Assembly: GCF_000421465.1 (NCBI RefSeq)
Contig: NZ_ATXB01000001.1
Coordinates: forward strand, 868,001 to 932,000
Direction of reading: 5' to 3'
Length of the DNA stretch: 64,000 nt
DNA from: Methylohalobius crimeensis 10Ki
GTDB lineage: Bacteria; Pseudomonadota; Gammaproteobacteria; Methylococcales; Methylothermaceae
Shown: piece after piece, positions 1 through 64,000 of the stretch
Position numbering within the stretch: position 1 is the stretch's first letter
Layout of the letters: the number at the start of each line of letters is the position of its first letter
The notes under the pieces: model-generated
Told to the model about the DNA's origin: nothing
Seen by the model: only the letters and a program-made list of their open reading frames with translations
Database searches by the model: none
Translations under genes and position numbers: made by a program

Positions 1-593
1 TCCAGATTCAAGCCTTGGCTTTGGCCGAAAGCCAGCGCCTCGGTAACCGCCTGGTTGATGCCGGCGCACAGGATTTGATTGACTGCCTTGGTGGCTTGGC
101 CGCTTCCCACCGGGCCCATGTGCTGAATCAGGCCGCCGATCGCTTCCAGCGCCGGACGCGCTTTGTTCAGGGCGGTTTCGCTGCCGCCCGCCATGATCGC
201 CAGGGTGCCGGCGCGCGCGCCCTCCACGCCGCCCGATACGGGGGCATCCAGAAACTCCCCGCCGCAGCCGGCCACCTGTTCCGCCGCCCGGCGGGCGGTA
301 TCGACGCCGACGGTGGAATGGTCCACCACCACGCTTCCCGGCTGCAGGCCGTCCGCCAAGGCGTCCACGACTTCCAACAGGTCCCGGTCGGCGGATACGC
401 AGAGCATGATGACGTCGCATTGCCGGGCCAGTTCCACCGGCGTGGCGGCGGCTGGAACCTCCAGTGCTTGAGCGAGTTCCCGGGCCTTGTCGAAGGTGCG
501 ATTCCATATGCCTTGCAGCAATCCGGCTCGGGCCAGATTGCGGGCCATCGGCGCTCCCATGGCGCCCAGGCCGATGATTCCGACTTTGCGCAT
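1..593 (-). CDS. beta-hydroxyacid dehydrogenase (3-hydroxyisobutyrate dehydrogenase family), C-terminus cut by the window edge
   Basis: An open frame starts with ATG at 593 and runs off position 1, giving about 197 residues of a protein usually near 290. The N-terminus is a Rossmann fold with GxGxMG at residues 8-13. DAPVSGG at 117-123 is the substrate-binding signature of the family. A G-rich helix ends in K169 and N172 (GQATKAVNQ), the catalytic Lys/Asn pair. Family members are cytoplasmic NAD(P)-dependent enzymes such as 3-hydroxyisobutyrate dehydrogenase, tartronate semialdehyde reductase or glyoxylate/succinic semialdehyde reductase. The substrate cannot be fixed from this part. It starts 2 nt after the speA stop on the same strand, so the two are probably co-transcribed. 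Confidence 0.85.
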   Translation of the reverse strand, partial: MRKVGIIGLGAMGAPMARNLARAGLLQGIWNRTFDKARELAQALEVPAAATPVELARQCDVIMLCVSADRDLLEVVDALADGLQPGSVVVDHSTVGVDTARRAAEQVAGCGGEFLDAPVSGGVEGARAGTLAIMAGGSETALNKARPALEAIGGLIQHMGPVGSGQATKAVNQILCAGINQAVTEALAFGQSQGLNL

Positions 594-595
594 GA

Positions 596-2473
596 TCAAT
601 CCTCCAAATAGGTGTAACCGTTGAGCCCCGAAATCAGTTCGTGTTCGAACAATTTGCGCTGGGCCGGGTGAAGTTCGGCTTGTGCCAGTTTCCGGCGAAA
701 GGCTTGCTGCAAGCTTTCCGGGGGAAGATGGACGTACCGCAGCAGATCGGCGGCATGATCGCCTCGGGCCGGATCGGTCAAGCGCCAACCTCCTTGGCTG
801 TCCAGTTCCACGTTGATCGAATGACTGTCGCCGAACAAATTGTGCATGTCCCCCAGGATTTCTTGGTAGGCACCCACCATGAAAAAACCGATCAAATACC
901 GTTCTCCCGGATGAATCTTATGCAGGGGCAGGGTGGTTTCGATGCTTTGTCGATCCACGTAGGACTTGAGACTGCCGTCCGAATCGCAGGTCAGATCCAT
1001 GATCCGGCCGCGGCGAGTCGGCGCTTCGTCCAATCGCTGCAAGGGCAGGATCGGGAAAATCTGATCGATCGCCCAGGCATCGGGCATCGATTGGAAGACG
1101 GAAAAGTTGCAGAAAACCTTGTCGGCGAAGCGATCGTTGAGATCGTCCAAAAGATTTCGATGGGTGCGCAGGCGCATATCCAGCTTGGCGCGGATCTGGT
1201 AACAGATGGCGATATTGAGCTGTTCCGCCTCCGCCAATTGGGCCAGGGAGAGTTGCCCTTGGGAGTAAAGGGTCCGGGCTTCGCGCAGGTCGAATTGGGC
1301 GTCGTGGAAAGTGCTGAGTGGTCCGTCCTGCGCCAAGCGGTCCAGGGCGCGGCGCAAGTCGGCCACCACCGCCGGCGGTTCCTCATCGGCGGGGGGTTCG
1401 GCCTCCGAAGTATGCTCCACTTCGATGACGTCGGTAATGAGCACCGCATGGTGGGCGGTCAGCGCTCGGCCCGATTCGGTGATGATCTCCGGGTGGGGCA
1501 GTTCGGTTTCCGCGCACACTTCGGCCAGCGCGCGCACCAGGCTGTGGGCGTATTCTTCCAGGCCGTAGTTGATCGAGCAGAAACTGTTGGAATGGGTGCC
1601 TTCGTAATCGACGCCCAAACCGCCGCCGGCGTCGACGACGGCGATGGGCGCTCCCAGGCGCCGCAGTTCGGCGTAATAACGGCCGGCTTCCCGCAGGGCG
1701 ATTTTGAGGTCGTTGATATTGGCCACCTGGGAACCCACGTGGAAGTGCATCAGCCGGAGCCGGTTTAAGCATTGGCGCTGTTCCAAACGTTGAATCAGAC
1801 GCAGGACGTCGGCGGCGGTCAGACCGAATTTGGCTTTTTCCCCGCCGCTATTTTGCCATTTTCCGGTGGTGACCGAGGACAGGCGGATGCGGACCCCCAG
1901 TCGGGGTTCGATCCCCAGGTTATCGGCCTCCTCCAAAATCAGCTGCAGTTCCGAAAGTTTTTCCACCACGATGAACACCTTGAGACCCAAGCGCTGGCCG
2001 ATCAACGCCAGACGGACATAGGCGCGGTCCTTGTAACCGTTGCAGATCACCGTGGTACCCAAGGGGGCCAGGGCCAACAGGGCGAGCAATTCCGGTTTGC
2101 TCCCCGATTCCAGGCCGATGCGCGGTACCTGGCTGTGGAGAATGGCTTCCACCACGCTGCGCTGTTGATTGACTTTGATGGGGTAGACCGGGGTGTACTG
2201 TCCGCGGTAGTCGTACTCGGTCCGGGCGGCGGCGAAAGCTTCGGACAAGCGGGAGACCCGGTCGCGAAGTATATCATTGAAGCGGACCAGGACCGGGAGG
2301 GACAGTCCTTCCCGCCCCACCTGTCGGACGATTTCCTCCAGATCGACTTGGCCTTGCTTGGGGTCGCGGCGGGGACAGGCGAGCAGATGGCCGTTTTCGG
2401 CGATGTCGAAATAGCCGTCGCTCCAGTGGCGAATGGCATAGGTCTCTTTGGCGTCTTGAATGGTCCAGGTCAT
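596..2473 (-). CDS. speA: biosynthetic arginine decarboxylase
   Basis: This PLP enzyme converts arginine to agmatine, the entry to putrescine and spermidine synthesis. At 625 residues it matches SpeA length (about 630-660). K100 in VYPIKVNQQRS is the expected PLP lysine, followed by the barrel motif HFHVGSQ. The second active-site region TESGRALTAHHAVLITDVIEV is present in the middle of the protein. The frame stays open upstream to 2611, but ATG 2473 (MTWTIQDAKETYAI) fits family N-termini and avoids overlap with the divergent trpS. I see no good Shine-Dalgarno sequence before it. It precedes the truncated dehydrogenase by 2 nt. Confidence 0.95.
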   Translation of the reverse strand: MTWTIQDAKETYAIRHWSDGYFDIAENGHLLACPRRDPKQGQVDLEEIVRQVGREGLSLPVLVRFNDILRDRVSRLSEAFAAARTEYDYRGQYTPVYPIKVNQQRSVVEAILHSQVPRIGLESGSKPELLALLALAPLGTTVICNGYKDRAYVRLALIGQRLGLKVFIVVEKLSELQLILEEADNLGIEPRLGVRIRLSSVTTGKWQNSGGEKAKFGLTAADVLRLIQRLEQRQCLNRLRLMHFHVGSQVANINDLKIALREAGRYYAELRRLGAPIAVVDAGGGLGVDYEGTHSNSFCSINYGLEEYAHSLVRALAEVCAETELPHPEIITESGRALTAHHAVLITDVIEVEHTSEAEPPADEEPPAVVADLRRALDRLAQDGPLSTFHDAQFDLREARTLYSQGQLSLAQLAEAEQLNIAICYQIRAKLDMRLRTHRNLLDDLNDRFADKVFCNFSVFQSMPDAWAIDQIFPILPLQRLDEAPTRRGRIMDLTCDSDGSLKSYVDRQSIETTLPLHKIHPGERYLIGFFMVGAYQEILGDMHNLFGDSHSINVELDSQGGWRLTDPARGDHAADLLRYVHLPPESLQQAFRRKLAQAELHPAQRKLFEHELISGLNGYTYLED

Positions 2474-2517
2474 AGAAGGAGGGCGACTCCAAGGGCTGTG
2501 GGATAAAAAAACTTTAT

Positions 2518-2523
2518 TATAAT
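2518..2523 (+). promoter_or_regulatory. TATAAT -10 element upstream of trpS
   Basis: A perfect TATAAT lies 29 nt before the trpS ATG, in the speA/trpS divergent gap. No convincing -35 hexamer is seen 16-18 nt upstream, so the promoter is only partly supported. Confidence 0.4.
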
Positions 2524-2552
2524 GGTCCTCAGGTTTTAAACGTGAGGGAATC

Positions 2553-3572
2553 ATGAGCAAAGAAATCACCCTGACCGGGATCACCACCACCGGTACGCCC
2601 CATCTGGGCAATTATGTCGGAGCGATCCGGCCGGCCATCGATGCCAGCCATAATCAGAATGTACTGCCGTTTTATTTTCTCGCCGATTATCATGCTTTGA
2701 TCAAGTGCCAGGAGCCGGAGCGCATCCAGCAATCCACTCTGGAGATCGCCGCCACCTGGTTGGCGCTGGGTTTGGATACCGCCAACGCCGTGTTCTATCG
2801 CCAGTCGGATGTGCCTGAAATCACCGAGCTGACTTGGGTGATCAGCTGCGTCACCGCCAAGGGTTTGATGAATCGCGCCCATGCCTATAAAGCCGCGGTG
2901 GCCGAAAACCAGGAGGCGGGGGAGAAGGATCCGGACAAGGGCATCACCATGGGGCTGTTCAGCTATCCGGTATTGATGGCCGCCGATATTTTACTTTTCA
3001 AGGCGAAAAAAATCCCCGTGGGCAAGGACCAGATCCAACACCTGGAAATGGCCCGCGACATCGCCGCCCGCTTCAATCACATTTACGGAGAGCATTTCGT
3101 GTTGCCGGAAGCGGTGGTGCGGGAAGAGACTTCCGTCCTGCAAGGGCTGGACGGGCGCAAAATGAGCAAGAGCTACAACAATACCATTCCCATTTTCGCT
3201 CCGGAAAAACGATTGCGGAAATTGATCATGAAGATCAAAACCAACTCCCTGGAGCCGGGTGAGCCGAAAGATCCGGACACCTGCACGCTGTTCAGCATCT
3301 ATCAGGCTTTCGCCACCCCGGAAGAAGTGGAGCAGCTGCGCCAGCGGTATCGGGAAGGGATTGCCTGGGGAGAAATGAAACAATTTTTGTTCGAATATCT
3401 GAACGCCCATTTCGGCGAAGCCCGCGAGCGCTACGAGGATTTGCTGCGGCATCCCGGCGAAATCGAGCGTCAACTCCGGGAAGGAGCGGCCAAGGCGCGG
3501 GAAGTGGCGGTGCCTTTCATGCGTGAAGTGCGAAAAGCGGTGGGCATCGCGCCTTTGGCTGAAAGAGGCTGA
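2553..3572 (+). CDS. trpS: tryptophanyl-tRNA synthetase
   Basis: A class I aminoacyl-tRNA synthetase that charges tRNA-Trp in the cytoplasm. The HIGH-type motif is HLGN at residues 17-20 and the KMSKS loop (RKMSKSYNN) is near residue 203; both bind ATP. The length of 339 residues is normal for the bacterial enzyme. ATG 2553 follows a GAGGGA ribosome-binding site. The gene stands alone on the plus strand, divergent from speA. There is no plus-strand terminator after it; the hairpin that follows has its T-tract on the other strand. Confidence 0.97.
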   Translation: MSKEITLTGITTTGTPHLGNYVGAIRPAIDASHNQNVLPFYFLADYHALIKCQEPERIQQSTLEIAATWLALGLDTANAVFYRQSDVPEITELTWVISCVTAKGLMNRAHAYKAAVAENQEAGEKDPDKGITMGLFSYPVLMAADILLFKAKKIPVGKDQIQHLEMARDIAARFNHIYGEHFVLPEAVVREETSVLQGLDGRKMSKSYNNTIPIFAPEKRLRKLIMKIKTNSLEPGEPKDPDTCTLFSIYQAFATPEEVEQLRQRYREGIAWGEMKQFLFEYLNAHFGEARERYEDLLRHPGEIERQLREGAAKAREVAVPFMREVRKAVGIAPLAERG

Positions 3573-3597
3573 TTCGATCCATGCGGTTCTGGCGGAC

Positions 3598-3624
3598 AAA
3601 AAAAGACCCGCTCGAAGGCGGGTC
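3598..3624 (-). terminator. rho-independent terminator for the minus strand
   Basis: A 7-bp stem (3605-3611 with 3618-3624, GACCCGC/GCGGGTC) and a 6-nt loop are followed on the minus strand by seven Ts (3598-3604). It lies 57 nt after the stop of the 31-codon minus-strand ORF and is oriented to end that transcript. Confidence 0.75.
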
Positions 3625-3680
3625 AACAGCGTCAAGTGCAAGAAAGGAGGTTTAACGCTAGAGGAGGAGGAAGTAACCAG

Positions 3681-3776
3681 TCACTTTTTACGATAATGAT
3701 GAATACAAAATCTGATCGAGAAGATGACAGTCGATACAAAAGCGGAAAGCAGTACGAGTTCCAGTGTGTTGATCAT
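3681..3776 (-). CDS. candidate 31-residue single-pass membrane peptide
   Basis: ATG 3776 opens a 31-codon frame, MINTLELVLLSAFVST... with a basic end HHYRKK, stopping at 3681. Residues 4-24 form one hydrophobic segment, and the charge pattern puts the C-terminus in the cytoplasm. The ORF sits between a good sigma70-type promoter (3811-3838) and a terminator (3598-3624), so the region is very likely transcribed. The ribosome-binding site is weak (GGGGC). I do not recognise a family. The transcript could instead be a small RNA in which the ORF is incidental. Confidence 0.4.
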   Translation of the reverse strand: MINTLELVLLSAFVSTVIFSIRFCIHHYRKK

Positions 3777-3810
3777 GGCATTGCCCCGGCTTAATGTAAC
3801 CCTTGTCTAA

Positions 3811-3838
3811 ATTATAGGTTTTGTAATTTCATTTACAA
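3811..3838 (-). promoter_or_regulatory. sigma70-type promoter driving the small minus-strand transcript
   Basis: On the minus strand, TTGTAA (3838-3833) is followed after 16 nt by a perfect TATAAT (3816-3811). The predicted start is about 3804, some 27 nt before the small ORF. The surroundings are clearly AT-rich compared with the rest of the window. Confidence 0.55.
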
Positions 3839-3967
3839 TCTTGAGAATTCGTAATTCTTTGTTTCCATAATAGAAACATTTCAAAAGCAAAGCGCTTTTT
3901 CTATGCGCATCAAACAACGGATTTGTGGCTTATTATCCCATCGAAACATGAAAGTTTGATGAACGAG

Positions 3968-4531
3968 TCACACCCGCTGTCGGCTCCGGCGTGGCGTGAT
4001 GCCGCTGGCAATGATGTGCGCCGTGCGAAGCGGTTCCGGAACGGTGCTGTGAACGGCGGTGCAGCCGATGACCCGAAGGGCGGTTTCGGCGTCGATTCCC
4101 GCCCGCTGGACATGGACCCCGGCCATCGGTTGCGGCTCTCCCGCCTTTTGGATCAGGTTCCACTTGCGTTTGCCGCCGGATACCTTTTCCATTAAAGCGC
4201 GTCGGACGGCGGCCAGATCGGGACGCTTTCGGCAGACCACCATGACGGGAAGCCCCGTTTCGTCGAACAGGCGGTGGATGTCCACCACGTTGAAACCGCC
4301 CAAGGCGATGCCCTGCAGCATGATGAGTTGCAGGTGATCTCGAAAGCGACTTTCCGAAACGAGCGTGGCCAGTCGTTGGGTGGCGTTGGCGCCGTCTCGG
4401 CGCACTTTTCCGCATACCACGCCATCCAGCCGGGTCAGGGTGAAGATCGCCCCCACCACGGTCACGTCCCCCCGGTGTGTTTTCGCGAAGGGCGTGTCGT
4501 CGAATCCGATGATATGAGACGGATGTGCCAT
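3968..4531 (-). CDS. DUF99 (UPF0215) family protein
   Basis: A protein of 187 residues with the marks of DUF99: IIGFDDTPF near the N-terminus, VVGAIFTLTRLDGVV, a GIALGGFNVVDIHRL core, VMVVCRKRPD, and the end VPEPLRTAHIIASGI. The family is best known from archaea, is distantly related to endonuclease V-type folds, and has no established function that I can name. ATG 4531 is used; an upstream in-frame TTG at 4540 is possible. It diverges from the MlaC-like gene. The 31-codon ORF unit lies 191 nt downstream on the same strand but has its own promoter. Confidence 0.75.
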   Translation of the reverse strand: MAHPSHIIGFDDTPFAKTHRGDVTVVGAIFTLTRLDGVVCGKVRRDGANATQRLATLVSESRFRDHLQLIMLQGIALGGFNVVDIHRLFDETGLPVMVVCRKRPDLAAVRRALMEKVSGGKRKWNLIQKAGEPQPMAGVHVQRAGIDAETALRVIGCTAVHSTVPEPLRTAHIIASGITPRRSRQRV

Positions 4532-4631
4532 TGGGTCCAAACCATTGCGTGGAAACAGTAAAATACTCTGCCAGGCGCCGCTAGAACAAATCCGAGCGCG
4601 GCGATAATTAACATGCGATGGAGGAATTTCG

Positions 4632-5417
4632 ATGCGACCGATTCAATGGTTGGGGGTGTTGGGGATTTTCTTGCCTGGAATTTTGATGGCCGGGCCGCAG
4701 CAGGCGGATGGGGCGCCGGCGGAGGAGGGTTCCGCTACGATGCAAAATGAGCCGGCTGAGAACGGACCGGAATCGGAGGCCGCATCTCCTGCAGAATCGG
4801 AGGATGAGGGGCAATCCGTCGAAGAAGAATCTTCCCAGCCTCCTTCGCAAGCGCAAGAGGCCGCTTCCTCGACGGAGAAGGCCACTGCGGTGGTGGCGAA
4901 ACTCAATCAAACTTTGCTGGAGATCATGCGGCGGGCCAAGGCGTTAGGTTATTCGGGGCGTTATCAATTGCTCGAGCCGGTGGTTGAGCAGGTCTACGAT
5001 TTTTCCGCCATTTCCCGTTACGTTTTGGGTTCCCATTGGAGTCGGCTGACGAAGGAGGAAAAAGAAACCTTTATCGCCAAAATGACCGAATACGGCATTG
5101 CCTCTTATGCTGCGCAGTTTGATGATTATGCCAATGAACAATTCAATATTCTGTCGGAGGAGCCGTTTCGGACGCGTTTTCGGGTCGTGAGAGCGATGCT
5201 GGAAGTCCCCGAAGGGGAAGACGTGGAATTCGTCTATATCCTACGTCCCACCCGGGAGGGCTGGAAAATTATCGATGTGCGTTACGACGGGGTTAGCGAT
5301 TTAGCGTTGAAGCGGGGGCAATTCGCCGACATTCTCGCCAAAGAAGGGTTTGATCGTTTATTGGCCAAACTGGATGAGAAGATCGACAATTACGCCAAAG
5401 GCGGAAAAGAGGGGTAA
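4632..5417 (+). CDS. MlaC/Ttg2D-family periplasmic lipid-binding protein, possibly HpnM
   Basis: A 261-residue exported protein. A hydrophobic signal peptide (about residues 1-21, ending LMAG) is followed by a low-complexity Glu/Ser/Pro-rich segment (about 25-80) and then an MlaC fold (LNQTLLEIMRRAKALGYSGRY ..., YVLGSHWSRLTKEEKETFI). MlaC proteins carry phospholipids across the periplasm. The HpnM branch of the family accompanies hopanoid genes, and a hopanoid locus begins about 3.6 kb away, so HpnM is plausible but not proven. GGAGGA sets the start at 4632. The acidic insert makes it some 50 residues longer than E. coli MlaC. The IS110 element begins 8 nt after its stop. Confidence 0.8.
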   Translation: MRPIQWLGVLGIFLPGILMAGPQQADGAPAEEGSATMQNEPAENGPESEAASPAESEDEGQSVEEESSQPPSQAQEAASSTEKATAVVAKLNQTLLEIMRRAKALGYSGRYQLLEPVVEQVYDFSAISRYVLGSHWSRLTKEEKETFIAKMTEYGIASYAAQFDDYANEQFNILSEEPFRTRFRVVRAMLEVPEGEDVEFVYILRPTREGWKIIDVRYDGVSDLALKRGQFADILAKEGFDRLLAKLDEKIDNYAKGGKEG

Positions 5418-5424
5418 CCTTTAG

Positions 5425-5442
5425 AGTCTGTTTCAAAACTCG
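5425..5442 (+). repeat. left inverted repeat of the IS110-family element
   Basis: Eighteen bases exactly complementary to 6811-6828. Confidence 0.8.
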
Positions 5443-5459
5443 TGCGAGGGTCAGAGTAA

Positions 5460-6616
<1,157 letters not shown>

Positions 6617-6628
6617 CTTTAAACACGG

Positions 6629-6740
6629 TTGCTCTCCCGCTGGCGGGAGAGGCAGGGGTGAGGGTGGTTAAATAAAAAAGTCTTTCATTTCAATTAGATC
6701 TACCCTCATCCTAACCTTCTCCCGCCAGCGGGAGAAGGGA
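6629..6740. repeat. REPIN-like pair of inverted hairpins in the IS tail
   Basis: Two near-copies in inverted orientation. Each has a hairpin with 9-10 bp arms (CTCTCCCGC/GCGGGAGAG at 6632-6651; CTTCTCCCGC/GCGGGAGAAG at 6716-6737) and a GAGGGT-type tail pointing to the centre (about 6659-6675 and 6701-6707). This is the layout of a REP doublet. It lies between the transposase stop and the right inverted repeat. Confidence 0.6.
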
Positions 6741-6810
6741 CGCTTCTTGAGTCATTCCCGGACGGAGAGGGAATTAAGGGGGCATCATGCTCTAGGCTTG
6801 TACGGTATAT

Positions 6811-6828
6811 CGAGTTTTGAAACAGACT
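6811..6828 (+). repeat. right inverted repeat of the IS110-family element
   Basis: Eighteen bases exactly complementary to 5425-5442. The next bases (6830-6832) are the stop codon of a short minus-strand frame. Confidence 0.8.
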
Positions 6829-6829
6829 G

Positions 6830-6961
6830 TTAGATGGCCTTATAAGCCGAGCGAGGCTGTCGAATCAAGCGCCGGCGGAAGTCTTCACGCCGGCGCGCGT
6901 CGTTCGGATAGTCATGCCAACGGTCATGGGGAGCCGGAGAGCGCACCTCGCAGCGAATCAA
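6830..6961 (-). CDS. possible 43-residue basic protein coupled to copD
   Basis: TTG at 6961-6959 overlaps the copD stop (TTGA) and opens 43 codons rich in Arg and Asp/Glu (HDRWHDYPNDARRREDFRR), stopping at 6830 directly beside the IS end. The only support is the stop/start overlap and the absence of another gene in the interval. No family is recognised and chance is a serious alternative. Confidence 0.2.
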   Translation of the reverse strand: MIRCEVRSPAPHDRWHDYPNDARRREDFRRRLIRQPRSAYKAI

Positions 6962-8631
6962 TAGATCGGTTCGTCGTAGAACATCAATATCAGTCCGATC
7001 AATCCCATCGATCCGATCGCCGCGATACCCGCCCAAGTGGCCGCGGGCGGTTCGAGCTTCAATTCCAGCCATCGCGAGGCCGCCATCAGAGCGGCGAGCA
7101 GACCCATAACCGTGTGCGTGGATTGAATCAGATATTCGGTTTTGAGTTCGAAGCCGGCGTGGGAATGGGTGAGAAGAAGAATCCCCCCGAATGCGCAGAG
7201 AATAGGGAACATGTAGCGCAGATGGCGGGCATTGGGATTCGTTCGCGCACGGATTTCCAAGCTTCCCAAAACGAAGGCCAATAAAGTGGCGATCCGGTGC
7301 TGAAGGATTTCCCCGTCGCTGAAAGTGCTTTCCCAAAAACCCAGGGGGCCGAGCGGCCACGCCTGGGCGTCGGAACGGAAGAACAGGAAAATTCCCAAGC
7401 CGATGAACCCCGCCGGCCAATAGCGTGGCCAGGGCGTCTTTCGAAAATAGCCGATCAGGCCGATCAACGCCATCACCGTCAAGAATAGGCCGGATACGTT
7501 ATGGTTGAAGTTCGACCAAGCCGAGGCGGCGATGGGCGGTTCCTTGCCCACGATGGTGGCGCGCTGAACCTCGCCGATGAGCAGTTCTTCATGGGTGGGA
7601 GAGGTCAGCTGAGGCCATTTGGGGCTGAACATGTTCCAAACTTCCGCCGGCGAGACGGTCAGATGAGGAATGTCGACCGCCGGCGGTTGGCTCGAGAGGG
7701 TCGCGGCCACGAACAGTAGACTCACCAGAATGAAGGACTCGGCCTCGATAATATGGGGAATGGTCCTATGCAAGGCGGGGCCGGAGTGTCCCTTTTCCCA
7801 GCGTTTTCCCGCCCGATAATTGAGCCAGGCGAGTCCCAAAGCCACCGCCAAAAGGACGACTTTGGTGAGTAGCAAACTTCCGTAGCCGGTTCCGATCAGC
7901 GCGGTGAGGCTGTTCACGTAGCTCCAGGCGAGGGGAAGGCCGGTAAACAGCAAGGTGGCCACCGCGATCAAGCCGAGACTGGAGAAACGGCGCAGTACTT
8001 GAGGCCAAAGCGAGCGCAGCGGGGGAGAATGGCGAGCGACCCGCCAAAATACGATCAGTTGAACCACCCCTCCGAACCAGACCGCGCCGGCGATTTGGTG
8101 GATGAGGGTGAACAGCATCAACATTTCCCGGTTCTCGAATCGGCCCACGCCGTGGGTCAACCACGCGCCGCAGAGGGCCACCGCCGCCATGAGTCCCATG
8201 ACCACGCGCCAGCGGATCGGATCTTGGGGATGCCGATGCAAATTTTGGGTGGCGATGCCCAAGCCGATGCTGAACAGCATTCTCAAGAAGCCGGCCTGAA
8301 ATTGGGTCGTTCCCATGTAAGCCGCCCAGGGCAAATGGCCCAGGGTTTCCTGCAACACCCAGGCTTTGGCCAACAAGGCGATGGCATGGCTGACGGCCAG
8401 CACATAAGCCCCGAGATAGAGCCAGCGAAGACCATGGCCGATCAGTGTGCTCATGGAGGCTTCTTGATCGGATTCTGCCGGAGTCGTCGAACGGTCCAAT
8501 TGGGGCAGAACAAGACGGACCCAGATCAGCGCCCCCAAAGCAATGGAAAAGCTGATCAATTCGACTCCGCCCATGAAATCGTCGAGAAAATTGGCCAGGC
8601 CTTCCAGTCCGCCGGTAGCGAGGGTGGGCAT
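6958..8631 (-). CDS. copD: CopD-family copper transport/resistance membrane protein
   Basis: A polytopic inner-membrane protein of 557 residues with many hydrophobic helices. The CopD core contains conserved His/Met-rich segments such as FTLIHQIAGAVWFGGVVQL and VVLLAVALGLAWLNYRAGKRW. An extra C-terminal block of several helices makes it longer than classical CopD (about 310 residues), as in fused or extended CopD proteins. It is expected to move copper between periplasm and cytoplasm with CopC. It starts 2 nt after the copC stop. In the suspected methanotroph, copper supply would matter for methane oxidation, but that is inference. Confidence 0.85.
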   Translation of the reverse strand: MPTLATGGLEGLANFLDDFMGGVELISFSIALGALIWVRLVLPQLDRSTTPAESDQEASMSTLIGHGLRWLYLGAYVLAVSHAIALLAKAWVLQETLGHLPWAAYMGTTQFQAGFLRMLFSIGLGIATQNLHRHPQDPIRWRVVMGLMAAVALCGAWLTHGVGRFENREMLMLFTLIHQIAGAVWFGGVVQLIVFWRVARHSPPLRSLWPQVLRRFSSLGLIAVATLLFTGLPLAWSYVNSLTALIGTGYGSLLLTKVVLLAVALGLAWLNYRAGKRWEKGHSGPALHRTIPHIIEAESFILVSLLFVAATLSSQPPAVDIPHLTVSPAEVWNMFSPKWPQLTSPTHEELLIGEVQRATIVGKEPPIAASAWSNFNHNVSGLFLTVMALIGLIGYFRKTPWPRYWPAGFIGLGIFLFFRSDAQAWPLGPLGFWESTFSDGEILQHRIATLLAFVLGSLEIRARTNPNARHLRYMFPILCAFGGILLLTHSHAGFELKTEYLIQSTHTVMGLLAALMAASRWLELKLEPPAATWAGIAAIGSMGLIGLILMFYDEPIY

Positions 8632-8633
8632 GG

Positions 8634-8996
8634 TTAGTTGTCCTCCTGAACGAAAAATTTGACCACGTCTTCGGTCAAATGACCGTCGGCGGCGAAAACC
8701 TTGTATTGGAGCGCGTATTCTCCGGGAGCCAAGGGAGGGAGCTCAACCACGATTTCGCCGCGCTGCTTGCCGTGGCGCATGGGTACAGCTTGTTTGCGAT
8801 CTCCTAGAGTGACCAGCTTGACGCTCGATAAGCTGGTTTCGATTTCGGAATTGAATATCAACGATACCGGCGCGGCCTGATTGGGCTGCGGCGGTCGACT
8901 GTCCAGGGAGGAACGGATCACCACCGCGTGAGCATGAAGGACCGTTGCCGGAATCAAAGAAATTACCATTGTGATTATAAGGAATTTGGCGCGCAT
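8634..8996 (-). CDS. copC: CopC-domain periplasmic copper-binding protein
   Basis: A 120-residue protein with a signal peptide ending about AHA, so the mature protein would begin HAVV. CopC proteins bind Cu(II) through this N-terminal His with a later Asp and His; the C-terminal DGHLTEDVVKFFV supplies both. The body (FNSEIETSLSSVKLV, LPPLAPGEYALQYKVFAADGH) is the expected small beta-sandwich. It is followed by copD after 2 nt. It lies 34 nt downstream of hpnO on the same strand, so it may be read through from the hopanoid operon or from its own promoter in the gap. Confidence 0.9.
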   Translation of the reverse strand: MRAKFLIITMVISLIPATVLHAHAVVIRSSLDSRPPQPNQAAPVSLIFNSEIETSLSSVKLVTLGDRKQAVPMRHGKQRGEIVVELPPLAPGEYALQYKVFAADGHLTEDVVKFFVQEDN

Positions 8997-9015
8997 CGTA
9001 ATACCTTGAGTTGCT

Positions 9016-9036
9016 GCCTAGGGCTGTGCGCTAGGC
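9016..9036. other. hairpin between hpnO and copC
   Basis: GCCTAG (9016-9021) pairs with CTAGGC (9031-9036) around the hpnO stop codon. No T-tract follows on the minus strand, so it is not a standard terminator of the hopanoid operon. It could reduce read-through into copCD or protect the 3' end. Confidence 0.35.
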
Positions 9037-10422
9037 GGTTTTTCGGGCTTTCATGGCATGGCCGGCCAAAGTCTTGCCCAGATCCCAGATCGCTCCGGGA
9101 ACCTGGTGACAGTCGGCCAGGACGTCGTCCATGGCGGAGACGATCCATTCCACGTCCTTCGCACCGATGACCAGCGGGGGGAGGAACTTGACTACGTTCA
9201 TCCCGTGGCCCGCCACCTGGCTGAGAATCCGGTGGCGTTTGAACAAGGGGATGGTGACCATCTGACTGAACAATCCCTTGTTGGCCGTCTCGAGAAGACT
9301 CCAAGCGGTTTTCAGCTTCAGGCTCCGGGGTTTGCCGAACTCCAACGCCAGCATCAGTCCCTTGCCGCGGACTGCCTGGAAGAATTCGTACTTATCCGTC
9401 AATGCGTTCAATCCACCGATCAAAGCCTCGCCTTGTCGGGCGGCATTGGCAAGGAGCTTTTCTTCTTCGATGACGCTCAGGGTGGCCAGGCCGGCGGCCA
9501 TCGCCGGATTGTTCTTGGAGAAGGTGGAACCGTGAACCACCGCGCGGTCCATGCGGTTGAACACCTTGTCCATGACGTGAGCGGTCATGGCGACCGCGCC
9601 CACCGGGACGAACCCGCCGGACAGCGCCTTGGCCATCAGGAGCATATCCGGCTCCACCCCCCAGTGCTCGATGGCCCAGAGGCGGCCGGTGCGGCCAAGG
9701 CCGGCCTGGATTTCGTCGGCGATGAACAGGGCGCCGTATTTGCGGCACAAGCGGGCGGCCTCGGTCAAATAATCGTCATCCGGAAGGTTGACCCCCTTGC
9801 CCTGGATGGGCTCGACGATGAAGGCGGCGGTGGGTTGTTCCTTGAGCGCCCGCTCCAGGGCCTCCAGATCGTTGAAGGGGATGGCATCGCAGTCGGGCAG
9901 CAAGGGGCCGAAACCTTGGCGGAAGACTTCTTCCCCGTTGAGGGACAGCGCTCCCAGAGTCAGTCCGTGGAAAGCGTGCTCGCAGTAGAGAATCCGGCTG
10001 CGGCCGGTGGTATAGCGCGCGAATTTGATCGCCGCCTCCACCGCCTCGGCCCCCGAGTTGCAGAAAAACAGCTTGGTGAGCGGTTCGGGGGTGACCTGAA
10101 CCAGTTTTTCCGCGAGCAGGCCCGAGAGGATGGAAACGTCCATCTGAACCAGGTCGGGCAAATCCAGATCCAGGACTTCGCGGAGGGCGGACTGGATGGT
10201 CGGATGGTTGCGTCCCAGGGCGAAGACGCCGAAACCGCTCAGAAGATCCAGGTATTCGTTGTCCTCCTGGTCGTAAAGGTACGGTCCCCGGGCGTGGGTG
10301 TAGGTTCGGTCGTAGCCGATGGTTTGAAGGACGCGCACCATCTGGGTGTTGAGATATCGCTCATGGAGGGCGAAGTTTTCGCCTCGATGGGTTTTGATCA
10401 ATTCGGCGATGGATAGTGTCAT
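9031..10422 (-). CDS. hpnO: class III aminotransferase, hopanoid side-chain aminotransferase HpnO
   Basis: A PLP aminotransferase of 463 residues related to acetylornithine/ornithine aminotransferases. It has FCNSGAEAVEAAIKFAR, the HAFHGLTLGALSL loop, DEIQAGLGRTG, and the PLP lysine K265 in MAKALSGGFVPVG. HpnO is the family that makes aminobacteriohopanetriol by aminating the hopanoid C35 side chain. The assignment to HpnO rather than ArgD rests on position: it lies 4 nt after hpnN within the hopanoid run. ATG 10422 is preferred over the upstream in-frame start at 10479 because AAGGAGA lies before it and the longer form would overlap hpnN. Confidence 0.85.
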   Translation of the reverse strand: MTLSIAELIKTHRGENFALHERYLNTQMVRVLQTIGYDRTYTHARGPYLYDQEDNEYLDLLSGFGVFALGRNHPTIQSALREVLDLDLPDLVQMDVSILSGLLAEKLVQVTPEPLTKLFFCNSGAEAVEAAIKFARYTTGRSRILYCEHAFHGLTLGALSLNGEEVFRQGFGPLLPDCDAIPFNDLEALERALKEQPTAAFIVEPIQGKGVNLPDDDYLTEAARLCRKYGALFIADEIQAGLGRTGRLWAIEHWGVEPDMLLMAKALSGGFVPVGAVAMTAHVMDKVFNRMDRAVVHGSTFSKNNPAMAAGLATLSVIEEEKLLANAARQGEALIGGLNALTDKYEFFQAVRGKGLMLALEFGKPRSLKLKTAWSLLETANKGLFSQMVTIPLFKRHRILSQVAGHGMNVVKFLPPLVIGAKDVEWIVSAMDDVLADCHQVPGAIWDLGKTLAGHAMKARKTA

Positions 10423-10426
10423 GGCG

Positions 10427-13072
10427 TCAAATGTCTCCTTCGGAGCTTTTCGAGTCGGAACGGGGGGAATCGTGGGCAAACGCGGGCAGAATGAAGAAGG
10501 TGCACAGCAAAGTGAGGGTCAGTCCCAGCCCCAACAGTTTACCCATGCTGGCGATGCCCACGTGTGAAACCAGCCCCAGGCTGGCGAAGCTGAACAGGGT
10601 CGTCAAAGCGCTGAAAAAGATGCCGCGCGCGGTACTGGTGGTCAGGATCGACCGGTCTTCGGGCAGTTGATGCATGCGGTGGACCATGTGGATGCCGCTG
10701 TCCACCCCCAGCCCGAACAATAAGGGAAGGGCGATGATATTGGCGTAATTGAAGGGCAGATCGATTATCGCTGTGGCGGCGCCGGTGAAAACCGTGGCCG
10801 TCACCAGGGGCAGCAGGACCAAAAAGACATCCCGGCCGTTGCGCAAAATGAGGTAAAGCAGCAGGGTAATCAAGATCACCGCGGTCGCAAAGGCCTGAAT
10901 GAATGAATTGACGATGACCTGCATGGATTCGATATAGATAAGCGGCAAACCCGTGACCTGGGGATAGACCTCGCGCACTTCGCGAACAAACTCGCGGACA
11001 TTGTCGAGGACGTTCATATCATGGGTTGGAAACAGGTCGATGCGGTAAATATTCGGCGGGGCAACCCAACGCGCGCGCATGTCCTCGGGCAAATCCTCGA
11101 TACCGAATGGACTGGCGTTCAGGCCTTCGCTCAACTTGCCCATCACTCGGGGAAAGGTGGCCAAAAGACTGAATTGCAGCCGGTCTACCAAAGTTTGACA
11201 CTGCGCCTTCGGCAAGCTTCGACAACGTTCGATGAAACGGTCCAGGGATTGGGTCAGCCGGCGGTAGATCTCGGGTTCGATGGCAGTGGTGTCCGACTGT
11301 CGGTTCAGTTCTTTGAGGAAATTGCGCAGGTCGGAGAGCGTGGTGGCGCCCGCTTTCAGCTTGAGGGGACGTTGGAGTTGCGGGCCGAGAAAAAGGGCCA
11401 TGTCGTCGATGATCATCAGTTTTTCTTCCTGATTGGAAGGAATCAGGTCGAAGACCGACACCGCGGCTTCCACTGTCGACAACTGCTTGAGGCGGTTTTC
11501 CAGGAGCTTGGTTTCCGCTTCGCCTTCAGCCAGCGTGGTCAAAAACATGGGGGAGGTTTCCTGGGTACGCAGCAGCTCCTTGAATGTTTGCACCGACTCG
11601 CTGTTGGGATCGCGCAGGTTGACCGGATTGAAGTCCACTTCGACGCCGCAGACGAGCCCTAGGGCGGCCAAAAGCAGAAAGAACGATAGACGCTTGATGG
11701 CCAGACTATGCCGCTGGGGGAAGCTTGCCAATGCGGGGGGCAAAAACAAAGTTCGGTGCGGTTTGGCGTTTTGCGGTCGTTTTAGCGGCAGGAGCGCCAA
11801 TAAAGCGGGCATGATGGTTAGGGTCACCAGCACCACGATGAACATGCTCGACCCGGCGATGATGCCCAATTCCGAAATACCGCGATAGGCGGTGGGAATG
11901 AAAGCGTACATGGCCAGTGCCGTGGTCAGGGCACACATGAACAGGGAGGGGGATACGGTGCGCAGGCTATGGAAAAGCGCTTCCCCGGTCGAGGCGTCTT
12001 CCAGCAGGTATTCTCGGTAACGAAGTGCCAGATGGGTGGCGTAATCCACCCCGATGCCGATGTAGAGTACCGCGAAAGCCACCGAAATGAGGTTCAACGA
12101 ACCCACCGTCAGCGCGGCGAAGCCGACCGAATAGGCCAGCCCTATGGTCAAAGTAATCAGGGTGGCCAGGGTAAGTTTCCAGGAGCGAAAGCCGATTAAC
12201 AGGGCCAGACAGATCAAGACAAACGAGACCATGCCGGCGATTTCGGTTCCACGGCTGATGCTGATCAGTTCCTCGTATTCCAATACCGGTTCCCCGGTCA
12301 TGGTCACCTTCACCGGGATGCCGTCGATGACTTTGACCTGGTCGATGGCGTTTCGGATCACTTGCACCGGCTTTTTCGCCGGCAGCATCTGGTCGTGATC
12401 CAATACCGGCGAAACGATCACGAATTGCATGGTGTGGCCGATCGCCTGCCGGGGCTCGAACAGCAAGTTCTGCCACGACAAAAGATAAGGTTGCCCGGCG
12501 GTCACCGCTTCGATGGCCTGGGTAATTTTAATCGCCACCGGGTTCAAGGAAACGGGCAGCTGTTCCTCGTAACGGAGCGCCTTGGCAAGCAGGGACACGA
12601 GGCTTTTCAGGCTGAAATCTTCGTATAGTTGGGCGATGAAAGGCTGGGCCTTGGCCAAGTCGCCCACCAGGCTTTCCAGTTCGGGGGTTTCCAGGTAAAG
12701 CAGACCCTGACGGTCGAAGAATGGATGAACGGTGGGCAGATAAACCGATTGGATGGCTTCGGAATGGGGGCTGAGTAGGGCCCTAAGGCGGCGAGCCGCG
12801 GTTTCACTGACTTCCGGTATGGGCGAATCCACCACCAATAGAATGGAGTTCTTGTCTTGCGGAAAAAGCGTTTCCACCTCGTCGCGTTGCTGCATGAACG
12901 GCAGATCGGGGTCCAGCATTTTGGCGGTGTCGGTATCCACGCTCAGGTGGGTGGCGGCGTAATAAGCGCTGATTCCCGCACCCAGGATCAACCCGATCAA
13001 CAGCCAGACGGGATGGATTAGCAAGACCCATCGGGCAGCACTGGCCGCAATAGAACGTAAGTATGAGATCAT
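10427..13072 (-). CDS. hpnN: HpnN, RND/MMPL-family hopanoid transporter
   Basis: A predicted inner-membrane protein of 881 residues with RND-like duplication. An N-terminal helix (HPVWLLIGLILGAGISAYYA) precedes a large periplasmic domain. A first block of about five helices follows (GMVSFVLICLALLIGFRSW ... GIGVDYATHLALRYREYL), then a second periplasmic domain and a second helix block containing GLGVDSGIHMVHRMHQL. HpnN proteins carry hopanoids from the inner to the outer membrane. ATG 13072 overlaps the hpnG stop by 4 nt. The frame is open to 13330, but that extension is Arg-rich antisense of hpnG. It would work with an MlaC/HpnM-type partner. Confidence 0.9.
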   Translation of the reverse strand: MISYLRSIAASAARWVLLIHPVWLLIGLILGAGISAYYAATHLSVDTDTAKMLDPDLPFMQQRDEVETLFPQDKNSILLVVDSPIPEVSETAARRLRALLSPHSEAIQSVYLPTVHPFFDRQGLLYLETPELESLVGDLAKAQPFIAQLYEDFSLKSLVSLLAKALRYEEQLPVSLNPVAIKITQAIEAVTAGQPYLLSWQNLLFEPRQAIGHTMQFVIVSPVLDHDQMLPAKKPVQVIRNAIDQVKVIDGIPVKVTMTGEPVLEYEELISISRGTEIAGMVSFVLICLALLIGFRSWKLTLATLITLTIGLAYSVGFAALTVGSLNLISVAFAVLYIGIGVDYATHLALRYREYLLEDASTGEALFHSLRTVSPSLFMCALTTALAMYAFIPTAYRGISELGIIAGSSMFIVVLVTLTIMPALLALLPLKRPQNAKPHRTLFLPPALASFPQRHSLAIKRLSFFLLLAALGLVCGVEVDFNPVNLRDPNSESVQTFKELLRTQETSPMFLTTLAEGEAETKLLENRLKQLSTVEAAVSVFDLIPSNQEEKLMIIDDMALFLGPQLQRPLKLKAGATTLSDLRNFLKELNRQSDTTAIEPEIYRRLTQSLDRFIERCRSLPKAQCQTLVDRLQFSLLATFPRVMGKLSEGLNASPFGIEDLPEDMRARWVAPPNIYRIDLFPTHDMNVLDNVREFVREVREVYPQVTGLPLIYIESMQVIVNSFIQAFATAVILITLLLYLILRNGRDVFLVLLPLVTATVFTGAATAIIDLPFNYANIIALPLLFGLGVDSGIHMVHRMHQLPEDRSILTTSTARGIFFSALTTLFSFASLGLVSHVGIASMGKLLGLGLTLTLLCTFFILPAFAHDSPRSDSKSSEGDI

Positions 13073-13779
13073 GGCAGGCAGAATCGGTTGGCGCCGACGA
13101 GCCGTTTCCCTGTCCGGTTTAATTGCAGCCGGGCTGCATTGAATTGTCGGCCCAAGGTGATCAAATCCTGAATCTGCCCGGGATGGCGGAGTAACTGCCC
13201 CAAAAGACGAGGGATGGAAACGTCGCCTTGGTCTCCGGCGGCGGCCAATACGGAGCCGGGAAGGGCGGTGCCGGCGGTATCGGAGATTGCCCGCAAGGCG
13301 GCAAAAGGGATCCGTTTTTGAATCGCCCAACGGGCTAGGAAAGCGCTTTCCATATCCACTGCGGCGGCCCCGGTGGTTTCGAACAGAATGTTCTTGTCGG
13401 CCGGCGTGTTTACAATGCGGTCGCTGCTTGCCAGAGGGGCGGTCGTCAACGAGGGGGAGTCGGCCAGATTACGGCGAAGGTTCGACCACCAGTGGGGATC
13501 AGCCGTAACCTCTTCCCCTGTGGGAAGAAGAAAGCATTGGGGCAAAATAAGAGTGCCCGCCGTCAATCCCGGTTGCAGGCCGGCGGCAACCCCCCAGCTG
13601 AGAACGGCGCTGGCGCCGGCGCGATACAAAAGATCGGCCGCCGCCAATGCTCGTTCGGCCCCCATCCCCGCCACTTGAATCATGGCGGTGGGCGCCAATC
13701 GGACAAGTTGCCCCACGGATGCGCGCTGCCGGGTCAAAGTGCGGCATTCGGCGGGGAGGGCTACGACGATTCCTAGCAC
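13069..13779 (-). CDS. hpnG: HpnG, adenosylhopane nucleosidase (phosphorylase-like)
   Basis: A 236-residue nucleoside phosphorylase/nucleosidase-fold protein: GIVVALPAECRTL at the N-terminus, VAGMGAERALAAADLL, SWGVAAGLQPGL, and the base-binding motif AAAVDMESAFLARWA. HpnG removes adenine from adenosylhopane to leave ribosylhopane. The start is GTG at 13779, overlapping the shc stop by 7 nt, and the stop overlaps the hpnN ATG by 4 nt, so it is translationally coupled at both ends. An MTA/SAH nucleosidase role is less likely given this context. Confidence 0.88.
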   Translation of the reverse strand: MLGIVVALPAECRTLTRQRASVGQLVRLAPTAMIQVAGMGAERALAAADLLYRAGASAVLSWGVAAGLQPGLTAGTLILPQCFLLPTGEEVTADPHWWSNLRRNLADSPSLTTAPLASSDRIVNTPADKNILFETTGAAAVDMESAFLARWAIQKRIPFAALRAISDTAGTALPGSVLAAAGDQGDVSIPRLLGQLLRHPGQIQDLITLGRQFNAARLQLNRTGKRLVGANRFCLP

Positions 13780-15752
13780 CTGCCCGCGATTTGGTTGTGG
13801 TAACGGGACAATGCCCAGAGCGGGAAAAATTTATCATATCCGTAATATTTCAGGTAGAAGACCCGCGGAAAGCCGGGGGCGTTGAAGTAGGCGTCCCGCC
13901 ACAGACCGTTATTCTCCTGGGTCCGGAGTAGATAGTCGATGCCATCTCGAACCGCGTCGCTTTCGGTTTCCCCGGCCGCCATCAAGGCCAGCAGCGCCCA
14001 AGCGGTGTGGCACGCCATGCTGGTATGGAAACGGCCGCGGATGGCGGGGTCCTTACGGTCTTCGTAGCTGTCGTTGCTTTCTCCCCAGCCGCCGTCTTCC
14101 CGTTGAATGCTTTTCAGCCATGCCACCGCTTTGCGGATGCGCGGGTCGTCTTGGGGAATGCCGCAGTGTTCGATACCCACCAGCACCGACCAAGTGCCGT
14201 AGATGTAATTGGTGCCCCAACGGCCGAACCAGCTGCCGTCTTGTTCCTGTTCTTTCCAGAGGAAATCCAGGCACTTTTGCACGACTTGCCGGAAATAGGG
14301 CACTTCCTCGCCCGCAGCGTTCAATACCATGGCGCATCGGGCGCTCACGTCCGCCTCCGGAGGGTCCAGGAGGGCGCCGTGATCGGCGAAGGGGACGTGG
14401 TTGAGATAATAATACATATTATCCGGGTCGAACGCACCGTAGCCGCCGTTCTTGGACTGCATCCCGGCGATCCAGCGGATTGCCCGGTAGGCGGCTTCGC
14501 GATGCTCCGGGCGGTCGCTTTGCAAGAGGACGTAGGCCACCACCGCGGTGTCGTCCACATCGGGATAATGGGCGTTGTCGAACTGGAAGGCCCAGCCGCC
14601 GCCCTCCAAGTGAGGGCGGCGCGCCTGCCAATCGCCGGGTTCGTCCCGCAGTTGCTTGTCGACCAGCCAATCCAGTGCCTGGTCGATGGCGCGGGCGGTG
14701 TGAGGATCGTCTTCGGCCCGCTGGGTTTCCTGCAGGGCGAGCAGGCTTAAACCGGTGTCCCAAATGGGAGACAGGCAGGGTTGGCAATACGATTCCCCGC
14801 CGGGATGCTTCGAATCGTCCTCCCGATGCACCAAAAGCTTTTGAAGCGCCTTTTTGGCGATCTGGCGACGCGGGTCCTCCGGGGGAAAGCCGAGCGCGTC
14901 CATCGCCTCATAGGCATTGACCATGGCGGGGAAGATGCCTCCCAGGCCATCCTCCCCATTGAGCCGCTCCAGGAACCAATGGAGCGCTTTTTCCAGGGCG
15001 CGCTGGCGGATCCGGAAGGGGATATACGGCTCCAGCCGCATCCCGATCCGCTCCAGAAACAGGACGAATTTTCCCAGTGGGGTTTTAACGTGGGAGAAAT
15101 AACCGGTTTCCTGTTCCGGCGGTGTGACGAACAACTCTCGTACCGAGATGTTTTTGGGGTTCCTCGCCTTGACCTTGAGCGAGCACAGAATGGCCAGCGG
15201 TACCATGACGGTGCGTGACCAATAGGAGACCTTGTTCAGATGGAAAGGAAACCAATTGGGCAGCAACATGATTTCCACCGGGACGAATGGTACCCCGCGC
15301 CAGGGAATCTGCTGGAACATGGCCAGCATGATCCGGGTGAATACATTGGCTTTCGCCGCCCCTCCCTTGTTCAGGATGAATTCGCGGGCTTTCCGCATAT
15401 GGAGGGCGTCCGGGGAATCTCCTGCCAGCTTGAGGGCGTAATAGGCCTTAACCGAACAGCTGATATCGCCGTGGCCGATGGTGTAGAGGGACCAACTGCC
15501 ATCTTCCTGTTGCCGGGCGCGCAGGTAATTGGCCAGTTTGGCTTGCAGAATCTCGTCCACTTCGTCCATGTGGTGCATCATCAAGATGTATTCGGCCGGA
15601 ATCGTGCAGTCGGCCTCCAATTCGAACAACCAATACCCGTCCTCGTGCTGGTGCTCGAGCAAGGCGTCCCGGGCCTTGGCGACGGCCTGTTCCAACAGGC
15701 TCTCGAATGTTTCGCCGGGCGTTTTTTGAGTGACGGTGGATGGCTGAGTCAT
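13773..15752 (-). CDS. shc: squalene-hopene cyclase
   Basis: A membrane-associated cyclase of 659 residues that folds squalene into hopene and diplopterol. The catalytic DXDD motif is DVDDTA, beginning at D398. Many QW repeats are visible (for example QHEDGYWLFE, QQEDGSWSLY, QSKNGGYGAFD, QEQDGSWFGRWG, QREDGGWGES, QENNGLWRD). Length fits the family (about 630-730). ATG 15752 overlaps the squalene synthase stop by 4 nt. The frame is open to 15881, but those residues are antisense to the C-terminus of sqs. The cyclase is the committed step for hopanoids and is needed by every hpn gene around it. Confidence 0.97.
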   Translation of the reverse strand: MTQPSTVTQKTPGETFESLLEQAVAKARDALLEHQHEDGYWLFELEADCTIPAEYILMMHHMDEVDEILQAKLANYLRARQQEDGSWSLYTIGHGDISCSVKAYYALKLAGDSPDALHMRKAREFILNKGGAAKANVFTRIMLAMFQQIPWRGVPFVPVEIMLLPNWFPFHLNKVSYWSRTVMVPLAILCSLKVKARNPKNISVRELFVTPPEQETGYFSHVKTPLGKFVLFLERIGMRLEPYIPFRIRQRALEKALHWFLERLNGEDGLGGIFPAMVNAYEAMDALGFPPEDPRRQIAKKALQKLLVHREDDSKHPGGESYCQPCLSPIWDTGLSLLALQETQRAEDDPHTARAIDQALDWLVDKQLRDEPGDWQARRPHLEGGGWAFQFDNAHYPDVDDTAVVAYVLLQSDRPEHREAAYRAIRWIAGMQSKNGGYGAFDPDNMYYYLNHVPFADHGALLDPPEADVSARCAMVLNAAGEEVPYFRQVVQKCLDFLWKEQEQDGSWFGRWGTNYIYGTWSVLVGIEHCGIPQDDPRIRKAVAWLKSIQREDGGWGESNDSYEDRKDPAIRGRFHTSMACHTAWALLALMAAGETESDAVRDGIDYLLRTQENNGLWRDAYFNAPGFPRVFYLKYYGYDKFFPLWALSRYHNQIAGRC

Positions 15753-16891
15753 CGATTGGCCTCTTGATGGTTGGTTACACGGAAAGGGACGAGGTGAACA
15801 CAGATGCCGGGGGGGCGCAGCTCGATCTGGTCCGCGGGCGCAGGCCCGGGTAAGCCCCGGCTGGCAAAGTCGAACAGCCACCGCAGTAATGCGTCATGGC
15901 GATGACACATGCGGGTGGTGAGTATGGTGGTTTTTACGCTGCGGCGAGTAATTTTGACCGCATCGGAGCGACTGAAATAGGGATCGCGATGAATCTTGCG
16001 CAAGGTCAGTACCGCCATTCCCAAGGCCCACAAACAAAAATCGCGCAAGCCGGTTTCGTATTCAGGGATGAGCAGGGTATATTCCAAGGCGTTACGCAAG
16101 TGGCCGTGGGCGATGGCGAGCAGATCCTGCAAGCCGGCGACGAAAGCCGGATCTTGATGGCCGGGGCGCAAATCGCCCAGATCGTAACCGTGGGATTGGA
16201 AGATCTCGCGGGGCAGCCAGCATACCTCACGATTTAAATCGTCCCAGATGTCCTTGAGGATGTTGGTCATCTGCAATCCTTGACCGAAGGAAACCGCCAG
16301 CGACATCATGCGTTCCCGCCGGCCGGAAAGCTCTTGAGAATGGTTGCAGAATACCTGGGTCAGCATTTCTCCCACCACGCCCGCTACGAAATAACAGTAG
16401 CGATTCATGTCCGCAAGTGTCTCCACGCCGGCGCTCAAGTCGCGATCCTGAAATTCGGCCATGCCATGACCCATGATCGCCACGCAGCGGGCGAGGGCTT
16501 GGCGATCAGCCTCGGAAAACCGGTGGGTGATGGCGATCACCCGTGGAACGACCTGGATCAGCTCGTGTTCTTCCGCGGGGGTTCGCTTGGATAAGCGGGC
16601 GCCGAAATCCCGGGAGAATGCCACCGGATCTTCGTTTCCTTCCACCACCGACACGAAACGTTCGCACAAGCGACGTTTCGTCTCCCGGTTCAGCGTGGCC
16701 TCGTCCTCGATGGTATCCACGATGCGACAAAGTAGGTAGCCGTTGGCAACCACCTGATGAATGGGTTCTCGCAGTTGCGGAATGGTCAGGGCGAAGGTGC
16801 GGGAGACCCCATCGAGCAAATAGGCCTGGAAGGCATCGTCGGTGAGGCGATCGAGATCTTTACTCTCACCGAGAGTTGTGGTGCCATTCAT
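15749..16891 (-). CDS. squalene synthase (farnesyl-diphosphate farnesyltransferase)
   Basis: A trans-isoprenyl diphosphate synthase-fold enzyme of 380 residues that joins two farnesyl diphosphates to squalene. The two Asp-rich motifs are DTIEDE (residues 59-64) and DIWDD (214-218, in GLQMTNILKDIWDD). Length and motifs resemble single-enzyme eukaryote-type squalene synthase rather than the shorter HpnC/HpnD pair that needs HpnE, and no hpnC/D/E is seen nearby. No C-terminal membrane anchor is obvious. It is first in the minus-strand hopanoid operon, with a good promoter 63-90 nt upstream and GGGGGAG as ribosome-binding site. A phytoene/dehydrosqualene synthase is the alternative. Confidence 0.88.
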   Translation of the reverse strand: MNGTTTLGESKDLDRLTDDAFQAYLLDGVSRTFALTIPQLREPIHQVVANGYLLCRIVDTIEDEATLNRETKRRLCERFVSVVEGNEDPVAFSRDFGARLSKRTPAEEHELIQVVPRVIAITHRFSEADRQALARCVAIMGHGMAEFQDRDLSAGVETLADMNRYCYFVAGVVGEMLTQVFCNHSQELSGRRERMMSLAVSFGQGLQMTNILKDIWDDLNREVCWLPREIFQSHGYDLGDLRPGHQDPAFVAGLQDLLAIAHGHLRNALEYTLLIPEYETGLRDFCLWALGMAVLTLRKIHRDPYFSRSDAVKITRRSVKTTILTTRMCHRHDALLRWLFDFASRGLPGPAPADQIELRPPGICVHLVPFRVTNHQEANR

Positions 16892-16953
16892 AAACTGCTG
16901 GATTCTCCCCCAAAGATTTTGGATGACCGGGCAAAATTGCTGAAATGCGGTCC

Positions 16954-16981
16954 ATTCTATGGATTTTGCCTATACCGTCAA
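16954..16981 (-). promoter_or_regulatory. sigma70-type promoter of the hopanoid operon
   Basis: On the minus strand, TTGACG (16981-16976) is followed after 16 nt by TAGAAT (16959-16954); each hexamer matches consensus at five of six bases. It would start transcription about 55 nt before the squalene synthase ATG. The rest of the 294-bp gap to hpnH holds no other gene; I see no equally good promoter towards hpnH. Confidence 0.6.
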
Positions 16982-17185
16982 GATATGTTGTATTTTTGTC
17001 TAATCCGGTTAAACTAGCATTCCTGATTCTCCGGTCAAGGCGCAATGGATTGTGGCTTTTGGGCAACAAGCTGAGGCTGCCCAAGCCCCCCGTCTATCAC
17101 AAGGGCTTGCTTTTAGTCCTTAAACATAGCTAAATAGTCGGGAATACGATCGGACGATACCAAGAAACTCTAAGGAGAAGGCCCA

Positions 17186-18289
17186 ATGAGCATTCCTTTT
17201 AGGCAGAAATTTGCCATCGCCCGCTACCTTCTGACCCAGAAAATCAAGGGGGTCCGCCGCTATCCATTGGTACTCATGCTGGAACCTTTGTTTCAGTGTA
17301 ATCTGGCTTGTGCCGGTTGCGGCAAAATCGATCACCCCGATGATATCCTACGGAAGCGGCTGAGCGTAGAGGAATGTTTGCAGTCGGTGGATGAGTGCGG
17401 CGCGCCGGTGGTTTCGATTCCCGGCGGGGAACCCTTGCTGCACAAGGACATGCCCAAGATCGTGGAGGGCATCATCCAACGCAAGAAATTTATCTATTTG
17501 TGCACCAATGCGCTGTTATTGAAGAAGCGCATGAAAGATTACACTCCCTCTCCTTATTTGACCTTCTCCGTGCACTTGGACGGCTTGAAGGCGCGTCACG
17601 ACGCGTCGGTTTGTCAGGAAGGCGTGTTCGAGCGGGCCGTGGACGCCATTCGGGAGGCTTTATCCCGAGGGTTCCGGGTCACGGTCAATTGCACCTTGTT
17701 TCAGGGGGAAAACGCCGAGGAAATCGCCGAATTTCTAGATTTCTGCATGGATCTGGGCGTGGAAGCGGCCACCATCTCGCCCGGTTTCCAGTACGAGAAT
17801 GCCCCGCGCCAAGACATTTTCATCCGCAATTCGGACACCAAAGAGCTGTTCCGGCGTTTGTTCCGCCTCGGCAAAAGCGAGGGTAAAAAGTGGCGCTTGA
17901 ACCATTCGAGTCTGTATCTGGATTTTCTTGCCGGCAACCGGTCTTATGCCTGCACGCCTTGGGGCAATCCGACGCGTAATGTGTTCGGCTGGCAAAAACC
18001 GTGTTATTTGTTGTCCGACGAAGGTTATGCCGCAAGCTTCAAGGAATTGATGGAAACCACTCCCTGGGAGAAATACGGGACCTCCCAAAACCCCAAGTGC
18101 GCCAATTGTATGGCCCATTGCGGCTATGAACCCACGGCGGTGGAAGACGCTTTGACGCATCCTCTTCGGGCGGCTTGGGTCGCTTTGTCGGGGCCGCGTA
18201 CCGAAGGGGAAATGACGCCCGAGCCGGTTCCGGTCTATGAGCGCGAGGAAAATCGGCAGCTGACCGACCCGGTCGAAGCAATGAAGTAA
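17186..18289 (+). CDS. hpnH: HpnH, radical SAM adenosylhopane synthase
   Basis: A 367-residue radical SAM protein. The [4Fe-4S] ligands are C38, C42 and C45 (CNLACAGC), followed by the SAM-binding IPGGEPLLH. The C-terminal part has a further Cys-rich stretch (CANCMAHCGYEP). HpnH joins the 5'-deoxyadenosyl radical of SAM to diploptene, giving adenosylhopane, the first step of side-chain building and the substrate of HpnG. TAAGGAGAAG lies before the ATG. It diverges from the sqs-shc operon and is followed by hpnB after 14 nt. Confidence 0.95.
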   Translation: MSIPFRQKFAIARYLLTQKIKGVRRYPLVLMLEPLFQCNLACAGCGKIDHPDDILRKRLSVEECLQSVDECGAPVVSIPGGEPLLHKDMPKIVEGIIQRKKFIYLCTNALLLKKRMKDYTPSPYLTFSVHLDGLKARHDASVCQEGVFERAVDAIREALSRGFRVTVNCTLFQGENAEEIAEFLDFCMDLGVEAATISPGFQYENAPRQDIFIRNSDTKELFRRLFRLGKSEGKKWRLNHSSLYLDFLAGNRSYACTPWGNPTRNVFGWQKPCYLLSDEGYAASFKELMETTPWEKYGTSQNPKCANCMAHCGYEPTAVEDALTHPLRAAWVALSGPRTEGEMTPEPVPVYEREENRQLTDPVEAMK

Positions 18290-18303
18290 ACCGTTCCGTC
18301 GCC

Positions 18304-19479
18304 ATGGATGGGTTTGCTTGGGTGGTCGCAGCGGCCACTGTTCTCTGGGGTTGTTTATTGATTGTTCCGTGGCAGTCTTGGCGGACTCGCGAGGTGCTTG
18401 CGCCTGATGATTCCGCTCTTATTGCCCATGAAGACTTGACCGTTCTCATTCCGGCGCGTAACGAAGCCGAGCTAATCGGGGGGACACTCGAGGCGTTGGC
18501 TTCCCAGGCGCCCGGGCTCAAGGTCATCGTGGTGGACGACAATTCCGAAGACGAGACCGCCTCCGTCGCAGGTCAAGTTGATCATGTACAGTTGACCGTC
18601 ATCCCTGGAAGGCCGCTGCCCGAAGGTTGGAGCGGGAAGCTTTGGGCTCTGGAACAGGGGTTGCGTGAGGTTCGGACGGACAAGGTATTGCTGCTCGACG
18701 CCGATATCCGGCTTGTGCCAGGCATGTTGCACGCCTTGCTCGATAAGCGGGCGCGCGAGAACCTGGATTTCGTGTCCATCATGGCCAGGCTCAGAACCGC
18801 CGGGTTTTGGGAGAAATTTTTGCTTCCCGCCTTTATTTATTTTTTTAAGCAGCTTTATCCGTTTGCTTTGGCCAATTCCGGTTCGCGGCGTTTCTCCGCC
18901 GCAGCGGGTGGGTGCATCCTGGCTCGCACGGAGGTTCTGCGTGCCTGCGGCGCATTCGCCAGTCTCAAAGATGCATTGATTGACGATTGCACCCTGGCGA
19001 AACAGGTCAAGCGGCGCGGATACCGCACTTGGATCGGCCTTTCCCATGGCGTGCTGAGTCGGCGGGTCTGCGAAAATCCGGTTGTGATTTGGGAAATGGT
19101 GGCGCGTACCGCTTTTACTCAGTTACATTACTCGTTGTTACTGCTGCTTTTGTGCACGGTAATGATGGGGGGTATGTTTTGGGCGCCGGCGGCGGCGTTG
19201 ATCGTGCCGGAAACGAGATGGCTGGGAGCGCTGGCATGGGGGATGATGGCCTTTTCCTACCAGCCTATCTTGCGTTTTTATCGCCTGTCGCCAATTTGGG
19301 GCTTGGCATTACCTGTTATTGGAACCTTTTATCTGGCGATGACTTGGGATTCGGCCTGGCGCTATTGGCGTGGTGTGCGAAGCTGCTGGAAGGGGCGGGT
19401 CTATGCCAGTGACGATCGGCAGACTTCGCAGACTTCCGGGAGGGGCGCTGTCGAGAGAGCGCGCCAAAACACGCTGTGA
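18304..19479 (+). CDS. hpnB: HpnB, hopanoid-associated family 2 glycosyltransferase
   Basis: A membrane glycosyltransferase of 391 residues. A short N-terminal helix is followed by a GT-A domain (LTVLIPARNEAELIGGTLEAL, VIVVDDNSEDET, the DAD motif in LLLDADIRLVPG, and a DDCTLAKQVKRRGYRT acceptor region). Two or three C-terminal helices follow from about residue 270. HpnB is the hopene-associated family; the acceptor and sugar are not known from sequence. It follows hpnH by 14 nt and converges on apt with no clear terminator between them. Confidence 0.85.
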   Translation: MDGFAWVVAAATVLWGCLLIVPWQSWRTREVLAPDDSALIAHEDLTVLIPARNEAELIGGTLEALASQAPGLKVIVVDDNSEDETASVAGQVDHVQLTVIPGRPLPEGWSGKLWALEQGLREVRTDKVLLLDADIRLVPGMLHALLDKRARENLDFVSIMARLRTAGFWEKFLLPAFIYFFKQLYPFALANSGSRRFSAAAGGCILARTEVLRACGAFASLKDALIDDCTLAKQVKRRGYRTWIGLSHGVLSRRVCENPVVIWEMVARTAFTQLHYSLLLLLLCTVMMGGMFWAPAAALIVPETRWLGALAWGMMAFSYQPILRFYRLSPIWGLALPVIGTFYLAMTWDSAWRYWRGVRSCWKGRVYASDDRQTSQTSGRGAVERARQNTL

Positions 19480-19494
19480 AACGAGTCACTCAAA

Positions 19495-20028
19495 TCATAA
19501 AGGGAGCAGGCTGTGGATGTTCTGACCGGCCAAGCGTTCCCGGCCTTTGAGGGCTTCCAGTTCGATGACGAAAGCGAGACCGACTATTTGAGCACCCAGG
19601 GTTTCCAGCAGTTCGCAACTGGCTTGCGCGGTTCCGCCGGTAGCCAGTAGATCGTCCACCAACAGTACCCGATCGCCGAGGCTCACGGCGTCGACGTGGG
19701 CTTCCAATGTGCTTTCCCCGTACTCCAGGGCGTAGGAAACGCTTTGTACGTCGTAGGGCAGCTTGCCGGGCTTGCGCAGCGGTACGAAGCTCACCCCCAA
19801 TTCCCATGCCGCGAGGCTGCCGAAAATAAAGCCGCGCGCCTCCATGCCCGCGACGGCGGTGACCGACAGGTTCACGAAAGGATGAATCAAATGGTGGATT
19901 GCCAACCGAAGCGCGGTCGGATCCTTGACCAGGGGAGTGATGTCTTTGAACTGGATGCCGGGTTCGGGAAAATCCGGGATATTGCGGATTTTTTCCCCTA
20001 GCCTGGATCGCCAATCGAATGGATTCAC
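19495..20028 (-). CDS. apt: adenine phosphoribosyltransferase
   Basis: A 177-residue cytoplasmic purine salvage enzyme making AMP from adenine and [18 protein letters not shown], the adenine-contact region [12 protein letters not shown], and the PRPP motif [14 protein letters not shown] are all present. The start is GTG at 20028, overlapping the dxs stop by 4 nt; the longer open frame to 20202 is antisense-like. HpnG releases adenine from adenosylhopane, so apt next to the hopanoid genes could recycle it, but apt is also a housekeeping gene and this link is inference. Confidence 0.95.
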
Positions 20029-21911
20029 GCGATGACCTGTAGGTGATTTTTCTTTTGCAGAAACCGCTCGATATTGCGTTGGATTCCCTCGCCGTTCAAC
20101 TCTACGCCGGCCAAGAGCTCGTCGCGGCTGCCGTGTTCGATGTAGCGATCCGGCAACCCCAGGTTCAAAATCGGCATCAGGCAGCGGTGGGCGGCAAGGC
20201 ATTCGTTAACCGCGCTGCCTGCGCCGCCCATGATGGCGTTTTCTTCCACTGTCACCAAATATTCGTGATCCCGGGCCAGTGCCAGGACGAGTGCTTCGTC
20301 CAGCGGTTTGACGAAGCGCATGTTGGCAACCGTGGCATCCAGCGCTTCGGCCGCGTCCAAAGCCGGCGCCACCATCGAGCCGAAGGCCAACAAGGCGACT
20401 TTTTTTCCTTCGCGCCGGATTTCTCCCTTGCCGATGGGTAAAGTGGACAATTCCCGTTCCACCTTGATGCCGGGGCCGGTGCCGCGCGGATAACGCACCG
20501 TCGCCGGTCCGTTGTATTCGATGCCGGTGGTCAGCATTTGGCGGCATTCATTCTCGTCCGCAGGGGCCATCACCACCATGTTGGGAATGCAGCGGAGAAA
20601 GCTCAAGTCGAAGCTGCCGGCGTGGGTGGGGCCGTCGGGGCCCACCAGCCCGGCGCGGTCGATGGCAAACAACACCGGAAGGTTCTGCACCGCCACGTCG
20701 TGAATCAACTGATCGTATCCTCGTTGCAGGAAGGTGGAATAGATCGCCACCACCGGCTTGTATCCTTCGCAGGCCATGCCGGCGGCCACGGTGAGCGCAT
20801 GCTGTTCGGCGATTCCCACGTCGAAATAGCGTTTGGGGAAGCGTTCGGAAAATTCCACCAAGCCGGAACCCTCGCGCATGGCCGGCGTAATTCCCACCAG
20901 TTTCGGTTCGCGTTCGGCGATGTCGCACAGCCACTGACCGAATACCTGGGTGTAGGTCATGCCTTTGGAAGGCGCTTTCTTCAAGGTTTCCTGGCTGGGG
21001 TCGAAAGGGCTCACCCCGTGATAGGCGACCGGATCGCGTTCTGCTGGCAGATATCCCTTGCCTTTTTTGGTGATCACGTGAAGGAATTGAGGCCCTTGGA
21101 GTCCTCGGATATTTCTGAGGGTGGCGATTAAATGTTCCAGATCGTGGCCGTCGATGGGGCCGATGTAGTTGAATCCCAATTCCTCGAACAAAGTCCCGGG
21201 CGCAACCATGCCCTTGACGTGTTCCTCGGCGCGGCGGGCCAGCTCCCACACTTCCGGCACCTGCTTGAGGATTTGCTTGCCGCCCTCGCGCACCGTGGTG
21301 TAAAGCTTGCTGGAGAGAATTTTGGAGAAGTAGTTGGTCATCGCCCCGACGTTGGGGGAGATGGACATTTCGTTGTCGTTGAGAATGACCAGCAGATTGG
21401 CGTCCAGGGTACCGGCATGGTTCAGCGCTTCAAATGCCATCCCGCCGGTCAATCCTCCATCGCCGATGATGGCCACCGCGTGTTGGTCGCGCTCGTCCAT
21501 CGAGGCGGCGATCGCCATCCCCAAGGCGGCGGAGATGGAGGTGCTGGAATGGCCGACGCCGAAAGCGTCATAGGAACTCTCGGTGCGCTTGGGAAACGGC
21601 GACAGTCCGCCGTGCTTGCGGATGGTCCCAAGTTGGTCGCGGCGTCCGGTGAGGATTTTGTGGGGGTAAGCTTGATGGCCCACGTCCCAGACGAGGGGGT
21701 CATAAGGGGTTTGGAAAACGTAATGCAGGGCGATGGTCAGCTCCACCGTGCCCAGCCCGGCGGCCAGATGTCCCCCGGAACGGCTGACGCTTTCCAAGAG
21801 GTAATGCCGGAGCTCTTCGGCCAGCCTCTCCAATTCCTCCTCGTCCAGCTGACGCAGATCGTGGGGGGAATTGAGGCGGCTGAGGAAGGGATACTGTTTA
21901 TGATCGATCAT
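20025..21911 (-). CDS. dxs: 1-deoxy-D-xylulose-5-phosphate synthase
   Basis: A thiamine diphosphate enzyme of 628 residues that condenses pyruvate and glyceraldehyde 3-phosphate, the first step of the MEP isoprenoid pathway. The ThDP-binding [18 protein letters not shown], the N-terminal [12 protein letters not shown] and the transketolase-like [17 protein letters not shown] are present. Length is normal (about 620-640). It overlaps apt by 4 nt. Its place beside the hopanoid genes suggests that isoprenoid precursor supply and hopanoid synthesis are linked. The upstream region holds two tandem copies of an imperfect repeat. Confidence 0.97.
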
Positions 21912-21994
21912 GGCGTCCGTACAAGTACTGGAAGTTGGCGCGAAACTAACGGAATGTTGCCATTATCCAACGCATGGATGAGGCATGCAAGCGA

Positions 21995-22145
21995 TTTGAT
22001 GCTCGCCATCCATGGCTCGCTCCCTCTGCGGGGCGCACCTTGTGCGTCCAAATCGGCTATCCTGCCGATTTGTGATGCTCGCCATCCATGGCTCGCCTTT
22101 TTTGCGGGTGTGCTTTGTACGCCCAAATCGGCGGTTATGTCGATC
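21995..22145. repeat. two tandem imperfect copies of a ~75-nt repeat upstream of dxs
   Basis: Both copies contain GATGCTCGCCATCCATGGCT (21998 onward and 22073 onward), then a GCG-rich stretch, GTGCGTCC or GTACGCCC, and AAATCGGC. The shared block carries the palindrome GCCATCCATGGC. The copies fill the gap between the dxs start and the end of the next small gene. They look like a dispersed genomic repeat, since neither copy contains a sensible coding frame. Confidence 0.7.
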
Positions 22146-22146
22146 G

Positions 22147-22323
22147 TCAGAGCTGTTTCGAGTTTTTTTTGTGTTCCAAAGCCACTCCGAGAATTTCCAG
22201 CGCGATGGCGATCAGGACCATGACGATTCCGAACCATATTTCAGGCGCCAACCACATCAATAAAGCGCCGAGAAAGATCAAAATGGCGCCTAGGATACGC
22301 CGACGTAAGGGGTTTTTTAACAT
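22147..22323 (-). CDS. small two-helix membrane protein
   Basis: ATG 22323 gives 58 residues: a basic start (MLKNPLRRR), two hydrophobic segments separated by a short WLAPE turn (LGAILIFLGALLMWL and WFGIVMVLIAIALEILGVAL) and a basic tail (EHKKNSKQL). This is a helical hairpin with both ends in the cytoplasm. Similar short hypothetical membrane proteins occur in gammaproteobacteria, but I know no function. The frame continues to 22470; the longer form is less likely because it lacks a signal-like start. Confidence 0.6.
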   Translation of the reverse strand: MLKNPLRRRILGAILIFLGALLMWLAPEIWFGIVMVLIAIALEILGVALEHKKNSKQL

Positions 22324-22468
22324 GCTAGATGACAGCCTGGAAAGAGGGTTTGTTATTGTAACTGGATTATGCGGTCGAGCCACCGGGTATGCTTGCAGTT
22401 TGGAGAGGATTTGGCGACCATAGCTTCGAAGCGAATCAGGAACTTGACAAAATATCGGGGAAACAATC

Positions 22469-23251
22469 ATGAGTTCACATAATTCTACCGATTCCGAGGG
22501 AGTTAAAGAAGAGGCCCAGCCGGCTGCCGGCGAATCTAGCGAGAAAAAGGATAGAGCCCCAGAGGTTCCCCCTCTGCAGGAGGGTCAAAGTTCGATGGAG
22601 GACTTGCAGTCTTCGGTCCAAGAGGCGGTGGAGAGTGAAGCGTCCATTCGGGAAAAGGTGCGCCGTTTGACCGTGGAGGCTCTGGCCGAGGGTAAATTGG
22701 ACGGAGGCCAAGTAAAGACCGTCGTCGAGACGGTAGTGAAGGGAGCCAGCGAGGGGATGGAAACCCATGGAGGGCGAGCGCGGCAGAGCCTGGAGGAAGC
22801 GCTCAAAGGGCTGGAAGACGGTCTGGTCAAGGCTGCCGAAGCGTCCAAACTCTCCCTAGAGGAGGCGGCTAGCCGCGCGGATGAGTTTACCGAGCGTGAA
22901 GTCAAACAGGCATTCGACCAGTTGGTGGAATTGGAAAAGCTTTATATCGATACCTTGGCCGATGTGGCCAAACGAGGGGGTGAGCAAAGCCGGGAAATCT
23001 TGACCGATTTGGTCCGGCATGCCCGCCACAGCGGCACCAGCGTGGGTGGGTATCTAACTCAGGTCATGGAAACTTTGCCGCGCAAGCTTCAGGAAGCCGG
23101 CCAGTGGGGGTTCAAGGCGGGCGTCGAAACCGCCCGATCCACCGGGGCTCAACTGGCGGCCATCGCCAGCGGATTTTTGGCAGGGATTGCCGACACTTTG
23201 GATCGGCAGTCCCAAAAAAAGCAGCAGGCCAAAAAACCTAAGCAAGATTAA
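22469..23251 (+). CDS. acidic helical protein paired with a UbiB-like kinase; phasin-like, function unknown
   Basis: A 260-residue protein with a Glu/Ser-rich N-terminus (1-50). A long amphipathic helical body follows (REKVRRLTVEALAEGKLDGGQVKTVVETV, then SLEEALKGLEDGLVKAAEAS), ending in a Gly/Ala-rich segment and a Lys/Gln-rich tail. It resembles the DUF6781-type proteins and has the helix periodicity of phasins; the exact family is uncertain. No enzyme motif or membrane helix is clear. It ends 5 nt before the UbiB-like gene, so the two form a unit. Confidence 0.6.
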   Translation: MSSHNSTDSEGVKEEAQPAAGESSEKKDRAPEVPPLQEGQSSMEDLQSSVQEAVESEASIREKVRRLTVEALAEGKLDGGQVKTVVETVVKGASEGMETHGGRARQSLEEALKGLEDGLVKAAEASKLSLEEAASRADEFTEREVKQAFDQLVELEKLYIDTLADVAKRGGEQSREILTDLVRHARHSGTSVGGYLTQVMETLPRKLQEAGQWGFKAGVETARSTGAQLAAIASGFLAGIADTLDRQSQKKQQAKKPKQD

Positions 23252-23256
23252 GCTAA

Positions 23257-24957
23257 ATGCTTTGGGAAGCGGTCAGTGCTGTCCATGATTTCGGTCGTCT
23301 GTATGATCTGGCCATCATTCTAATTCGGTACGGCTTCGCCGGATTTGTCCGTCGATTGGGACTCGCCCACGCCTTCGAGCAGGCGGGCAAGGCGCTGCAT
23401 TGGAAGGCGGTCGAGGAAATCGTTCAACTGACCACGGCCCAGCGAATCCGCCGGGCGCTCGAGGAAATGGGGCCCACTTTCATTAAGCTGGGCCAGATTC
23501 TGGCGACCCGAGTGGATCTCTTTCCGGAAGACTGGATCGACGAGTTCGAAAGGCTTCAGGATCAAGTCCCCCCCATGGCTTATAAGCAATTGCGGCCGCA
23601 ATTGGAGGAGGCCTTGGGGGCACCGGTGGATCGAGTGTTTGCCGCGTTCGAAACCGAGGCGCTGGCAGCCGCTTCCATTGCGCAAGTGCATCGGGCTCAA
23701 CTGTTCAGCGGCGAGCAAGTGATCGTCAAGGTCCGCCGGCCGGAAATTGAAGATGTGGTGGAAGCCGATCTCAGGCTGCTCGAGCGCTTGGCCCGGATCG
23801 TTGAAAGCGAAGTGCGGGAGTTGCGCCGCTATCGGCCGTTGGAGATTGTCCACCAGTTCGCCGCTTCCTTGCGGCGGGAAATGGACTTGGAGAACGAGGC
23901 CCACAACGCCGAACGTATGGCGGCCAATTTCGCCCGCGACGAATCGATCGTGATCCCTAAAATGTATTGGGATTGCTGTTCCGAACGCATCAATGTTCAA
24001 GAGTTCATCGAAGGGATTCCCGCTCGCAGTCTACAGCGGGCGGAAGCCGCCGGTCTGAACCGCAAGATCCTCGCTCGGCGGGGCACCGATGCGGTGTTGA
24101 AGATGATTCTCATGGACGGCTTCTTTCATGCCGATCCCCACTTCGGTAATATCATTTTCATGCCCGGCAACCGGATGGCCTTCATTGATTTCGGCATGGT
24201 GGGCCGTTTGTCCGAGACGCGCCGGCATCAGATCGTCGACCTATTGGCCGCGGTGATCGATCGGGACGTACGCGGCGCCGCCAACGTGCTACTGGATTGG
24301 GCCAGCGACGCCCAAGTGGATATGGACGCCCTGTTGATCGATTTGGATATCTTCATCGATACCTATCATGGCTTGCCATTGAAGCAGCTTAAAATCGCTA
24401 ATATCCTCGGTGATTTGACCGCTTTGATGCGTACTTATCATTTGGTATTACCGCCCGATTTGGCGCTTCTTTTCAAAGCGCTTTTGACTTTGGACGGCAT
24501 GGGGCGGCAGGTGGATCCGGATTTCGATTTGATCGCTGCGGCGACTCCCCATGTGCGCAAAGCGTTGATGATGCGTTATCGGCCGGATATCGTGCTCAAG
24601 CGGGGATGGCGGACCGCCAGTGACGTGTTCGATATCCTCGCCGCTTTTCCTTACGATATGCGGCGCCTGATCAAGGCGCTCAAAAGTGGTAATCTCCGTT
24701 TTAACGTCGATCTCAACCAGCTCGGTTATTTCGGCTGGATCATCGATCGGGCCGCCAGTCGTCTGACGGTGGGGATGGTGACCTCTTCGCTCATCATCGG
24801 TTCGGCCATCGTGATGACCGTTTCCGGCGGGCCCACCTTGTGGGGTTTGCCCATGTTGGGGGTGTTGGGGTTCGCCGGTGCCGGCATCGGCGGTGTGTGG
24901 CTGCTGATTTCCATTTGGCGGGGCGGCCATCTTCCTCACGGAGAGGAGGAAGAATAA
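23257..24957 (+). CDS. ABC1/UbiB-family atypical kinase/ATPase
   Basis: A 566-residue protein with the UbiB family signature. KxGQ is in FIKLGQILATR near residue 82. AAASIAQVHRAQL is the Ala-rich loop, VIVKVRRP carries the lysine, and DGFFHADPHFGNIIFM and FIDFGMVGRL hold the catalytic Asp and metal-binding DFG. Two C-terminal hydrophobic helices (from about residue 505) anchor it in the membrane. UbiB members support ubiquinone synthesis or lipid movement. It may not be the canonical ubiB, since ubiE/ubiJ are not adjacent. It is preceded by a coiled-coil partner gene and followed by a strong hairpin terminator. Confidence 0.85.
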   Translation: MLWEAVSAVHDFGRLYDLAIILIRYGFAGFVRRLGLAHAFEQAGKALHWKAVEEIVQLTTAQRIRRALEEMGPTFIKLGQILATRVDLFPEDWIDEFERLQDQVPPMAYKQLRPQLEEALGAPVDRVFAAFETEALAAASIAQVHRAQLFSGEQVIVKVRRPEIEDVVEADLRLLERLARIVESEVRELRRYRPLEIVHQFAASLRREMDLENEAHNAERMAANFARDESIVIPKMYWDCCSERINVQEFIEGIPARSLQRAEAAGLNRKILARRGTDAVLKMILMDGFFHADPHFGNIIFMPGNRMAFIDFGMVGRLSETRRHQIVDLLAAVIDRDVRGAANVLLDWASDAQVDMDALLIDLDIFIDTYHGLPLKQLKIANILGDLTALMRTYHLVLPPDLALLFKALLTLDGMGRQVDPDFDLIAAATPHVRKALMMRYRPDIVLKRGWRTASDVFDILAAFPYDMRRLIKALKSGNLRFNVDLNQLGYFGWIIDRAASRLTVGMVTSSLIIGSAIVMTVSGGPTLWGLPMLGVLGFAGAGIGGVWLLISIWRGGHLPHGEEEE

Positions 24958-24980
24958 AAAACCCGGCCGAGGCCGGGTTT
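24954..24980. terminator. bidirectional rho-independent terminator
   Basis: An 8-bp stem ACCCGGCC/GGCCGGGT (24961-24968 with 24971-24978) is flanked by TAAAAAA on the left and TT on the right. The A-tract gives a strong U-tract for the minus strand (the 25029-25385 gene). The plus-strand tail is shorter, for the UbiB-like gene, whose stop codon it nearly touches. Confidence 0.75.
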
Positions 24981-25028
24981 GGGAATCCAGGCATTGATTT
25001 GTCGTTCTTAGCTCTGCCGCGACGCGAC

Positions 25029-25385
25029 TCAGCCCATCAGATTGAGCCCGAATACAACCGCGGCCAGAATCAGATAACAGATCACCGCCATGCTGGCATG
25101 GCCGACGATCAGTCCCTTCTGGACTTGGCCGGTTTTGTAGCGCCGGCTCGCCGCCAGGAAGCCCAAGATCACGATGACCACCACCAAGGCGATATTGACA
25201 TAGACGCGCTTATCCCCCAGCAGCGCCGCGCCGACGGCCAAAGCCGCCCCGAAAACCGCCAAGCCGGCGTGGGTGAGAACGACGCGCCGGTCCACCGGAT
25301 AGCCCCGGAACAGGTCCAGTGCGATGGTCAGGCCCAGCAGGGCCACCACTGTGAAAACGGCCAGAGATGCAGTTAAAAGAATCAT
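25029..25385 (-). CDS. conserved-looking four-helix membrane protein
   Basis: ATG 25385 with GGAGG before it gives 118 residues forming four hydrophobic helices (MILLTASLAVFTVVALLGL; LAVFGAALAVGAALLG; VNIALVVVIVILGFLAAS; GHASMAVICYLILAAVVFGL) separated by short charged loops. Two of the loops carry a His (VVLTHAGL and IVGHAS), which could bind haem or metal. I do not recognise the family. It lies 81 nt downstream of the Bax-inhibitor-1-like gene on the same strand and ends at a strong terminator. Confidence 0.65.
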   Translation of the reverse strand: MILLTASLAVFTVVALLGLTIALDLFRGYPVDRRVVLTHAGLAVFGAALAVGAALLGDKRVYVNIALVVVIVILGFLAASRRYKTGQVQKGLIVGHASMAVICYLILAAVVFGLNLMG

Positions 25386-25466
25386 AGCGAGGCCTCCAAT
25401 AAAGGTTGATTTATGCGATTGTGGTTTGCATAGCCTTTTCAACTGCCGGCTTAAGAATGGATTTTA

Positions 25467-26132
25467 TTATTCCTCTCCCATAAAACCCAGCAAATGCAAC
25501 AGACTGGTGAACAAGTTGTATATGGCGACATACAGCGTGACGGTGGCTAAAATGTAATTGGTTTCGCCCCCGTGAATGATCTGGCTGGTTTCGAACAAAA
25601 TCAAGCCCGCCATCAGCAGCACGAACATCGCCGATACGGCCAGGGCCAGCCCCGGCATTTGGAAGAAAATCGCCCCCAGCCCCGCCAGGAAACCGACCAG
25701 GATGCCGGCGAACAAGAATCCGCTCAAAAAGCTGAAATCCCGGCGCGAGGTCAGGGCGTAAGCGGACATTCCCAGGAAAATCACGCCGGTGCCTCCCAGC
25801 GCCGTCATCACGATTTGGTGGCCGTTGGGGATGAACTTTAAGTACATGCTCAGGATCGGTCCCAGGGTCATCCCCATGAAACCGGTCAGCAGGAAGACGA
25901 ACAGCAGGCCCCAGGCGCTTTGGCTGAATTTTTGAGTTAAAAACAACAATCCGAAATACCCCACCAAGGTCACGATCATGCCTGGATGAGGTAGATTCAA
26001 TACCATGGACAGGCCCGCGGTTGCGGCGCTGAACAGCAGGGTCATGGCCAATAGGGCATAGGTGTTGCGTAGGACCTTGTTGGTCGCGACAGCTCGGGTT
26101 TCGGCTTGGGATAAAACGCGTACTCGGCTCAT
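25467..26132 (-). CDS. Bax inhibitor-1/YccA-family membrane protein
   Basis: A 221-residue protein with seven hydrophobic helices. The start VLRNTYALLAMTLLFSA, then LLFLTQKFSQSAWGLLFVFLLTGFMG, the Asp-free pore region GETNYILATVTLYVAIYNLF and the short acidic end match the YccA/BI-1 family. Bacterial members are inner-membrane proteins; E. coli YccA modulates the FtsH protease and others leak calcium. It probably shares a transcript with the downstream four-helix protein. The 188-nt region upstream to 26320 holds no gene, only a weak hairpin near 26242-26259. Confidence 0.9.
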   Translation of the reverse strand: MSRVRVLSQAETRAVATNKVLRNTYALLAMTLLFSAATAGLSMVLNLPHPGMIVTLVGYFGLLFLTQKFSQSAWGLLFVFLLTGFMGMTLGPILSMYLKFIPNGHQIVMTALGGTGVIFLGMSAYALTSRRDFSFLSGFLFAGILVGFLAGLGAIFFQMPGLALAVSAMFVLLMAGLILFETSQIIHGGETNYILATVTLYVAIYNLFTSLLHLLGFMGEE

Positions 26133-26320
26133 ATGAATTCAACCTCCGTTGGATGAGAATCTTCGATATTATCGTGGTTCGGAAAGGAAAGTCCAACCGT
26201 CTCCCGGTATGCTCAACAATCCTGGTTCATCAGGGTAAGCCGGAGAGAACGCGCTCTCCAGCTCTCAATGAGCGCTGGAATCGTCTAACGGCAGCGCCGC
26301 CTAGCAAAAAAGCTCGGTCG

Positions 26321-27466
26321 TCATGCGGAGGCGATCAGGCGGTCGCCCGTATGGACGTCGAACAAATGCAGTTTGTCGGGAGCCAGCCATAATTCGATGG
26401 GCTGGCTTTTATTTACTTGAATGGATGCGTCGAGTCGGGCGATCAAATAGAACTTGAAGCTTTGACCGATTTCCGGGAGCCGGGTTTCGTGCGGCGGGCG
26501 GCGGTCCACGCTTAAGGGTAAATGGACGAACAAATCGGCACCCAGCCACTCGACCAGCTCCACCGGGAGCCGGAAACTTGGACTCGATTTATCCCGGGGC
26601 GGCGTGCTTAAAAGATGCTCCGGTCGGATGCCGGCAATCACGGGGCCTTGAATCGGTGGTCGATGTTTCCGGAAGCAGTCGGGCAGTTCCAATTCGACCA
26701 TCGGCAACTGGAGACGGCCATTTTCGATTGTTGCGGGCAGAAAGTTCATGGTGGGCGAACCGATGAATCCGGCAACGAAGCGGTTTGCCGGACGCTCGTA
26801 AAGATCTCTCGGGGTGCCGATTTGTTGTACTTCGCCCCGCTCCAAGACGGCGATCCGTTCGCCCAGGGTCATGGCCTCGGTTTGATCGTGGGTGACATAT
26901 ACCATGGTGGTGCCAAGCTGTTTCTGCAGGCGCGCGATTTCGGTGCGCATCTGGACGCGCAGCCTCGCGTCCAGGTTGGACAAGGGTTCGTCCAGCAGAA
27001 ACGCTTCGGGATCTCGGACCATGGCCCGGCCCATGGCCACTCGTTGGCGTTGACCGCCGGACAGATTGGCCGGCTTGCGCTCGAGCAATTCGGTCAGCTC
27101 CAGAATGCGCGCTACCTCCTCCACCCGTCTTTCGATTTCCGCCTTCGATCGTTTCGCCATCTTCAGGGGAAACGCCATGTTCCGGCGCACCGTCATGTGA
27201 GGATAGATGGCGTAGCTTTGGAAGACCATGGCCATGTTGCGATCCTTGGGGTCGAGGTCGTTGATGCAGCGGCCGTTCAGTAAAAGTCTTCCCTCGGAGA
27301 TCCGTTCCAAACCTACGATCATGTTCAGCAACGTGGATTTGCCGCACCCCGAGGGTCCCACCAGAATGAAAAATTCACCGTCCCGGATGGTGAAGCTGAC
27401 ATTTTTCACCGCCTCGGTGCCGTCGGCAAAGCGCTTGGTGATGCCTTCAAGTTGGATTTCCGCCAT
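26321..27466 (-). CDS. ABC importer ATP-binding protein, MalK/UgpC type
   Basis: A 381-residue nucleotide-binding subunit. Walker A is GPSGCGKST, the signature is LSGGQRQRVAMGRAM, Walker B is AFLLDEPLSNLDARLR, and the H-loop is VYVTHDQTEAMTL. The C-terminal regulatory TOBE/OB domain (about 240-381) is typical of the MalK/UgpC group that powers sugar and glycerol-phosphate importers. It follows the second permease by 172 nt, a gap filled by an inverted-repeat element. The substrate cannot be read from this subunit. Confidence 0.93.
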   Translation of the reverse strand: MAEIQLEGITKRFADGTEAVKNVSFTIRDGEFFILVGPSGCGKSTLLNMIVGLERISEGRLLLNGRCINDLDPKDRNMAMVFQSYAIYPHMTVRRNMAFPLKMAKRSKAEIERRVEEVARILELTELLERKPANLSGGQRQRVAMGRAMVRDPEAFLLDEPLSNLDARLRVQMRTEIARLQKQLGTTMVYVTHDQTEAMTLGERIAVLERGEVQQIGTPRDLYERPANRFVAGFIGSPTMNFLPATIENGRLQLPMVELELPDCFRKHRPPIQGPVIAGIRPEHLLSTPPRDKSSPSFRLPVELVEWLGADLFVHLPLSVDRRPPHETRLPEIGQSFKFYLIARLDASIQVNKSQPIELWLAPDKLHLFDVHTGDRLIASA

Positions 27467-27505
27467 ATCCGTATTTGGTTGATGTTTTATTTGATGAGGA
27501 GGCTG

Positions 27506-27608
27506 AGATCCGGTAAGTCCCCGCCGGGGCCGTTCGCAGCAGGGATGCTGCGATTCGAGCGTACACGGAGGTATTTACAGCGTGTCCCGGCGGGGACTTA
27601 CCGGATCT
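27506..27608. repeat. inverted-repeat element, copy A (core plus 23-bp perfect arms)
   Basis: The arms at 27506-27528 and 27586-27608 are perfect complements (left arm starts AGATCCGGTAAGTCCCCGCC). The 57-nt core (27529-27585) contains its own hairpin (CGCAGCA/TGCTGCG) and the string GAGCGTACACGGAGGTATTT. The core recurs almost unchanged at 61543-61598 while the arms differ. It lies inside the ABC importer operon, between permease and ATPase genes. Confidence 0.8.
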
Positions 27609-27638
27609 TGAATGTGGAATGATGCAATATAACCCCAT

Positions 27639-28475
27639 TTACCCTTTGATCGCTCCGGCGGTGAGGCCGGTGACGAGCCAGCGTTGAAAGATCAGGACCA
27701 GAAGGATGATGGGGGCGGTCACCACGACCGAGGCGGCGGCGATGGAACCGGTGGGCAGTTCGAACCGCGAGCTGCCGGTGAAAAAGGCGATGGCGACGGG
27801 GACCGTGCGCGCCTTGTTGGTCGATGTCAGGGAAATGGCGAACAAAAAGTCGTTCCAGGCGAAGATGAAAATCAAAAGCCCCGCCGCGACCGCGCCGGGG
27901 GCTGCAATGGGAGCGATTACATGCGTGAAAGCCTGGAGGCGGGTGGCTCCATCGATCCGCGCCGCTTTTTCCAGATCCCAAGGAACGTCGCGGAAAAATG
28001 CCGACAAAGTCCAAATCGACAGGGGGAGGGTGAAAGTCATATAAGGCAGCATGAGTCCCGGCCACGTATCGAAAAGGCCGATCGCTCGCCACATTTCGAA
28101 CAGCGGTCCGATGATAGAAATAGGCGGAAACATGGCGATGGCCAGGGCGCCGGCGAGGACCACCCGTTTGCCCGGAAAGTCCAGCCGTACGATGGCATAG
28201 GCGGCCATCGCCCCGAGAACGACCGCCAGCAGCGTGGACAGGAACGCGATGCCCAGGGAGTTCCAGAGGGCATGCGGAAACTGGAGGTCTTGAAAGATGG
28301 CTCGATAATGCTCGAAGGTGATCGAGTTGGGGATAAAACGCCGATCATTCAGATCGGCGGGGGGCTTGAGGGAGAGCGACAAGATCCAGGCGACCGGAAT
28401 CAGCGCGTAGACGATAACGATCAGGCTGCCGAAAATCCAAAATATCCGCTCCAGGGCGTTGGATTCGGAAGTCAT
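27639..28475 (-). CDS. carbohydrate ABC importer permease, MalG/ThuG type
   Basis: A 278-residue inner-membrane protein with six predicted helices. The EAA loop, which contacts the ATPase, is in [26 protein letters not shown]. Hydrophobic segments include [18 protein letters not shown] and [19 protein letters not shown] 28475 overlaps the upstream permease stop by 4 nt; the frame open to 28889 is antisense-like. It pairs with the MalF-like permease to form the channel. Confidence 0.92.
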
Positions 28476-29338
28476 TGGGAGTCCTCCCGGTGTATGAGCG
28501 GGGCTTTGAAGCCTTTGATAAAGCCGATGGCGATTAAACTGACGCCGGCGAAGATCAATACCGACACCGCCGAACCCAAGCCCAGATTGAGGCGCGCGAT
28601 CAGGGTATGGTAGGCGACGATGGAAACCGTCTCCGTGCCGTGGGCGCCGCGGGTCTGGACGAACACGGTGTCGAAGATGCGGAAAGCGTCCAGGGTGCGA
28701 AACAGCAACGCCACCGCCACCGCCGGTTTCATTAAGGGCAGGGTGATTTGAAAAAAGCGCTGGATTCTGGATGCGCCGTCCACTCGCGCCGCTTGCAGCA
28801 AGTCCTGGGGTACCAAGGTTAGTCCCGCCATCAGCAGCAGGGCCATAAAAGGCGTGGTTTTCCAGACTTCGGTGGCGATGATCACGCAAAACGCCGACCA
28901 GCGTTCGTTCAGCCAGGGTTGGTCCAAGTTAAGCAAGGCGTTGATAAATCCGGTGGTGGGATCGAACGCGAATTTCCAGGCCAAGGCGGCGACCACCGTA
29001 ATGATGCCGTAGGGGACGAGAATGGCGGTGCGTACGGTGCGCCGTGCAAACAGGGTGCGATGCATGAGCAGCGCCAGGGCGAATCCCAGCATCAATTCCA
29101 TCATCACCGAGCCCGCGGTAATCAGGACGGTATTGGCCAGCGCTTGCCACCACACTTCCGAGGTCAACACGCTGGCATAGTTGGCCCCGCCGACGAATGC
29201 CCGTTGCTCCGGAAAACGTAAATCGTAGCGGTAGAGAGACAACCAGAAGGCGTAGGCGAGAGGGTAGGCGGTCACCAGCAGCATTGCACCGACCGCCGGT
29301 AGACAAAGCCACCATCCCAGCCGCTGCTGCCGATTCAC
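28472..29338 (-). CDS. carbohydrate ABC importer permease, MalF/ThuF type
   Basis: A 288-residue permease with six helices, starting [20 protein letters not shown]. The EAA loop is [25 protein letters not shown]. The size is that of the short MalF-like subunits seen in trehalose/maltose-type importers. It overlaps the solute-binding protein gene by 4 nt and the next permease by 4 nt, so the three are translationally coupled. Confidence 0.92.
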
Positions 29339-30603
29339 AACAGTCCCTCCGAGCGCAAGGCGCGGCGCACCGCCGCGCGCAGGCGTTTAATGTCTCGATC
29401 GGGGACGATCGCCTTCATCGGATGCAGGGTGCGGCTGATGGCCAGGGAAATGTCATTGTAAAGCGGAGTCGGGGGGCGTTGCACTGCGTCTTTGAGGGTA
29501 GCCCGCAGCAAATCGGCGAATGGGAGTTTCGCCCTGACTTCGGGGGCGTCGTAGAGGGCTTCGATCGTCGGCGGCAAGCCAGCGCGAATCGCCGCCATTC
29601 TTTGATGCGCTTGTCCGGCGAGACAAGTGGCTGCGCGAAAAGCGAGTTCGGGATGGCGGGAATAGGCGCCGATACCGAGGTTGATACCGCCGATGGCCAC
29701 CCGGCTGGGTCTGTCTTCTGTCACCCCGGGCCAGCGCGCCCAGCCCATGTGGACGGCCACCTCGGGCGCATTCTGATTGGCGCTCGGCCAGACGAAGGGG
29801 TAGTTGATCATGAAGACCGCCTTCCCGGTCTCGAATCTCAATCGCGCTTGATCCTCGCGGGCGGTGGACAAGGCGGGGTCGGAGGCGGGTGAGTCGGCGA
29901 GCCGTTGCATGATCGCCAACGCCTGCCGGGTGGGGCGTTGAGCAAGTGCAACGTGCCGACCGGTTTCATCCAGAACCGATCCACCGGCGGAAGCGAGCAG
30001 CGAGGTGAAAAAGACGGTCAAGCCTTCGTAGCGTTCGCCTTGGGCCAACACTGCTCCCTCCTCTCCGAAAGCCTCCGCCATGCGGATCATCTCGTTCCAG
30101 GTTCGGGGCGGATGCTCGATTCGGTCTTTCCGGTACCAAAGCAATTGGGCGTTGGCGGTAAAAGGCGCCGCCCAAAGTCTGCCTTGATAAGTCGCGCTTA
30201 GGATGGAAGGCTGGAGACGTCCTTGCCTCGCCGTTGCGGCCTTGTCGGCGGTCCAGGGCAAGATCCAGCCGGCCTGGGCGAATTCCGCCGTCCAGATGAC
30301 ATCCATGCCGATGATGTCGATATCGGAATCGCTCGCCGCCAGGCGCCGCACCAATTGTTCCCGTTGCTGATCGGCATCGGCCGGCAGCGGGACGAGCTTG
30401 ATCTGGTATGCCCCGCCGGAGGCTGACGAGCAATGTTTGGCCGCCTCGGCGAAAGTCCCCGACGGTTCGTCGAACACGTACCAGCGAAGCCGGGGAAGGG
30501 TCGATTTGTCGGGTGACGTGCATCCGTTCAACGTTATCCATATCGCAAACATTGCGATGAGCGGACCGGTTGGGTTAAACGCAAAAGAATTTTCGGCTTT
30601 CAT
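29335..30603 (-). CDS. lipoprotein solute-binding protein of a sugar ABC importer
   Basis: A 422-residue extracellular solute-binding family 1 protein. A lipoprotein signal ends in LNGC with C28 as the lipid-modified residue. Family features include the Asp/Trp-rich ligand region (DIDIIGMDVIWTAEFAQAGWILPW), APFTANAQLLWYRKD and FETGKAVFMINYPFVWPSAN. The closest general type is the trehalose/maltose group, but the ligand is not determined. It is first in the operon. An early branch of the ffs/dnaX region lies divergently upstream. Confidence 0.88.
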   Translation of the reverse strand: MKAENSFAFNPTGPLIAMFAIWITLNGCTSPDKSTLPRLRWYVFDEPSGTFAEAAKHCSSASGGAYQIKLVPLPADADQQREQLVRRLAASDSDIDIIGMDVIWTAEFAQAGWILPWTADKAATARQGRLQPSILSATYQGRLWAAPFTANAQLLWYRKDRIEHPPRTWNEMIRMAEAFGEEGAVLAQGERYEGLTVFFTSLLASAGGSVLDETGRHVALAQRPTRQALAIMQRLADSPASDPALSTAREDQARLRFETGKAVFMINYPFVWPSANQNAPEVAVHMGWARWPGVTEDRPSRVAIGGINLGIGAYSRHPELAFRAATCLAGQAHQRMAAIRAGLPPTIEALYDAPEVRAKLPFADLLRATLKDAVQRPPTPLYNDISLAISRTLHPMKAIVPDRDIKRLRAAVRRALRSEGLL

Positions 30604-30732
30604 GGGGTCGGTCCTTTATATCCTCACGGATCGTCCGCCGACTTCGGCCTTTGAAGAAGGATGATAGGCTTTTTTCCGCTGGCATGGAATACGGCTACGT
30701 TTCAGTGGTGACTTGGCGGTTCTTTGTCGAAC

Positions 30733-30761
30733 TTGCAATGCGGAAATCAGATCGGGATAAT
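30733..30761 (+). promoter_or_regulatory. probable promoter of the 4.5S RNA
   Basis: TTGCAA (30733-30738), a 17-nt spacer, and GATAAT (30756-30761). The predicted start near 30769 is followed at once by a hairpin (CCCGGCA 30771-30777 with TGCCGGG 30783-30789), so the primary transcript would carry a 5' leader of about 34 nt before the mature RNA. Confidence 0.5.
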
Positions 30762-30802
30762 AGGGTGTTTCCCGGCACGGCATGCCGGGAGGAACGATTG
30801 AT

Positions 30803-30915
<113 letters not shown>

Positions 30916-30938
30916 CCCTAATATTTAAAGATTTCCCC

Positions 30939-32540
30939 ATGAGCTATCAAGCCCTGGCCCGCAAGTGGCGGCCGCGCCGCTTTTCCGAGATCACAGGGCA
31001 GTCCCATGTGGTCCGGGCGCTCCGCAACGCGTTGGCGCACGACCGCATGCATCACGCCTATTTGTTCACCGGCACCCGCGGCGTGGGCAAGACCACCATT
31101 GCCCGGATTTTGGCCAAGGCGCTCAACTGCGAGCAGCCCCTGGACGGCGAACCTTGCTGTCGCTGCGAGATCTGCCTGGCGGTGGACGAGGGGCGTTTCG
31201 TCGACCTCATCGAAGTGGATGCCGCTTCCCGCACCCGAGTGGAAGATACCCGCGAGTTGCTGGAAAACGCTCAGTACGCTCCCAGCCGGGGGCGTTACAA
31301 GATCTACCTGATCGACGAAGTGCATATGCTCTCCGGGCACAGTTTCAACGCCTTGTTAAAGACTCTGGAAGAGCCCCCGCCGCACATCAAATTCCTGCTT
31401 GCCACCACCGATCCGCAAAAAGTCCCGGTGACCGTGCTGTCGCGCTGTCTCCAGTTCAACTTGAAAAAGCTGCCTGCGGATCAGATCGAATCGCGTATGA
31501 CTCAGGTGCTGGAAGCCGAGGCGTTGGATTTCGACGGGGAAGCGCTGCACTTGTTGGCCCGTGCGGCCGAAGGCAGTCTCCGCGATGCCTTGAGCCTGCT
31601 GGATCAGGCCATCGCCTACGGGGGCGGTCGAGTCCGGGCGGCGGATGTGGAAGGCATGTTGGGCGGCGTGGCCCGGCATTCCCTCAAGGGAATGGTGGAA
31701 GCGCTGGTGTCGGGAGATGCGCAGGCCGTGATGGCCGAGGTGATCCGACTTTCAGAGGCGGCTCCGGATTTTGCCGAAGTGTTGAAAGCGTTGTTGAGTT
31801 TGTTCCATCGAATCGCCTTGGCCCAGCAATTACCGGAAACCGCCGATCAAGACGAGGAACGGAAGTGGATTCTGGCCCAAGCGGAAGCGCTGTCACCCGA
31901 GGATGTGCAGTTGTACTATCAGATCGGCTTGATGGGGCAAAAGGATTTGCCCTGGGCACCGGATCCGCGCACCGGCTTGGAGATGATTCTTTTACGAATG
32001 CTTGCGTTTCGGCCGATGGAAGTGGCGGAGCAGCGTGTGCCGGCGCCGAAGGCTTCGGCTTCCCCGGGCCGGAAGGCGGGGAATTCGGTACCGACCTCTG
32101 AGGTCGAAACCCGGGAGCAAGCCGTTCCGGCGGAAGACCCGCCCGCCTTGGAGGGCGCTGGATCATTGGAATGGGCCGCTTTGCTGGAGCGCATGCGTTT
32201 GTCCGGCATGGCCAAAGAGTTGGCCCATCACTGCGTGATGCAGCATTTGGACGATCGCCGCTGTGTGTTGATGCTGGACGAAGGTTTCGAGCATTTGAAG
32301 AACGACCGCTGGCATGCGCGGTTGGAGCAAGCTTTGCAGGCGGTCCTTAAGCAGTCGGTGAAACTGGAGATTCAAGTCGGCCGAAGCGGTAGCGAGACGC
32401 CGGCGATGCTGCATCGGCGGCGCCAGGAAGAAGAGTTGGCCGCGGCGGAAAAGGCCATCGCCGAGGACGAGACGGTTCGGACCTTGATGGAAACCTTCGA
32501 CGCCCGGGTCGTGCCGGGTACGGTGAAGCCGGTGAAGTAA
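30939..32540 (+). CDS. dnaX: DNA polymerase III subunits gamma/tau
   Basis: The clamp loader ATPase, 533 residues. MSYQALARKWRPRRFSEITGQ is the standard N-terminus. Walker A is GTRGVGKTT. A four-Cys zinc site lies in CEQPLDGEPCCRCEIC, with Walker B LIDEVHML and sensor 1 ATTDPQKVP. The lid and collar regions follow, then a tau-type C-terminus after a Pro/Ala-rich linker (about 365-410). I see no A AAA AAG slippery heptamer near the end of the ATPase part, so a gamma form by E. coli-type frameshifting is not supported. The frame is open from 30651, but that part covers ffs. Confidence 0.96.
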   Translation: MSYQALARKWRPRRFSEITGQSHVVRALRNALAHDRMHHAYLFTGTRGVGKTTIARILAKALNCEQPLDGEPCCRCEICLAVDEGRFVDLIEVDAASRTRVEDTRELLENAQYAPSRGRYKIYLIDEVHMLSGHSFNALLKTLEEPPPHIKFLLATTDPQKVPVTVLSRCLQFNLKKLPADQIESRMTQVLEAEALDFDGEALHLLARAAEGSLRDALSLLDQAIAYGGGRVRAADVEGMLGGVARHSLKGMVEALVSGDAQAVMAEVIRLSEAAPDFAEVLKALLSLFHRIALAQQLPETADQDEERKWILAQAEALSPEDVQLYYQIGLMGQKDLPWAPDPRTGLEMILLRMLAFRPMEVAEQRVPAPKASASPGRKAGNSVPTSEVETREQAVPAEDPPALEGAGSLEWAALLERMRLSGMAKELAHHCVMQHLDDRRCVLMLDEGFEHLKNDRWHARLEQALQAVLKQSVKLEIQVGRSGSETPAMLHRRRQEEELAAAEKAIAEDETVRTLMETFDARVVPGTVKPVK

Positions 32541-32562
32541 CAGTCATTTGGAGGATGTGCGG

Positions 32563-32889
32563 ATGAAAAACCCATTGGGAGCCTTGATGCAACAGGCTCA
32601 AGAAATGCAGGAAAAATTCAAGCAAGCTCAGGAAGAGTTGGCCAAGGCGGAAGTGCAGGGAGAGGCTGGTGGCGGCTTGGTCAAGGTGGTGATGAACGGC
32701 CAGCGCGAGGTGTTGCGCTTGGCCATCGATCCCAGCTTGATCAAGGAAGAGGACAAGGAAATTCTGGAAGATTTGACCGCGGCGGCGGTCAACGATGCGG
32801 TCCACAAGGTAGCCAAGCTCAAGGAAGAGAAAATGGGAGAGCTGGCCGGCGGTTTCCAATTGCCCGGCGGGATGAATTTGCCGTTTTAG
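32563..32889 (+). CDS. ybaB: YbaB/EbfC-family nucleoid-associated protein
   Basis: A 108-residue DNA-binding dimer: [26 protein letters not shown] is the helical part, followed by the [21 protein letters not shown] strand region. ATG 32563 has GGAGGA before it and is preferred over the in-frame start at 32548. It sits between dnaX and recR, the usual arrangement, and is thought to act in nucleoid organisation and repair. Confidence 0.95.
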
Positions 32890-32960
32890 GCCATAGGTCG
32901 ATATGGATTTGTTTCGGCATAATTCAAGCGCCGCGAATATCAATAGCACCTGATTTCGGC

Positions 32961-33557
32961 ATGGAGCGAGGCGATTGTCTCCAGCGACTCATGCAGGCGC
33001 TCCGCTGTCTGCCCGGGGTCGGTCCAAAATCCGCTCAACGCATGGCGTTCCACCTCCTGCAGCACGACCATGAAGGTGCCCGGCGCTTGGTGGAGCGCCT
33101 GGACGAGGCATTGAAGAAAATTCGCCGTTGTCGTTCCTGCCGGACGCTCACCGAACTGGAAACCTGCCGGATTTGCGCCGATCCGGGCCGCGACCGGTCC
33201 CAGTTGTGCGTGGTCGAAACGCCCGCCGACGTGTTCGCGATCGATCGGGCCACGGTATATAAAGGTCTGTATTTCGTCCTCCACGGACGGCTATCGCCTT
33301 TGGACGGCATCGGTCCGGAAGAGCTGGGATTGGACTTGCTGGAGAAGCGCTTGGCCGAGGGAGAGGTAAAGGAGTTGATTCTGGCGACCAACTCCACCGT
33401 GGAGGGGGAGGCCAGCGCTTATTACATCGCCGATTTGGCTCGCCGCTTCGAGATATCGGTCAGCCGCATCGCCTACGGGGTGCCGGTCGGCGGCGAGTTG
33501 GAGTATCTCGACGCCAACACGTTGGTACACGCGTTTCAAGGTCGACGGGTGGTTTAA
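32961..33557 (+). CDS. recR: recombination mediator RecR
   Basis: A 198-residue protein of the RecFOR pathway that loads RecA at gaps. HhH motif region [17 protein letters not shown], a C4 zinc finger ([18 protein letters not shown]), the Toprim domain ([31 protein letters not shown]) and the Walker-like [12 protein letters not shown] are all in order. Length is normal. It converges on rsgA, whose stop lies within 4 nt of its own stop. Confidence 0.96.
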
Positions 33558-34477
33558 GATATCCGGGGCAGTTTTTCCAGCAATTTCAAATAGCGCCGGT
33601 AGCGTGCTCTGCTGATCTCTCCTTTTTCCACGCCCTCTCTGACCGCGCATCCCAAATCGTCCACATGCCGGCAATCGTTGAACCGGCAGTAAGAAATGAA
33701 GGGCCGGAATTCCTTGTAGCCCTCGGCCAATTGGCGGGAATCGATATCGGCCAAGCCGAAGATCGCCACGCCCGGGGTGTCGATGAGATCGCCGCCGCCC
33801 GGCAGATGAAACAGCATGGCGCTGGTGGTGGTGTGGCGGCCACGCCGGGTGCCGTCGGATAAGCCGCCGATGCGAACATCCAAGTCGGGGAGCAAATTTT
33901 TCAAGAGGGAGGATTTCCCTACTCCCGACTGGCCGGCCAGCATGGAGATCTTGTCTTTTAAAGTGGCCTTGAGAGTTTCCATACCTTCACCGGTTTCGGC
34001 GCTGATAAATAAAAGCGGATACAGGTCGCGATAAGGCGCCAGATTCGCATCTACGCCTCTTCGTGACGCTTTCGTGAGCAAGTCCGACTTGTTGAAAAGC
34101 AGGCGGGTATCGATGCCCCGGTTTTCATTCACCACCAGGTATTGATCCACGAGCAGTAAATCGTAGGGAGGTTCGGGCGCCAGAACCACCAGAACCTGGG
34201 AGACATTGGCCGCCGCCGGACGCGTTTTGCCGCCGCGGCCGGGGCGGGTGAGGAGGGTGTCCCGAGGCAGAACCTCGAGGATGCGGCCGTGTTGGGCGTC
34301 GGCGGCTTCCCAGTGAACCCGATCGCCGACGCAAGGCTCTTGGCTGCGGCGCAAAGGATGGCAAAGGTAAATCCGTCCCGCTTCTTCCTCCACCGCCCAC
34401 TTCTTGCCGAAATGGGCGACCACTCGACCGGTGCGGGGCGGATTCATGCGTGGGCGGATCTTCGGAGCGCGGGTCAT
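33554..34477 (-). CDS. rsgA: ribosome small-subunit biogenesis GTPase RsgA
   Basis: A circularly permuted GTPase of 307 residues that helps mature 30S subunits. An N-terminal OB domain ([16 protein letters not shown]) precedes the G domain with permuted order G4 (NKSD), G1 ([11 protein letters not shown]) and G3 (DTPG). A zinc knuckle follows ([15 protein letters not shown], with Cys and His ligands). Its ATG overlaps the upstream M48 protease stop by 4 nt. It shares 4 nt with the convergent recR end. Confidence 0.95.
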
Positions 34478-35727
34478 CCGGAAGTCTTTTGCGTCGCCTT
34501 TAAATGCTCGATCCGAATCGCCGCCGGGGGATGGCTGTAGTGGAAGGCCGCGTATAAGGGGTCCGGGGTCAGGGTGGCGGCGTTGTCGCGATAGAGCTTC
34601 ACCAGCGAGCGGATCAGCGGCTGAGGTTGGGTCATGGAGGCGGCGAATTCGTCCGCCTCGAATTCGTATTTGCGTTGAATACCCGCGATCAAGGGCTGCA
34701 GGAAGACGGTGAATACCGGCATGATCAGCATGAATAGCAGAAGAGCTGCGGCGTGGGTGGCCCTCGGCACGCCCAGTCCTTGGTAAAATGTCGGTTGCTC
34801 GGCCAGCCAGCCGAGGAGGGCGAAGCCGAACAGACTCAAGAGGGCGCTGGTCATCAGCATTTTAATCACGTGGCGGCGCTTGAAATGTCCCAGTTCGTGA
34901 GCCAGCACCGCTTCCAGTTCTTCCGGTTTCAGAGCTTCCATCAAAGTGTCGAAAAACACGATCCGCTTATTGCTGCCGAGCCCGGTGAAATAGGCGTTGC
35001 CGTGGCCGGATCGAGTGGAGCCGTCCATCACGAAAATCCCTTTGCTGTGAAAGCCGCAGCGTTCCAGCAATCGTTGGATGCGGGCCTTGAGGGTTTGATC
35101 TTCCAGGGGAGTGAATTGGTTGAACAGAGGGGCAATCAAGGTGGGGTAGGCCCAGCTCATCAAGAGGGAGAAAGCCATCAAAATCGCCCAGGCGAGCAGC
35201 CACCACCAGCGGCCGGTACTGTCCATGACCCATAAAACGATTCCCAGAAGGGGAGCGCCGATGGCCAATGCCAAAACCGTCTGAAGGCCTAAATCCTTGA
35301 TGAATCGCAGGGGCGTGGTACGGTTGAAGTCGAATTTTTCCTCCACCCCGAATGTCTGATAAAGGGAGAGCGGTAGTTCCGCCACCGCCGTCAAAAACAT
35401 CACCGACAGGATCAGCAGGATGCCGTGGGTGACGGGGCCGAGCTCGAACTGCATCCATCCGCGATCGAGGGCCGCGATGCCGCCGCCCACGGTAAAGACG
35501 AGCAGCAAGACCGCGTTGAGCAGTCGGCCGGCATTCTGGATTTTGAGCTTGGCCAACGTATAATCGGCGGCCTTTTGATGAGCGCTAAGACTGATGGCCT
35601 CTTGAAACGCCTCCGGAACCTGGTCGCGGTGGGCGCTCACATGGCGCGCATGACGCCGGGCAAGCCAGATTTCAACGGCGAAGGATACGGTCAAAGCGAG
35701 CAGAAAAATGATCGTGAAGCTATTCAT
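34474..35727 (-). CDS. M48-family membrane zinc metalloprotease (Ste24/CAAX-protease type)
   Basis: A 417-residue integral membrane protease. The zinc motif is HELGH in LEAVLAHELGHFKRRH, with the third ligand Glu in YEFEADEFAASM. An N-terminal peptidase_M48_N region with several helices precedes it, and STRSGHGNAYFTGLGSNKRIVFFDTL is typical of the Ste24 subgroup. Bacterial members likely degrade damaged membrane proteins, since CAAX prenylation is absent. It starts the operon ahead of rsgA and diverges from orn. Confidence 0.93.
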   Translation of the reverse strand: MNSFTIIFLLALTVSFAVEIWLARRHARHVSAHRDQVPEAFQEAISLSAHQKAADYTLAKLKIQNAGRLLNAVLLLVFTVGGGIAALDRGWMQFELGPVTHGILLILSVMFLTAVAELPLSLYQTFGVEEKFDFNRTTPLRFIKDLGLQTVLALAIGAPLLGIVLWVMDSTGRWWWLLAWAILMAFSLLMSWAYPTLIAPLFNQFTPLEDQTLKARIQRLLERCGFHSKGIFVMDGSTRSGHGNAYFTGLGSNKRIVFFDTLMEALKPEELEAVLAHELGHFKRRHVIKMLMTSALLSLFGFALLGWLAEQPTFYQGLGVPRATHAAALLLFMLIMPVFTVFLQPLIAGIQRKYEFEADEFAASMTQPQPLIRSLVKLYRDNAATLTPDPLYAAFHYSHPPAAIRIEHLKATQKTSG

Positions 35728-35815
35728 GAATAGACGGTCGACTTTGCAAAAACTGACAGAACAGCTTAGCCTTTGCGGCTGTATCTGACAATAATCTCAG
35801 CCTGGAAATAATTGT

Positions 35816-36361
35816 ATGACCCACCCCAAAGACAACCTGATCTGGATCGATTTGGAGATGACCGGTCTGGATCCGGATCGGGACGTCATCATCGAAATCG
35901 CCACTGTCGTTACGGACAAGCATTTGAATGTATTGGCCACCGGGCCGGTATTGGCGGTTCGGCAGCCGGAGGCCGTCCTGGCGACGATGGATAGTTGGAA
36001 TCAGAAGCATCATGGCGAATCGGGACTTATCGACCGGGTGCGTCGAGTCGGGGTGAACGAGCGCGAGGCCGAGATTCAGACGCTGGAATTTCTGAAGCAA
36101 TGGGTGCCGCCGGGGGAATCCCCCATGTGCGGCAACAGTATTTGCCAGGATCGACGTTTTTTGTATCGGGCGATGCCGCAACTGGAAGCCTATTTCCATT
36201 ATCGTAATCTGGATGTTTCCACGCTCAAGGAATTGGCCGGGCTATGGGCGCCCCATCTCAAGCAGGGATTCAAGAAGCGGAACGCCCACGAGGCCCTGGC
36301 GGACATTCTTGAGTCCATCGAGGAACTGAAATACTACCGGAATAACTTCATCAAAGCTTGA
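35816..36361 (+). CDS. orn: oligoribonuclease
   Basis: A 181-residue DEDDh 3'-5' exonuclease that clears RNA dinucleotides and short oligomers. [25 protein letters not shown] contains the first Asp/Glu pair; [20 protein letters not shown] and the final [20 protein letters not shown] hold the rest, including the His. Divergent from the M48 gene, which is common in gammaproteobacteria. It is followed by the gyrA leader. Confidence 0.97.
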
Positions 36362-36406
36362 CGGAGAAAATGCGCTTTGTTTAGTCGCATCTTTCCGGCA
36401 ATGGGA

Positions 36407-36415
36407 TGATATAAT
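36407..36415 (+). promoter_or_regulatory. extended -10 promoter of gyrA
   Basis: TGATATAAT is a perfect TATAAT (36410-36415) with the extended TGn. No good -35 is seen, which fits an extended -10 promoter. The start would lie about 78 nt before the gyrA ATG. Confidence 0.5.
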
Positions 36416-36449
36416 TACAAAATTTATCAACAGAAATTAATCAATGCCC

Positions 36450-36481
36450 CCGCAGGAGCGAATAAACATTCGCCCCTGCGG
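36450..36481. repeat. REP-like hairpin in the gyrA leader
   Basis: CCGCAGGAGCGAAT (36450-36463) pairs with ATTCGCCCCTGCGG (36468-36481) with one mismatch and a 4-nt loop. The GGAGCGAAT...ATTCGC pattern is that of a common dispersed gammaproteobacterial REP sequence. It ends 18 nt before the gyrA start and no strong ribosome-binding site follows it. Confidence 0.65.
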
Positions 36482-36499
36482 TAGCGGAACAACACTGCC

Positions 36500-39037
36500 A
36501 TGTCCGAAATCGCCAAAGAAATTCTTCCCGTCAATCTCGAAGATGAGATGAAACAATCCTACCTGGATTACGCCATGAGCGTGATCGTAGGTAGGGCGCT
36601 GCCCGATGTTCGAGACGGCCTCAAGCCGGTTCATCGGCGCGTTTTGTACGCCATGCACGAACTGGGTAACGATTGGAACAAGTCGTACAAAAAATCGGCC
36701 CGCGTAGTAGGGGACGTGATCGGTAAATATCATCCCCACGGAGATGCCGCCGTTTACGACACCATCGTGCGCATCGCCCAGCCGTTTTCCATGCGCTACC
36801 TGTTGGTGGACGGGCAAGGCAATTTCGGCTCCGTGGACGGAGATCCGCCGGCGGCCATGCGGTATACGGAAATTCGTATGGCCCGCATCGCCCACGAGCT
36901 ACTCGCCGATCTGGACAAGGAAACCGTCGATTTCGTTCCCAACTACGATGAATCCGAAAAAGAGCCGGAAGTGCTTCCGGCCAAGCTCCCCAATCTTTTG
37001 ATCAACGGTTCGGCCGGCATCGCGGTAGGCATGGCGACCAATATTCCGCCCCATAACCTGGTCGAAGTCATCAACGGGGTTTTGGCCTTGATCGAGCAGC
37101 CGGAGATCACCGTCACGCAGTTGATAGGCCATATTCCCGGGCCGGATTTTCCGACCGGCGCGGTGATCAACGGTGCCCAGGGAATTCGCCAGGCCTACAC
37201 CACCGGGCGCGGCCGTATATATCTTCGGGCCTGCTCCCATGTGGAGACCAGCAAGGACAGCGGCCGCCAGAGCATTGTCGTGACCGAATTGCCCTATCAG
37301 GTCAACAAGGCCCGGCTGATCGAGAAAATTGCGGGGCTGGTGAAGGAAGGCAAGCTGGAAGGCATTTCCGGCTTGCGCGACGAATCCGACAAGGACGGCA
37401 TGCGAATGGTGGTGGAGCTCAAGCGCGGCGAGCATCCCGATGTGATTTTGAACAATCTTTATCAACACACCCAGCTGCAGAACGTCTTCGGGATCAACAT
37501 GGTGGCCCTGGTGGACGGGCGGCCGCGATGCTTGAATTTGAAGGAAGTGCTGGAGGCCTTTGTCGACCACCGGCGGGAAGTGGTGACCCGGCGGACCCTG
37601 TACGAGTTGCGCAAGGCCCGCGAGCGGGTGCATATCTTGGAAGGCCTGGCGGTGGCTTTGGCCAACATCGACGAAATCATCGCCCTGATCAAGGCCGCGC
37701 CCAGCCCCAAGGAGGCCAAGGAACAATTGTTGGCGCGGGTATGGTCGCCGGGAGTCGTGGGTTCCTACCTGGAGCGCGCCGACGCGGCGCGTACCCGGCC
37801 GGAGGATTTGGCGGAAGGCTTCGGCCTGGCCGAGAATGGTTACCGCTTGTCTCCGGTCCAGGCCCAGGCGATTCTGGATCTGCGCCTGCACCGCCTGACC
37901 GGCTTGGAGCAGGACAAGATCATCGACGAATACCAGAGCTTGCTGGACAAGATCGACGAGCTGCTGGAGATTCTGGGGAGCGACCGGCGTCTGTTGGAAG
38001 TGATTCGTGAAGAATTGGTCGCCCTGCGCGATCAATTCGGGGATGAGCGGCGCACTGAAATTCTTCAGGAGCAGCGCAGCCTGTCGGTGGAGGATTTGAT
38101 CAGCGAGGAAGACGTGGTGGTCACCCTGACCCACGCCGGCTACATCAAGGCTCAGCCCTTGTCGGTCTACCAGGCCCAACGGCGCGGGGGCAAGGGCAAA
38201 TCCGCGACCGCCACCAAGGAAGCCGATTTCATCGAAAGGCTCCATATCGCGAACACCCACGACACACTGTTATGCTTTTCCAGCTTGGGCAAAGTGTACG
38301 GATTGAAGGTCTACGAACTGCCCATGGCGAGCCGCATCTCGCGCGGCAAGCCCATCGTGAATCTGCTTCCCCTGGAGAAAGCGGAGCGGATCAACGCGGT
38401 GCTCGCGGTGCGCGATTTTTCCGCCGGGGCCTTCATCTTCATGGCCACCGCCGCGGGCGTGGTCAAAAAGACGCCGCTGGAGGAATTCGAGCATTTGCGC
38501 AGCAACGGCAAGATCGCCATCGACCTCAAGCCCAAGGATGTGTTGGTCAAGGCCACCCTGACCGACGGCAAGCAGGACGTGATGCTGTTTTCGAGCGGCG
38601 GCAAGGCGATTTGCTTCAACGAGTCCGAGGTGCGTTCCATGGGGCGCACCGCCGGCGGTGTGCGCGGAATGAAGTTGCCGGAAGGACAAAAAGTGATCGC
38701 GCTGCTCATCGGAACCGAAGGCACGGTGCTGACCGTGACCGAGAAAGGGTACGGCAAGCGCACCCGCTTGGACGAATTTCCCCGTCACAAACGCGGCGGC
38801 CAGGGGGTGATCGCAATCCAGGCTTCCGAGCGCAACGGCGCCTTGGTGGCGGCGGTGCTGGTTCAGGATGACGATGAAATTATGTTGATCACCACCGGCG
38901 GTACGCTGGTGCGCACCCGGGTCAGCGAGATCTCGGTGTTGGGGCGTAATACGCAAGGGGTGCGCATCATTCGCCTGAGCAAAAGCGAGAAGTTGGTGGG
39001 CGTGGATCGAATCGAAAGTTTGCTGGAGGAACAATAA
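36500..39037 (+). CDS. gyrA: DNA gyrase subunit A
   Basis: A 845-residue topoisomerase subunit. The catalytic tyrosine is Y122 (AMRYTEIRM). The quinolone region reads [11 protein letters not shown] with Ala at position 83 and Asp at 87. The C-terminal DNA-wrapping beta-pinwheel contains the GyrA box QRRGGKG. The protein stops at IESLLEEQ and lacks the long acidic tail that ends E. coli GyrA. The ATG has only a poor ribosome-binding site. It is followed by serC after 4 nt, the start of the conserved ser/aro gene run. Confidence 0.98.
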
Positions 39038-39041
39038 AACC

Positions 39042-40118
39042 ATGAGAGTGTACAATTTCAGCGCGGGGCCAGCGGTATTGCCGGAAGCGGTACTTGTCCG
39101 GGCGCGGGAGGAAATGCTGGATTGGCGGGGAAGCGGCATGTCGGTGATGGAAATGAGCCACCGCGGCCCCCATTTCAAGCAAATCGCGGAAACCGCCGAA
39201 GCCGATTTGCGCGAGTTGCTGGGCGTTTCGGAAGATTATCATTGTCTTTTCCTGCAGGGCGGGGCGACCGGCCAATTCGCCGCCATCCCCATGAACCTGC
39301 TGGACGATAAGCGCAAGATGAATTACGTGGTAACCGGTTCCTGGTCCAAGAAGGCCGCGGCGGAAGCCAAGCAGTATGGCGAGGTTCGCATCGCCGCCAC
39401 CGGCGAGGCGGAAAATTTCACCACGATTCCCGATCCGGCATCCTGGAGGGTCGATCCCGAAGGCGTCTATCTCCATTACACCACCAACGAAACCATTGGC
39501 GGAGTGGAGTTCCCCTTCGTCCCGGAAGCGGATTGTCCGTTGGTGACGGATATGTCCTCCGATTTCTTGTCGCGCCCCGTGGCGGTGAACCGTTTCGGGC
39601 TGATCTACGCCGGCGCCCAGAAAAATATGGGGCCAGCCGGTATTGTCGTGGTGATCGTGCGCAAAGACCTGTTGCGCGATCCCCTGCCCGGCACCCCTTC
39701 CATATGGGATTACCGCAAACAAGTCGAAGCCGGTTCCATGCTCAATACCCCGCCCACCTATAACTGGTATCTGGTGGGATTGGTCCTGGAATGGTTGCGG
39801 GAACAGGGCGGCTTGGTGGCCATCGAACGGCGCAATATCGAGAAATCAGAATTGCTTTATGGAGCGATCGAAGCCTCGGACTTTTATCGCAACCCGGTCG
39901 ATCCCCGTTACCGCTCGCGGATGAATGTGCCGTTCACCCTGGCCGATCCGGCGTTGGATGCGACCTTCTTGAAGGAAGCCTCGGAGCGGGGGCTGGTGAA
40001 TCTCAAAGGCCATCGCTCGGTCGGGGGGATGCGCGCAAGTATTTATAACGCCATGCCCATCGAGGGAGTCAAGGCGCTGGTGGATTTCATGCAGGAGTTT
40101 GAACGACGTTATGGCTGA
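39042..40118 (+). CDS. serC: phosphoserine aminotransferase
   Basis: A PLP enzyme of 358 residues making phosphoserine from 3-phosphohydroxypyruvate, also acting in pyridoxal synthesis. N-terminus NFSAGPAVLPEAVL, the HRGPHF motif, LFLQGGATGQFAAIPMNL and the PLP lysine in YAGAQKNMGPAG are typical. Four nt after gyrA and overlapping serA by 8 nt, so serine synthesis enzymes are coupled. Confidence 0.97.
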   Translation: MRVYNFSAGPAVLPEAVLVRAREEMLDWRGSGMSVMEMSHRGPHFKQIAETAEADLRELLGVSEDYHCLFLQGGATGQFAAIPMNLLDDKRKMNYVVTGSWSKKAAAEAKQYGEVRIAATGEAENFTTIPDPASWRVDPEGVYLHYTTNETIGGVEFPFVPEADCPLVTDMSSDFLSRPVAVNRFGLIYAGAQKNMGPAGIVVVIVRKDLLRDPLPGTPSIWDYRKQVEAGSMLNTPPTYNWYLVGLVLEWLREQGGLVAIERRNIEKSELLYGAIEASDFYRNPVDPRYRSRMNVPFTLADPALDATFLKEASERGLVNLKGHRSVGGMRASIYNAMPIEGVKALVDFMQEFERRYG

Positions 40119-41286
40119 TTACAAAGTCCGCACCTACAACAATATCGCCGTCACCGGGCTGGAGCGTTTCCCCCGGGAAAAATACGAAGTGGCTTCGGAG
40201 ATCCAGCACCCCGACGCCATCATTCTTCGTTCCCACAAACTCCACGGGGAACCCTTGCCGGAGGCGCTCAAGGCGATCGGTCGCGCCGGGGCCGGAGTCA
40301 ATAACATCCCGGTGGCGAAATGCACCCAGCGCGGCATCGTGGTGTTCAACACCCCGGGCGCCAACGCCAATGCGGTCAAGGAGTTGGTGTTGGCGGGGAT
40401 GCTGCTGGCCTCCCGCAATATCTGCCAGGCGTGGGAATACGTCCGGAACCTGGAAGGCGGGGACGAAACTCTCCACCGGCAGGTGGAAGCGGGCAAAAAA
40501 CGCTTCCGTGGCTTCGAGTTGAGCGGCAAGATGCTCGGCGTGGTCGGTTTGGGCGCGATCGGCGTGCGGGTCGCCAATAAGGCCTTGGCTCTGGGCATGT
40601 ATGTCAGCGGCCACGATCCCTACGTCACCGTGGAGCGGGCCTGGCAGTTGTCGTCCTCGGTGATTCAATCGTCCAGCCTGGATGAGTTGCTCTCCATCTG
40701 CGATTTCATCACCCTGCATATCCCCCTGACGGACCAAACCCGCCATTCCATCGATGCCGAGCGCTTGCGCAAAATGAAGCAAGGCGCGGTCTTGCTGAAT
40801 TTCTCCCGCGGCGAACTGGTGGACGAGGAGGCTTTGCTCGAAGCGCTGGATAGCGGCTGGCTGCACGCCTATGTGACCGATTTTCCTTCCGCTCGGCTGA
40901 AAGATCATCCCAAAGTGATCGCCTTGCCTCATCTCGGCGCTTCCACGAACGAGGCGGAAGAAAATTGTGCGGTGATGGTGGCCGACCAAGTCCGGGATTA
41001 TCTGGAAAACGGCAACATTCGCCATTCGGTCAATTTCCCCGAAGTGATCCTGCCGCGCGCCCCCGATACCACCCGCATCGCCATTCCCCACGCCAATATC
41101 CCGGCGATGGTGAGCAAAATCTCCGCGTGTCTGGGAGAAGCCGAGATCAATATTCTGGAGCTTTTGAATAAATCCAAAGGCGAGGCGGCCTATTCCCTCA
41201 TCGACGCGGAAGGACCGGTGGATCCGCAAGTCGTGCATCGCATCCAATCGCTCGAGGGCGTGCTTTCGGCGCGGGTGATAAAATAA
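40111..41286 (+). CDS. serA: D-3-phosphoglycerate dehydrogenase with ACT domain
   Basis: A 391-residue NAD-dependent enzyme, first step of serine synthesis. Rossmann motif GVVGLGAIGVRVANKAL, the LLNFSRGELVDEEAL segment with catalytic Arg, and an active-site His in LPHLGAST. A C-terminal ACT domain (from about residue 315, NIPAMVSKISACLGEAEINI) suggests amino-acid feedback. ATG 40111 lies inside the end of serC with GCAGGAG upstream. SerA between serC and pheA is an addition to the usual gyrA-serC-pheA order. Confidence 0.96.
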   Translation: MADYKVRTYNNIAVTGLERFPREKYEVASEIQHPDAIILRSHKLHGEPLPEALKAIGRAGAGVNNIPVAKCTQRGIVVFNTPGANANAVKELVLAGMLLASRNICQAWEYVRNLEGGDETLHRQVEAGKKRFRGFELSGKMLGVVGLGAIGVRVANKALALGMYVSGHDPYVTVERAWQLSSSVIQSSSLDELLSICDFITLHIPLTDQTRHSIDAERLRKMKQGAVLLNFSRGELVDEEALLEALDSGWLHAYVTDFPSARLKDHPKVIALPHLGASTNEAEENCAVMVADQVRDYLENGNIRHSVNFPEVILPRAPDTTRIAIPHANIPAMVSKISACLGEAEINILELLNKSKGEAAYSLIDAEGPVDPQVVHRIQSLEGVLSARVIK

Positions 41287-41344
41287 AATTTTTTGTCACA
41301 GTTAGGGTGTAGACATTGAGTAAATCCAGCGTTCATGGTGAGAG

Positions 41345-41376
41345 CCGGGGAGGACGTTCCGGAACGCCCTCTCCGG
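41345..41376. repeat. arm-only hairpin related to the inverted-repeat element family
   Basis: CCGGGGAGGACGTTCC (41345-41360) pairs with GGAACGCCCTCTCCGG (41361-41376) at 15 of 16 positions, including one GU pair. The arms resemble those of the element at 61523-61617 (CCGGAGGGAACG type), but the conserved core is missing. It lies between serA and pheA in the 127-nt gap, inside a probable operon. Confidence 0.65.
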
Positions 41377-41413
41377 TGCTACCTGCGAATGTCGACAATT
41401 CCTAGAGCAGCGA

Positions 41414-42499
41414 ATGAAAACGGGGGACAAATTAAGGGAGCTGCGTCGCCGAATCGACGCCATCGATGCGGAACTGCTGCGCTTGCTCAACGAACGCGCC
41501 GAGCTGGCCCTGCAAGTGGCGGAAGTGAAAAGGGCTGCCGGCGACGACGACTGTTTCTATCGGCCCGACCGGGAAGCGGAGGTGCTGCGTCGGATCAAAG
41601 CGAAAAATCCGGGGCCCTTGGACGATGATGTGGCGGTACGGATTTTCCGCGAAATCATGTCCGCCTGCCTGGCCTTGGAAAAGCCGCTTCAGGTGGCTTT
41701 TTTGGGACCGGAGGGCACCTTCACCCAGCAGGCGGCCTACAAGCATTTCGGTCAGGCCATCGCGGCCTTGCCGCTGCCGGCCGTGGATGAGATTTTCCGG
41801 GCAGTGGCGGGCGGTGCTTGCGGCTACGGCGTGGTGCCGGTGGAAAATTCCACCGAAGGGGTGGTCACCCATACCCTCGACAGCTTTCTCAACACTTCCT
41901 TGCTGATCTCGGGCGAGGTGGTGCTGCGCATTCACCATAATCTGATGAGTCGTCGCGCCGAGTTGCAGGCGATCGAAGAAGTATTTTCCCATCAACAATC
42001 CCTCGCCCAGTGCCGAGAATGGCTCGACCGTTTCCTGCCCCACGCCAAGCGTACCCCGGTCAGCAGCAACGCCGAGGGTGCCCGGCTCGCGGCGATTGTT
42101 CCCAATAGCGCCGCCATCGCCGGCGAAGTGGCTGCCCGGCTGTACGAGCTCGATGTGCTCGAATCCAGTATCGAGGACGACCCCGATAACACCACTCGCT
42201 TTTTGGTCATCGGTAAACAACCCGTCGGCCCCACCGGGGACGACAAGACTTCCCTGGTGGTTTCCACGCGCAATGCGCCCGGCGCTTTGTACCGCTTGTT
42301 GCAACCCTTCGCCGACCACCGAATCAGCATGAGCAAGATCGAATCGCGTCCCAGTCGGCAAGGCATGTGGGAATATGTGTTCTTCATCGATATCGAAGGC
42401 CACCGTGACGATGTGCGCGTGACCGAAGCATTGACGGCGCTGGAGGAACGGGCGCAGATGGTGAAGTGGCTGGGGTCTTATCCGAGGGCGGTGATTTGA
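41414..42499 (+). CDS. pheA: bifunctional chorismate mutase / prephenate dehydratase
   Basis: The P-protein of phenylalanine synthesis, 361 residues. An AroQ-type chorismate mutase lies at about 1-85 (LRELRRRIDAIDAELLRLLNERAELA). The prephenate dehydratase domain (about 93-275) has GPEGTFTQQAAYKHFG, VPVENSTEGVVTHTLD and the TRF motif in DNTTRFLVIG. The ACT domain (about 280-361) contains the GALYRLL and ESRPS motifs for Phe feedback. It is the usual partner of hisC, tyrA and aroA downstream. Confidence 0.97.
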   Translation: MKTGDKLRELRRRIDAIDAELLRLLNERAELALQVAEVKRAAGDDDCFYRPDREAEVLRRIKAKNPGPLDDDVAVRIFREIMSACLALEKPLQVAFLGPEGTFTQQAAYKHFGQAIAALPLPAVDEIFRAVAGGACGYGVVPVENSTEGVVTHTLDSFLNTSLLISGEVVLRIHHNLMSRRAELQAIEEVFSHQQSLAQCREWLDRFLPHAKRTPVSSNAEGARLAAIVPNSAAIAGEVAARLYELDVLESSIEDDPDNTTRFLVIGKQPVGPTGDDKTSLVVSTRNAPGALYRLLQPFADHRISMSKIESRPSRQGMWEYVFFIDIEGHRDDVRVTEALTALEERAQMVKWLGSYPRAVI

Positions 42500-42514
42500 A
42501 TTTGAGGTATTCCC

Positions 42515-43645
42515 ATGTCGTGTGATTTTGCTGCCTTGGCGATGCAGCCGGTAACGGGCTTGACGCCTTATCAGCCCGGCAAGCCGATCGAGGAATTGGC
42601 GCGAGAGTTGGGGTTGGACCCTGCGCGCATCGTCAAATTGGCATCCAACGAAAACCCTTTGGGACCCAGTCCCGGTGCGCTCTCAGCCGTACAAATGGCG
42701 CTTTCCGAGAGTGCCCGTTATCCCGATGGAAACGGTTTCAAGTTGAAGCAGAAACTGGCGGCCAGGCTGGGGGTGGAAATGGCCCAGATCACGCTGGGCA
42801 ACGGTTCCAACGATGTGCTCGATCTAGTCGCCCGGGCTTTTTTGGGCCCCGGGCGGAGTGCGGTTTTTGCGCAACATGCGTTTGCGGTATATCCCATTTC
42901 CACCCAGGCGGTGGGGGCGGCGGCGCGTATCGCTCCGGCCCACGACGGCAGCCGCGGTCCCCGTTACGGCCACGATCTGGCGGGCATGTTGGCGCGCGTG
43001 GCGGAGGACACCTCGGTCGTGTTCATCGCCAATCCCAACAATCCCACCGGCTCCTGGGTCGGCGCGGACGAGTTGGAGGATTTTCTCGAGGCCCTGCCGG
43101 AACGGGTGATCGCGGTGTTGGACGAGGCCTATTTCGAATACGCCGAGGGGAACGATTATCCAGATACCCTGCCTTGGCTCGACCGCTTTCCCAATCTGAT
43201 TATTACGCGCACTTTCTCCAAAGCCTACGGTTTGGCGGGGTTTCGGGTCGGTTACGGGATTTCCCGTCCCGAAGTGGCCGATCTGTTGAATCGCGTCCGT
43301 CAACCGTTCAACGTAAATAGCCTTGCGCTGGCGGCGGCCGAAGCGGCGCTGGACGACGAGGCGTATTTGCAATCGAGCCGGGAGATGAACCGGGCGGGCC
43401 TTGCCCAGTTAACCGAAGCCTTCCGGGCTCGAGGATTGGCGTTTATTCCCTCGGCGGGAAATTTCGTGACCGTGGATGTGGGCCGGGACGCCGGTCCGGT
43501 TTTCGACGCCTTGCTGCGCGAAGGCGTGATCGTCAGACCTTTGGCCGGTTACGCTTTGCCCGATCATTTGCGCGTATCCGTGGGCACCCGAGCGGAAAAC
43601 GGCGTTTTTATCGAAGCGCTGGATCGAGTATTGACCGGTGCTTGA
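42515..43645 (+). CDS. hisC: histidinol-phosphate / aromatic aminotransferase
   Basis: A class I/II PLP aminotransferase of 376 residues. KLASNENPLGPSP, NGSNDVLDLVARAFL, NPNNPTGSW, LDEAYFEYAEG and the PLP lysine in TRTFSKAYGLAGFRVGYG are typical of HisC. A copy in this pheA-tyrA setting is usually the second HisC, which can also transaminate aromatic keto acids. It overlaps tyrA by 8 nt. Confidence 0.93.
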   Translation: MSCDFAALAMQPVTGLTPYQPGKPIEELARELGLDPARIVKLASNENPLGPSPGALSAVQMALSESARYPDGNGFKLKQKLAARLGVEMAQITLGNGSNDVLDLVARAFLGPGRSAVFAQHAFAVYPISTQAVGAAARIAPAHDGSRGPRYGHDLAGMLARVAEDTSVVFIANPNNPTGSWVGADELEDFLEALPERVIAVLDEAYFEYAEGNDYPDTLPWLDRFPNLIITRTFSKAYGLAGFRVGYGISRPEVADLLNRVRQPFNVNSLALAAAEAALDDEAYLQSSREMNRAGLAQLTEAFRARGLAFIPSAGNFVTVDVGRDAGPVFDALLREGVIVRPLAGYALPDHLRVSVGTRAENGVFIEALDRVLTGA

Positions 43646-44513
43646 TCGGCTGTGCATTATCGGCGTCGGCCTGATCGGCGGTTCCGTCGCCCTGGCCGCC
43701 CGGTCGAAAGGCTTGGCGCGGGAAATTGTGGGCGTGGACCGAGATCCCGGGACTCTGCGTCAGGCGAAAGCGCTGGGTGCCATCGACGTAGGATTTCAGA
43801 CGGCGGCCGAGGGCGTATACAAGGCCGACGGGGTGGTCATCGCCACCCCGGTGGGAAAGGTTCAGGCGGTTTTCGAAGCGTTGGCCCCGGTCTGGTCAAC
43901 ACAAGCTTTCTATACCGACGTGGGCAGCACCAAAACCAATGTGGTCCGTGCCGCGGAGCACGTATTCGGGAAGATGCCGGCCAATTTCGTTCCCGCCCAT
44001 CCCATCGCCGGCCGGGAGCTCAGCGGGGTCGAAGCGGCGCTCGGCGATCTGTTCGAGAGCAAACGGCTGATATTGACGCCGGTGCCGGAAACCGACGTGC
44101 GCATGCTGGAAAGGGTGCGCGGTTTTTGGCAGGCGCTGGGAGCGGAAGTGCACGATATGAGCGTGACCCATCACGACCATGTCCTGGCGGCCACCAGCCA
44201 TCTGCCCCATGTGGTCGCTTATGCGCTGACGCATCTGCTCGGCCGTAAAGACGAAAAAGACGAAATCTTCCAATACGCCGCCGGAGGGTTTAAGGATTTC
44301 ACCCGCATCGCCTCCAGCGATGCCGATATGTGGGCGGATATCTGCCTGGCCAATGCCGCGGAGATTACGGCTTTGCTGCGCCGTTTCGAGGGCGAATTGC
44401 ACGATTTCGGACATCTGTTGGAAGGCGGTGACCGGTCGGCGATACTGCATTATTTTGCCGAAGCCAGATCGGCCCGGCAGCGTTTTTTGGACCGATACAG
44501 GGACACATCATGA
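43638..44513 (+). CDS. tyrA: prephenate dehydrogenase
   Basis: A 291-residue NAD-dependent enzyme that makes 4-hydroxyphenylpyruvate for tyrosine. The Rossmann motif is GVGLIGGSVALAAR, and the active-site regions TDVGSTKTNVV, PAHPIAGRELSGVEAA and HDHVLAATSHLPHVVAYAL are present. The start is GTG at 43638, overlapping hisC, and its stop overlaps aroA by 4 nt. In Pseudomonas relatives tyrA and aroA are fused; here they are separate. Confidence 0.96.
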   Translation: MLDRLCIIGVGLIGGSVALAARSKGLAREIVGVDRDPGTLRQAKALGAIDVGFQTAAEGVYKADGVVIATPVGKVQAVFEALAPVWSTQAFYTDVGSTKTNVVRAAEHVFGKMPANFVPAHPIAGRELSGVEAALGDLFESKRLILTPVPETDVRMLERVRGFWQALGAEVHDMSVTHHDHVLAATSHLPHVVAYALTHLLGRKDEKDEIFQYAAGGFKDFTRIASSDADMWADICLANAAEITALLRRFEGELHDFGHLLEGGDRSAILHYFAEARSARQRFLDRYRDTS

Positions 44514-45829
44514 CCATGAAAATCGATTACGTAGCGGCGCCGGGGGGAGCGCTCCGAGGGCGGGCGCGGGTGCCCGGCGACAAGTCCATCTCCCATCGTT
44601 CGGTGATGCTGGGCTCGATCGCCGAGGGCGTTACCCGGGTGAGCGGTTTTCTGGAGGCGGAAGACGCCTTGGCGACCTTAGGGGCTTTTCGGCAAATGGG
44701 TGTGACCGTCGAAGGCCCGGTGGACGGCCGAATGACCATCCACGGGGCGGGAATGCACGGCCTCAAGGCGCCGTCGGAACCTTTGAATTTGGGCAATTCC
44801 GGCACGTCCATGCGACTGTTGTGCGGCTTGTTGAGCGGTCAGCCGTTCGATTCGGTCCTGACCGGCGATGCTTCCCTTTCGCGCCGTCCCATGCGGCGGG
44901 TCACCGAGCCTTTACGGCGAATGGGGGCGACAATCGAAACCACCGCCGAAGGTACCGCTCCGATCCGGATTTTCGGGAAGCAGTCGCTGCACGGCATCGA
45001 TTACCGCCTGCCGGTGGCCAGCGCCCAGGTCAAATCGGCTTTGCTGTTGGCCGGTCTGTATGCACAAGGGGAAACTTCCGTGGAAGAGCCCGCCCCGACC
45101 CGGGACCACACCGAGCGCATGCTGGCGGGATTCGGTTATCCGTTACGCCGGGAGGGCAGCCGGGTCACTCTGCAAGGCGGCGGCAAACTGACCGCCACCG
45201 AGCTGGATGTCCCGACCGATATTTCCTCGGCGGCGTTTTTTCTGGTGGGGGCGAGCATCGCGCCGGATTCGGAGTTGGTTCTGGAGCACGTGGGGATCAA
45301 TCCCACCCGGACCGGGGTGATCGATATCCTGCGCCTGATGGGGGCCAAAATCGAAGTGCTCGATTCACGCATGGTGGGAGGAGAGCCGGTGGCCGATCTC
45401 AAGGTGGTCTCCCGGCCTCTTCGAGGGATTCAAATTCCGGAGAAGCTGGTGCCCTTGGCCATCGACGAGTTTCCGGTGCTGTTCGTCGCCGCGGCTTGCG
45501 CCGAGGGGGAAACCGTCCTGACCGGCGCGGCGGAGCTCCGGGTCAAGGAGAGCGATCGCATCCAGGTCATGGCGGATGGCCTGGGCGCGTTGGGTATCGA
45601 CGCCTGCCCCACGCCGGACGGAATGATCGTCCGCGGCGGTCGAATCGGCAGCGGCCGAGTGGCCTCCCACGGCGATCATCGCATTGCCATGGCGTTTGCC
45701 ATCGCCGCCCTGCGCGCCTCCGGTCCCATTGAAATCGACGATTGCGCCAACGTCAATACTTCGTTTCCCGGTTTTACCGAACTCGCCCGCCGCTTGGGTT
45801 TGAATGTGGAGGTGGTACGGCATGCCTGA
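44510..45829 (+). CDS. aroA: 3-phosphoshikimate 1-carboxyvinyltransferase (EPSP synthase)
   Basis: A 439-residue shikimate-pathway enzyme. VPGDKSISHRSVMLG, NLGNSGTSMRLLCGLL, the PEP-binding RRPMRRV, and the C-terminal RVKESDRIQVMADGL and DHRIAMAFAIAAL motifs are clear. Ala in the LGNSGTSMRL loop and Gly in this position classify glyphosate response, but I draw no conclusion. It is coupled to tyrA by 4 nt and to cmk by 8 nt. Confidence 0.97.
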   Translation: MTMKIDYVAAPGGALRGRARVPGDKSISHRSVMLGSIAEGVTRVSGFLEAEDALATLGAFRQMGVTVEGPVDGRMTIHGAGMHGLKAPSEPLNLGNSGTSMRLLCGLLSGQPFDSVLTGDASLSRRPMRRVTEPLRRMGATIETTAEGTAPIRIFGKQSLHGIDYRLPVASAQVKSALLLAGLYAQGETSVEEPAPTRDHTERMLAGFGYPLRREGSRVTLQGGGKLTATELDVPTDISSAAFFLVGASIAPDSELVLEHVGINPTRTGVIDILRLMGAKIEVLDSRMVGGEPVADLKVVSRPLRGIQIPEKLVPLAIDEFPVLFVAAACAEGETVLTGAAELRVKESDRIQVMADGLGALGIDACPTPDGMIVRGGRIGSGRVASHGDHRIAMAFAIAALRASGPIEIDDCANVNTSFPGFTELARRLGLNVEVVRHA

Positions 45830-46484
45830 TCCGATTCCGGTGCTTACCATCGACGGGCCCAGCGGCGCGGGCAAGGGGACGGTCAGCCGGACCATCGCCA
45901 AGCGTTTAGGTTGGCATTTTCTCGACAGCGGTGCCATCTATCGTGCCCTGGCTCGGGCGGTGATGACCCGGGGCACGGATACCGGGGATGAACAGGCGGT
46001 CGCCCGGGTCGCTTCGGAAATGGATTTGGAATTTATCTGCGATGAAGACGTCCAAATCCAATTGGACGGCCGGGATGTGACCGATTCCCTGTATACCGAG
46101 GAATGCGGCCGGGTGGCCTCGAAAATCGCCGCATTTCCCGCGGTGCGCCGGGCATTGCTGGAAAAACAACGGGCATTTCGAAAATCGCCGGGCTTGGTGG
46201 CCGACGGCCGCGACATGGGCACGGTGGTGTTCCCCGAGGCTTCCTATAAGGTATTTTTGACCGCGACGCCCGAGGAGCGGGCCAGGCGCCGTTTTCTTCA
46301 GTTGAAAGGCCAGGGTTTAGATGTTAATCTTGATCAAATAATCAAGGACTTGGAAGAAAGGGATCGGCGTGACCGGGAGCGCAAGGAGGCACCGTTGGTG
46401 GCGGCAAAGGGCGCGGTCGAGATCGACTCATCCGCCTTGTCGGTGGAAGAGGTGGTCGACCGGGTCCTGGCGTTGTTGCCTTGA
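45822..46484 (+). CDS. cmk: cytidylate kinase
   Basis: A 220-residue NMP kinase that phosphorylates CMP and dCMP. Walker A is GPSGAGKGT, the NMP-binding LDSGAIYRALARAV follows, and DGRDMGTVVFPEA is the CMP-specific region. The lid is RARRRFLQLKGQG. ATG 45822 lies inside the end of aroA; an upstream in-frame start at 45804 is less likely. Next to rpsA, the usual arrangement in gammaproteobacteria. Confidence 0.96.
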   Translation: MPDPIPVLTIDGPSGAGKGTVSRTIAKRLGWHFLDSGAIYRALARAVMTRGTDTGDEQAVARVASEMDLEFICDEDVQIQLDGRDVTDSLYTEECGRVASKIAAFPAVRRALLEKQRAFRKSPGLVADGRDMGTVVFPEASYKVFLTATPEERARRRFLQLKGQGLDVNLDQIIKDLEERDRRDRERKEAPLVAAKGAVEIDSSALSVEEVVDRVLALLP

Positions 46485-46597
46485 GATACCGGAGATAATT
46501 TGAGGTGCCGCGGTTGTTTAATCGGCGGTGAAGTTTAATCAGAACGAATCGATCGTTTTTTGTAGCCCGGCGTGAGCGGGGCGTGGAAGTAGTCAAC

Positions 46598-48268
46598 ATG
46601 AGCGAAAGCTTTGCGGAATTATTCGAAGAGAGTCTAGCGAAAACCGAAATGCGTCCGGGGACCTTGCTCCATGCCAGGGTGGTGGATGTCACCCAGGACG
46701 CGGTCATCGTGGATGCCGGCTTGAAATCGGAAGGCATCATTCCCAAATGGCAGTTTCAAGACGATAGCGGCCAATTGGAGGTCGAGGTCGGCGACGACGT
46801 GGAGGTCGCCCTCGACTTGGTCGAGGATGGGCGCGGATCGACCCTGTTGTCGCGGGAAAAGGCCAAACGCTTGCGGGCTTGGGAAAAGCTGGAGGAAGCC
46901 CACGAAGAGGGCGAAACCGTCACCGGTCGCCTCACCGGCAAAGTGCGCGGCGGTTTCACCGTGGAACTGGGTCCGCTGCGGGCCTTTTTGCCGGGATCGC
47001 TGGTGGACGTCCGGCCGGTTCGGGACACCACCCACCTGGAGGGCCATGACCTGGAATTCAAGGTGATCAAGCTGGATCCCAAGCGCAACAATATCGTGCT
47101 GTCGCGCCGCGCGGTGGTGGAGCAGGAGTACAGCGCCGAGCGCGAAGAGCTGATGAAGAAGCTCAAGGAAGAAGGCGTGGTCAAGGGGATCGTCAAGAAC
47201 ATCACCGACTACGGCGCCTTCATCGACTTGGGTGGAATCGACGGTCTGCTGCATATCACCGACATGGCTTGGAAGCGCGTCCGTCATCCCTCGGAAGTGG
47301 TTCAGCTGGGAGACGAAATCGAAGTCAAGGTGCTCAAGTTCGACGAGGAAAAGCAGCGCGTCTCTCTGGGCTTGAAGCAGCTGACCGAAGATCCGTGGAA
47401 GGACATCGCTCGCCGCTACCCGCAGGGGACCCGCCTGATCGGCAAGGTGACCAATCTGACCGACTACGGCTGCTTCGTCGAGTTGGAAGACGGCGTAGAA
47501 GGCTTGGTCCACGTTTCGGAAATGGATTGGACCAACAAAAACGTCAATCCGGCCAAGCTGGTTCAAATGGGTGACGAGGTGGAAGTGATGGTGCTCGATA
47601 TCGATGAGGAGCGCCGTCGCATTTCGCTGGGCATGAAACAATGCAAGCCCAATCCCTGGGAAGAATTCGCCGCACTCCACAAGAAAGGCGAAAAAATTAC
47701 CGGCGCGATCAAGTCGATTACCGATTTCGGGATTTTTGTCGGCCTGGAAGGCGGCATCGATGGCTTGATTCACCTCTCCGACATTTCCTGGAACGAGCCG
47801 GGCGAGGAAGCCATCCGCGAATTCAAGAAGGGCGACGAGATCGAAGTGGTGATTCTGGCGATCGATCCGGAGCGGGAGCGCATCTCTCTCGGCATCAAAC
47901 AGCTGGAACAGGATCCCTTCCAGAACTTCCTGGCGGCCCACGAGCGCGGCAGCGTGGTCAAAGGGGTGGCCAAGGAAGTGGACGCCAAGGGCGCAGTGGT
48001 CGAACTGGCCGAAAGCGTGCAGGGTTATCTGCGTGCTTCCGAAATCAAACGGGATAAGGTGGAGGACGCGCGAAGCTTGCTTCAGGAAGGAGACGAGATC
48101 GATGCCAAATTCATCGGTATCGACAAGAAGAGCAAGATGATTCTGTTGTCGATCAAAGCCAAGGATGAGGATGAGGAAAAAGCGGCGCTGAAGGACTATA
48201 CTCAGCAACCGGCGGGAGCGCCTACTTTGGGCGATCTGTTCAAGGAACAGATGGAGGAAAAGGAATAA
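46598..48268 (+). CDS. rpsA: 30S ribosomal protein S1
   Basis: A 556-residue RNA-binding protein with six S1/OB repeats, the first at about residue 20 ([21 protein letters not shown]), the most conserved ones around 190-450 ([51 protein letters not shown]). It helps the ribosome bind mRNAs, especially those with weak Shine-Dalgarno sites. ATG 46598 follows GGAAG; the GTG at 46583 would add five residues. The 113-nt gap from cmk may hold its promoter. Confidence 0.97.
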
Positions 48269-48290
48269 TTCCCACCGGGGGTTGAACGCC

Positions 48291-48318
48291 GAGGGGGCGG
48301 CCCACCGCCCCCTCTTTA
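48291..48318 (+). terminator. rho-independent terminator after rpsA
   Basis: GAGGGGGCGG (48291-48300) pairs with CCGCCCCCTC (48305-48314) around a 4-nt loop, followed by TTTATTT. It lies 22 nt after the rpsA stop and only 17 nt before the ihfB start, so ihfB is probably read by leakage through it. Confidence 0.7.
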
Positions 48319-48334
48319 TTTGGGGGGAAGTCCT

Positions 48335-48655
48335 GTGAACAAATCCGAATTGATCGAAACCCTGGTCGAGCGATTGGAGACAGAAAAGGGCATCGAGCTG
48401 AATGCTAAAGACGTGGAGTTGGCGGTTAAGAATATCATCGATTATTTGAGCGATGCCTTATCGGGAGGGAAGCGAATAGAAATCCGCGGATTTGGCAGTT
48501 TTACCCTGCGTTATCGGCCGCCGCGCATGGGTCGCAATCCCCGCACGGGGGAGGCGGTGGCCCTGCCGGCCAAGCACGTGCCCCATTTCAAGGCCGGCAA
48601 GGACTTGCGCGAGCGGGTCAACCAGGCCGCCTCTCAAGCCAAAGGGAAGAGGTAA
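48335..48655 (+). CDS. ihfB: integration host factor subunit beta
   Basis: A 106-residue HU/IHF family DNA-bending protein: [49 protein letters not shown] is the DNA-wrapping arm with the intercalating Pro, and the C-terminus is LRERVN. Start is GTG 48335 with GGGGGGAAG before it; the upstream in-frame start at 48320 overlaps the Shine-Dalgarno site. Location downstream of rpsA is the standard place. IHF often assists sigma54 promoters, like the one before fliL. Confidence 0.95.
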
Positions 48656-49936
<1,281 letters not shown>

Positions 49937-49993
49937 AGCGCCCAACCCTTTGGCATAAGCGATTAAAAGTCCGTCATTACATCGGGAGTCATA

Positions 49994-50644
49994 ATGAAGT
50001 TGATCTTTTTGGGGGCGCCCGGTTCCGGCAAGGGAACCCAGGCGCAATTCGTTTGCCAGCGTTACCGCATCCCCCAGATTTCCACCGGAGACATGTTGCG
50101 CTCGGCGGTTCGGGAGGGAACGGAATTGGGCCGCAAAGCCAAGGCCATCATGGATGCCGGCGAATTGGTGCCCGACGATATCATTTTGAATCTGATCGCC
50201 GAGCGCATCGCCCAATCCGATTGCGACAACGGCTTTCTGCTCGACGGTTTCCCCCGTACCATCGCGCAGGCGGAAGGCCTGGAGAAAATGGGTGTCAACT
50301 TGGACAACGTGATTGAAATTCAAGTGCCCGACGAGGAGATCGTCAAGCGCCTCAGCGGCCGTCGGGTTCATCCCGCCTCGGGACGGGTCTATCACCTCAT
50401 GTACAATCCTCCCAAGGAAGACTTGAAGGACGATGTCACCGGGGAAGCCTTGATTCAGCGCGACGACGACAAAGAAGAAACGGTCCGAAAGCGCTTGGAG
50501 GTCTATCATGCCCAGACCGCCCCTTTGGTGGATTTCTACCGCCAGCGTGCGGAAACGGGGCAGGTCCGCTTCTCCACCGTCTCCGGCACGGGGAGCGTGG
50601 AATCCATTCGCGACCAGATCTTCCAAATTCTGGCAGGCGAATAA
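49994..50644 (+). CDS. adk: adenylate kinase
   Basis: A 216-residue enzyme interconverting ATP+AMP and 2 ADP. Walker A is [26 protein letters not shown] binds [19 protein letters not shown] follows, and the lid ([21 protein letters not shown]) lacks the four Cys of zinc-type kinases. The long-lid form typical of Gram-negative bacteria. It is 57 nt after serS. Confidence 0.97.
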
Positions 50645-50660
50645 GACTTCCCGGATCCGG

Positions 50661-50690
50661 CCCGGCGCAACTTTATCCCTTGTTGCCGGG
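50661..50690 (+). other. hairpin after adk in the adk-leuC gap
   Basis: CCCGGCGCAAC pairs with GTTGCCGGG with a two-base bulge; TCGAAAATATT follows without a T-run, so termination is uncertain. The rest of the 246-nt gap to leuC has a TTGACA at 50720-50725 without a good -10, and a hairpin GGGCCT/AGGCCC at 50821-50847. A 21-codon ORF (50792) has no leucine run, so no attenuator leader is seen. Confidence 0.35.
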
Positions 50691-50890
50691 TCGAAAATAT
50701 TGCATCTAATTAGGACCGGTTGACATTGACCGACTTCAGCATCCGCTAGGAGCTGTGGTAAATATCGACAGATCCTATTTTTAGATTCGCCATGAATCCG
50801 CCGATAGTTGAAAGTGGTACGGGCCTATCGATTGTGAATCCAGGCCCGAAATCCTAAAATGACTTGTTGCATTGAAGCGCAGGACTGCAG

Positions 50891-52291
50891 ATGGGAAAAA
50901 CGCTCTACGATAAAATCTGGGATGCACACCAGGTTCGGACCGCCGAAGACGGCACTTCGCTCCTCTACATCGACCGCCAGTTAATCCACGAAGTCACCTC
51001 GCCCCAGGCCTTCGAAGGCTTGCGCCTGGCCGGCCGCAAACCGTGGAATCCCCGGGCCAACTTGGCGGTGGCCGATCATAACGTTCCCACGAAAGACCGC
51101 AATCGCGGCATCGCCGATCCCGTTTCCCGGCTTCAGGTGGAGACGTTGGAAAACAACTGTGCCGAATTCGGCATTCCGGTGTTCTCCATGGCGGATGCGC
51201 GCCAAGGCATCGTGCACGTGGTGGGTCCGGAACAGGGCTTCACCCTGCCCGGGACCACCTTGGTTTGCGGGGACTCCCACACGTCCACCCATGGGGCTTT
51301 GGGGGCTTTGGCCTTCGGCATAGGGACGTCCGAAGTGGAACACGTCCTGGCGACCCAGTGCCTGTGGATGAAAAAAGCCAAGAATATGCTGGTCCGGGTC
51401 AATGGCCAGGTGGGGCCCGGCGTGACCGCCAAGGACATCGTTCTGGCGGTGATCGGCCGTCTCGGAACCGCAGGAGGCACCGGCTATACCCTCGAATTCG
51501 CCGGTGAAGCGATCCAGGCCCTGTCCGTGGAAGGGCGGATGACCATCTGCAACATGGCCATCGAAGCCGGCGCGCGCGCGGGTCTGATCGCCGTGGACGA
51601 TGCCACGATCGAATACTTGGCCGGCCGGCCCTTGGCGCCGCAAGGAGCAATGTGGGATCGCGCCGTGGCCGCTTGGCGGACCCTGCATAGCGACCCGGAC
51701 GCTTCCTTCGATCAGGTGGTGGAATTGGAGGCCGGCGAGATCGAGCCCCAAGTGACCTGGGGAACGTCGCCGGAAATGGTGGCTCCCGTCGGTGCGGCGG
51801 TGCCGGATCCGGCGGCGGAACCGGATGCGACCAAACGCAAAGGCATGGCGCGCGCTTTGGATTATATGGATCTCCAGCCGGGCACGCCGATTCAGGAAAT
51901 CCGCCTGGACAAAGTCTTCATCGGTTCCTGCACCAATTCGCGCATCGAGGATCTGCGCGCCGCCGCCGCGGTGGTCGAAGGCCGCAAAGTGGCGTCTTCG
52001 ATCAAATTGGCCATGGTGGTGCCTGGCTCCGGCCGGGTCAAGACCCAGGCCGAGGCGGAAGGCTTGGACCGGATCTTCCGCGAGGCGGGCTTCGAGTGGC
52101 GCGATCCGGGCTGTTCCATGTGCCTGGCCATGAACGCCGACCGCTTGGAACCGGGCGAGCGCTGCGCCTCCACTTCCAACCGCAATTTCGAAGGACGTCA
52201 AGGCTATGGCGGCCGCACCCATTTGGTGAGTCCGGCTATGGCGGCGGCGGCAGCGATTGCCGGTCATTTCGTCGATGTGAGGGATTTTTAA
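50891..52291 (+). CDS. leuC: 3-isopropylmalate dehydratase large subunit
   Basis: The aconitase-family catalytic subunit, 466 residues, that isomerises 2- to 3-isopropylmalate in leucine synthesis with LeuD. The [4Fe-4S] cysteines are in [14 protein letters not shown] and [43 protein letters not shown] is the family signature. Followed by leuD after 3 nt. Confidence 0.97.
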
Positions 52292-52294
52292 GTC

Positions 52295-52942
52295 ATGCAA
52301 GCGTTCCAACGTCTTACCTCCCAAGTGATTCCCTTGGATCGGGCCAATGTGGACACCGATGCCATCATTCCCAAGCAATTTCTGAAATCCATTCGCCGGA
52401 CCGGGTTCGGCCCGTTTTTGTTCGACGAATGGCGTTACCTGGATCGGGGCGAGCCCGACATGGATTGCAGCAACCGGCCGAGAAACCCGGATTTCGTGCT
52501 CAATCAGCCGGAATACGCCCACGGCCGGATTCTTCTGACCCGCGAAAATTTCGGCTGCGGATCGTCCCGCGAGCACGCGCCCTGGGCGCTTGCCGACTAC
52601 GGTATTCGCGTCCTCATCGCGCCCAGTTTCGCCGACATCTTCTATAACAACTGTTTCAAGAACGGTTTGCTTCCCATCGTTTTGGATACGGAGCAAATCG
52701 ATCGATTGTTCCAGGAAGTCGGTCCCGGCTACGAATTGACCGTGGATCTTCACGCCCAGACCATCACTTTGCCCGACGGCGCCGTTTTTGATTTCGAGAT
52801 CGACCCGTCCCGCAGGCAGCGCCTGTTGGAAGGTTTGGACGACATCGATCTGACCCTTCGGGATGCGAATGAGATCCGCCGCTTTGAAGATCGACGCCGC
52901 GAGGAAGCACCGTGGCTGTTTGCTTCTGCAACCTTGAATTAA
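52295..52942 (+). CDS. leuD: 3-isopropylmalate dehydratase small subunit
   Basis: The 215-residue swivel domain partner of Leu[20 protein letters not shown] and [21 protein letters not shown] are the diagnostic motifs. Length is normal for the proteobacterial form. It sits 3 nt after leuC and 9 nt before leuB. Confidence 0.97.
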
Positions 52943-52951
52943 CGGAAATTT

Positions 52952-54040
52952 ATGACCAAAAAAATCGCTGTTTTGCCCGGTGACGGCATCGGACCCGAAA
53001 TCGTTCGCGAAGCTTTGAAGGTGCTCGATTGCCTGCGTCAAGATTTTGGCGTAGCCATGGAAACCGAAGATGCCTTGGTGGGTGGCGTCGCCTATGACGC
53101 CGAGGGCCATCCGCTGCCCCACGCCACCTTGTCCCTGGCCAAGGACGCCGATGCCGTTTTGCTGGGCGCGGTGGGCGGCCCCCGCTGGGAGTCCTTGGAT
53201 TATTCGGTGCGTCCGGAACGGGCTTTGCTGGGACTGCGTTCGGAGTTGAACCTGTTCGCCAATCTGCGCCCGGCGGTTCTGTATCCCCAACTTGCCGACG
53301 CCTCGACCCTGAAGCCGGAGGTGGTTTCCGGTTTGGATATTATGATCGTGCGCGAATTGACCGGGGGGATTTACTTCGGCAAGCCTCGCGGAGTCCGCAC
53401 TTTGGATAACGGCGAGCGGGTCGGGGTCAATACCCTGATTTACAACGAGTCGGAGATCCGCCGCATCGCTCATGCGGCGTTCCGGACCGCCATGCAGCGC
53501 GACCGTCGGTTGTGTTCGGTGGACAAGGCCAATGTGCTCGAGAGCACCGAACTATGGCGCCAGGTGTTGACCGAGGTGAGCAAGGAATATCCCGACGTCG
53601 CCTTGTCCCACATGTACGTGGACAATGCCGCCATGCAGTTGGTGCGGGCGCCCAAACAGTTCGACGTGATGGTGACGACGAATATGTTCGGGGATATCCT
53701 CTCCGACTGTGCGGCGCAGCTGACCGGTTCCATCGGCATGCTGCCTTCGGCGTCCTTGAACGAGGCGGGCAAGGGCATGTACGAGCCGATCCACGGCAGC
53801 GCGCCCGACATCGCCGGTCAAAATCTGGCCAACCCCCTTGCCACGATTCTTTCCTTGGGCATGTTGTTCCGGTACACCTTTCACGATGAGACCACTGCCG
53901 ACAGGATCGATCGGGCCGTGGCGGCGGCGCTCGATTCAGGCGTCCGCACCGCGGATATCGACTCCCCGGGGATGCGTCGGGTCAGCACTGCGGAAATGGG
54001 GGATGCGGTGGTGGCCGCGCTTAGAGCCCGGGCAAACTGA
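52952..54040 (+). CDS. leuB: 3-isopropylmalate dehydrogenase
   Basis: A 362-residue NAD-dependent decarboxylating dehydrogenase, third step of leucine synthesis. [43 protein letters not shown], the [14 protein letters not shown] motif, [17 protein letters not shown] and [19 protein letters not shown] are all in place. It precedes asd by 15 nt. Confidence 0.97.
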
Positions 54041-54055
54041 CGAACGGAGGAAATT

Positions 54056-55078
54056 ATGGCCAAGACTTACAGCGTTGCGGTCGTCGGCGCTACCGGTGCG
54101 GTAGGCGAGGCGATGTTGGAAATTCTCGCACAGCGGAATTTTCCGATCGATCAAGTTTACGCATTGGCGAGCAGCCGATCGGCCGGAAAGCGGGTTCAAT
54201 TCGGCGATAAACAAGTGGTGGTGCAGGATTTGGCCGAATTCGATTTTCGCCAAGCCCAGATCGGCCTGTTTTCCGCCGGCGCTTCCATCTCCGCCGAATA
54301 TGCGCCCAAGGCCGCCGAGGCCGGGTGCGTGGTGATCGACAACACTTCCCAGTTTCGCTACGACGACGACATTCCCCTGGTGGTGCCGGAAGTCAATCCA
54401 GACGCCGTCGAAGCCTACAAGCAGAAGGGTATAATCGCCAACCCCAACTGCTCCACCATTCAGATGCTGGTGGCCTTGAAGCCCATCTATGATGCGGTCG
54501 GCATCGAACGACTCAATGTGTGCACCTATCAGGCGGTATCCGGTTCGGGTAAGGAGGCGATCGAGGAGTTGGCCATGCAGACCGCCCAGTTGCTCAACGG
54601 CAAGCCGATCGAGCCCAAGGTCTATCCCAAGCAAATCGCCTTTAATGTATTACCTCATATCGACGTATTCCTCGACAACGGCTACACCAAAGAGGAAATG
54701 AAAATGGTATGGGAGACCCGGAAGATCATGGAGGACGACTCCATTCAGCTGAATCCCACCGCCGTGCGTGTGCCGGTGTTCTACGGCCACTCGGAGGCGG
54801 TCCATTTGGAAACGCGGGACAAAATTGGCGCCGACGAGGCGCGCCGGCTGCTGGAGCAGGCGCCGGGAATCGTGGTGATGGATCGTCCCGAAGCGGGCGG
54901 TTATCCGACCGCGGTGACCGAAGCCGCAGGCAGAGATCCCGTTTATGTGGGGCGTATCCGGGAGGACATCTCCCATTCCCGCGGCCTGAATTTCTGGGTG
55001 GTCGCCGACAATGTGCGCAAAGGCGCCGCACTCAACAGCGTGCAAATTGCGGAGCTCCTGGTCAAAAAATATATTTGA
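54056..55078 (+). CDS. asd: aspartate-semialdehyde dehydrogenase
   Basis: A 340-residue enzyme making aspartate semialdehyde for lysine, methionine, threonine and cell-wall precursors. VGATGAVGEAMLEIL binds NADP, the catalytic Cys is in NPNCSTIQMLVAL, and QAVSGSGKEAIEEL and the HSEAVHLET region with the acid-base His follow. GGAGG lies before the ATG. The leuB-asd-fimV order matches pseudomonads. Confidence 0.97.
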   Translation: MAKTYSVAVVGATGAVGEAMLEILAQRNFPIDQVYALASSRSAGKRVQFGDKQVVVQDLAEFDFRQAQIGLFSAGASISAEYAPKAAEAGCVVIDNTSQFRYDDDIPLVVPEVNPDAVEAYKQKGIIANPNCSTIQMLVALKPIYDAVGIERLNVCTYQAVSGSGKEAIEELAMQTAQLLNGKPIEPKVYPKQIAFNVLPHIDVFLDNGYTKEEMKMVWETRKIMEDDSIQLNPTAVRVPVFYGHSEAVHLETRDKIGADEARRLLEQAPGIVVMDRPEAGGYPTAVTEAAGRDPVYVGRIREDISHSRGLNFWVVADNVRKGAALNSVQIAELLVKKYI

Positions 55079-55122
55079 GCTATTCTTACAGGGAAGGCAA
55101 GATTAGTTCAAAGGAGACCAAC

Positions 55123-57792
55123 GTGCGCAAATTCGCGAAGACCCTGGCGGTGGTGGGTGTGATCACGCCGGCCGGCGTTAATGCCATCGGTGTGGGCGAG
55201 ATTAAGTTGCACTCGGCGCTTAATCAAAGACTCTTGGCGGAGATTCCGCTTCGAGTTTCTTCCGGCGAAGATGTCTCCCAAATCCGGGTCAATCTGGCTC
55301 CCTCCGCCGCCTTCGGCAAAGCAGGCCTGCCCAGGCCCTACTACTTGTCGAATTTGCGCTTCAAGCCCACTCGCAGAGCGGATGGCTCCGTTGTTATTCA
55401 AGTCACCTCCAACGAAGTAATCCGGGAGCCTTTTTTGGATTTCCTGCTGGAGGTGGATTGGCCCCAGGGCCGCATGCTGCGCGAGTTCACGGTGTTGTTG
55501 GATCCTCCGATTACCTTTGAGGATACCGTCCGGGTGACCCAAGCCGCGCCCAGCGCGGCATCTCCTTCCGCTGAACCGGCTGCTCCCACCGAAGCGACGA
55601 CACCGATCGGAAAAAGCGATGGTTATGGGCCGGTGCAACGCAACGAATCTTTGTGGTCGATCGCCAATCAGCTCAAACCGGATCCTTCGATCACCACCGA
55701 ACAGATGGCGATGGCTTTGTTCAAGACCAATCCGGATGCCTTTTTGGAAGCCAACGTCAACGCTTTAAAAGCCGGCGTCACGCTCAAGCAACCGAACCGG
55801 GAGACTTTGATCGAGTTATCTCCCGCTCAGGCCAGACGCGAGTTTCGGCGCCACTATGACGCTTGGATGGCAACGCGCACGGCCGGCGATCCCGCCGCCA
55901 CCGAATCGGCTCAAGAGCAAGAAAATCAAGCCCAATCGGAAGCGCGGCCGGAAGAAAACCCGATTGCTCAAAATCAACCCATCGACCAGATCGAACAGGG
56001 CCAGCTGAAATTGGAGGTTCCCGCCGAGGAGGAGCTGGAGTCTTCGCAAGTGGAAGTCCCGGTGGTGGAAAGTCCGAGTTCGGTCGATTCCGAAACCCAG
56101 GCCCTGGTCGAATCCTTGCAGGAGGAGAATCAAGCCCTGCGGGACCGGCTAGAAGCCCTGGAAGAGCAGATAGCGGCCCTGGTGGAAATAAAAAGCGCTC
56201 GGATGCAGGCCCTGCAGCAGCCGGGAGAGGATCAAGCTGAGAAACAAGGGCAAGCGCCGGAGGCGGTGATTGTCGACGTGGAGGAAGGGGCCGAGGCGGT
56301 CGCGCCATCCGCTCCGGAGTCGAATTCGGAGGAAACCGAAGCATCCACCGTAGAAAAGGAGCCTGTCGCGCCGGTGGAGGAGCAAGCCTCTGCCGGATCA
56401 ATGCCCGCCCCGGTTGAACCGTCAGAAAAGTCGAGCGGGACGTCCGCCGGTGCGCCCGGTAAGGCAGCCAAACCCGACACGGTGGAGCCAAAGACAAAGG
56501 ATCAATCCGCCGAAACCAAGCCGTCCAAGCCCGCGCCTAAAGCGCCGGAGCCCCCTCGTGCAAATCCGGTCAGTGAATCTCCGTCTTTTCCCGGGGAGAT
56601 GCTGGACGAACCGTTTTATCTTTCTCTGGGGGGCGGCAGTCTGATTCTGCTGGGTATCGCCGGATGGATGATTTGGCGGCGGCGTCAGGCGGCCGCGGAG
56701 CAGGCCGACAGCCTCTTGGTGGAGGCGGATTCGGAATCTGTCGAAGGCGTTACCGAGGCGGTGCCGGCGGAGGTTGCGCCGGGAATGGGCGGGATGGAAG
56801 TGGCCGAAAATTCCTTCCTGAGCGAGTTCACTCCCAGCGATTTCGATATTCTGGAAGGGGAAAGCGCTTCGGTCGATCCGATCGCGGAAGCCGACGTTTA
56901 TCTGGCATATGGCCGCTACCAGCAAGCGGAAGATCTGATCAAGCAGGTTTTGGACGAGAACCCGAAACGTTCCGATCTGCGCTTGAAATTACTGGAAATC
57001 TTCTATGCGAAAGAAGATTCCGAGGCTTACGATGTCTATGCGCAGGAATTGCAAGCCGACGGCGCCGACCAGGACACCGATTTTTGGGAAAAGGTAGCGG
57101 AAATGGGGCGGGAGCTATGTCCCCAGTCGTCCTTGTTTGCGGAACAGGCGCAGGCGTCGGCCCCATCGAATCGTGACGAAGACCCAAGCCCGGCGGTGGG
57201 TTTGGACGATAAAGACTCGGATTCCGGTTTGGCAAGGGAAGCGGAAGCGGAAGCGGGATTGGATTTCGATCTCGCAGCCTCGGATAGCGGAACCGGTATG
57301 CCGGAGGAGGAGATTGCCACCGAATCCGATCAACCGACCGAACAGCAGGCATCGGAAACCGAAGCCGAGGACGAAGCCGGCGACGATTCCAATGGTTTGG
57401 ATTTCGATCTGGGGGATTTGGATCTGGAATCGGTTGAAAACCAGGCCAATTCGCCCGAATCTCGCGAACAAGATGAGAATGCCGATGGATTGGCGTTCGA
57501 TTTTGACTTGGACTCATCGGAAGAAGATGACGCCGAGTCCAAGCAAACTATCGCCGGCGATGATCATCAGGAAACTCAAGGTCTTCAGGAAGACGAATCG
57601 AGCGCCGAGGATGATTACCATTTAAGTGATCTGGACGAATTGGATACCAAGTTGGATCTCGCTCGGGCCTATGTGGACATGGAGGATGTGGATGCAGCCA
57701 AGGAAATCCTGGAAGATGTCTTTTCCCGTGGCAGCGAGCAACAAAAAGAGGAAGCCCGAACCCTTTTGGATCAATTGGGGTTGGCCTCCTAA
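55123..57792 (+). CDS. fimV: FimV-family peptidoglycan-binding/cell-pole protein
   Basis: A 889-residue protein in the FimV layout. An N-terminal signal region and periplasmic domain (GVGEIKLHSALNQRLLAEIPL, FLLEVDWPQGRMLREFTVLLDPP) come first. A LysM-type segment follows (RNESLWSIANQLKPDPSIT, about 170-220), then a Gln/Glu-rich stretch with a coiled coil (LVESLQEENQALRDRLEALEEQ). Next is a Pro/Glu linker, one membrane helix (LSLGGGSLILLGIAGWMIW, about 505-525), and a very acidic cytoplasmic part with a TPR-like start. The C-terminal FimV motif is LDTKLDLARAYVDMEDVDAAKEIL. FimV organises polar pili and c-di-GMP signalling. The start is GTG 55123, with AAGGAGA upstream; the open frame from 54709 is the antisense-like overlap of asd. 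Confidence 0.92.
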   Translation: MRKFAKTLAVVGVITPAGVNAIGVGEIKLHSALNQRLLAEIPLRVSSGEDVSQIRVNLAPSAAFGKAGLPRPYYLSNLRFKPTRRADGSVVIQVTSNEVIREPFLDFLLEVDWPQGRMLREFTVLLDPPITFEDTVRVTQAAPSAASPSAEPAAPTEATTPIGKSDGYGPVQRNESLWSIANQLKPDPSITTEQMAMALFKTNPDAFLEANVNALKAGVTLKQPNRETLIELSPAQARREFRRHYDAWMATRTAGDPAATESAQEQENQAQSEARPEENPIAQNQPIDQIEQGQLKLEVPAEEELESSQVEVPVVESPSSVDSETQALVESLQEENQALRDRLEALEEQIAALVEIKSARMQALQQPGEDQAEKQGQAPEAVIVDVEEGAEAVAPSAPESNSEETEASTVEKEPVAPVEEQASAGSMPAPVEPSEKSSGTSAGAPGKAAKPDTVEPKTKDQSAETKPSKPAPKAPEPPRANPVSESPSFPGEMLDEPFYLSLGGGSLILLGIAGWMIWRRRQAAAEQADSLLVEADSESVEGVTEAVPAEVAPGMGGMEVAENSFLSEFTPSDFDILEGESASVDPIAEADVYLAYGRYQQAEDLIKQVLDENPKRSDLRLKLLEIFYAKEDSEAYDVYAQELQADGADQDTDFWEKVAEMGRELCPQSSLFAEQAQASAPSNRDEDPSPAVGLDDKDSDSGLAREAEAEAGLDFDLAASDSGTGMPEEEIATESDQPTEQQASETEAEDEAGDDSNGLDFDLGDLDLESVENQANSPESREQDENADGLAFDFDLDSSEEDDAESKQTIAGDDHQETQGLQEDESSAEDDYHLSDLDELDTKLDLARAYVDMEDVDAAKEILEDVFSRGSEQQKEEARTLLDQLGLAS

Positions 57793-57815
57793 AAAACCAC
57801 TTCTTACCCAAGTAA

Positions 57816-57848
57816 AGGAATCCGGGATGTCGGCGTTCCCGGATTCCT
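57816..57848 (+). other. strong hairpin downstream of fimV
   Basis: AGGAATCCGGGA (57816-57827) pairs perfectly with TCCCGGATTCCT (57837-57848). No T-tract follows (CTGAGC), so it may be a 3' stabiliser or a factor-assisted terminator. The rest of the 252-nt gap to fliL holds no gene, only the sigma54 site. Confidence 0.45.
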
Positions 57849-58002
57849 CTGAGCAAAAGCGTACCTTCCGATCCCATTTCATCCCTGCATTTCTCTCCTC
57901 ATCCCTAGAGGCGGAAGTCCACCTCATGCCGGATTTTTGACTCGGTCCCGACGCTCTCTGCCTCTTATCTTCCAAGTTATTGAAAAATAAAAAATACTTT
58001 AT

Positions 58003-58018
58003 TGGCCTTTTTCTTGCT
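58003..58018 (+). promoter_or_regulatory. sigma54 (RpoN) promoter of the fliL operon
   Basis: TGGCCTTTTTCTTGCT has GG at 58004-58005 and GC at 58016-58017, exactly 10 nt apart, with the TTGC core of the -12 element. Transcription would start near 58029, 16 nt before the fliL ATG. An AT-rich stretch lies just upstream, as for IHF sites. RpoN control of fliL operons is known in Pseudomonas and Vibrio. Confidence 0.65.
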
Positions 58019-58044
58019 AAAAATATCTTCGGGAGGTGTTAGAT

Positions 58045-58563
58045 ATGGCAGAAAAGGACAATTTGGATTTGGGCGAGGATCAAAAATCCTCGCGAAAATG
58101 GCTCATCATCACGAGTGTCGTCGCGATCCTTTTGCTGGGAGGAGGCGCCGCCCTGTATTTAAACGGCATGCTGCATTTCGGCAAAGATTCGGCGAAATCG
58201 AATGCCGAGGAAGAAGTCGATTCCGGCGAATCGCAACCGTCCAAGGACGCCAAATTTTATAAATTCGAACCTTTCGTGGTTAATTTCCCCGCCGACAGCG
58301 ATGCGCAGTTGTTGCAAATCGGTTTCAGCGTGCTCACCTACGACGAGCAAACCGCGCAAGCGATGGAAAAACACGCGCCCATGCTTCGCAATAATTTGTT
58401 GTTGCTCTTGGGGCGTTATCGGCCGCAAGATTTGCAATCCGTCGAGGGCAAGGAAGCGTTGCGGCAAGCAATTACCGGGGAAATTCAGAAGGTGCTCGAA
58501 CTCCGCACGGAAAGCGGCGGAAGGATCGAGTCGGTGTTTTTCACCCAGTTTGTGATGCAGTAG
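58045..58563 (+). CDS. fliL: flagellar basal body-associated protein FliL
   Basis: A 172-residue single-pass membrane protein: cytoplasmic start (MAEKDNLDLGEDQKSSRK), one helix (WLIITSVVAILLLGGGAALYL), an acidic linker and a periplasmic SPFH-like domain (FYKFEPFVVNFPADSDAQLLQIGFSV ...). FliL rings stabilise the stator and boost torque. ATG 58045 follows GGGAGG; an in-frame upstream start at 58036 is weaker. First gene of the sigma54 operon. Confidence 0.93.
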   Translation: MAEKDNLDLGEDQKSSRKWLIITSVVAILLLGGGAALYLNGMLHFGKDSAKSNAEEEVDSGESQPSKDAKFYKFEPFVVNFPADSDAQLLQIGFSVLTYDEQTAQAMEKHAPMLRNNLLLLLGRYRPQDLQSVEGKEALRQAITGEIQKVLELRTESGGRIESVFFTQFVMQ

Positions 58564-58566
58564 GTC

Positions 58567-59607
58567 ATGTCTCTGGATGATCTGCTTTCTCAGGAGGAAA
58601 TCGACGCTCTGCTTCACGGCGTCGATGAAGGAGAGGTTGAAACGGAGGAGGAGCCGCCGGCGTTTTCCCAGAACGAGATTCAATCTTACGATTTTTCCAG
58701 TCAGGATCGCATCGTCCGGGGACGGATGCCGACCCTGGATATGGTCAATGAGCGTTTCGCCCGGCATTTTCGGATCAGTCTATTCAATCTATTGCGGCGA
58801 ACCGCGGAAGTCACCGTCGTCGGTGCCCGGGTGCTCAAGTTTTCGGAATTCGTGCACAGTCAATTCGTGCCCACCAATCTCAATTTGATCCGTTTCCATC
58901 CCCTGCGGGGAAGGGCGCTCATCGCCATGGATCCCATGCTGGTATTCACCGCGGTGGACAATTATTTCGGCGGTAGAGGGCAGTTCTACAACAAAGTGGA
59001 AGGGCGCGAGTTCACCGCGGTGGAGATGCGGATCATTCGTATCCTCCTGGATCTGGCATTCAGGGACCTCCAGGAGGCATGGAAACCGGTGATGGATATT
59101 AAACCCGAGTACGTCCAATCGGAAGTCAACCCGCAATTCGCCAATATCGTGAGTCCTTCCGATATCGTCATCAATTCCACCCTCCACATCGAATTGGAAG
59201 GTGGCGGTGGGGATTTTCACGTCGCCTTGCCTTATGCCATGCTCGAGCCGATTAAGGATCGGCTGGACAGCATTCAGAGCGATCGCGGGGATGTGGATGA
59301 GCGCTGGCGAAGAGCGCTGCACTACGAGGTCATGGACAGCTCGGTGGAGGTGTGCGGCATTTTATTGGAGAAGCAAATGACTTTGGCTCAGGTACTGGAC
59401 TTAGAACCCGGCGACATTATTCCTGTGGATATCCCCGAGCAGGTGATGTTGTGTTCCGAAGAGGTCCCTCTGTTTTTGGGTCAGGTGGGGGTGGCCGACG
59501 GCAGTTACGCGGTCAAGATCGAACATAAGGTCGCGCGGGGGCCGGAGACCAAGCCCCCCGCGCTGTTAGGCGAACAGGCGCAAGGGAAAGGAGAGGTCGA
59601 TGAGTGA
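58567..59607 (+). CDS. fliM: flagellar motor switch protein FliM
   Basis: A 346-residue C-ring protein. The CheY-binding N-terminus LLSQEEIDALLHG is present, followed by the CheC-like middle domain (GRMPTLDMVNERFARHFRIS..., LIAMDPMLVFTAVDNYFGGRG) and the C-terminal SpoA domain (EVCGILLEKQMTLAQVLDLEPGDII). It controls rotation direction. It overlaps fliN by 8 nt. Confidence 0.96.
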   Translation: MSLDDLLSQEEIDALLHGVDEGEVETEEEPPAFSQNEIQSYDFSSQDRIVRGRMPTLDMVNERFARHFRISLFNLLRRTAEVTVVGARVLKFSEFVHSQFVPTNLNLIRFHPLRGRALIAMDPMLVFTAVDNYFGGRGQFYNKVEGREFTAVEMRIIRILLDLAFRDLQEAWKPVMDIKPEYVQSEVNPQFANIVSPSDIVINSTLHIELEGGGGDFHVALPYAMLEPIKDRLDSIQSDRGDVDERWRRALHYEVMDSSVEVCGILLEKQMTLAQVLDLEPGDIIPVDIPEQVMLCSEEVPLFLGQVGVADGSYAVKIEHKVARGPETKPPALLGEQAQGKGEVDE

Positions 59608-60076
59608 TAACGAAGAGCTTGAACCCAGGGAATCGATCCGGGAAACCCAACCAGAGGATTCCACGGGCGAGGACGGCGAACTTCTGGAGGAGGATTGGGA
59701 GGCGGCGCTGGCGGAGCAGACCAATCAACAGGAATCCTCCGGCGATGAGGAATATACGCCGGCCACCTACGATCGTTTCGAGCAGGACAAACCGAGCGGC
59801 CGATCGACTTCGGAAGATCTCAACCTGGATGTCATCTTGGACGTGCCGGTGACGCTTTCCATGGAGATCGGCCGAACGCGCATCAGCATCCGCAATCTGC
59901 TTCAGCTGAATCAGGGCTCGGTGGTGGAACTCGATCGGCTTGCCGGCGAACCGATGGACATTATGGTCAACGGTACCTTGATCGCCCACGGTGAGGTGGT
60001 GGTGGTCAACGACCGCTTCGGGATCCGCTTGACCGATGTCATCAGCCCGGCGGAACGGGTGCGTAGGTTGCGATGA
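59600..60076 (+). CDS. fliN: flagellar motor switch protein FliN
   Basis: A 158-residue C-ring protein. The C-terminal SpoA domain ([37 protein letters not shown] ... [14 protein letters not shown]) is standard. The N-terminal 70 residues are a Glu/Asp-rich extension, making it longer than E. coli FliN (137). It overlaps both fliM and fliO. Confidence 0.95.
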
Positions 60077-60474
60077 ACAAAAAATGGCCGTTCGTCAGCT
60101 GCTGGGTGGCTCCCGCCGCGTGGGCGGCACCGACCCCGCACGGTTTGAATCCCGCGCTTGCCGGCCAATGGCTGGGAGGCTTGGTGCTGGTATTGATCCT
60201 GGTTTTTGCATGCCTGTGGCTGCTTCAGCGCTTGAATCGTTGGAACGCGCCCGGCGGTGGGCAAATTCGCCTCCTGGGCGGTTTGTCCCTGGGGCATCGG
60301 GAAAGAATGGTCGTGGTCGAATTGGGAGAAACCCAGTTGGTCTTGGGCGTGGCGCCCGGCCGGGTACAAACCTTGCATGTCCTGGAAGGGGATCGACGCC
60401 TGTCGCAAGCGGAAGCGGGCGGGTTCGGCAAACAGCTCAGGCAGGCTTTGGCCCAGCGGGGGAAAGACGCATGA
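60073..60474 (+). CDS. fliO: flagellar biosynthesis protein FliO
   Basis: A 133-residue protein with one membrane helix ([21 protein letters not shown]) and a short cytoplasmic domain ([29 protein letters not shown]) typical of FliO, the chaperone for FliP ring assembly. The N-terminal stretch has a signal-like VAPAAWA. Overlaps fliN and fliP by 4 nt each. Confidence 0.9.
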
Positions 60475-61208
60475 GAATTTGGTGGGGAATCGGATTGGCG
60501 CTTGCCCCCTTGGCGGTGGTTGCGGCACCGGGGATGGATGCGGTGCAAGTGATTTCCTCGGGGGATGGGGGGAAGACCTATTCCATCAGCATCCAGGTGC
60601 TGGCCTTGATGACCGCCTTGACGGTGCTCCCGGCATTGCTGCTTTCCATGACTGCATTCACCCGCATCATGATCGTCCTGGCCATTCTGCGTCAGGCATT
60701 GGGAACGGGACAGACGCCCAACAACCAAATATTGCTGGGAATCTCCCTGCTCTTGACCGGTTTCATCATGATGCCGGTGTTCGATAAAGCCTACCAAACC
60801 GGCGTGGCTCCCTACCTGGAGGAAAAGATCGAAGCCGGCGAGGCCTTGCGGCGATCGCTGGTGCCGGTGCGCCAATTCATGTTGCGGCAAACGCGGGAAA
60901 CCGATCTCGCCTTGTTTGTGCGGCTCTCGGGGCGGGAGGATTTGACCTCGATAGAAGAGGCGCCCATGACCTTGGTGGTGCCGGCCTTCATGACCTCGGA
61001 GCTGAAAACCGCCTTTCAGATCGGCTTTCTGCTGTTTTTGCCGTTTCTGGTCATCGATTTGGTCGTGGCCAGTGTGTTGATGTCCATGGGGATGATGATG
61101 TTGTCGCCGGTCATCATTTCCCTGCCGTTCAAACTGATGTTGTTCGTTTTGGTGGATGGCTGGGCTTTGGTGATGGAAACCCTGGCGGCGAGTTTTTATA
61201 CGGGGTAG
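60471..61208 (+). CDS. fliP: flagellar export gate protein FliP
   Basis: A 245-residue polytopic export component. A cleavable signal ([19 protein letters not shown]), then helices ([23 protein letters not shown]), [28 protein letters not shown] and the conserved end [10 protein letters not shown]-like ([34 protein letters not shown]). ATG 60471 overlaps the fliO stop; the frame is open from 60036. Confidence 0.96.
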
Positions 61209-61212
61209 GGAG

Positions 61213-61482
61213 ATGGACGCCGATACCGTCATGACCGTCGCCCATGAAATGCTCTGGGTGACCTTGAAGCTGGCCGCTCCCATTCTGATTGCCGTGCTGG
61301 CCGTCGGCTTGTTGATCGCCATGTTTCAAGCCGCCACCCAGATCAATGAAATGACCTTGACCTTCGTTCCCAAGCTAATCGTGGTCGCCATCGTCCTGGT
61401 GGTGGCGGGGCACTGGATGCTGCGTCTGGTGGTGGGATACACCCGGGCGTTGTTTGAGAGTATTCCCTCCTTGATCGGCTAG
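61213..61482 (+). CDS. fliQ: flagellar export gate protein FliQ
   Basis: An 89-residue two-helix protein (VTLKLAAPILIAVLAVGLLIAMFQAATQINEMTLTFVPKLIVVAIVLVVAGHWML), full length for FliQ. It follows fliP by 4 nt. The next gene, fliR, is separated by an inverted-repeat element. Confidence 0.95.
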   Translation: MDADTVMTVAHEMLWVTLKLAAPILIAVLAVGLLIAMFQAATQINEMTLTFVPKLIVVAIVLVVAGHWMLRLVVGYTRALFESIPSLIG

Positions 61483-61522
61483 GAAATGATGACCTTTAGT
61501 CATTCCAGGCATTTATTGGGAG

Positions 61523-61617
61523 CCGGAGGGAACGCTCCGGAACCGTTCGCAGCAGGGAGGCTGCGATACGAGCGTACACGGAGGTATTTACAGCGAGTTT
61601 CGGGGCGTTCCCTCCGG
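61523..61617. repeat. inverted-repeat element, copy B (core plus arms)
   Basis: The core at 61543-61598 matches copy A (27529-27585) at all but a few positions, including the inner hairpin CGCAGC/GCTGCG and GAGCGTACACGGAGGTATTT. The arms (CCGGAGGGAACG, 61523-61534, with CGTTCCCTCCGG, 61606-61617) are unlike those of copy A yet pair with each other. It lies between fliQ and fliR, the only wide gap in this operon. Confidence 0.8.
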
Positions 61618-61648
61618 TTCCTCTTACGAAGAGCAACAGATTTTGGCC

Positions 61649-62422
61649 ATGCACTGGACTGATGCGCAGCTGATCGATTGGTTGGGGCGTTTTTTCTGGC
61701 CGTTTCTGCGTATCGGATCGCTTTTTATGACCCTGCCGGTGCTCAACAACCATTCGGTGCCGCTGCGGGTTAGAGTGATTTTGGCGGTCGCCGTCACCGC
61801 CGTGGTCATGCCCACCCTACCACCGGTTCCGTCGTTGAATTTACTTGGCTTGCAGGCCGTCATGGTGGCGGTGCGGGAAATTTTAATCGGCGCCGCGACC
61901 GGTTTTATCATGCAGATGGCCTTCGCCGTTTTGGTATTCGCCGGACAAAGCATCGCCTACAGCATGGGTTTGGGGTTCGCCGCCATGATCGACCCCCAGT
62001 TGGGGGTACAGGTACCCATCGTTTCCCAGGTATACCTCCTATTCGGCACCTTGTTGTTTCTCGGTCTGGACGGTCATCTACTTTTGATCGATTTGTTGGC
62101 GGGAAGCTTCCAGACTTTGCCGGTGAGGCTGTCGGGGTTCGATCGCGACGATATTTGGACGCTTATCGGTTGGAGCAGCAATGTCTTCGTCGGTGGTGTG
62201 CTTTTGTCGCTGCCTATCGTGATCGCGCTGCTTTTCGTGAATATCGCCCTGGGAGTTGCGACCCGGGCGGCTCCGCAGCTCAACATTTTTTCGGTGGGTT
62301 TTCCCATCACCCTGGGCTTGGGGTTGGGATTGATCTGGGTGACTTTTCCTCTGGTACTCGAACAGTTCGCCGGAGAACTGCCGGCCGTCTACGAGCTGAT
62401 CCGAAAATTGCTCAGGATCTAG
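61649..62422 (+). CDS. fliR: flagellar export gate protein FliR
   Basis: A 257-residue membrane protein with six helices. RIGSLFMTLPVLNNHSVPLRVRVILAVAVT near the N-terminus, FAVLVFAGQSIAYSMGLGFAAMIDP and FSVGFPITLGLGLGLIW are typical. ATG 61649 is chosen; a TTG at 61643 would add two residues. It is followed by flhB after 1 nt. Confidence 0.95.
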   Translation: MHWTDAQLIDWLGRFFWPFLRIGSLFMTLPVLNNHSVPLRVRVILAVAVTAVVMPTLPPVPSLNLLGLQAVMVAVREILIGAATGFIMQMAFAVLVFAGQSIAYSMGLGFAAMIDPQLGVQVPIVSQVYLLFGTLLFLGLDGHLLLIDLLAGSFQTLPVRLSGFDRDDIWTLIGWSSNVFVGGVLLSLPIVIALLFVNIALGVATRAAPQLNIFSVGFPITLGLGLGLIWVTFPLVLEQFAGELPAVYELIRKLLRI

Positions 62423-62423
62423 G

Positions 62424-63554
62424 ATGGCCGAGGAAAGCGGACAAGAACGTACCGAGGAACCGACCCAGAAACGGTTGGACGACGCACGCCGGAAAGGGCA
62501 GATTCCCCGTTCGCGAGAACTCAATACTTTCGTCGTTCTGATGGCGGGAATACTCGGATGCGGCGTGTTCGGCGGCTATATGGCCAAGGGGCTGGCTCAG
62601 GTAATGACCACCAATTTCCGCCTCCCCCGGGAAACCCTGTTTCAACCCGGCGCCGTGCTGGAACACGCCATGGCGGCTCTGTTGGATGCCTTGCTGCTGC
62701 TGACGCCGTTGTTGGCAATCATGGTGGTTGCCGCCGTGGCCGCGCCTCTCCTCTTGGGCGGTTGGCTGTTCAGCTGGGAAAGTCTGCAGCCGAAATTCAG
62801 CAAATTCAATCCTGCGGAAGGATTGAAACGCATGTTCGGCGTGCGCGGTTTGATGGAGTTGGCCAAGTCGCTGCTCAAGATGCTCTTGCTGGGGTCGGTC
62901 GCTTACGGAATCCTGCGGATCCTCGAGGCGGATGTTTTGGCTTTGGCGGGGGAGGATCTGGCGGCGGCGGTCGCCGACGGGTTGAAGGATTTATGGTGGT
63001 CGACCCTCTTGCTCGGCGCTTCGCTGGCGGTGTTGGCCGGCATCGACGTCCCCTATCAGCTTTGGGATCATCGCCGCAAGCTCAAAATGACCTTGCAGGA
63101 GATCAAGGATGAGATGAAGGAGTCGGAGGGCCGTCCCGAGGTGAAGTCAAAAATCCGACAACTTCAGCGCGAGCGTTCCCAGCAGCGCATGATGGAGGAA
63201 GTCCCCGAGGCCGACGTGGTGGTCACCAACCCGACCCATTACGCGGTCGCGCTCCGATACGACCAGACCCGCGGCGGGGCGCCGCGGGTGGTGGCCAAGG
63301 GGGTCGATCTGATTGCCGCGCAAATCCGCAACAAGGCGGTATCCGCCGGCGTTCCCCTGGTGGCTGCGCCGCCGTTGGCACGGGCTTTGTATCACAGTAC
63401 CGAGTTGGAGCGAGAGATCCCCGAAGCCCTCTATCTGGCAGTGGCTCAAGTATTGGCTTATGTATACCAGCTGAAGACGGCTCGAACGCCCCACGAATCA
63501 CCTGCACCGCCGTCCGATTTGCCCGTGCCGGAAGAATATCTACAGGAAAATTGA
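62424..63554 (+). CDS. flhB: flagellar export switch protein FlhB
   Basis: A 376-residue protein with four membrane helices and a cytoplasmic domain that self-cleaves at NPTH (VVVTNPTHYAVALRY), the specificity switch from rod/hook to filament substrates. GQERTEEPTQKRLDDARRKGQIPRSREL is the conserved N-terminus. The C-terminal extension (from about 355) is Pro-rich. It precedes flhA by 17 nt. Confidence 0.97.
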   Translation: MAEESGQERTEEPTQKRLDDARRKGQIPRSRELNTFVVLMAGILGCGVFGGYMAKGLAQVMTTNFRLPRETLFQPGAVLEHAMAALLDALLLLTPLLAIMVVAAVAAPLLLGGWLFSWESLQPKFSKFNPAEGLKRMFGVRGLMELAKSLLKMLLLGSVAYGILRILEADVLALAGEDLAAAVADGLKDLWWSTLLLGASLAVLAGIDVPYQLWDHRRKLKMTLQEIKDEMKESEGRPEVKSKIRQLQRERSQQRMMEEVPEADVVVTNPTHYAVALRYDQTRGGAPRVVAKGVDLIAAQIRNKAVSAGVPLVAAPPLARALYHSTELEREIPEALYLAVAQVLAYVYQLKTARTPHESPAPPSDLPVPEEYLQEN

Positions 63555-63571
63555 CCAGGGAGACTGAACAC

Positions 63572-64000
63572 ATGAATCCATCCGCGATTATGCGCCGGCT
63601 CAAAGGGATCGGCGGTCTCGGCCTAGGTGCGCCGATCCTGGTTCTGCTGATGCTGATGCTGCTGGTGCTGCCCCTGCCGGCGTTCGTATTGGATTTGTTT
63701 TTTACCTTTAACATCGCCTTTTCGCTGATCATTTTGCTGGTGGTGATCTACACCGCCCGCCCCCTGGATTTCGCGGTGTTTCCGACGGTTCTATTGGTGG
63801 CGACATTGCTCCGCTTGGGGTTGAACGTGGCCTCGACCCGGGTGGTGTTGCTGGAGGGGCATACCAGCCCGGATGCCGCCGGCAGGGTGATCGAGGCGTT
63901 CGGCGCTTTTGTCATCGGAGGCAATTTCGCCGTGGGGCTGGTGGTATTCGCGATTCTAGTGATCATCAATTTCGTGGTGATTACCAAGGGGGCCGGCCGG
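63572..64000 (+). CDS. flhA: flagellar export apparatus protein FlhA, N-terminal part (cut by window edge)
   Basis: The first 143 residues of a protein usually near 690. Membrane helices (PILVLLMLMLLVLPLPAFVLD, FNIAFSLIILLVVIY) and the signature FPTVLLVATLLRLGLNVASTRVVLLEGH are diagnostic of FlhA. The FHIPEP-type pore region begins near the edge (FVIGGNFAVGLVVFAILVIINFVVITKGAGR). ATG 63572 has AGGGAGA before it. FlhA is the main gate subunit of the flagellar type III export system. Confidence 0.96.
   Translation, partial: MNPSAIMRRLKGIGGLGLGAPILVLLMLMLLVLPLPAFVLDLFFTFNIAFSLIILLVVIYTARPLDFAVFPTVLLVATLLRLGLNVASTRVVLLEGHTSPDAAGRVIEAFGAFVIGGNFAVGLVVFAILVIINFVVITKGAGR

Follow-up and report, generated by a model that had tools for sequence, protein, structure and literature searches.

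A short minus-strand unit of Methylohalobius crimeensis 10Ki is best explained as a transcription unit that holds one gene, spans about 206 nt, and combines two functional parts, a selected gene for a 31-residue membrane protein and a conserved, sRNA-like 3' tail. That the transcript has a dual function, combining a small membrane protein with a putative trans-acting anti-Shine-Dalgarno tail, is a reading we favour by a little over even chances. The unit lies within the window, the 64,000-nt stretch analysed here (G000:C1:868001-932000, in a 3.5-Mb genome designated G000), and its features are collected in Table 1. A preliminary description had offered a small membrane regulator or a small RNA; since the ORF is selected and the 3' end is conserved and sRNA-like, both rather than either are indicated, while a regulatory role stays presumptive for each.

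Table 1. Features of the unit (window positions, unless a contig is named)
Feature	Position	Strand	Remarks
Inverted repeat TGTTTC-N7-GAAACA, probable activator site	3860..3878	-	exact palindrome; centre about -66 from predicted start
Promoter TTGTAA-16-TATAAT	3811..3838	-	10/12 consensus matches
-35 hexamer TTGTAA	3838-3833	-	
-10 hexamer TATAAT	3816-3811	-	
ORF, ATG start, 31 aa, MINTLELVLLSAFVSTVIFSIRFCIHHYRKK	3776-3681 including stop	-	homologues and codon-position differences
First anti-Shine-Dalgarno-like segment TTCCTCCTCCTCT	3660..3672	-	predicted about 70% unpaired
Hairpin AGCGTTAA / TTGACGCT, loop 3651-3636 with ACCTCCTTTC	3628..3659	-	pairing in nine genomes
Intrinsic terminator, 7-bp stem (3624-3605), T7 (3604-3598)	3598..3624	-	paired in nine genomes
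L121, intergenic-looking RNA with ACCTCCTCCTC, hairpin, terminator, GGAAC-N17-GTC upstream	G000:C1:857764-857828, outside window	-	seven genus genomes

Layout of the unit and its upstream region

The promoter, the 31-codon ORF encoding a one-helix peptide with a basic C-terminus, and the stem with seven Ts that had been reported as a complete small unit at 3598-3838 were all located, the two promoter hexamers being separated by a spacer of 16. Pattern scores of the promoter and terminator were dropped as evidence, being no better than chance: by pattern alone, one promoter was found against 0.8 expected and three terminators against 2.7 expected. It is through conservation, not pattern scores, that the unit exceeds chance. 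Nine genomes of the genus share the ORF, the terminator, and the promoter hexamers (slightly altered in some), the columns TTGTA and TAT are invariant in the alignment of these nine units, and many relatives possess similar hexamers, also with a spacer of 16.

A trpS gene (identified by eye) adjoins the unit in G000, G001, G002, G005, G006, and G008, as does a DUF99-like ORF (also by eye) in G000, G001, G002, G005, and G006. The neighbourhood is different in G003 and in the f4 genomes, in a comparison that excludes G009, so the unit occurs in more than one genomic setting. An attenuator of a downstream gene was rejected, because the region past the terminator is occupied by a gene of the opposite strand (trpS by eye), with its 3' end towards the unit. 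A plus-strand ribosome-binding site was likewise rejected for the block conserved downstream of the ORF, since no start codon follows it, and the plus-strand frame overlapping the block is interrupted early in some relatives, which argues against a plus-strand reading. Elsewhere, the window contains an IS110-type transposase-like ORF (by eye, 5657-6616, plus strand) and a bacterial small SRP RNA (RF00169, 30812-30908, plus strand), and in G003 the start region GAGGAGGAAGTTATG lies ahead of four transposase-like gene copies, one of them truncated (L214-L217, by eye).

Upstream of the promoter lies an exact palindrome, which the preliminary description had overlooked together with the 3' element. 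With the transcription start predicted at 7 nt past the -10 hexamer and each unit scored by its best TTGTTTC-N6..8-GAAACAA match, 15 of 23 tail-bearing units have the palindrome centred at either -66 or -76, positions that differ by one helical turn, and 6 of 31 units without the tail have it at -66; the consensus had been derived by eye from these upstream regions before they were counted for spacing. Fewer than 1% of 200 mononucleotide shuffles reach the score of the window unit. In the six Methylococcus units the palindrome is weak or lies out of position, and a search of nine genomes yielded no clear palindrome regulon, matches exceeding the reversed-pattern control in five of the nine. 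Its fixed phase suggests an activator, for which the palindrome would be the binding site.

A conserved tail between stop codon and terminator

The gap surrounding the ORF had been called otherwise empty, which proved wrong on the 3' side, where positions 3680-3625 hold a conserved RNA element. Between stop and terminator, UUCCUCCUCCUCU is followed by a hairpin with ACCUCCUUUC in its loop, both resembling anti-Shine-Dalgarno sequences; CCTCCTTTC is identical to the 3' end of 16S rRNA. The tail of the window unit contains CCUCCUCCUCU and CCUCCUUUC. Across nine genomes, a CTCCTC-type sequence precedes TAGCGTT and ACCTCCT, the latter two being invariant (9/9) and CTTGACGCT mostly retained. Mean identity over 36 pairs of these genomes reaches 80% for the tail minus the terminator (73% with gaps as mismatches), in an alignment that omits the handful of variable positions separating the stop codon from the first motif, and 86% for the block plus hairpin (81% with gaps as mismatches); the ORF, at 64% over the identical 36 pairs, falls below the tail.

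The tail hairpin is paired in 94.4% of cells in the nine genomes, and no pair has changed on both sides, so covariation lends it no support; in G004 it is weakened to six of eight pairs, four of them G-U. The terminator stem is paired in all nine genomes, with two pairs changed on both sides, both in G006. Stability of the whole transcript is no better than that of shuffles (z -0.44). The CCUCC motifs are predicted to be unpaired at 0.71 versus 0.45 at other positions, and at 0.73 versus 0.60 in shuffled surroundings (22 units), a modest excess that is absent in 6 of the 22. The 3' end is a conserved sRNA-like module of two C/U-rich anti-Shine-Dalgarno-like segments, one of them in a hairpin loop, with a putative regulatory function.

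Such a tail could also belong to a transcript that is a small mRNA only, acting in cis on its own ribosome-binding site or stabilising the mRNA, which we regard as unlikely. Pairing of the first CCUCC with the unit's own Shine-Dalgarno region, which would favour a cis action, is predicted at about 0.5-0.7 in G002, G003, G006, and G009 and, within Methylococcus, at 0.41 in G094 and about 0.2 in G012 and G042, whereas it is 0.03 or less in G000, G001, G004, G005, and G008, and the better conserved loop motif does not exceed 0.03 in any of the nine genomes.

The peptide family and its association with the tail

The peptide is the product of a real, selected gene. Codon-position analysis counted 370/113/594 differences at first, second, and third positions (36 genome pairs, 28 codons), and changes at third positions exceed the others; translation is presumed from this selection. 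The basic C-terminus of the peptide is probably cytoplasmic. When 101 genomes were searched at the protein level, eight of the nine other genomes of the genus proved to have close homologues, with E values of 3.9e-7 or better, while the ninth, G007 (96% complete), possesses a paralogue only. Two copies of the peptide are present in seven of ten same-genus genomes, and one in the window genome.

Searching 301 genomes of the order with a 19-sequence profile gave 55 matches with E no higher than 2.6e-4, from which a family set of 54 loci was defined by dropping G137, which has internal stops, and leaving out weaker matches to E 0.05. Screening 370 genomes spread over the class gave two matches at E 0.001, both in Methylococcales. 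Six family members tested against Pfam and NCBIfam reach no family's cut-off, and a PDB search with the peptide profile returned nothing better than E 0.38. This single-helix protein family, without a Pfam match, is confined to Methylococcales within the genomes searched. Its pattern is roughly M-T-x-V/L-E-x-x-L, a T near position 16, S-V/I-x-F/Y-C, and then H/N-Y, with residues E6, L9, T16, and C24 retained across families. At L014 (G066) and L021 (G033), no stop codon separates the family peptide from a larger ORF that follows in the same frame and carries a CSSCH heme-type motif.

A terminator lies within 120 nt of the stop at 28 of the 54 family loci, the other 26 having none there, and CTCCTC or TCCTCC intervenes between stop and terminator in 23 of these 28 units, being missing in five. 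The 23 motif-bearing units represent two families and eight genera, six of them being near-identical Methylococcus copies. As a control, terminators were collected from G000 and G057 over 864 kb; the motif occurs in the 60 nt before 3 of 79 of them, this unit included, or before 2 of the 78 others, a distance shorter than the 120 nt of the test. A covariance model built from the nine tails recovers all nine, and in G007 it found nothing convincing (best E 0.013). Some match at E up to 1, mostly weak, was obtained in 104 of 151 genomes. Outside the genus, weaker matches adjoin family peptides in G060, G012, G024, G027, G042, G048, G094, G072, G019, G057, and G033, and others do not; only some of 19 tail-like matches inspected outside the genus's nine lie beside a family peptide.

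Across 84,980 species genomes, a pattern scan returned 38 loci, five of which combine peptide and tail: two in Methylothermaceae records, one in Methylohalobius, and two in Methylococcus. Another, L040 (a Methylococcaceae record), has the tail and, on our reading, no intact family peptide, and the 32 remaining loci (Pseudomonas, Burkholderiales, Paenibacillus, and more) have no family peptide. Two groups of RNAs, alike within each group, show CCTCCTC, then TTGACC and a terminator, with no family peptide: one in Pseudomonas (L042, L043, L049, L057, L065, and L069) and one in Burkholderiales/betaproteobacteria (L039, L066, and L070).

That 31 of the 54 family members are without the tail-plus-terminator arrangement would suit a protein whose sole function is to serve a membrane enzyme as small subunit or modulator, the tail being a relic of a shared terminator region; we consider this improbable, as the tail is better conserved than the ORF in the nine genomes and its motif recurs in eight genera. 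A hydrophobic type I toxin, its RNA checked by an antisense RNA, would match the peptide in size, single helix, basic end, and own promoter and terminator, yet it is very improbable given the four residues retained across families, the duplicate copies in most same-genus genomes (though not in the window genome), and the only promoter-like site in 3000-4700 being on the minus strand, with none on the plus strand.

Related systems, a probable sibling RNA and candidate targets

Small-protein genes sharing one transcript with a regulatory RNA are described for the ccaF1-CcsR (CIN1) loci of alphaproteobacteria (PMC10253847), and the alpha-r14/cuckoo RNAs (NfeR1, CcsR1-4) are described as displaying a CCUCC-type anti-Shine-Dalgarno motif, CCUCCUCCC, in unpaired regions of hairpins (PMC10746234). 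The unit resembles the former in joining a small-protein gene to an sRNA-like RNA part, and the latter in having CCUCC-type anti-Shine-Dalgarno motifs, predicted unpaired, in its tail. It differs in host class and in its partner protein, which in CIN1 is a DUF1127 RNA-binding protein and here is a one-helix membrane peptide; the six family peptides gave no Pfam family above cut-off that would indicate a DUF1127 partner, and CCUCCUCCC is absent from the window tail. At gathering scores, Rfam, which may or may not hold cuckoo, alpha-r14, or CcsR models, returned only the small SRP RNA in the window and nothing at 14 loci. On the best reading, the unit works like the DUF1127/CcsR loci and is not a member of them.

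The SgrS/SgrT locus of E. coli carries a small ORF, a base-pairing part, and a U-rich terminator on one short transcript. The present unit shares this arrangement, with a putative pairing part, and differs in having no known sequence relation to SgrS/SgrT, in occurring only in Methylococcales among the genomes searched, and in having no more than candidate targets. Of the marks of a dual-function sRNA, it has an ORF under selection, from which translation is presumed, and a conserved non-ORF RNA segment with an accessible motif, the accessibility excess being modest. It also resembles 3'UTR-derived sRNAs, in which the regulatory RNA is taken from the 3' untranslated region of an mRNA (PMC8625941), processing here being hypothetical. 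A literature search at the level of titles and listings found no paper on this unit and none with sRNAs of Methylococcales methanotrophs as its main subject; for Methylosinus sporium, a type II methanotroph, transcription units have been treated in print.

Seven of ten tail-model matches inspected are one RNA (G000, G001, G003, G004, G005, G007, and G009), represented in the window genome by L121. It carries TCCTCCTC before a hairpin and terminator in all seven genomes, ACCTCC in six, and ACCTCCTT in four, and in all seven is preceded by GGAAC-N17-GTC, which resembles an ECF sigma promoter. No shared ORF was seen by inspection, and G007, where the peptide unit was not found, retains this RNA. 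It is a probable anti-Shine-Dalgarno sRNA and sibling of the unit's tail.

With regard to possible targets, G000 has 39 sites with GAGGAGGA ahead of an ATG versus five for the reversed pattern, although strong ribosome-binding sites alone would explain the 39 equally well. The extended complement GGAGGTTTAA was found shortly before ATG in none of nine genomes, leaving no conserved extended target. Among the G000 sites are those of a Rieske-type gene (by eye) and of the two pmoB copies (Pfam PF04744). In the start region of pmoB, 8 to 10 nt are perfectly complementary to the tail of the same genome in the six same-genus genomes checked, and 7, 6, 6, 7, and 9 nt in five f4 genomes. Eight genes reach at least 9 nt in a 380-gene sample of the window genome that is without pmoB (missed by the ORF caller), the Rieske-type gene being best with 11; in G057, pmoB ranks 8th of 306 by unconstrained duplex energy and 20th of 306 by perfect-match length. 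Both genes are named as candidate targets only. An hfq gene is present in the window genome and in nine of ten others searched, and the U7 terminator would suit binding by Hfq.

In the proposed mechanism, the transcript would encode the 31-aa protein with one membrane helix, and its 3' part, either within the intact transcript or once cleaved off, would pair with purine-rich ribosome-binding sites of the GAGGAGGA type and block translation of other mRNAs. A regulator at the palindrome near -66 would switch the promoter, so that protein and RNA would be made together in response to one signal. Coding and the conserved RNA element come from genome comparison; trans action, Hfq binding, and co-regulation by an activator are what we infer from sequence.

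A further proposal, to which we give little credence, sees a methanotroph-specific stress RNA, in which the membrane micro-protein and anti-Shine-Dalgarno sRNA, together with the sibling sRNA (related motifs, ECF-sigma-like promoter), would repress membrane and respiratory mRNAs that are strongly translated, among them those for the methane monooxygenase subunit pmoB and a Rieske protein, and so couple methane oxidation to stress of the envelope or of energy supply. The unit may represent a gammaproteobacterial parallel to the CcaF1/CcsR arrangement, and the presence in cultured Methylococcus of a conserved small protein and an anti-Shine-Dalgarno-like tail on one apparently regulated transcript provides a testable entry point.
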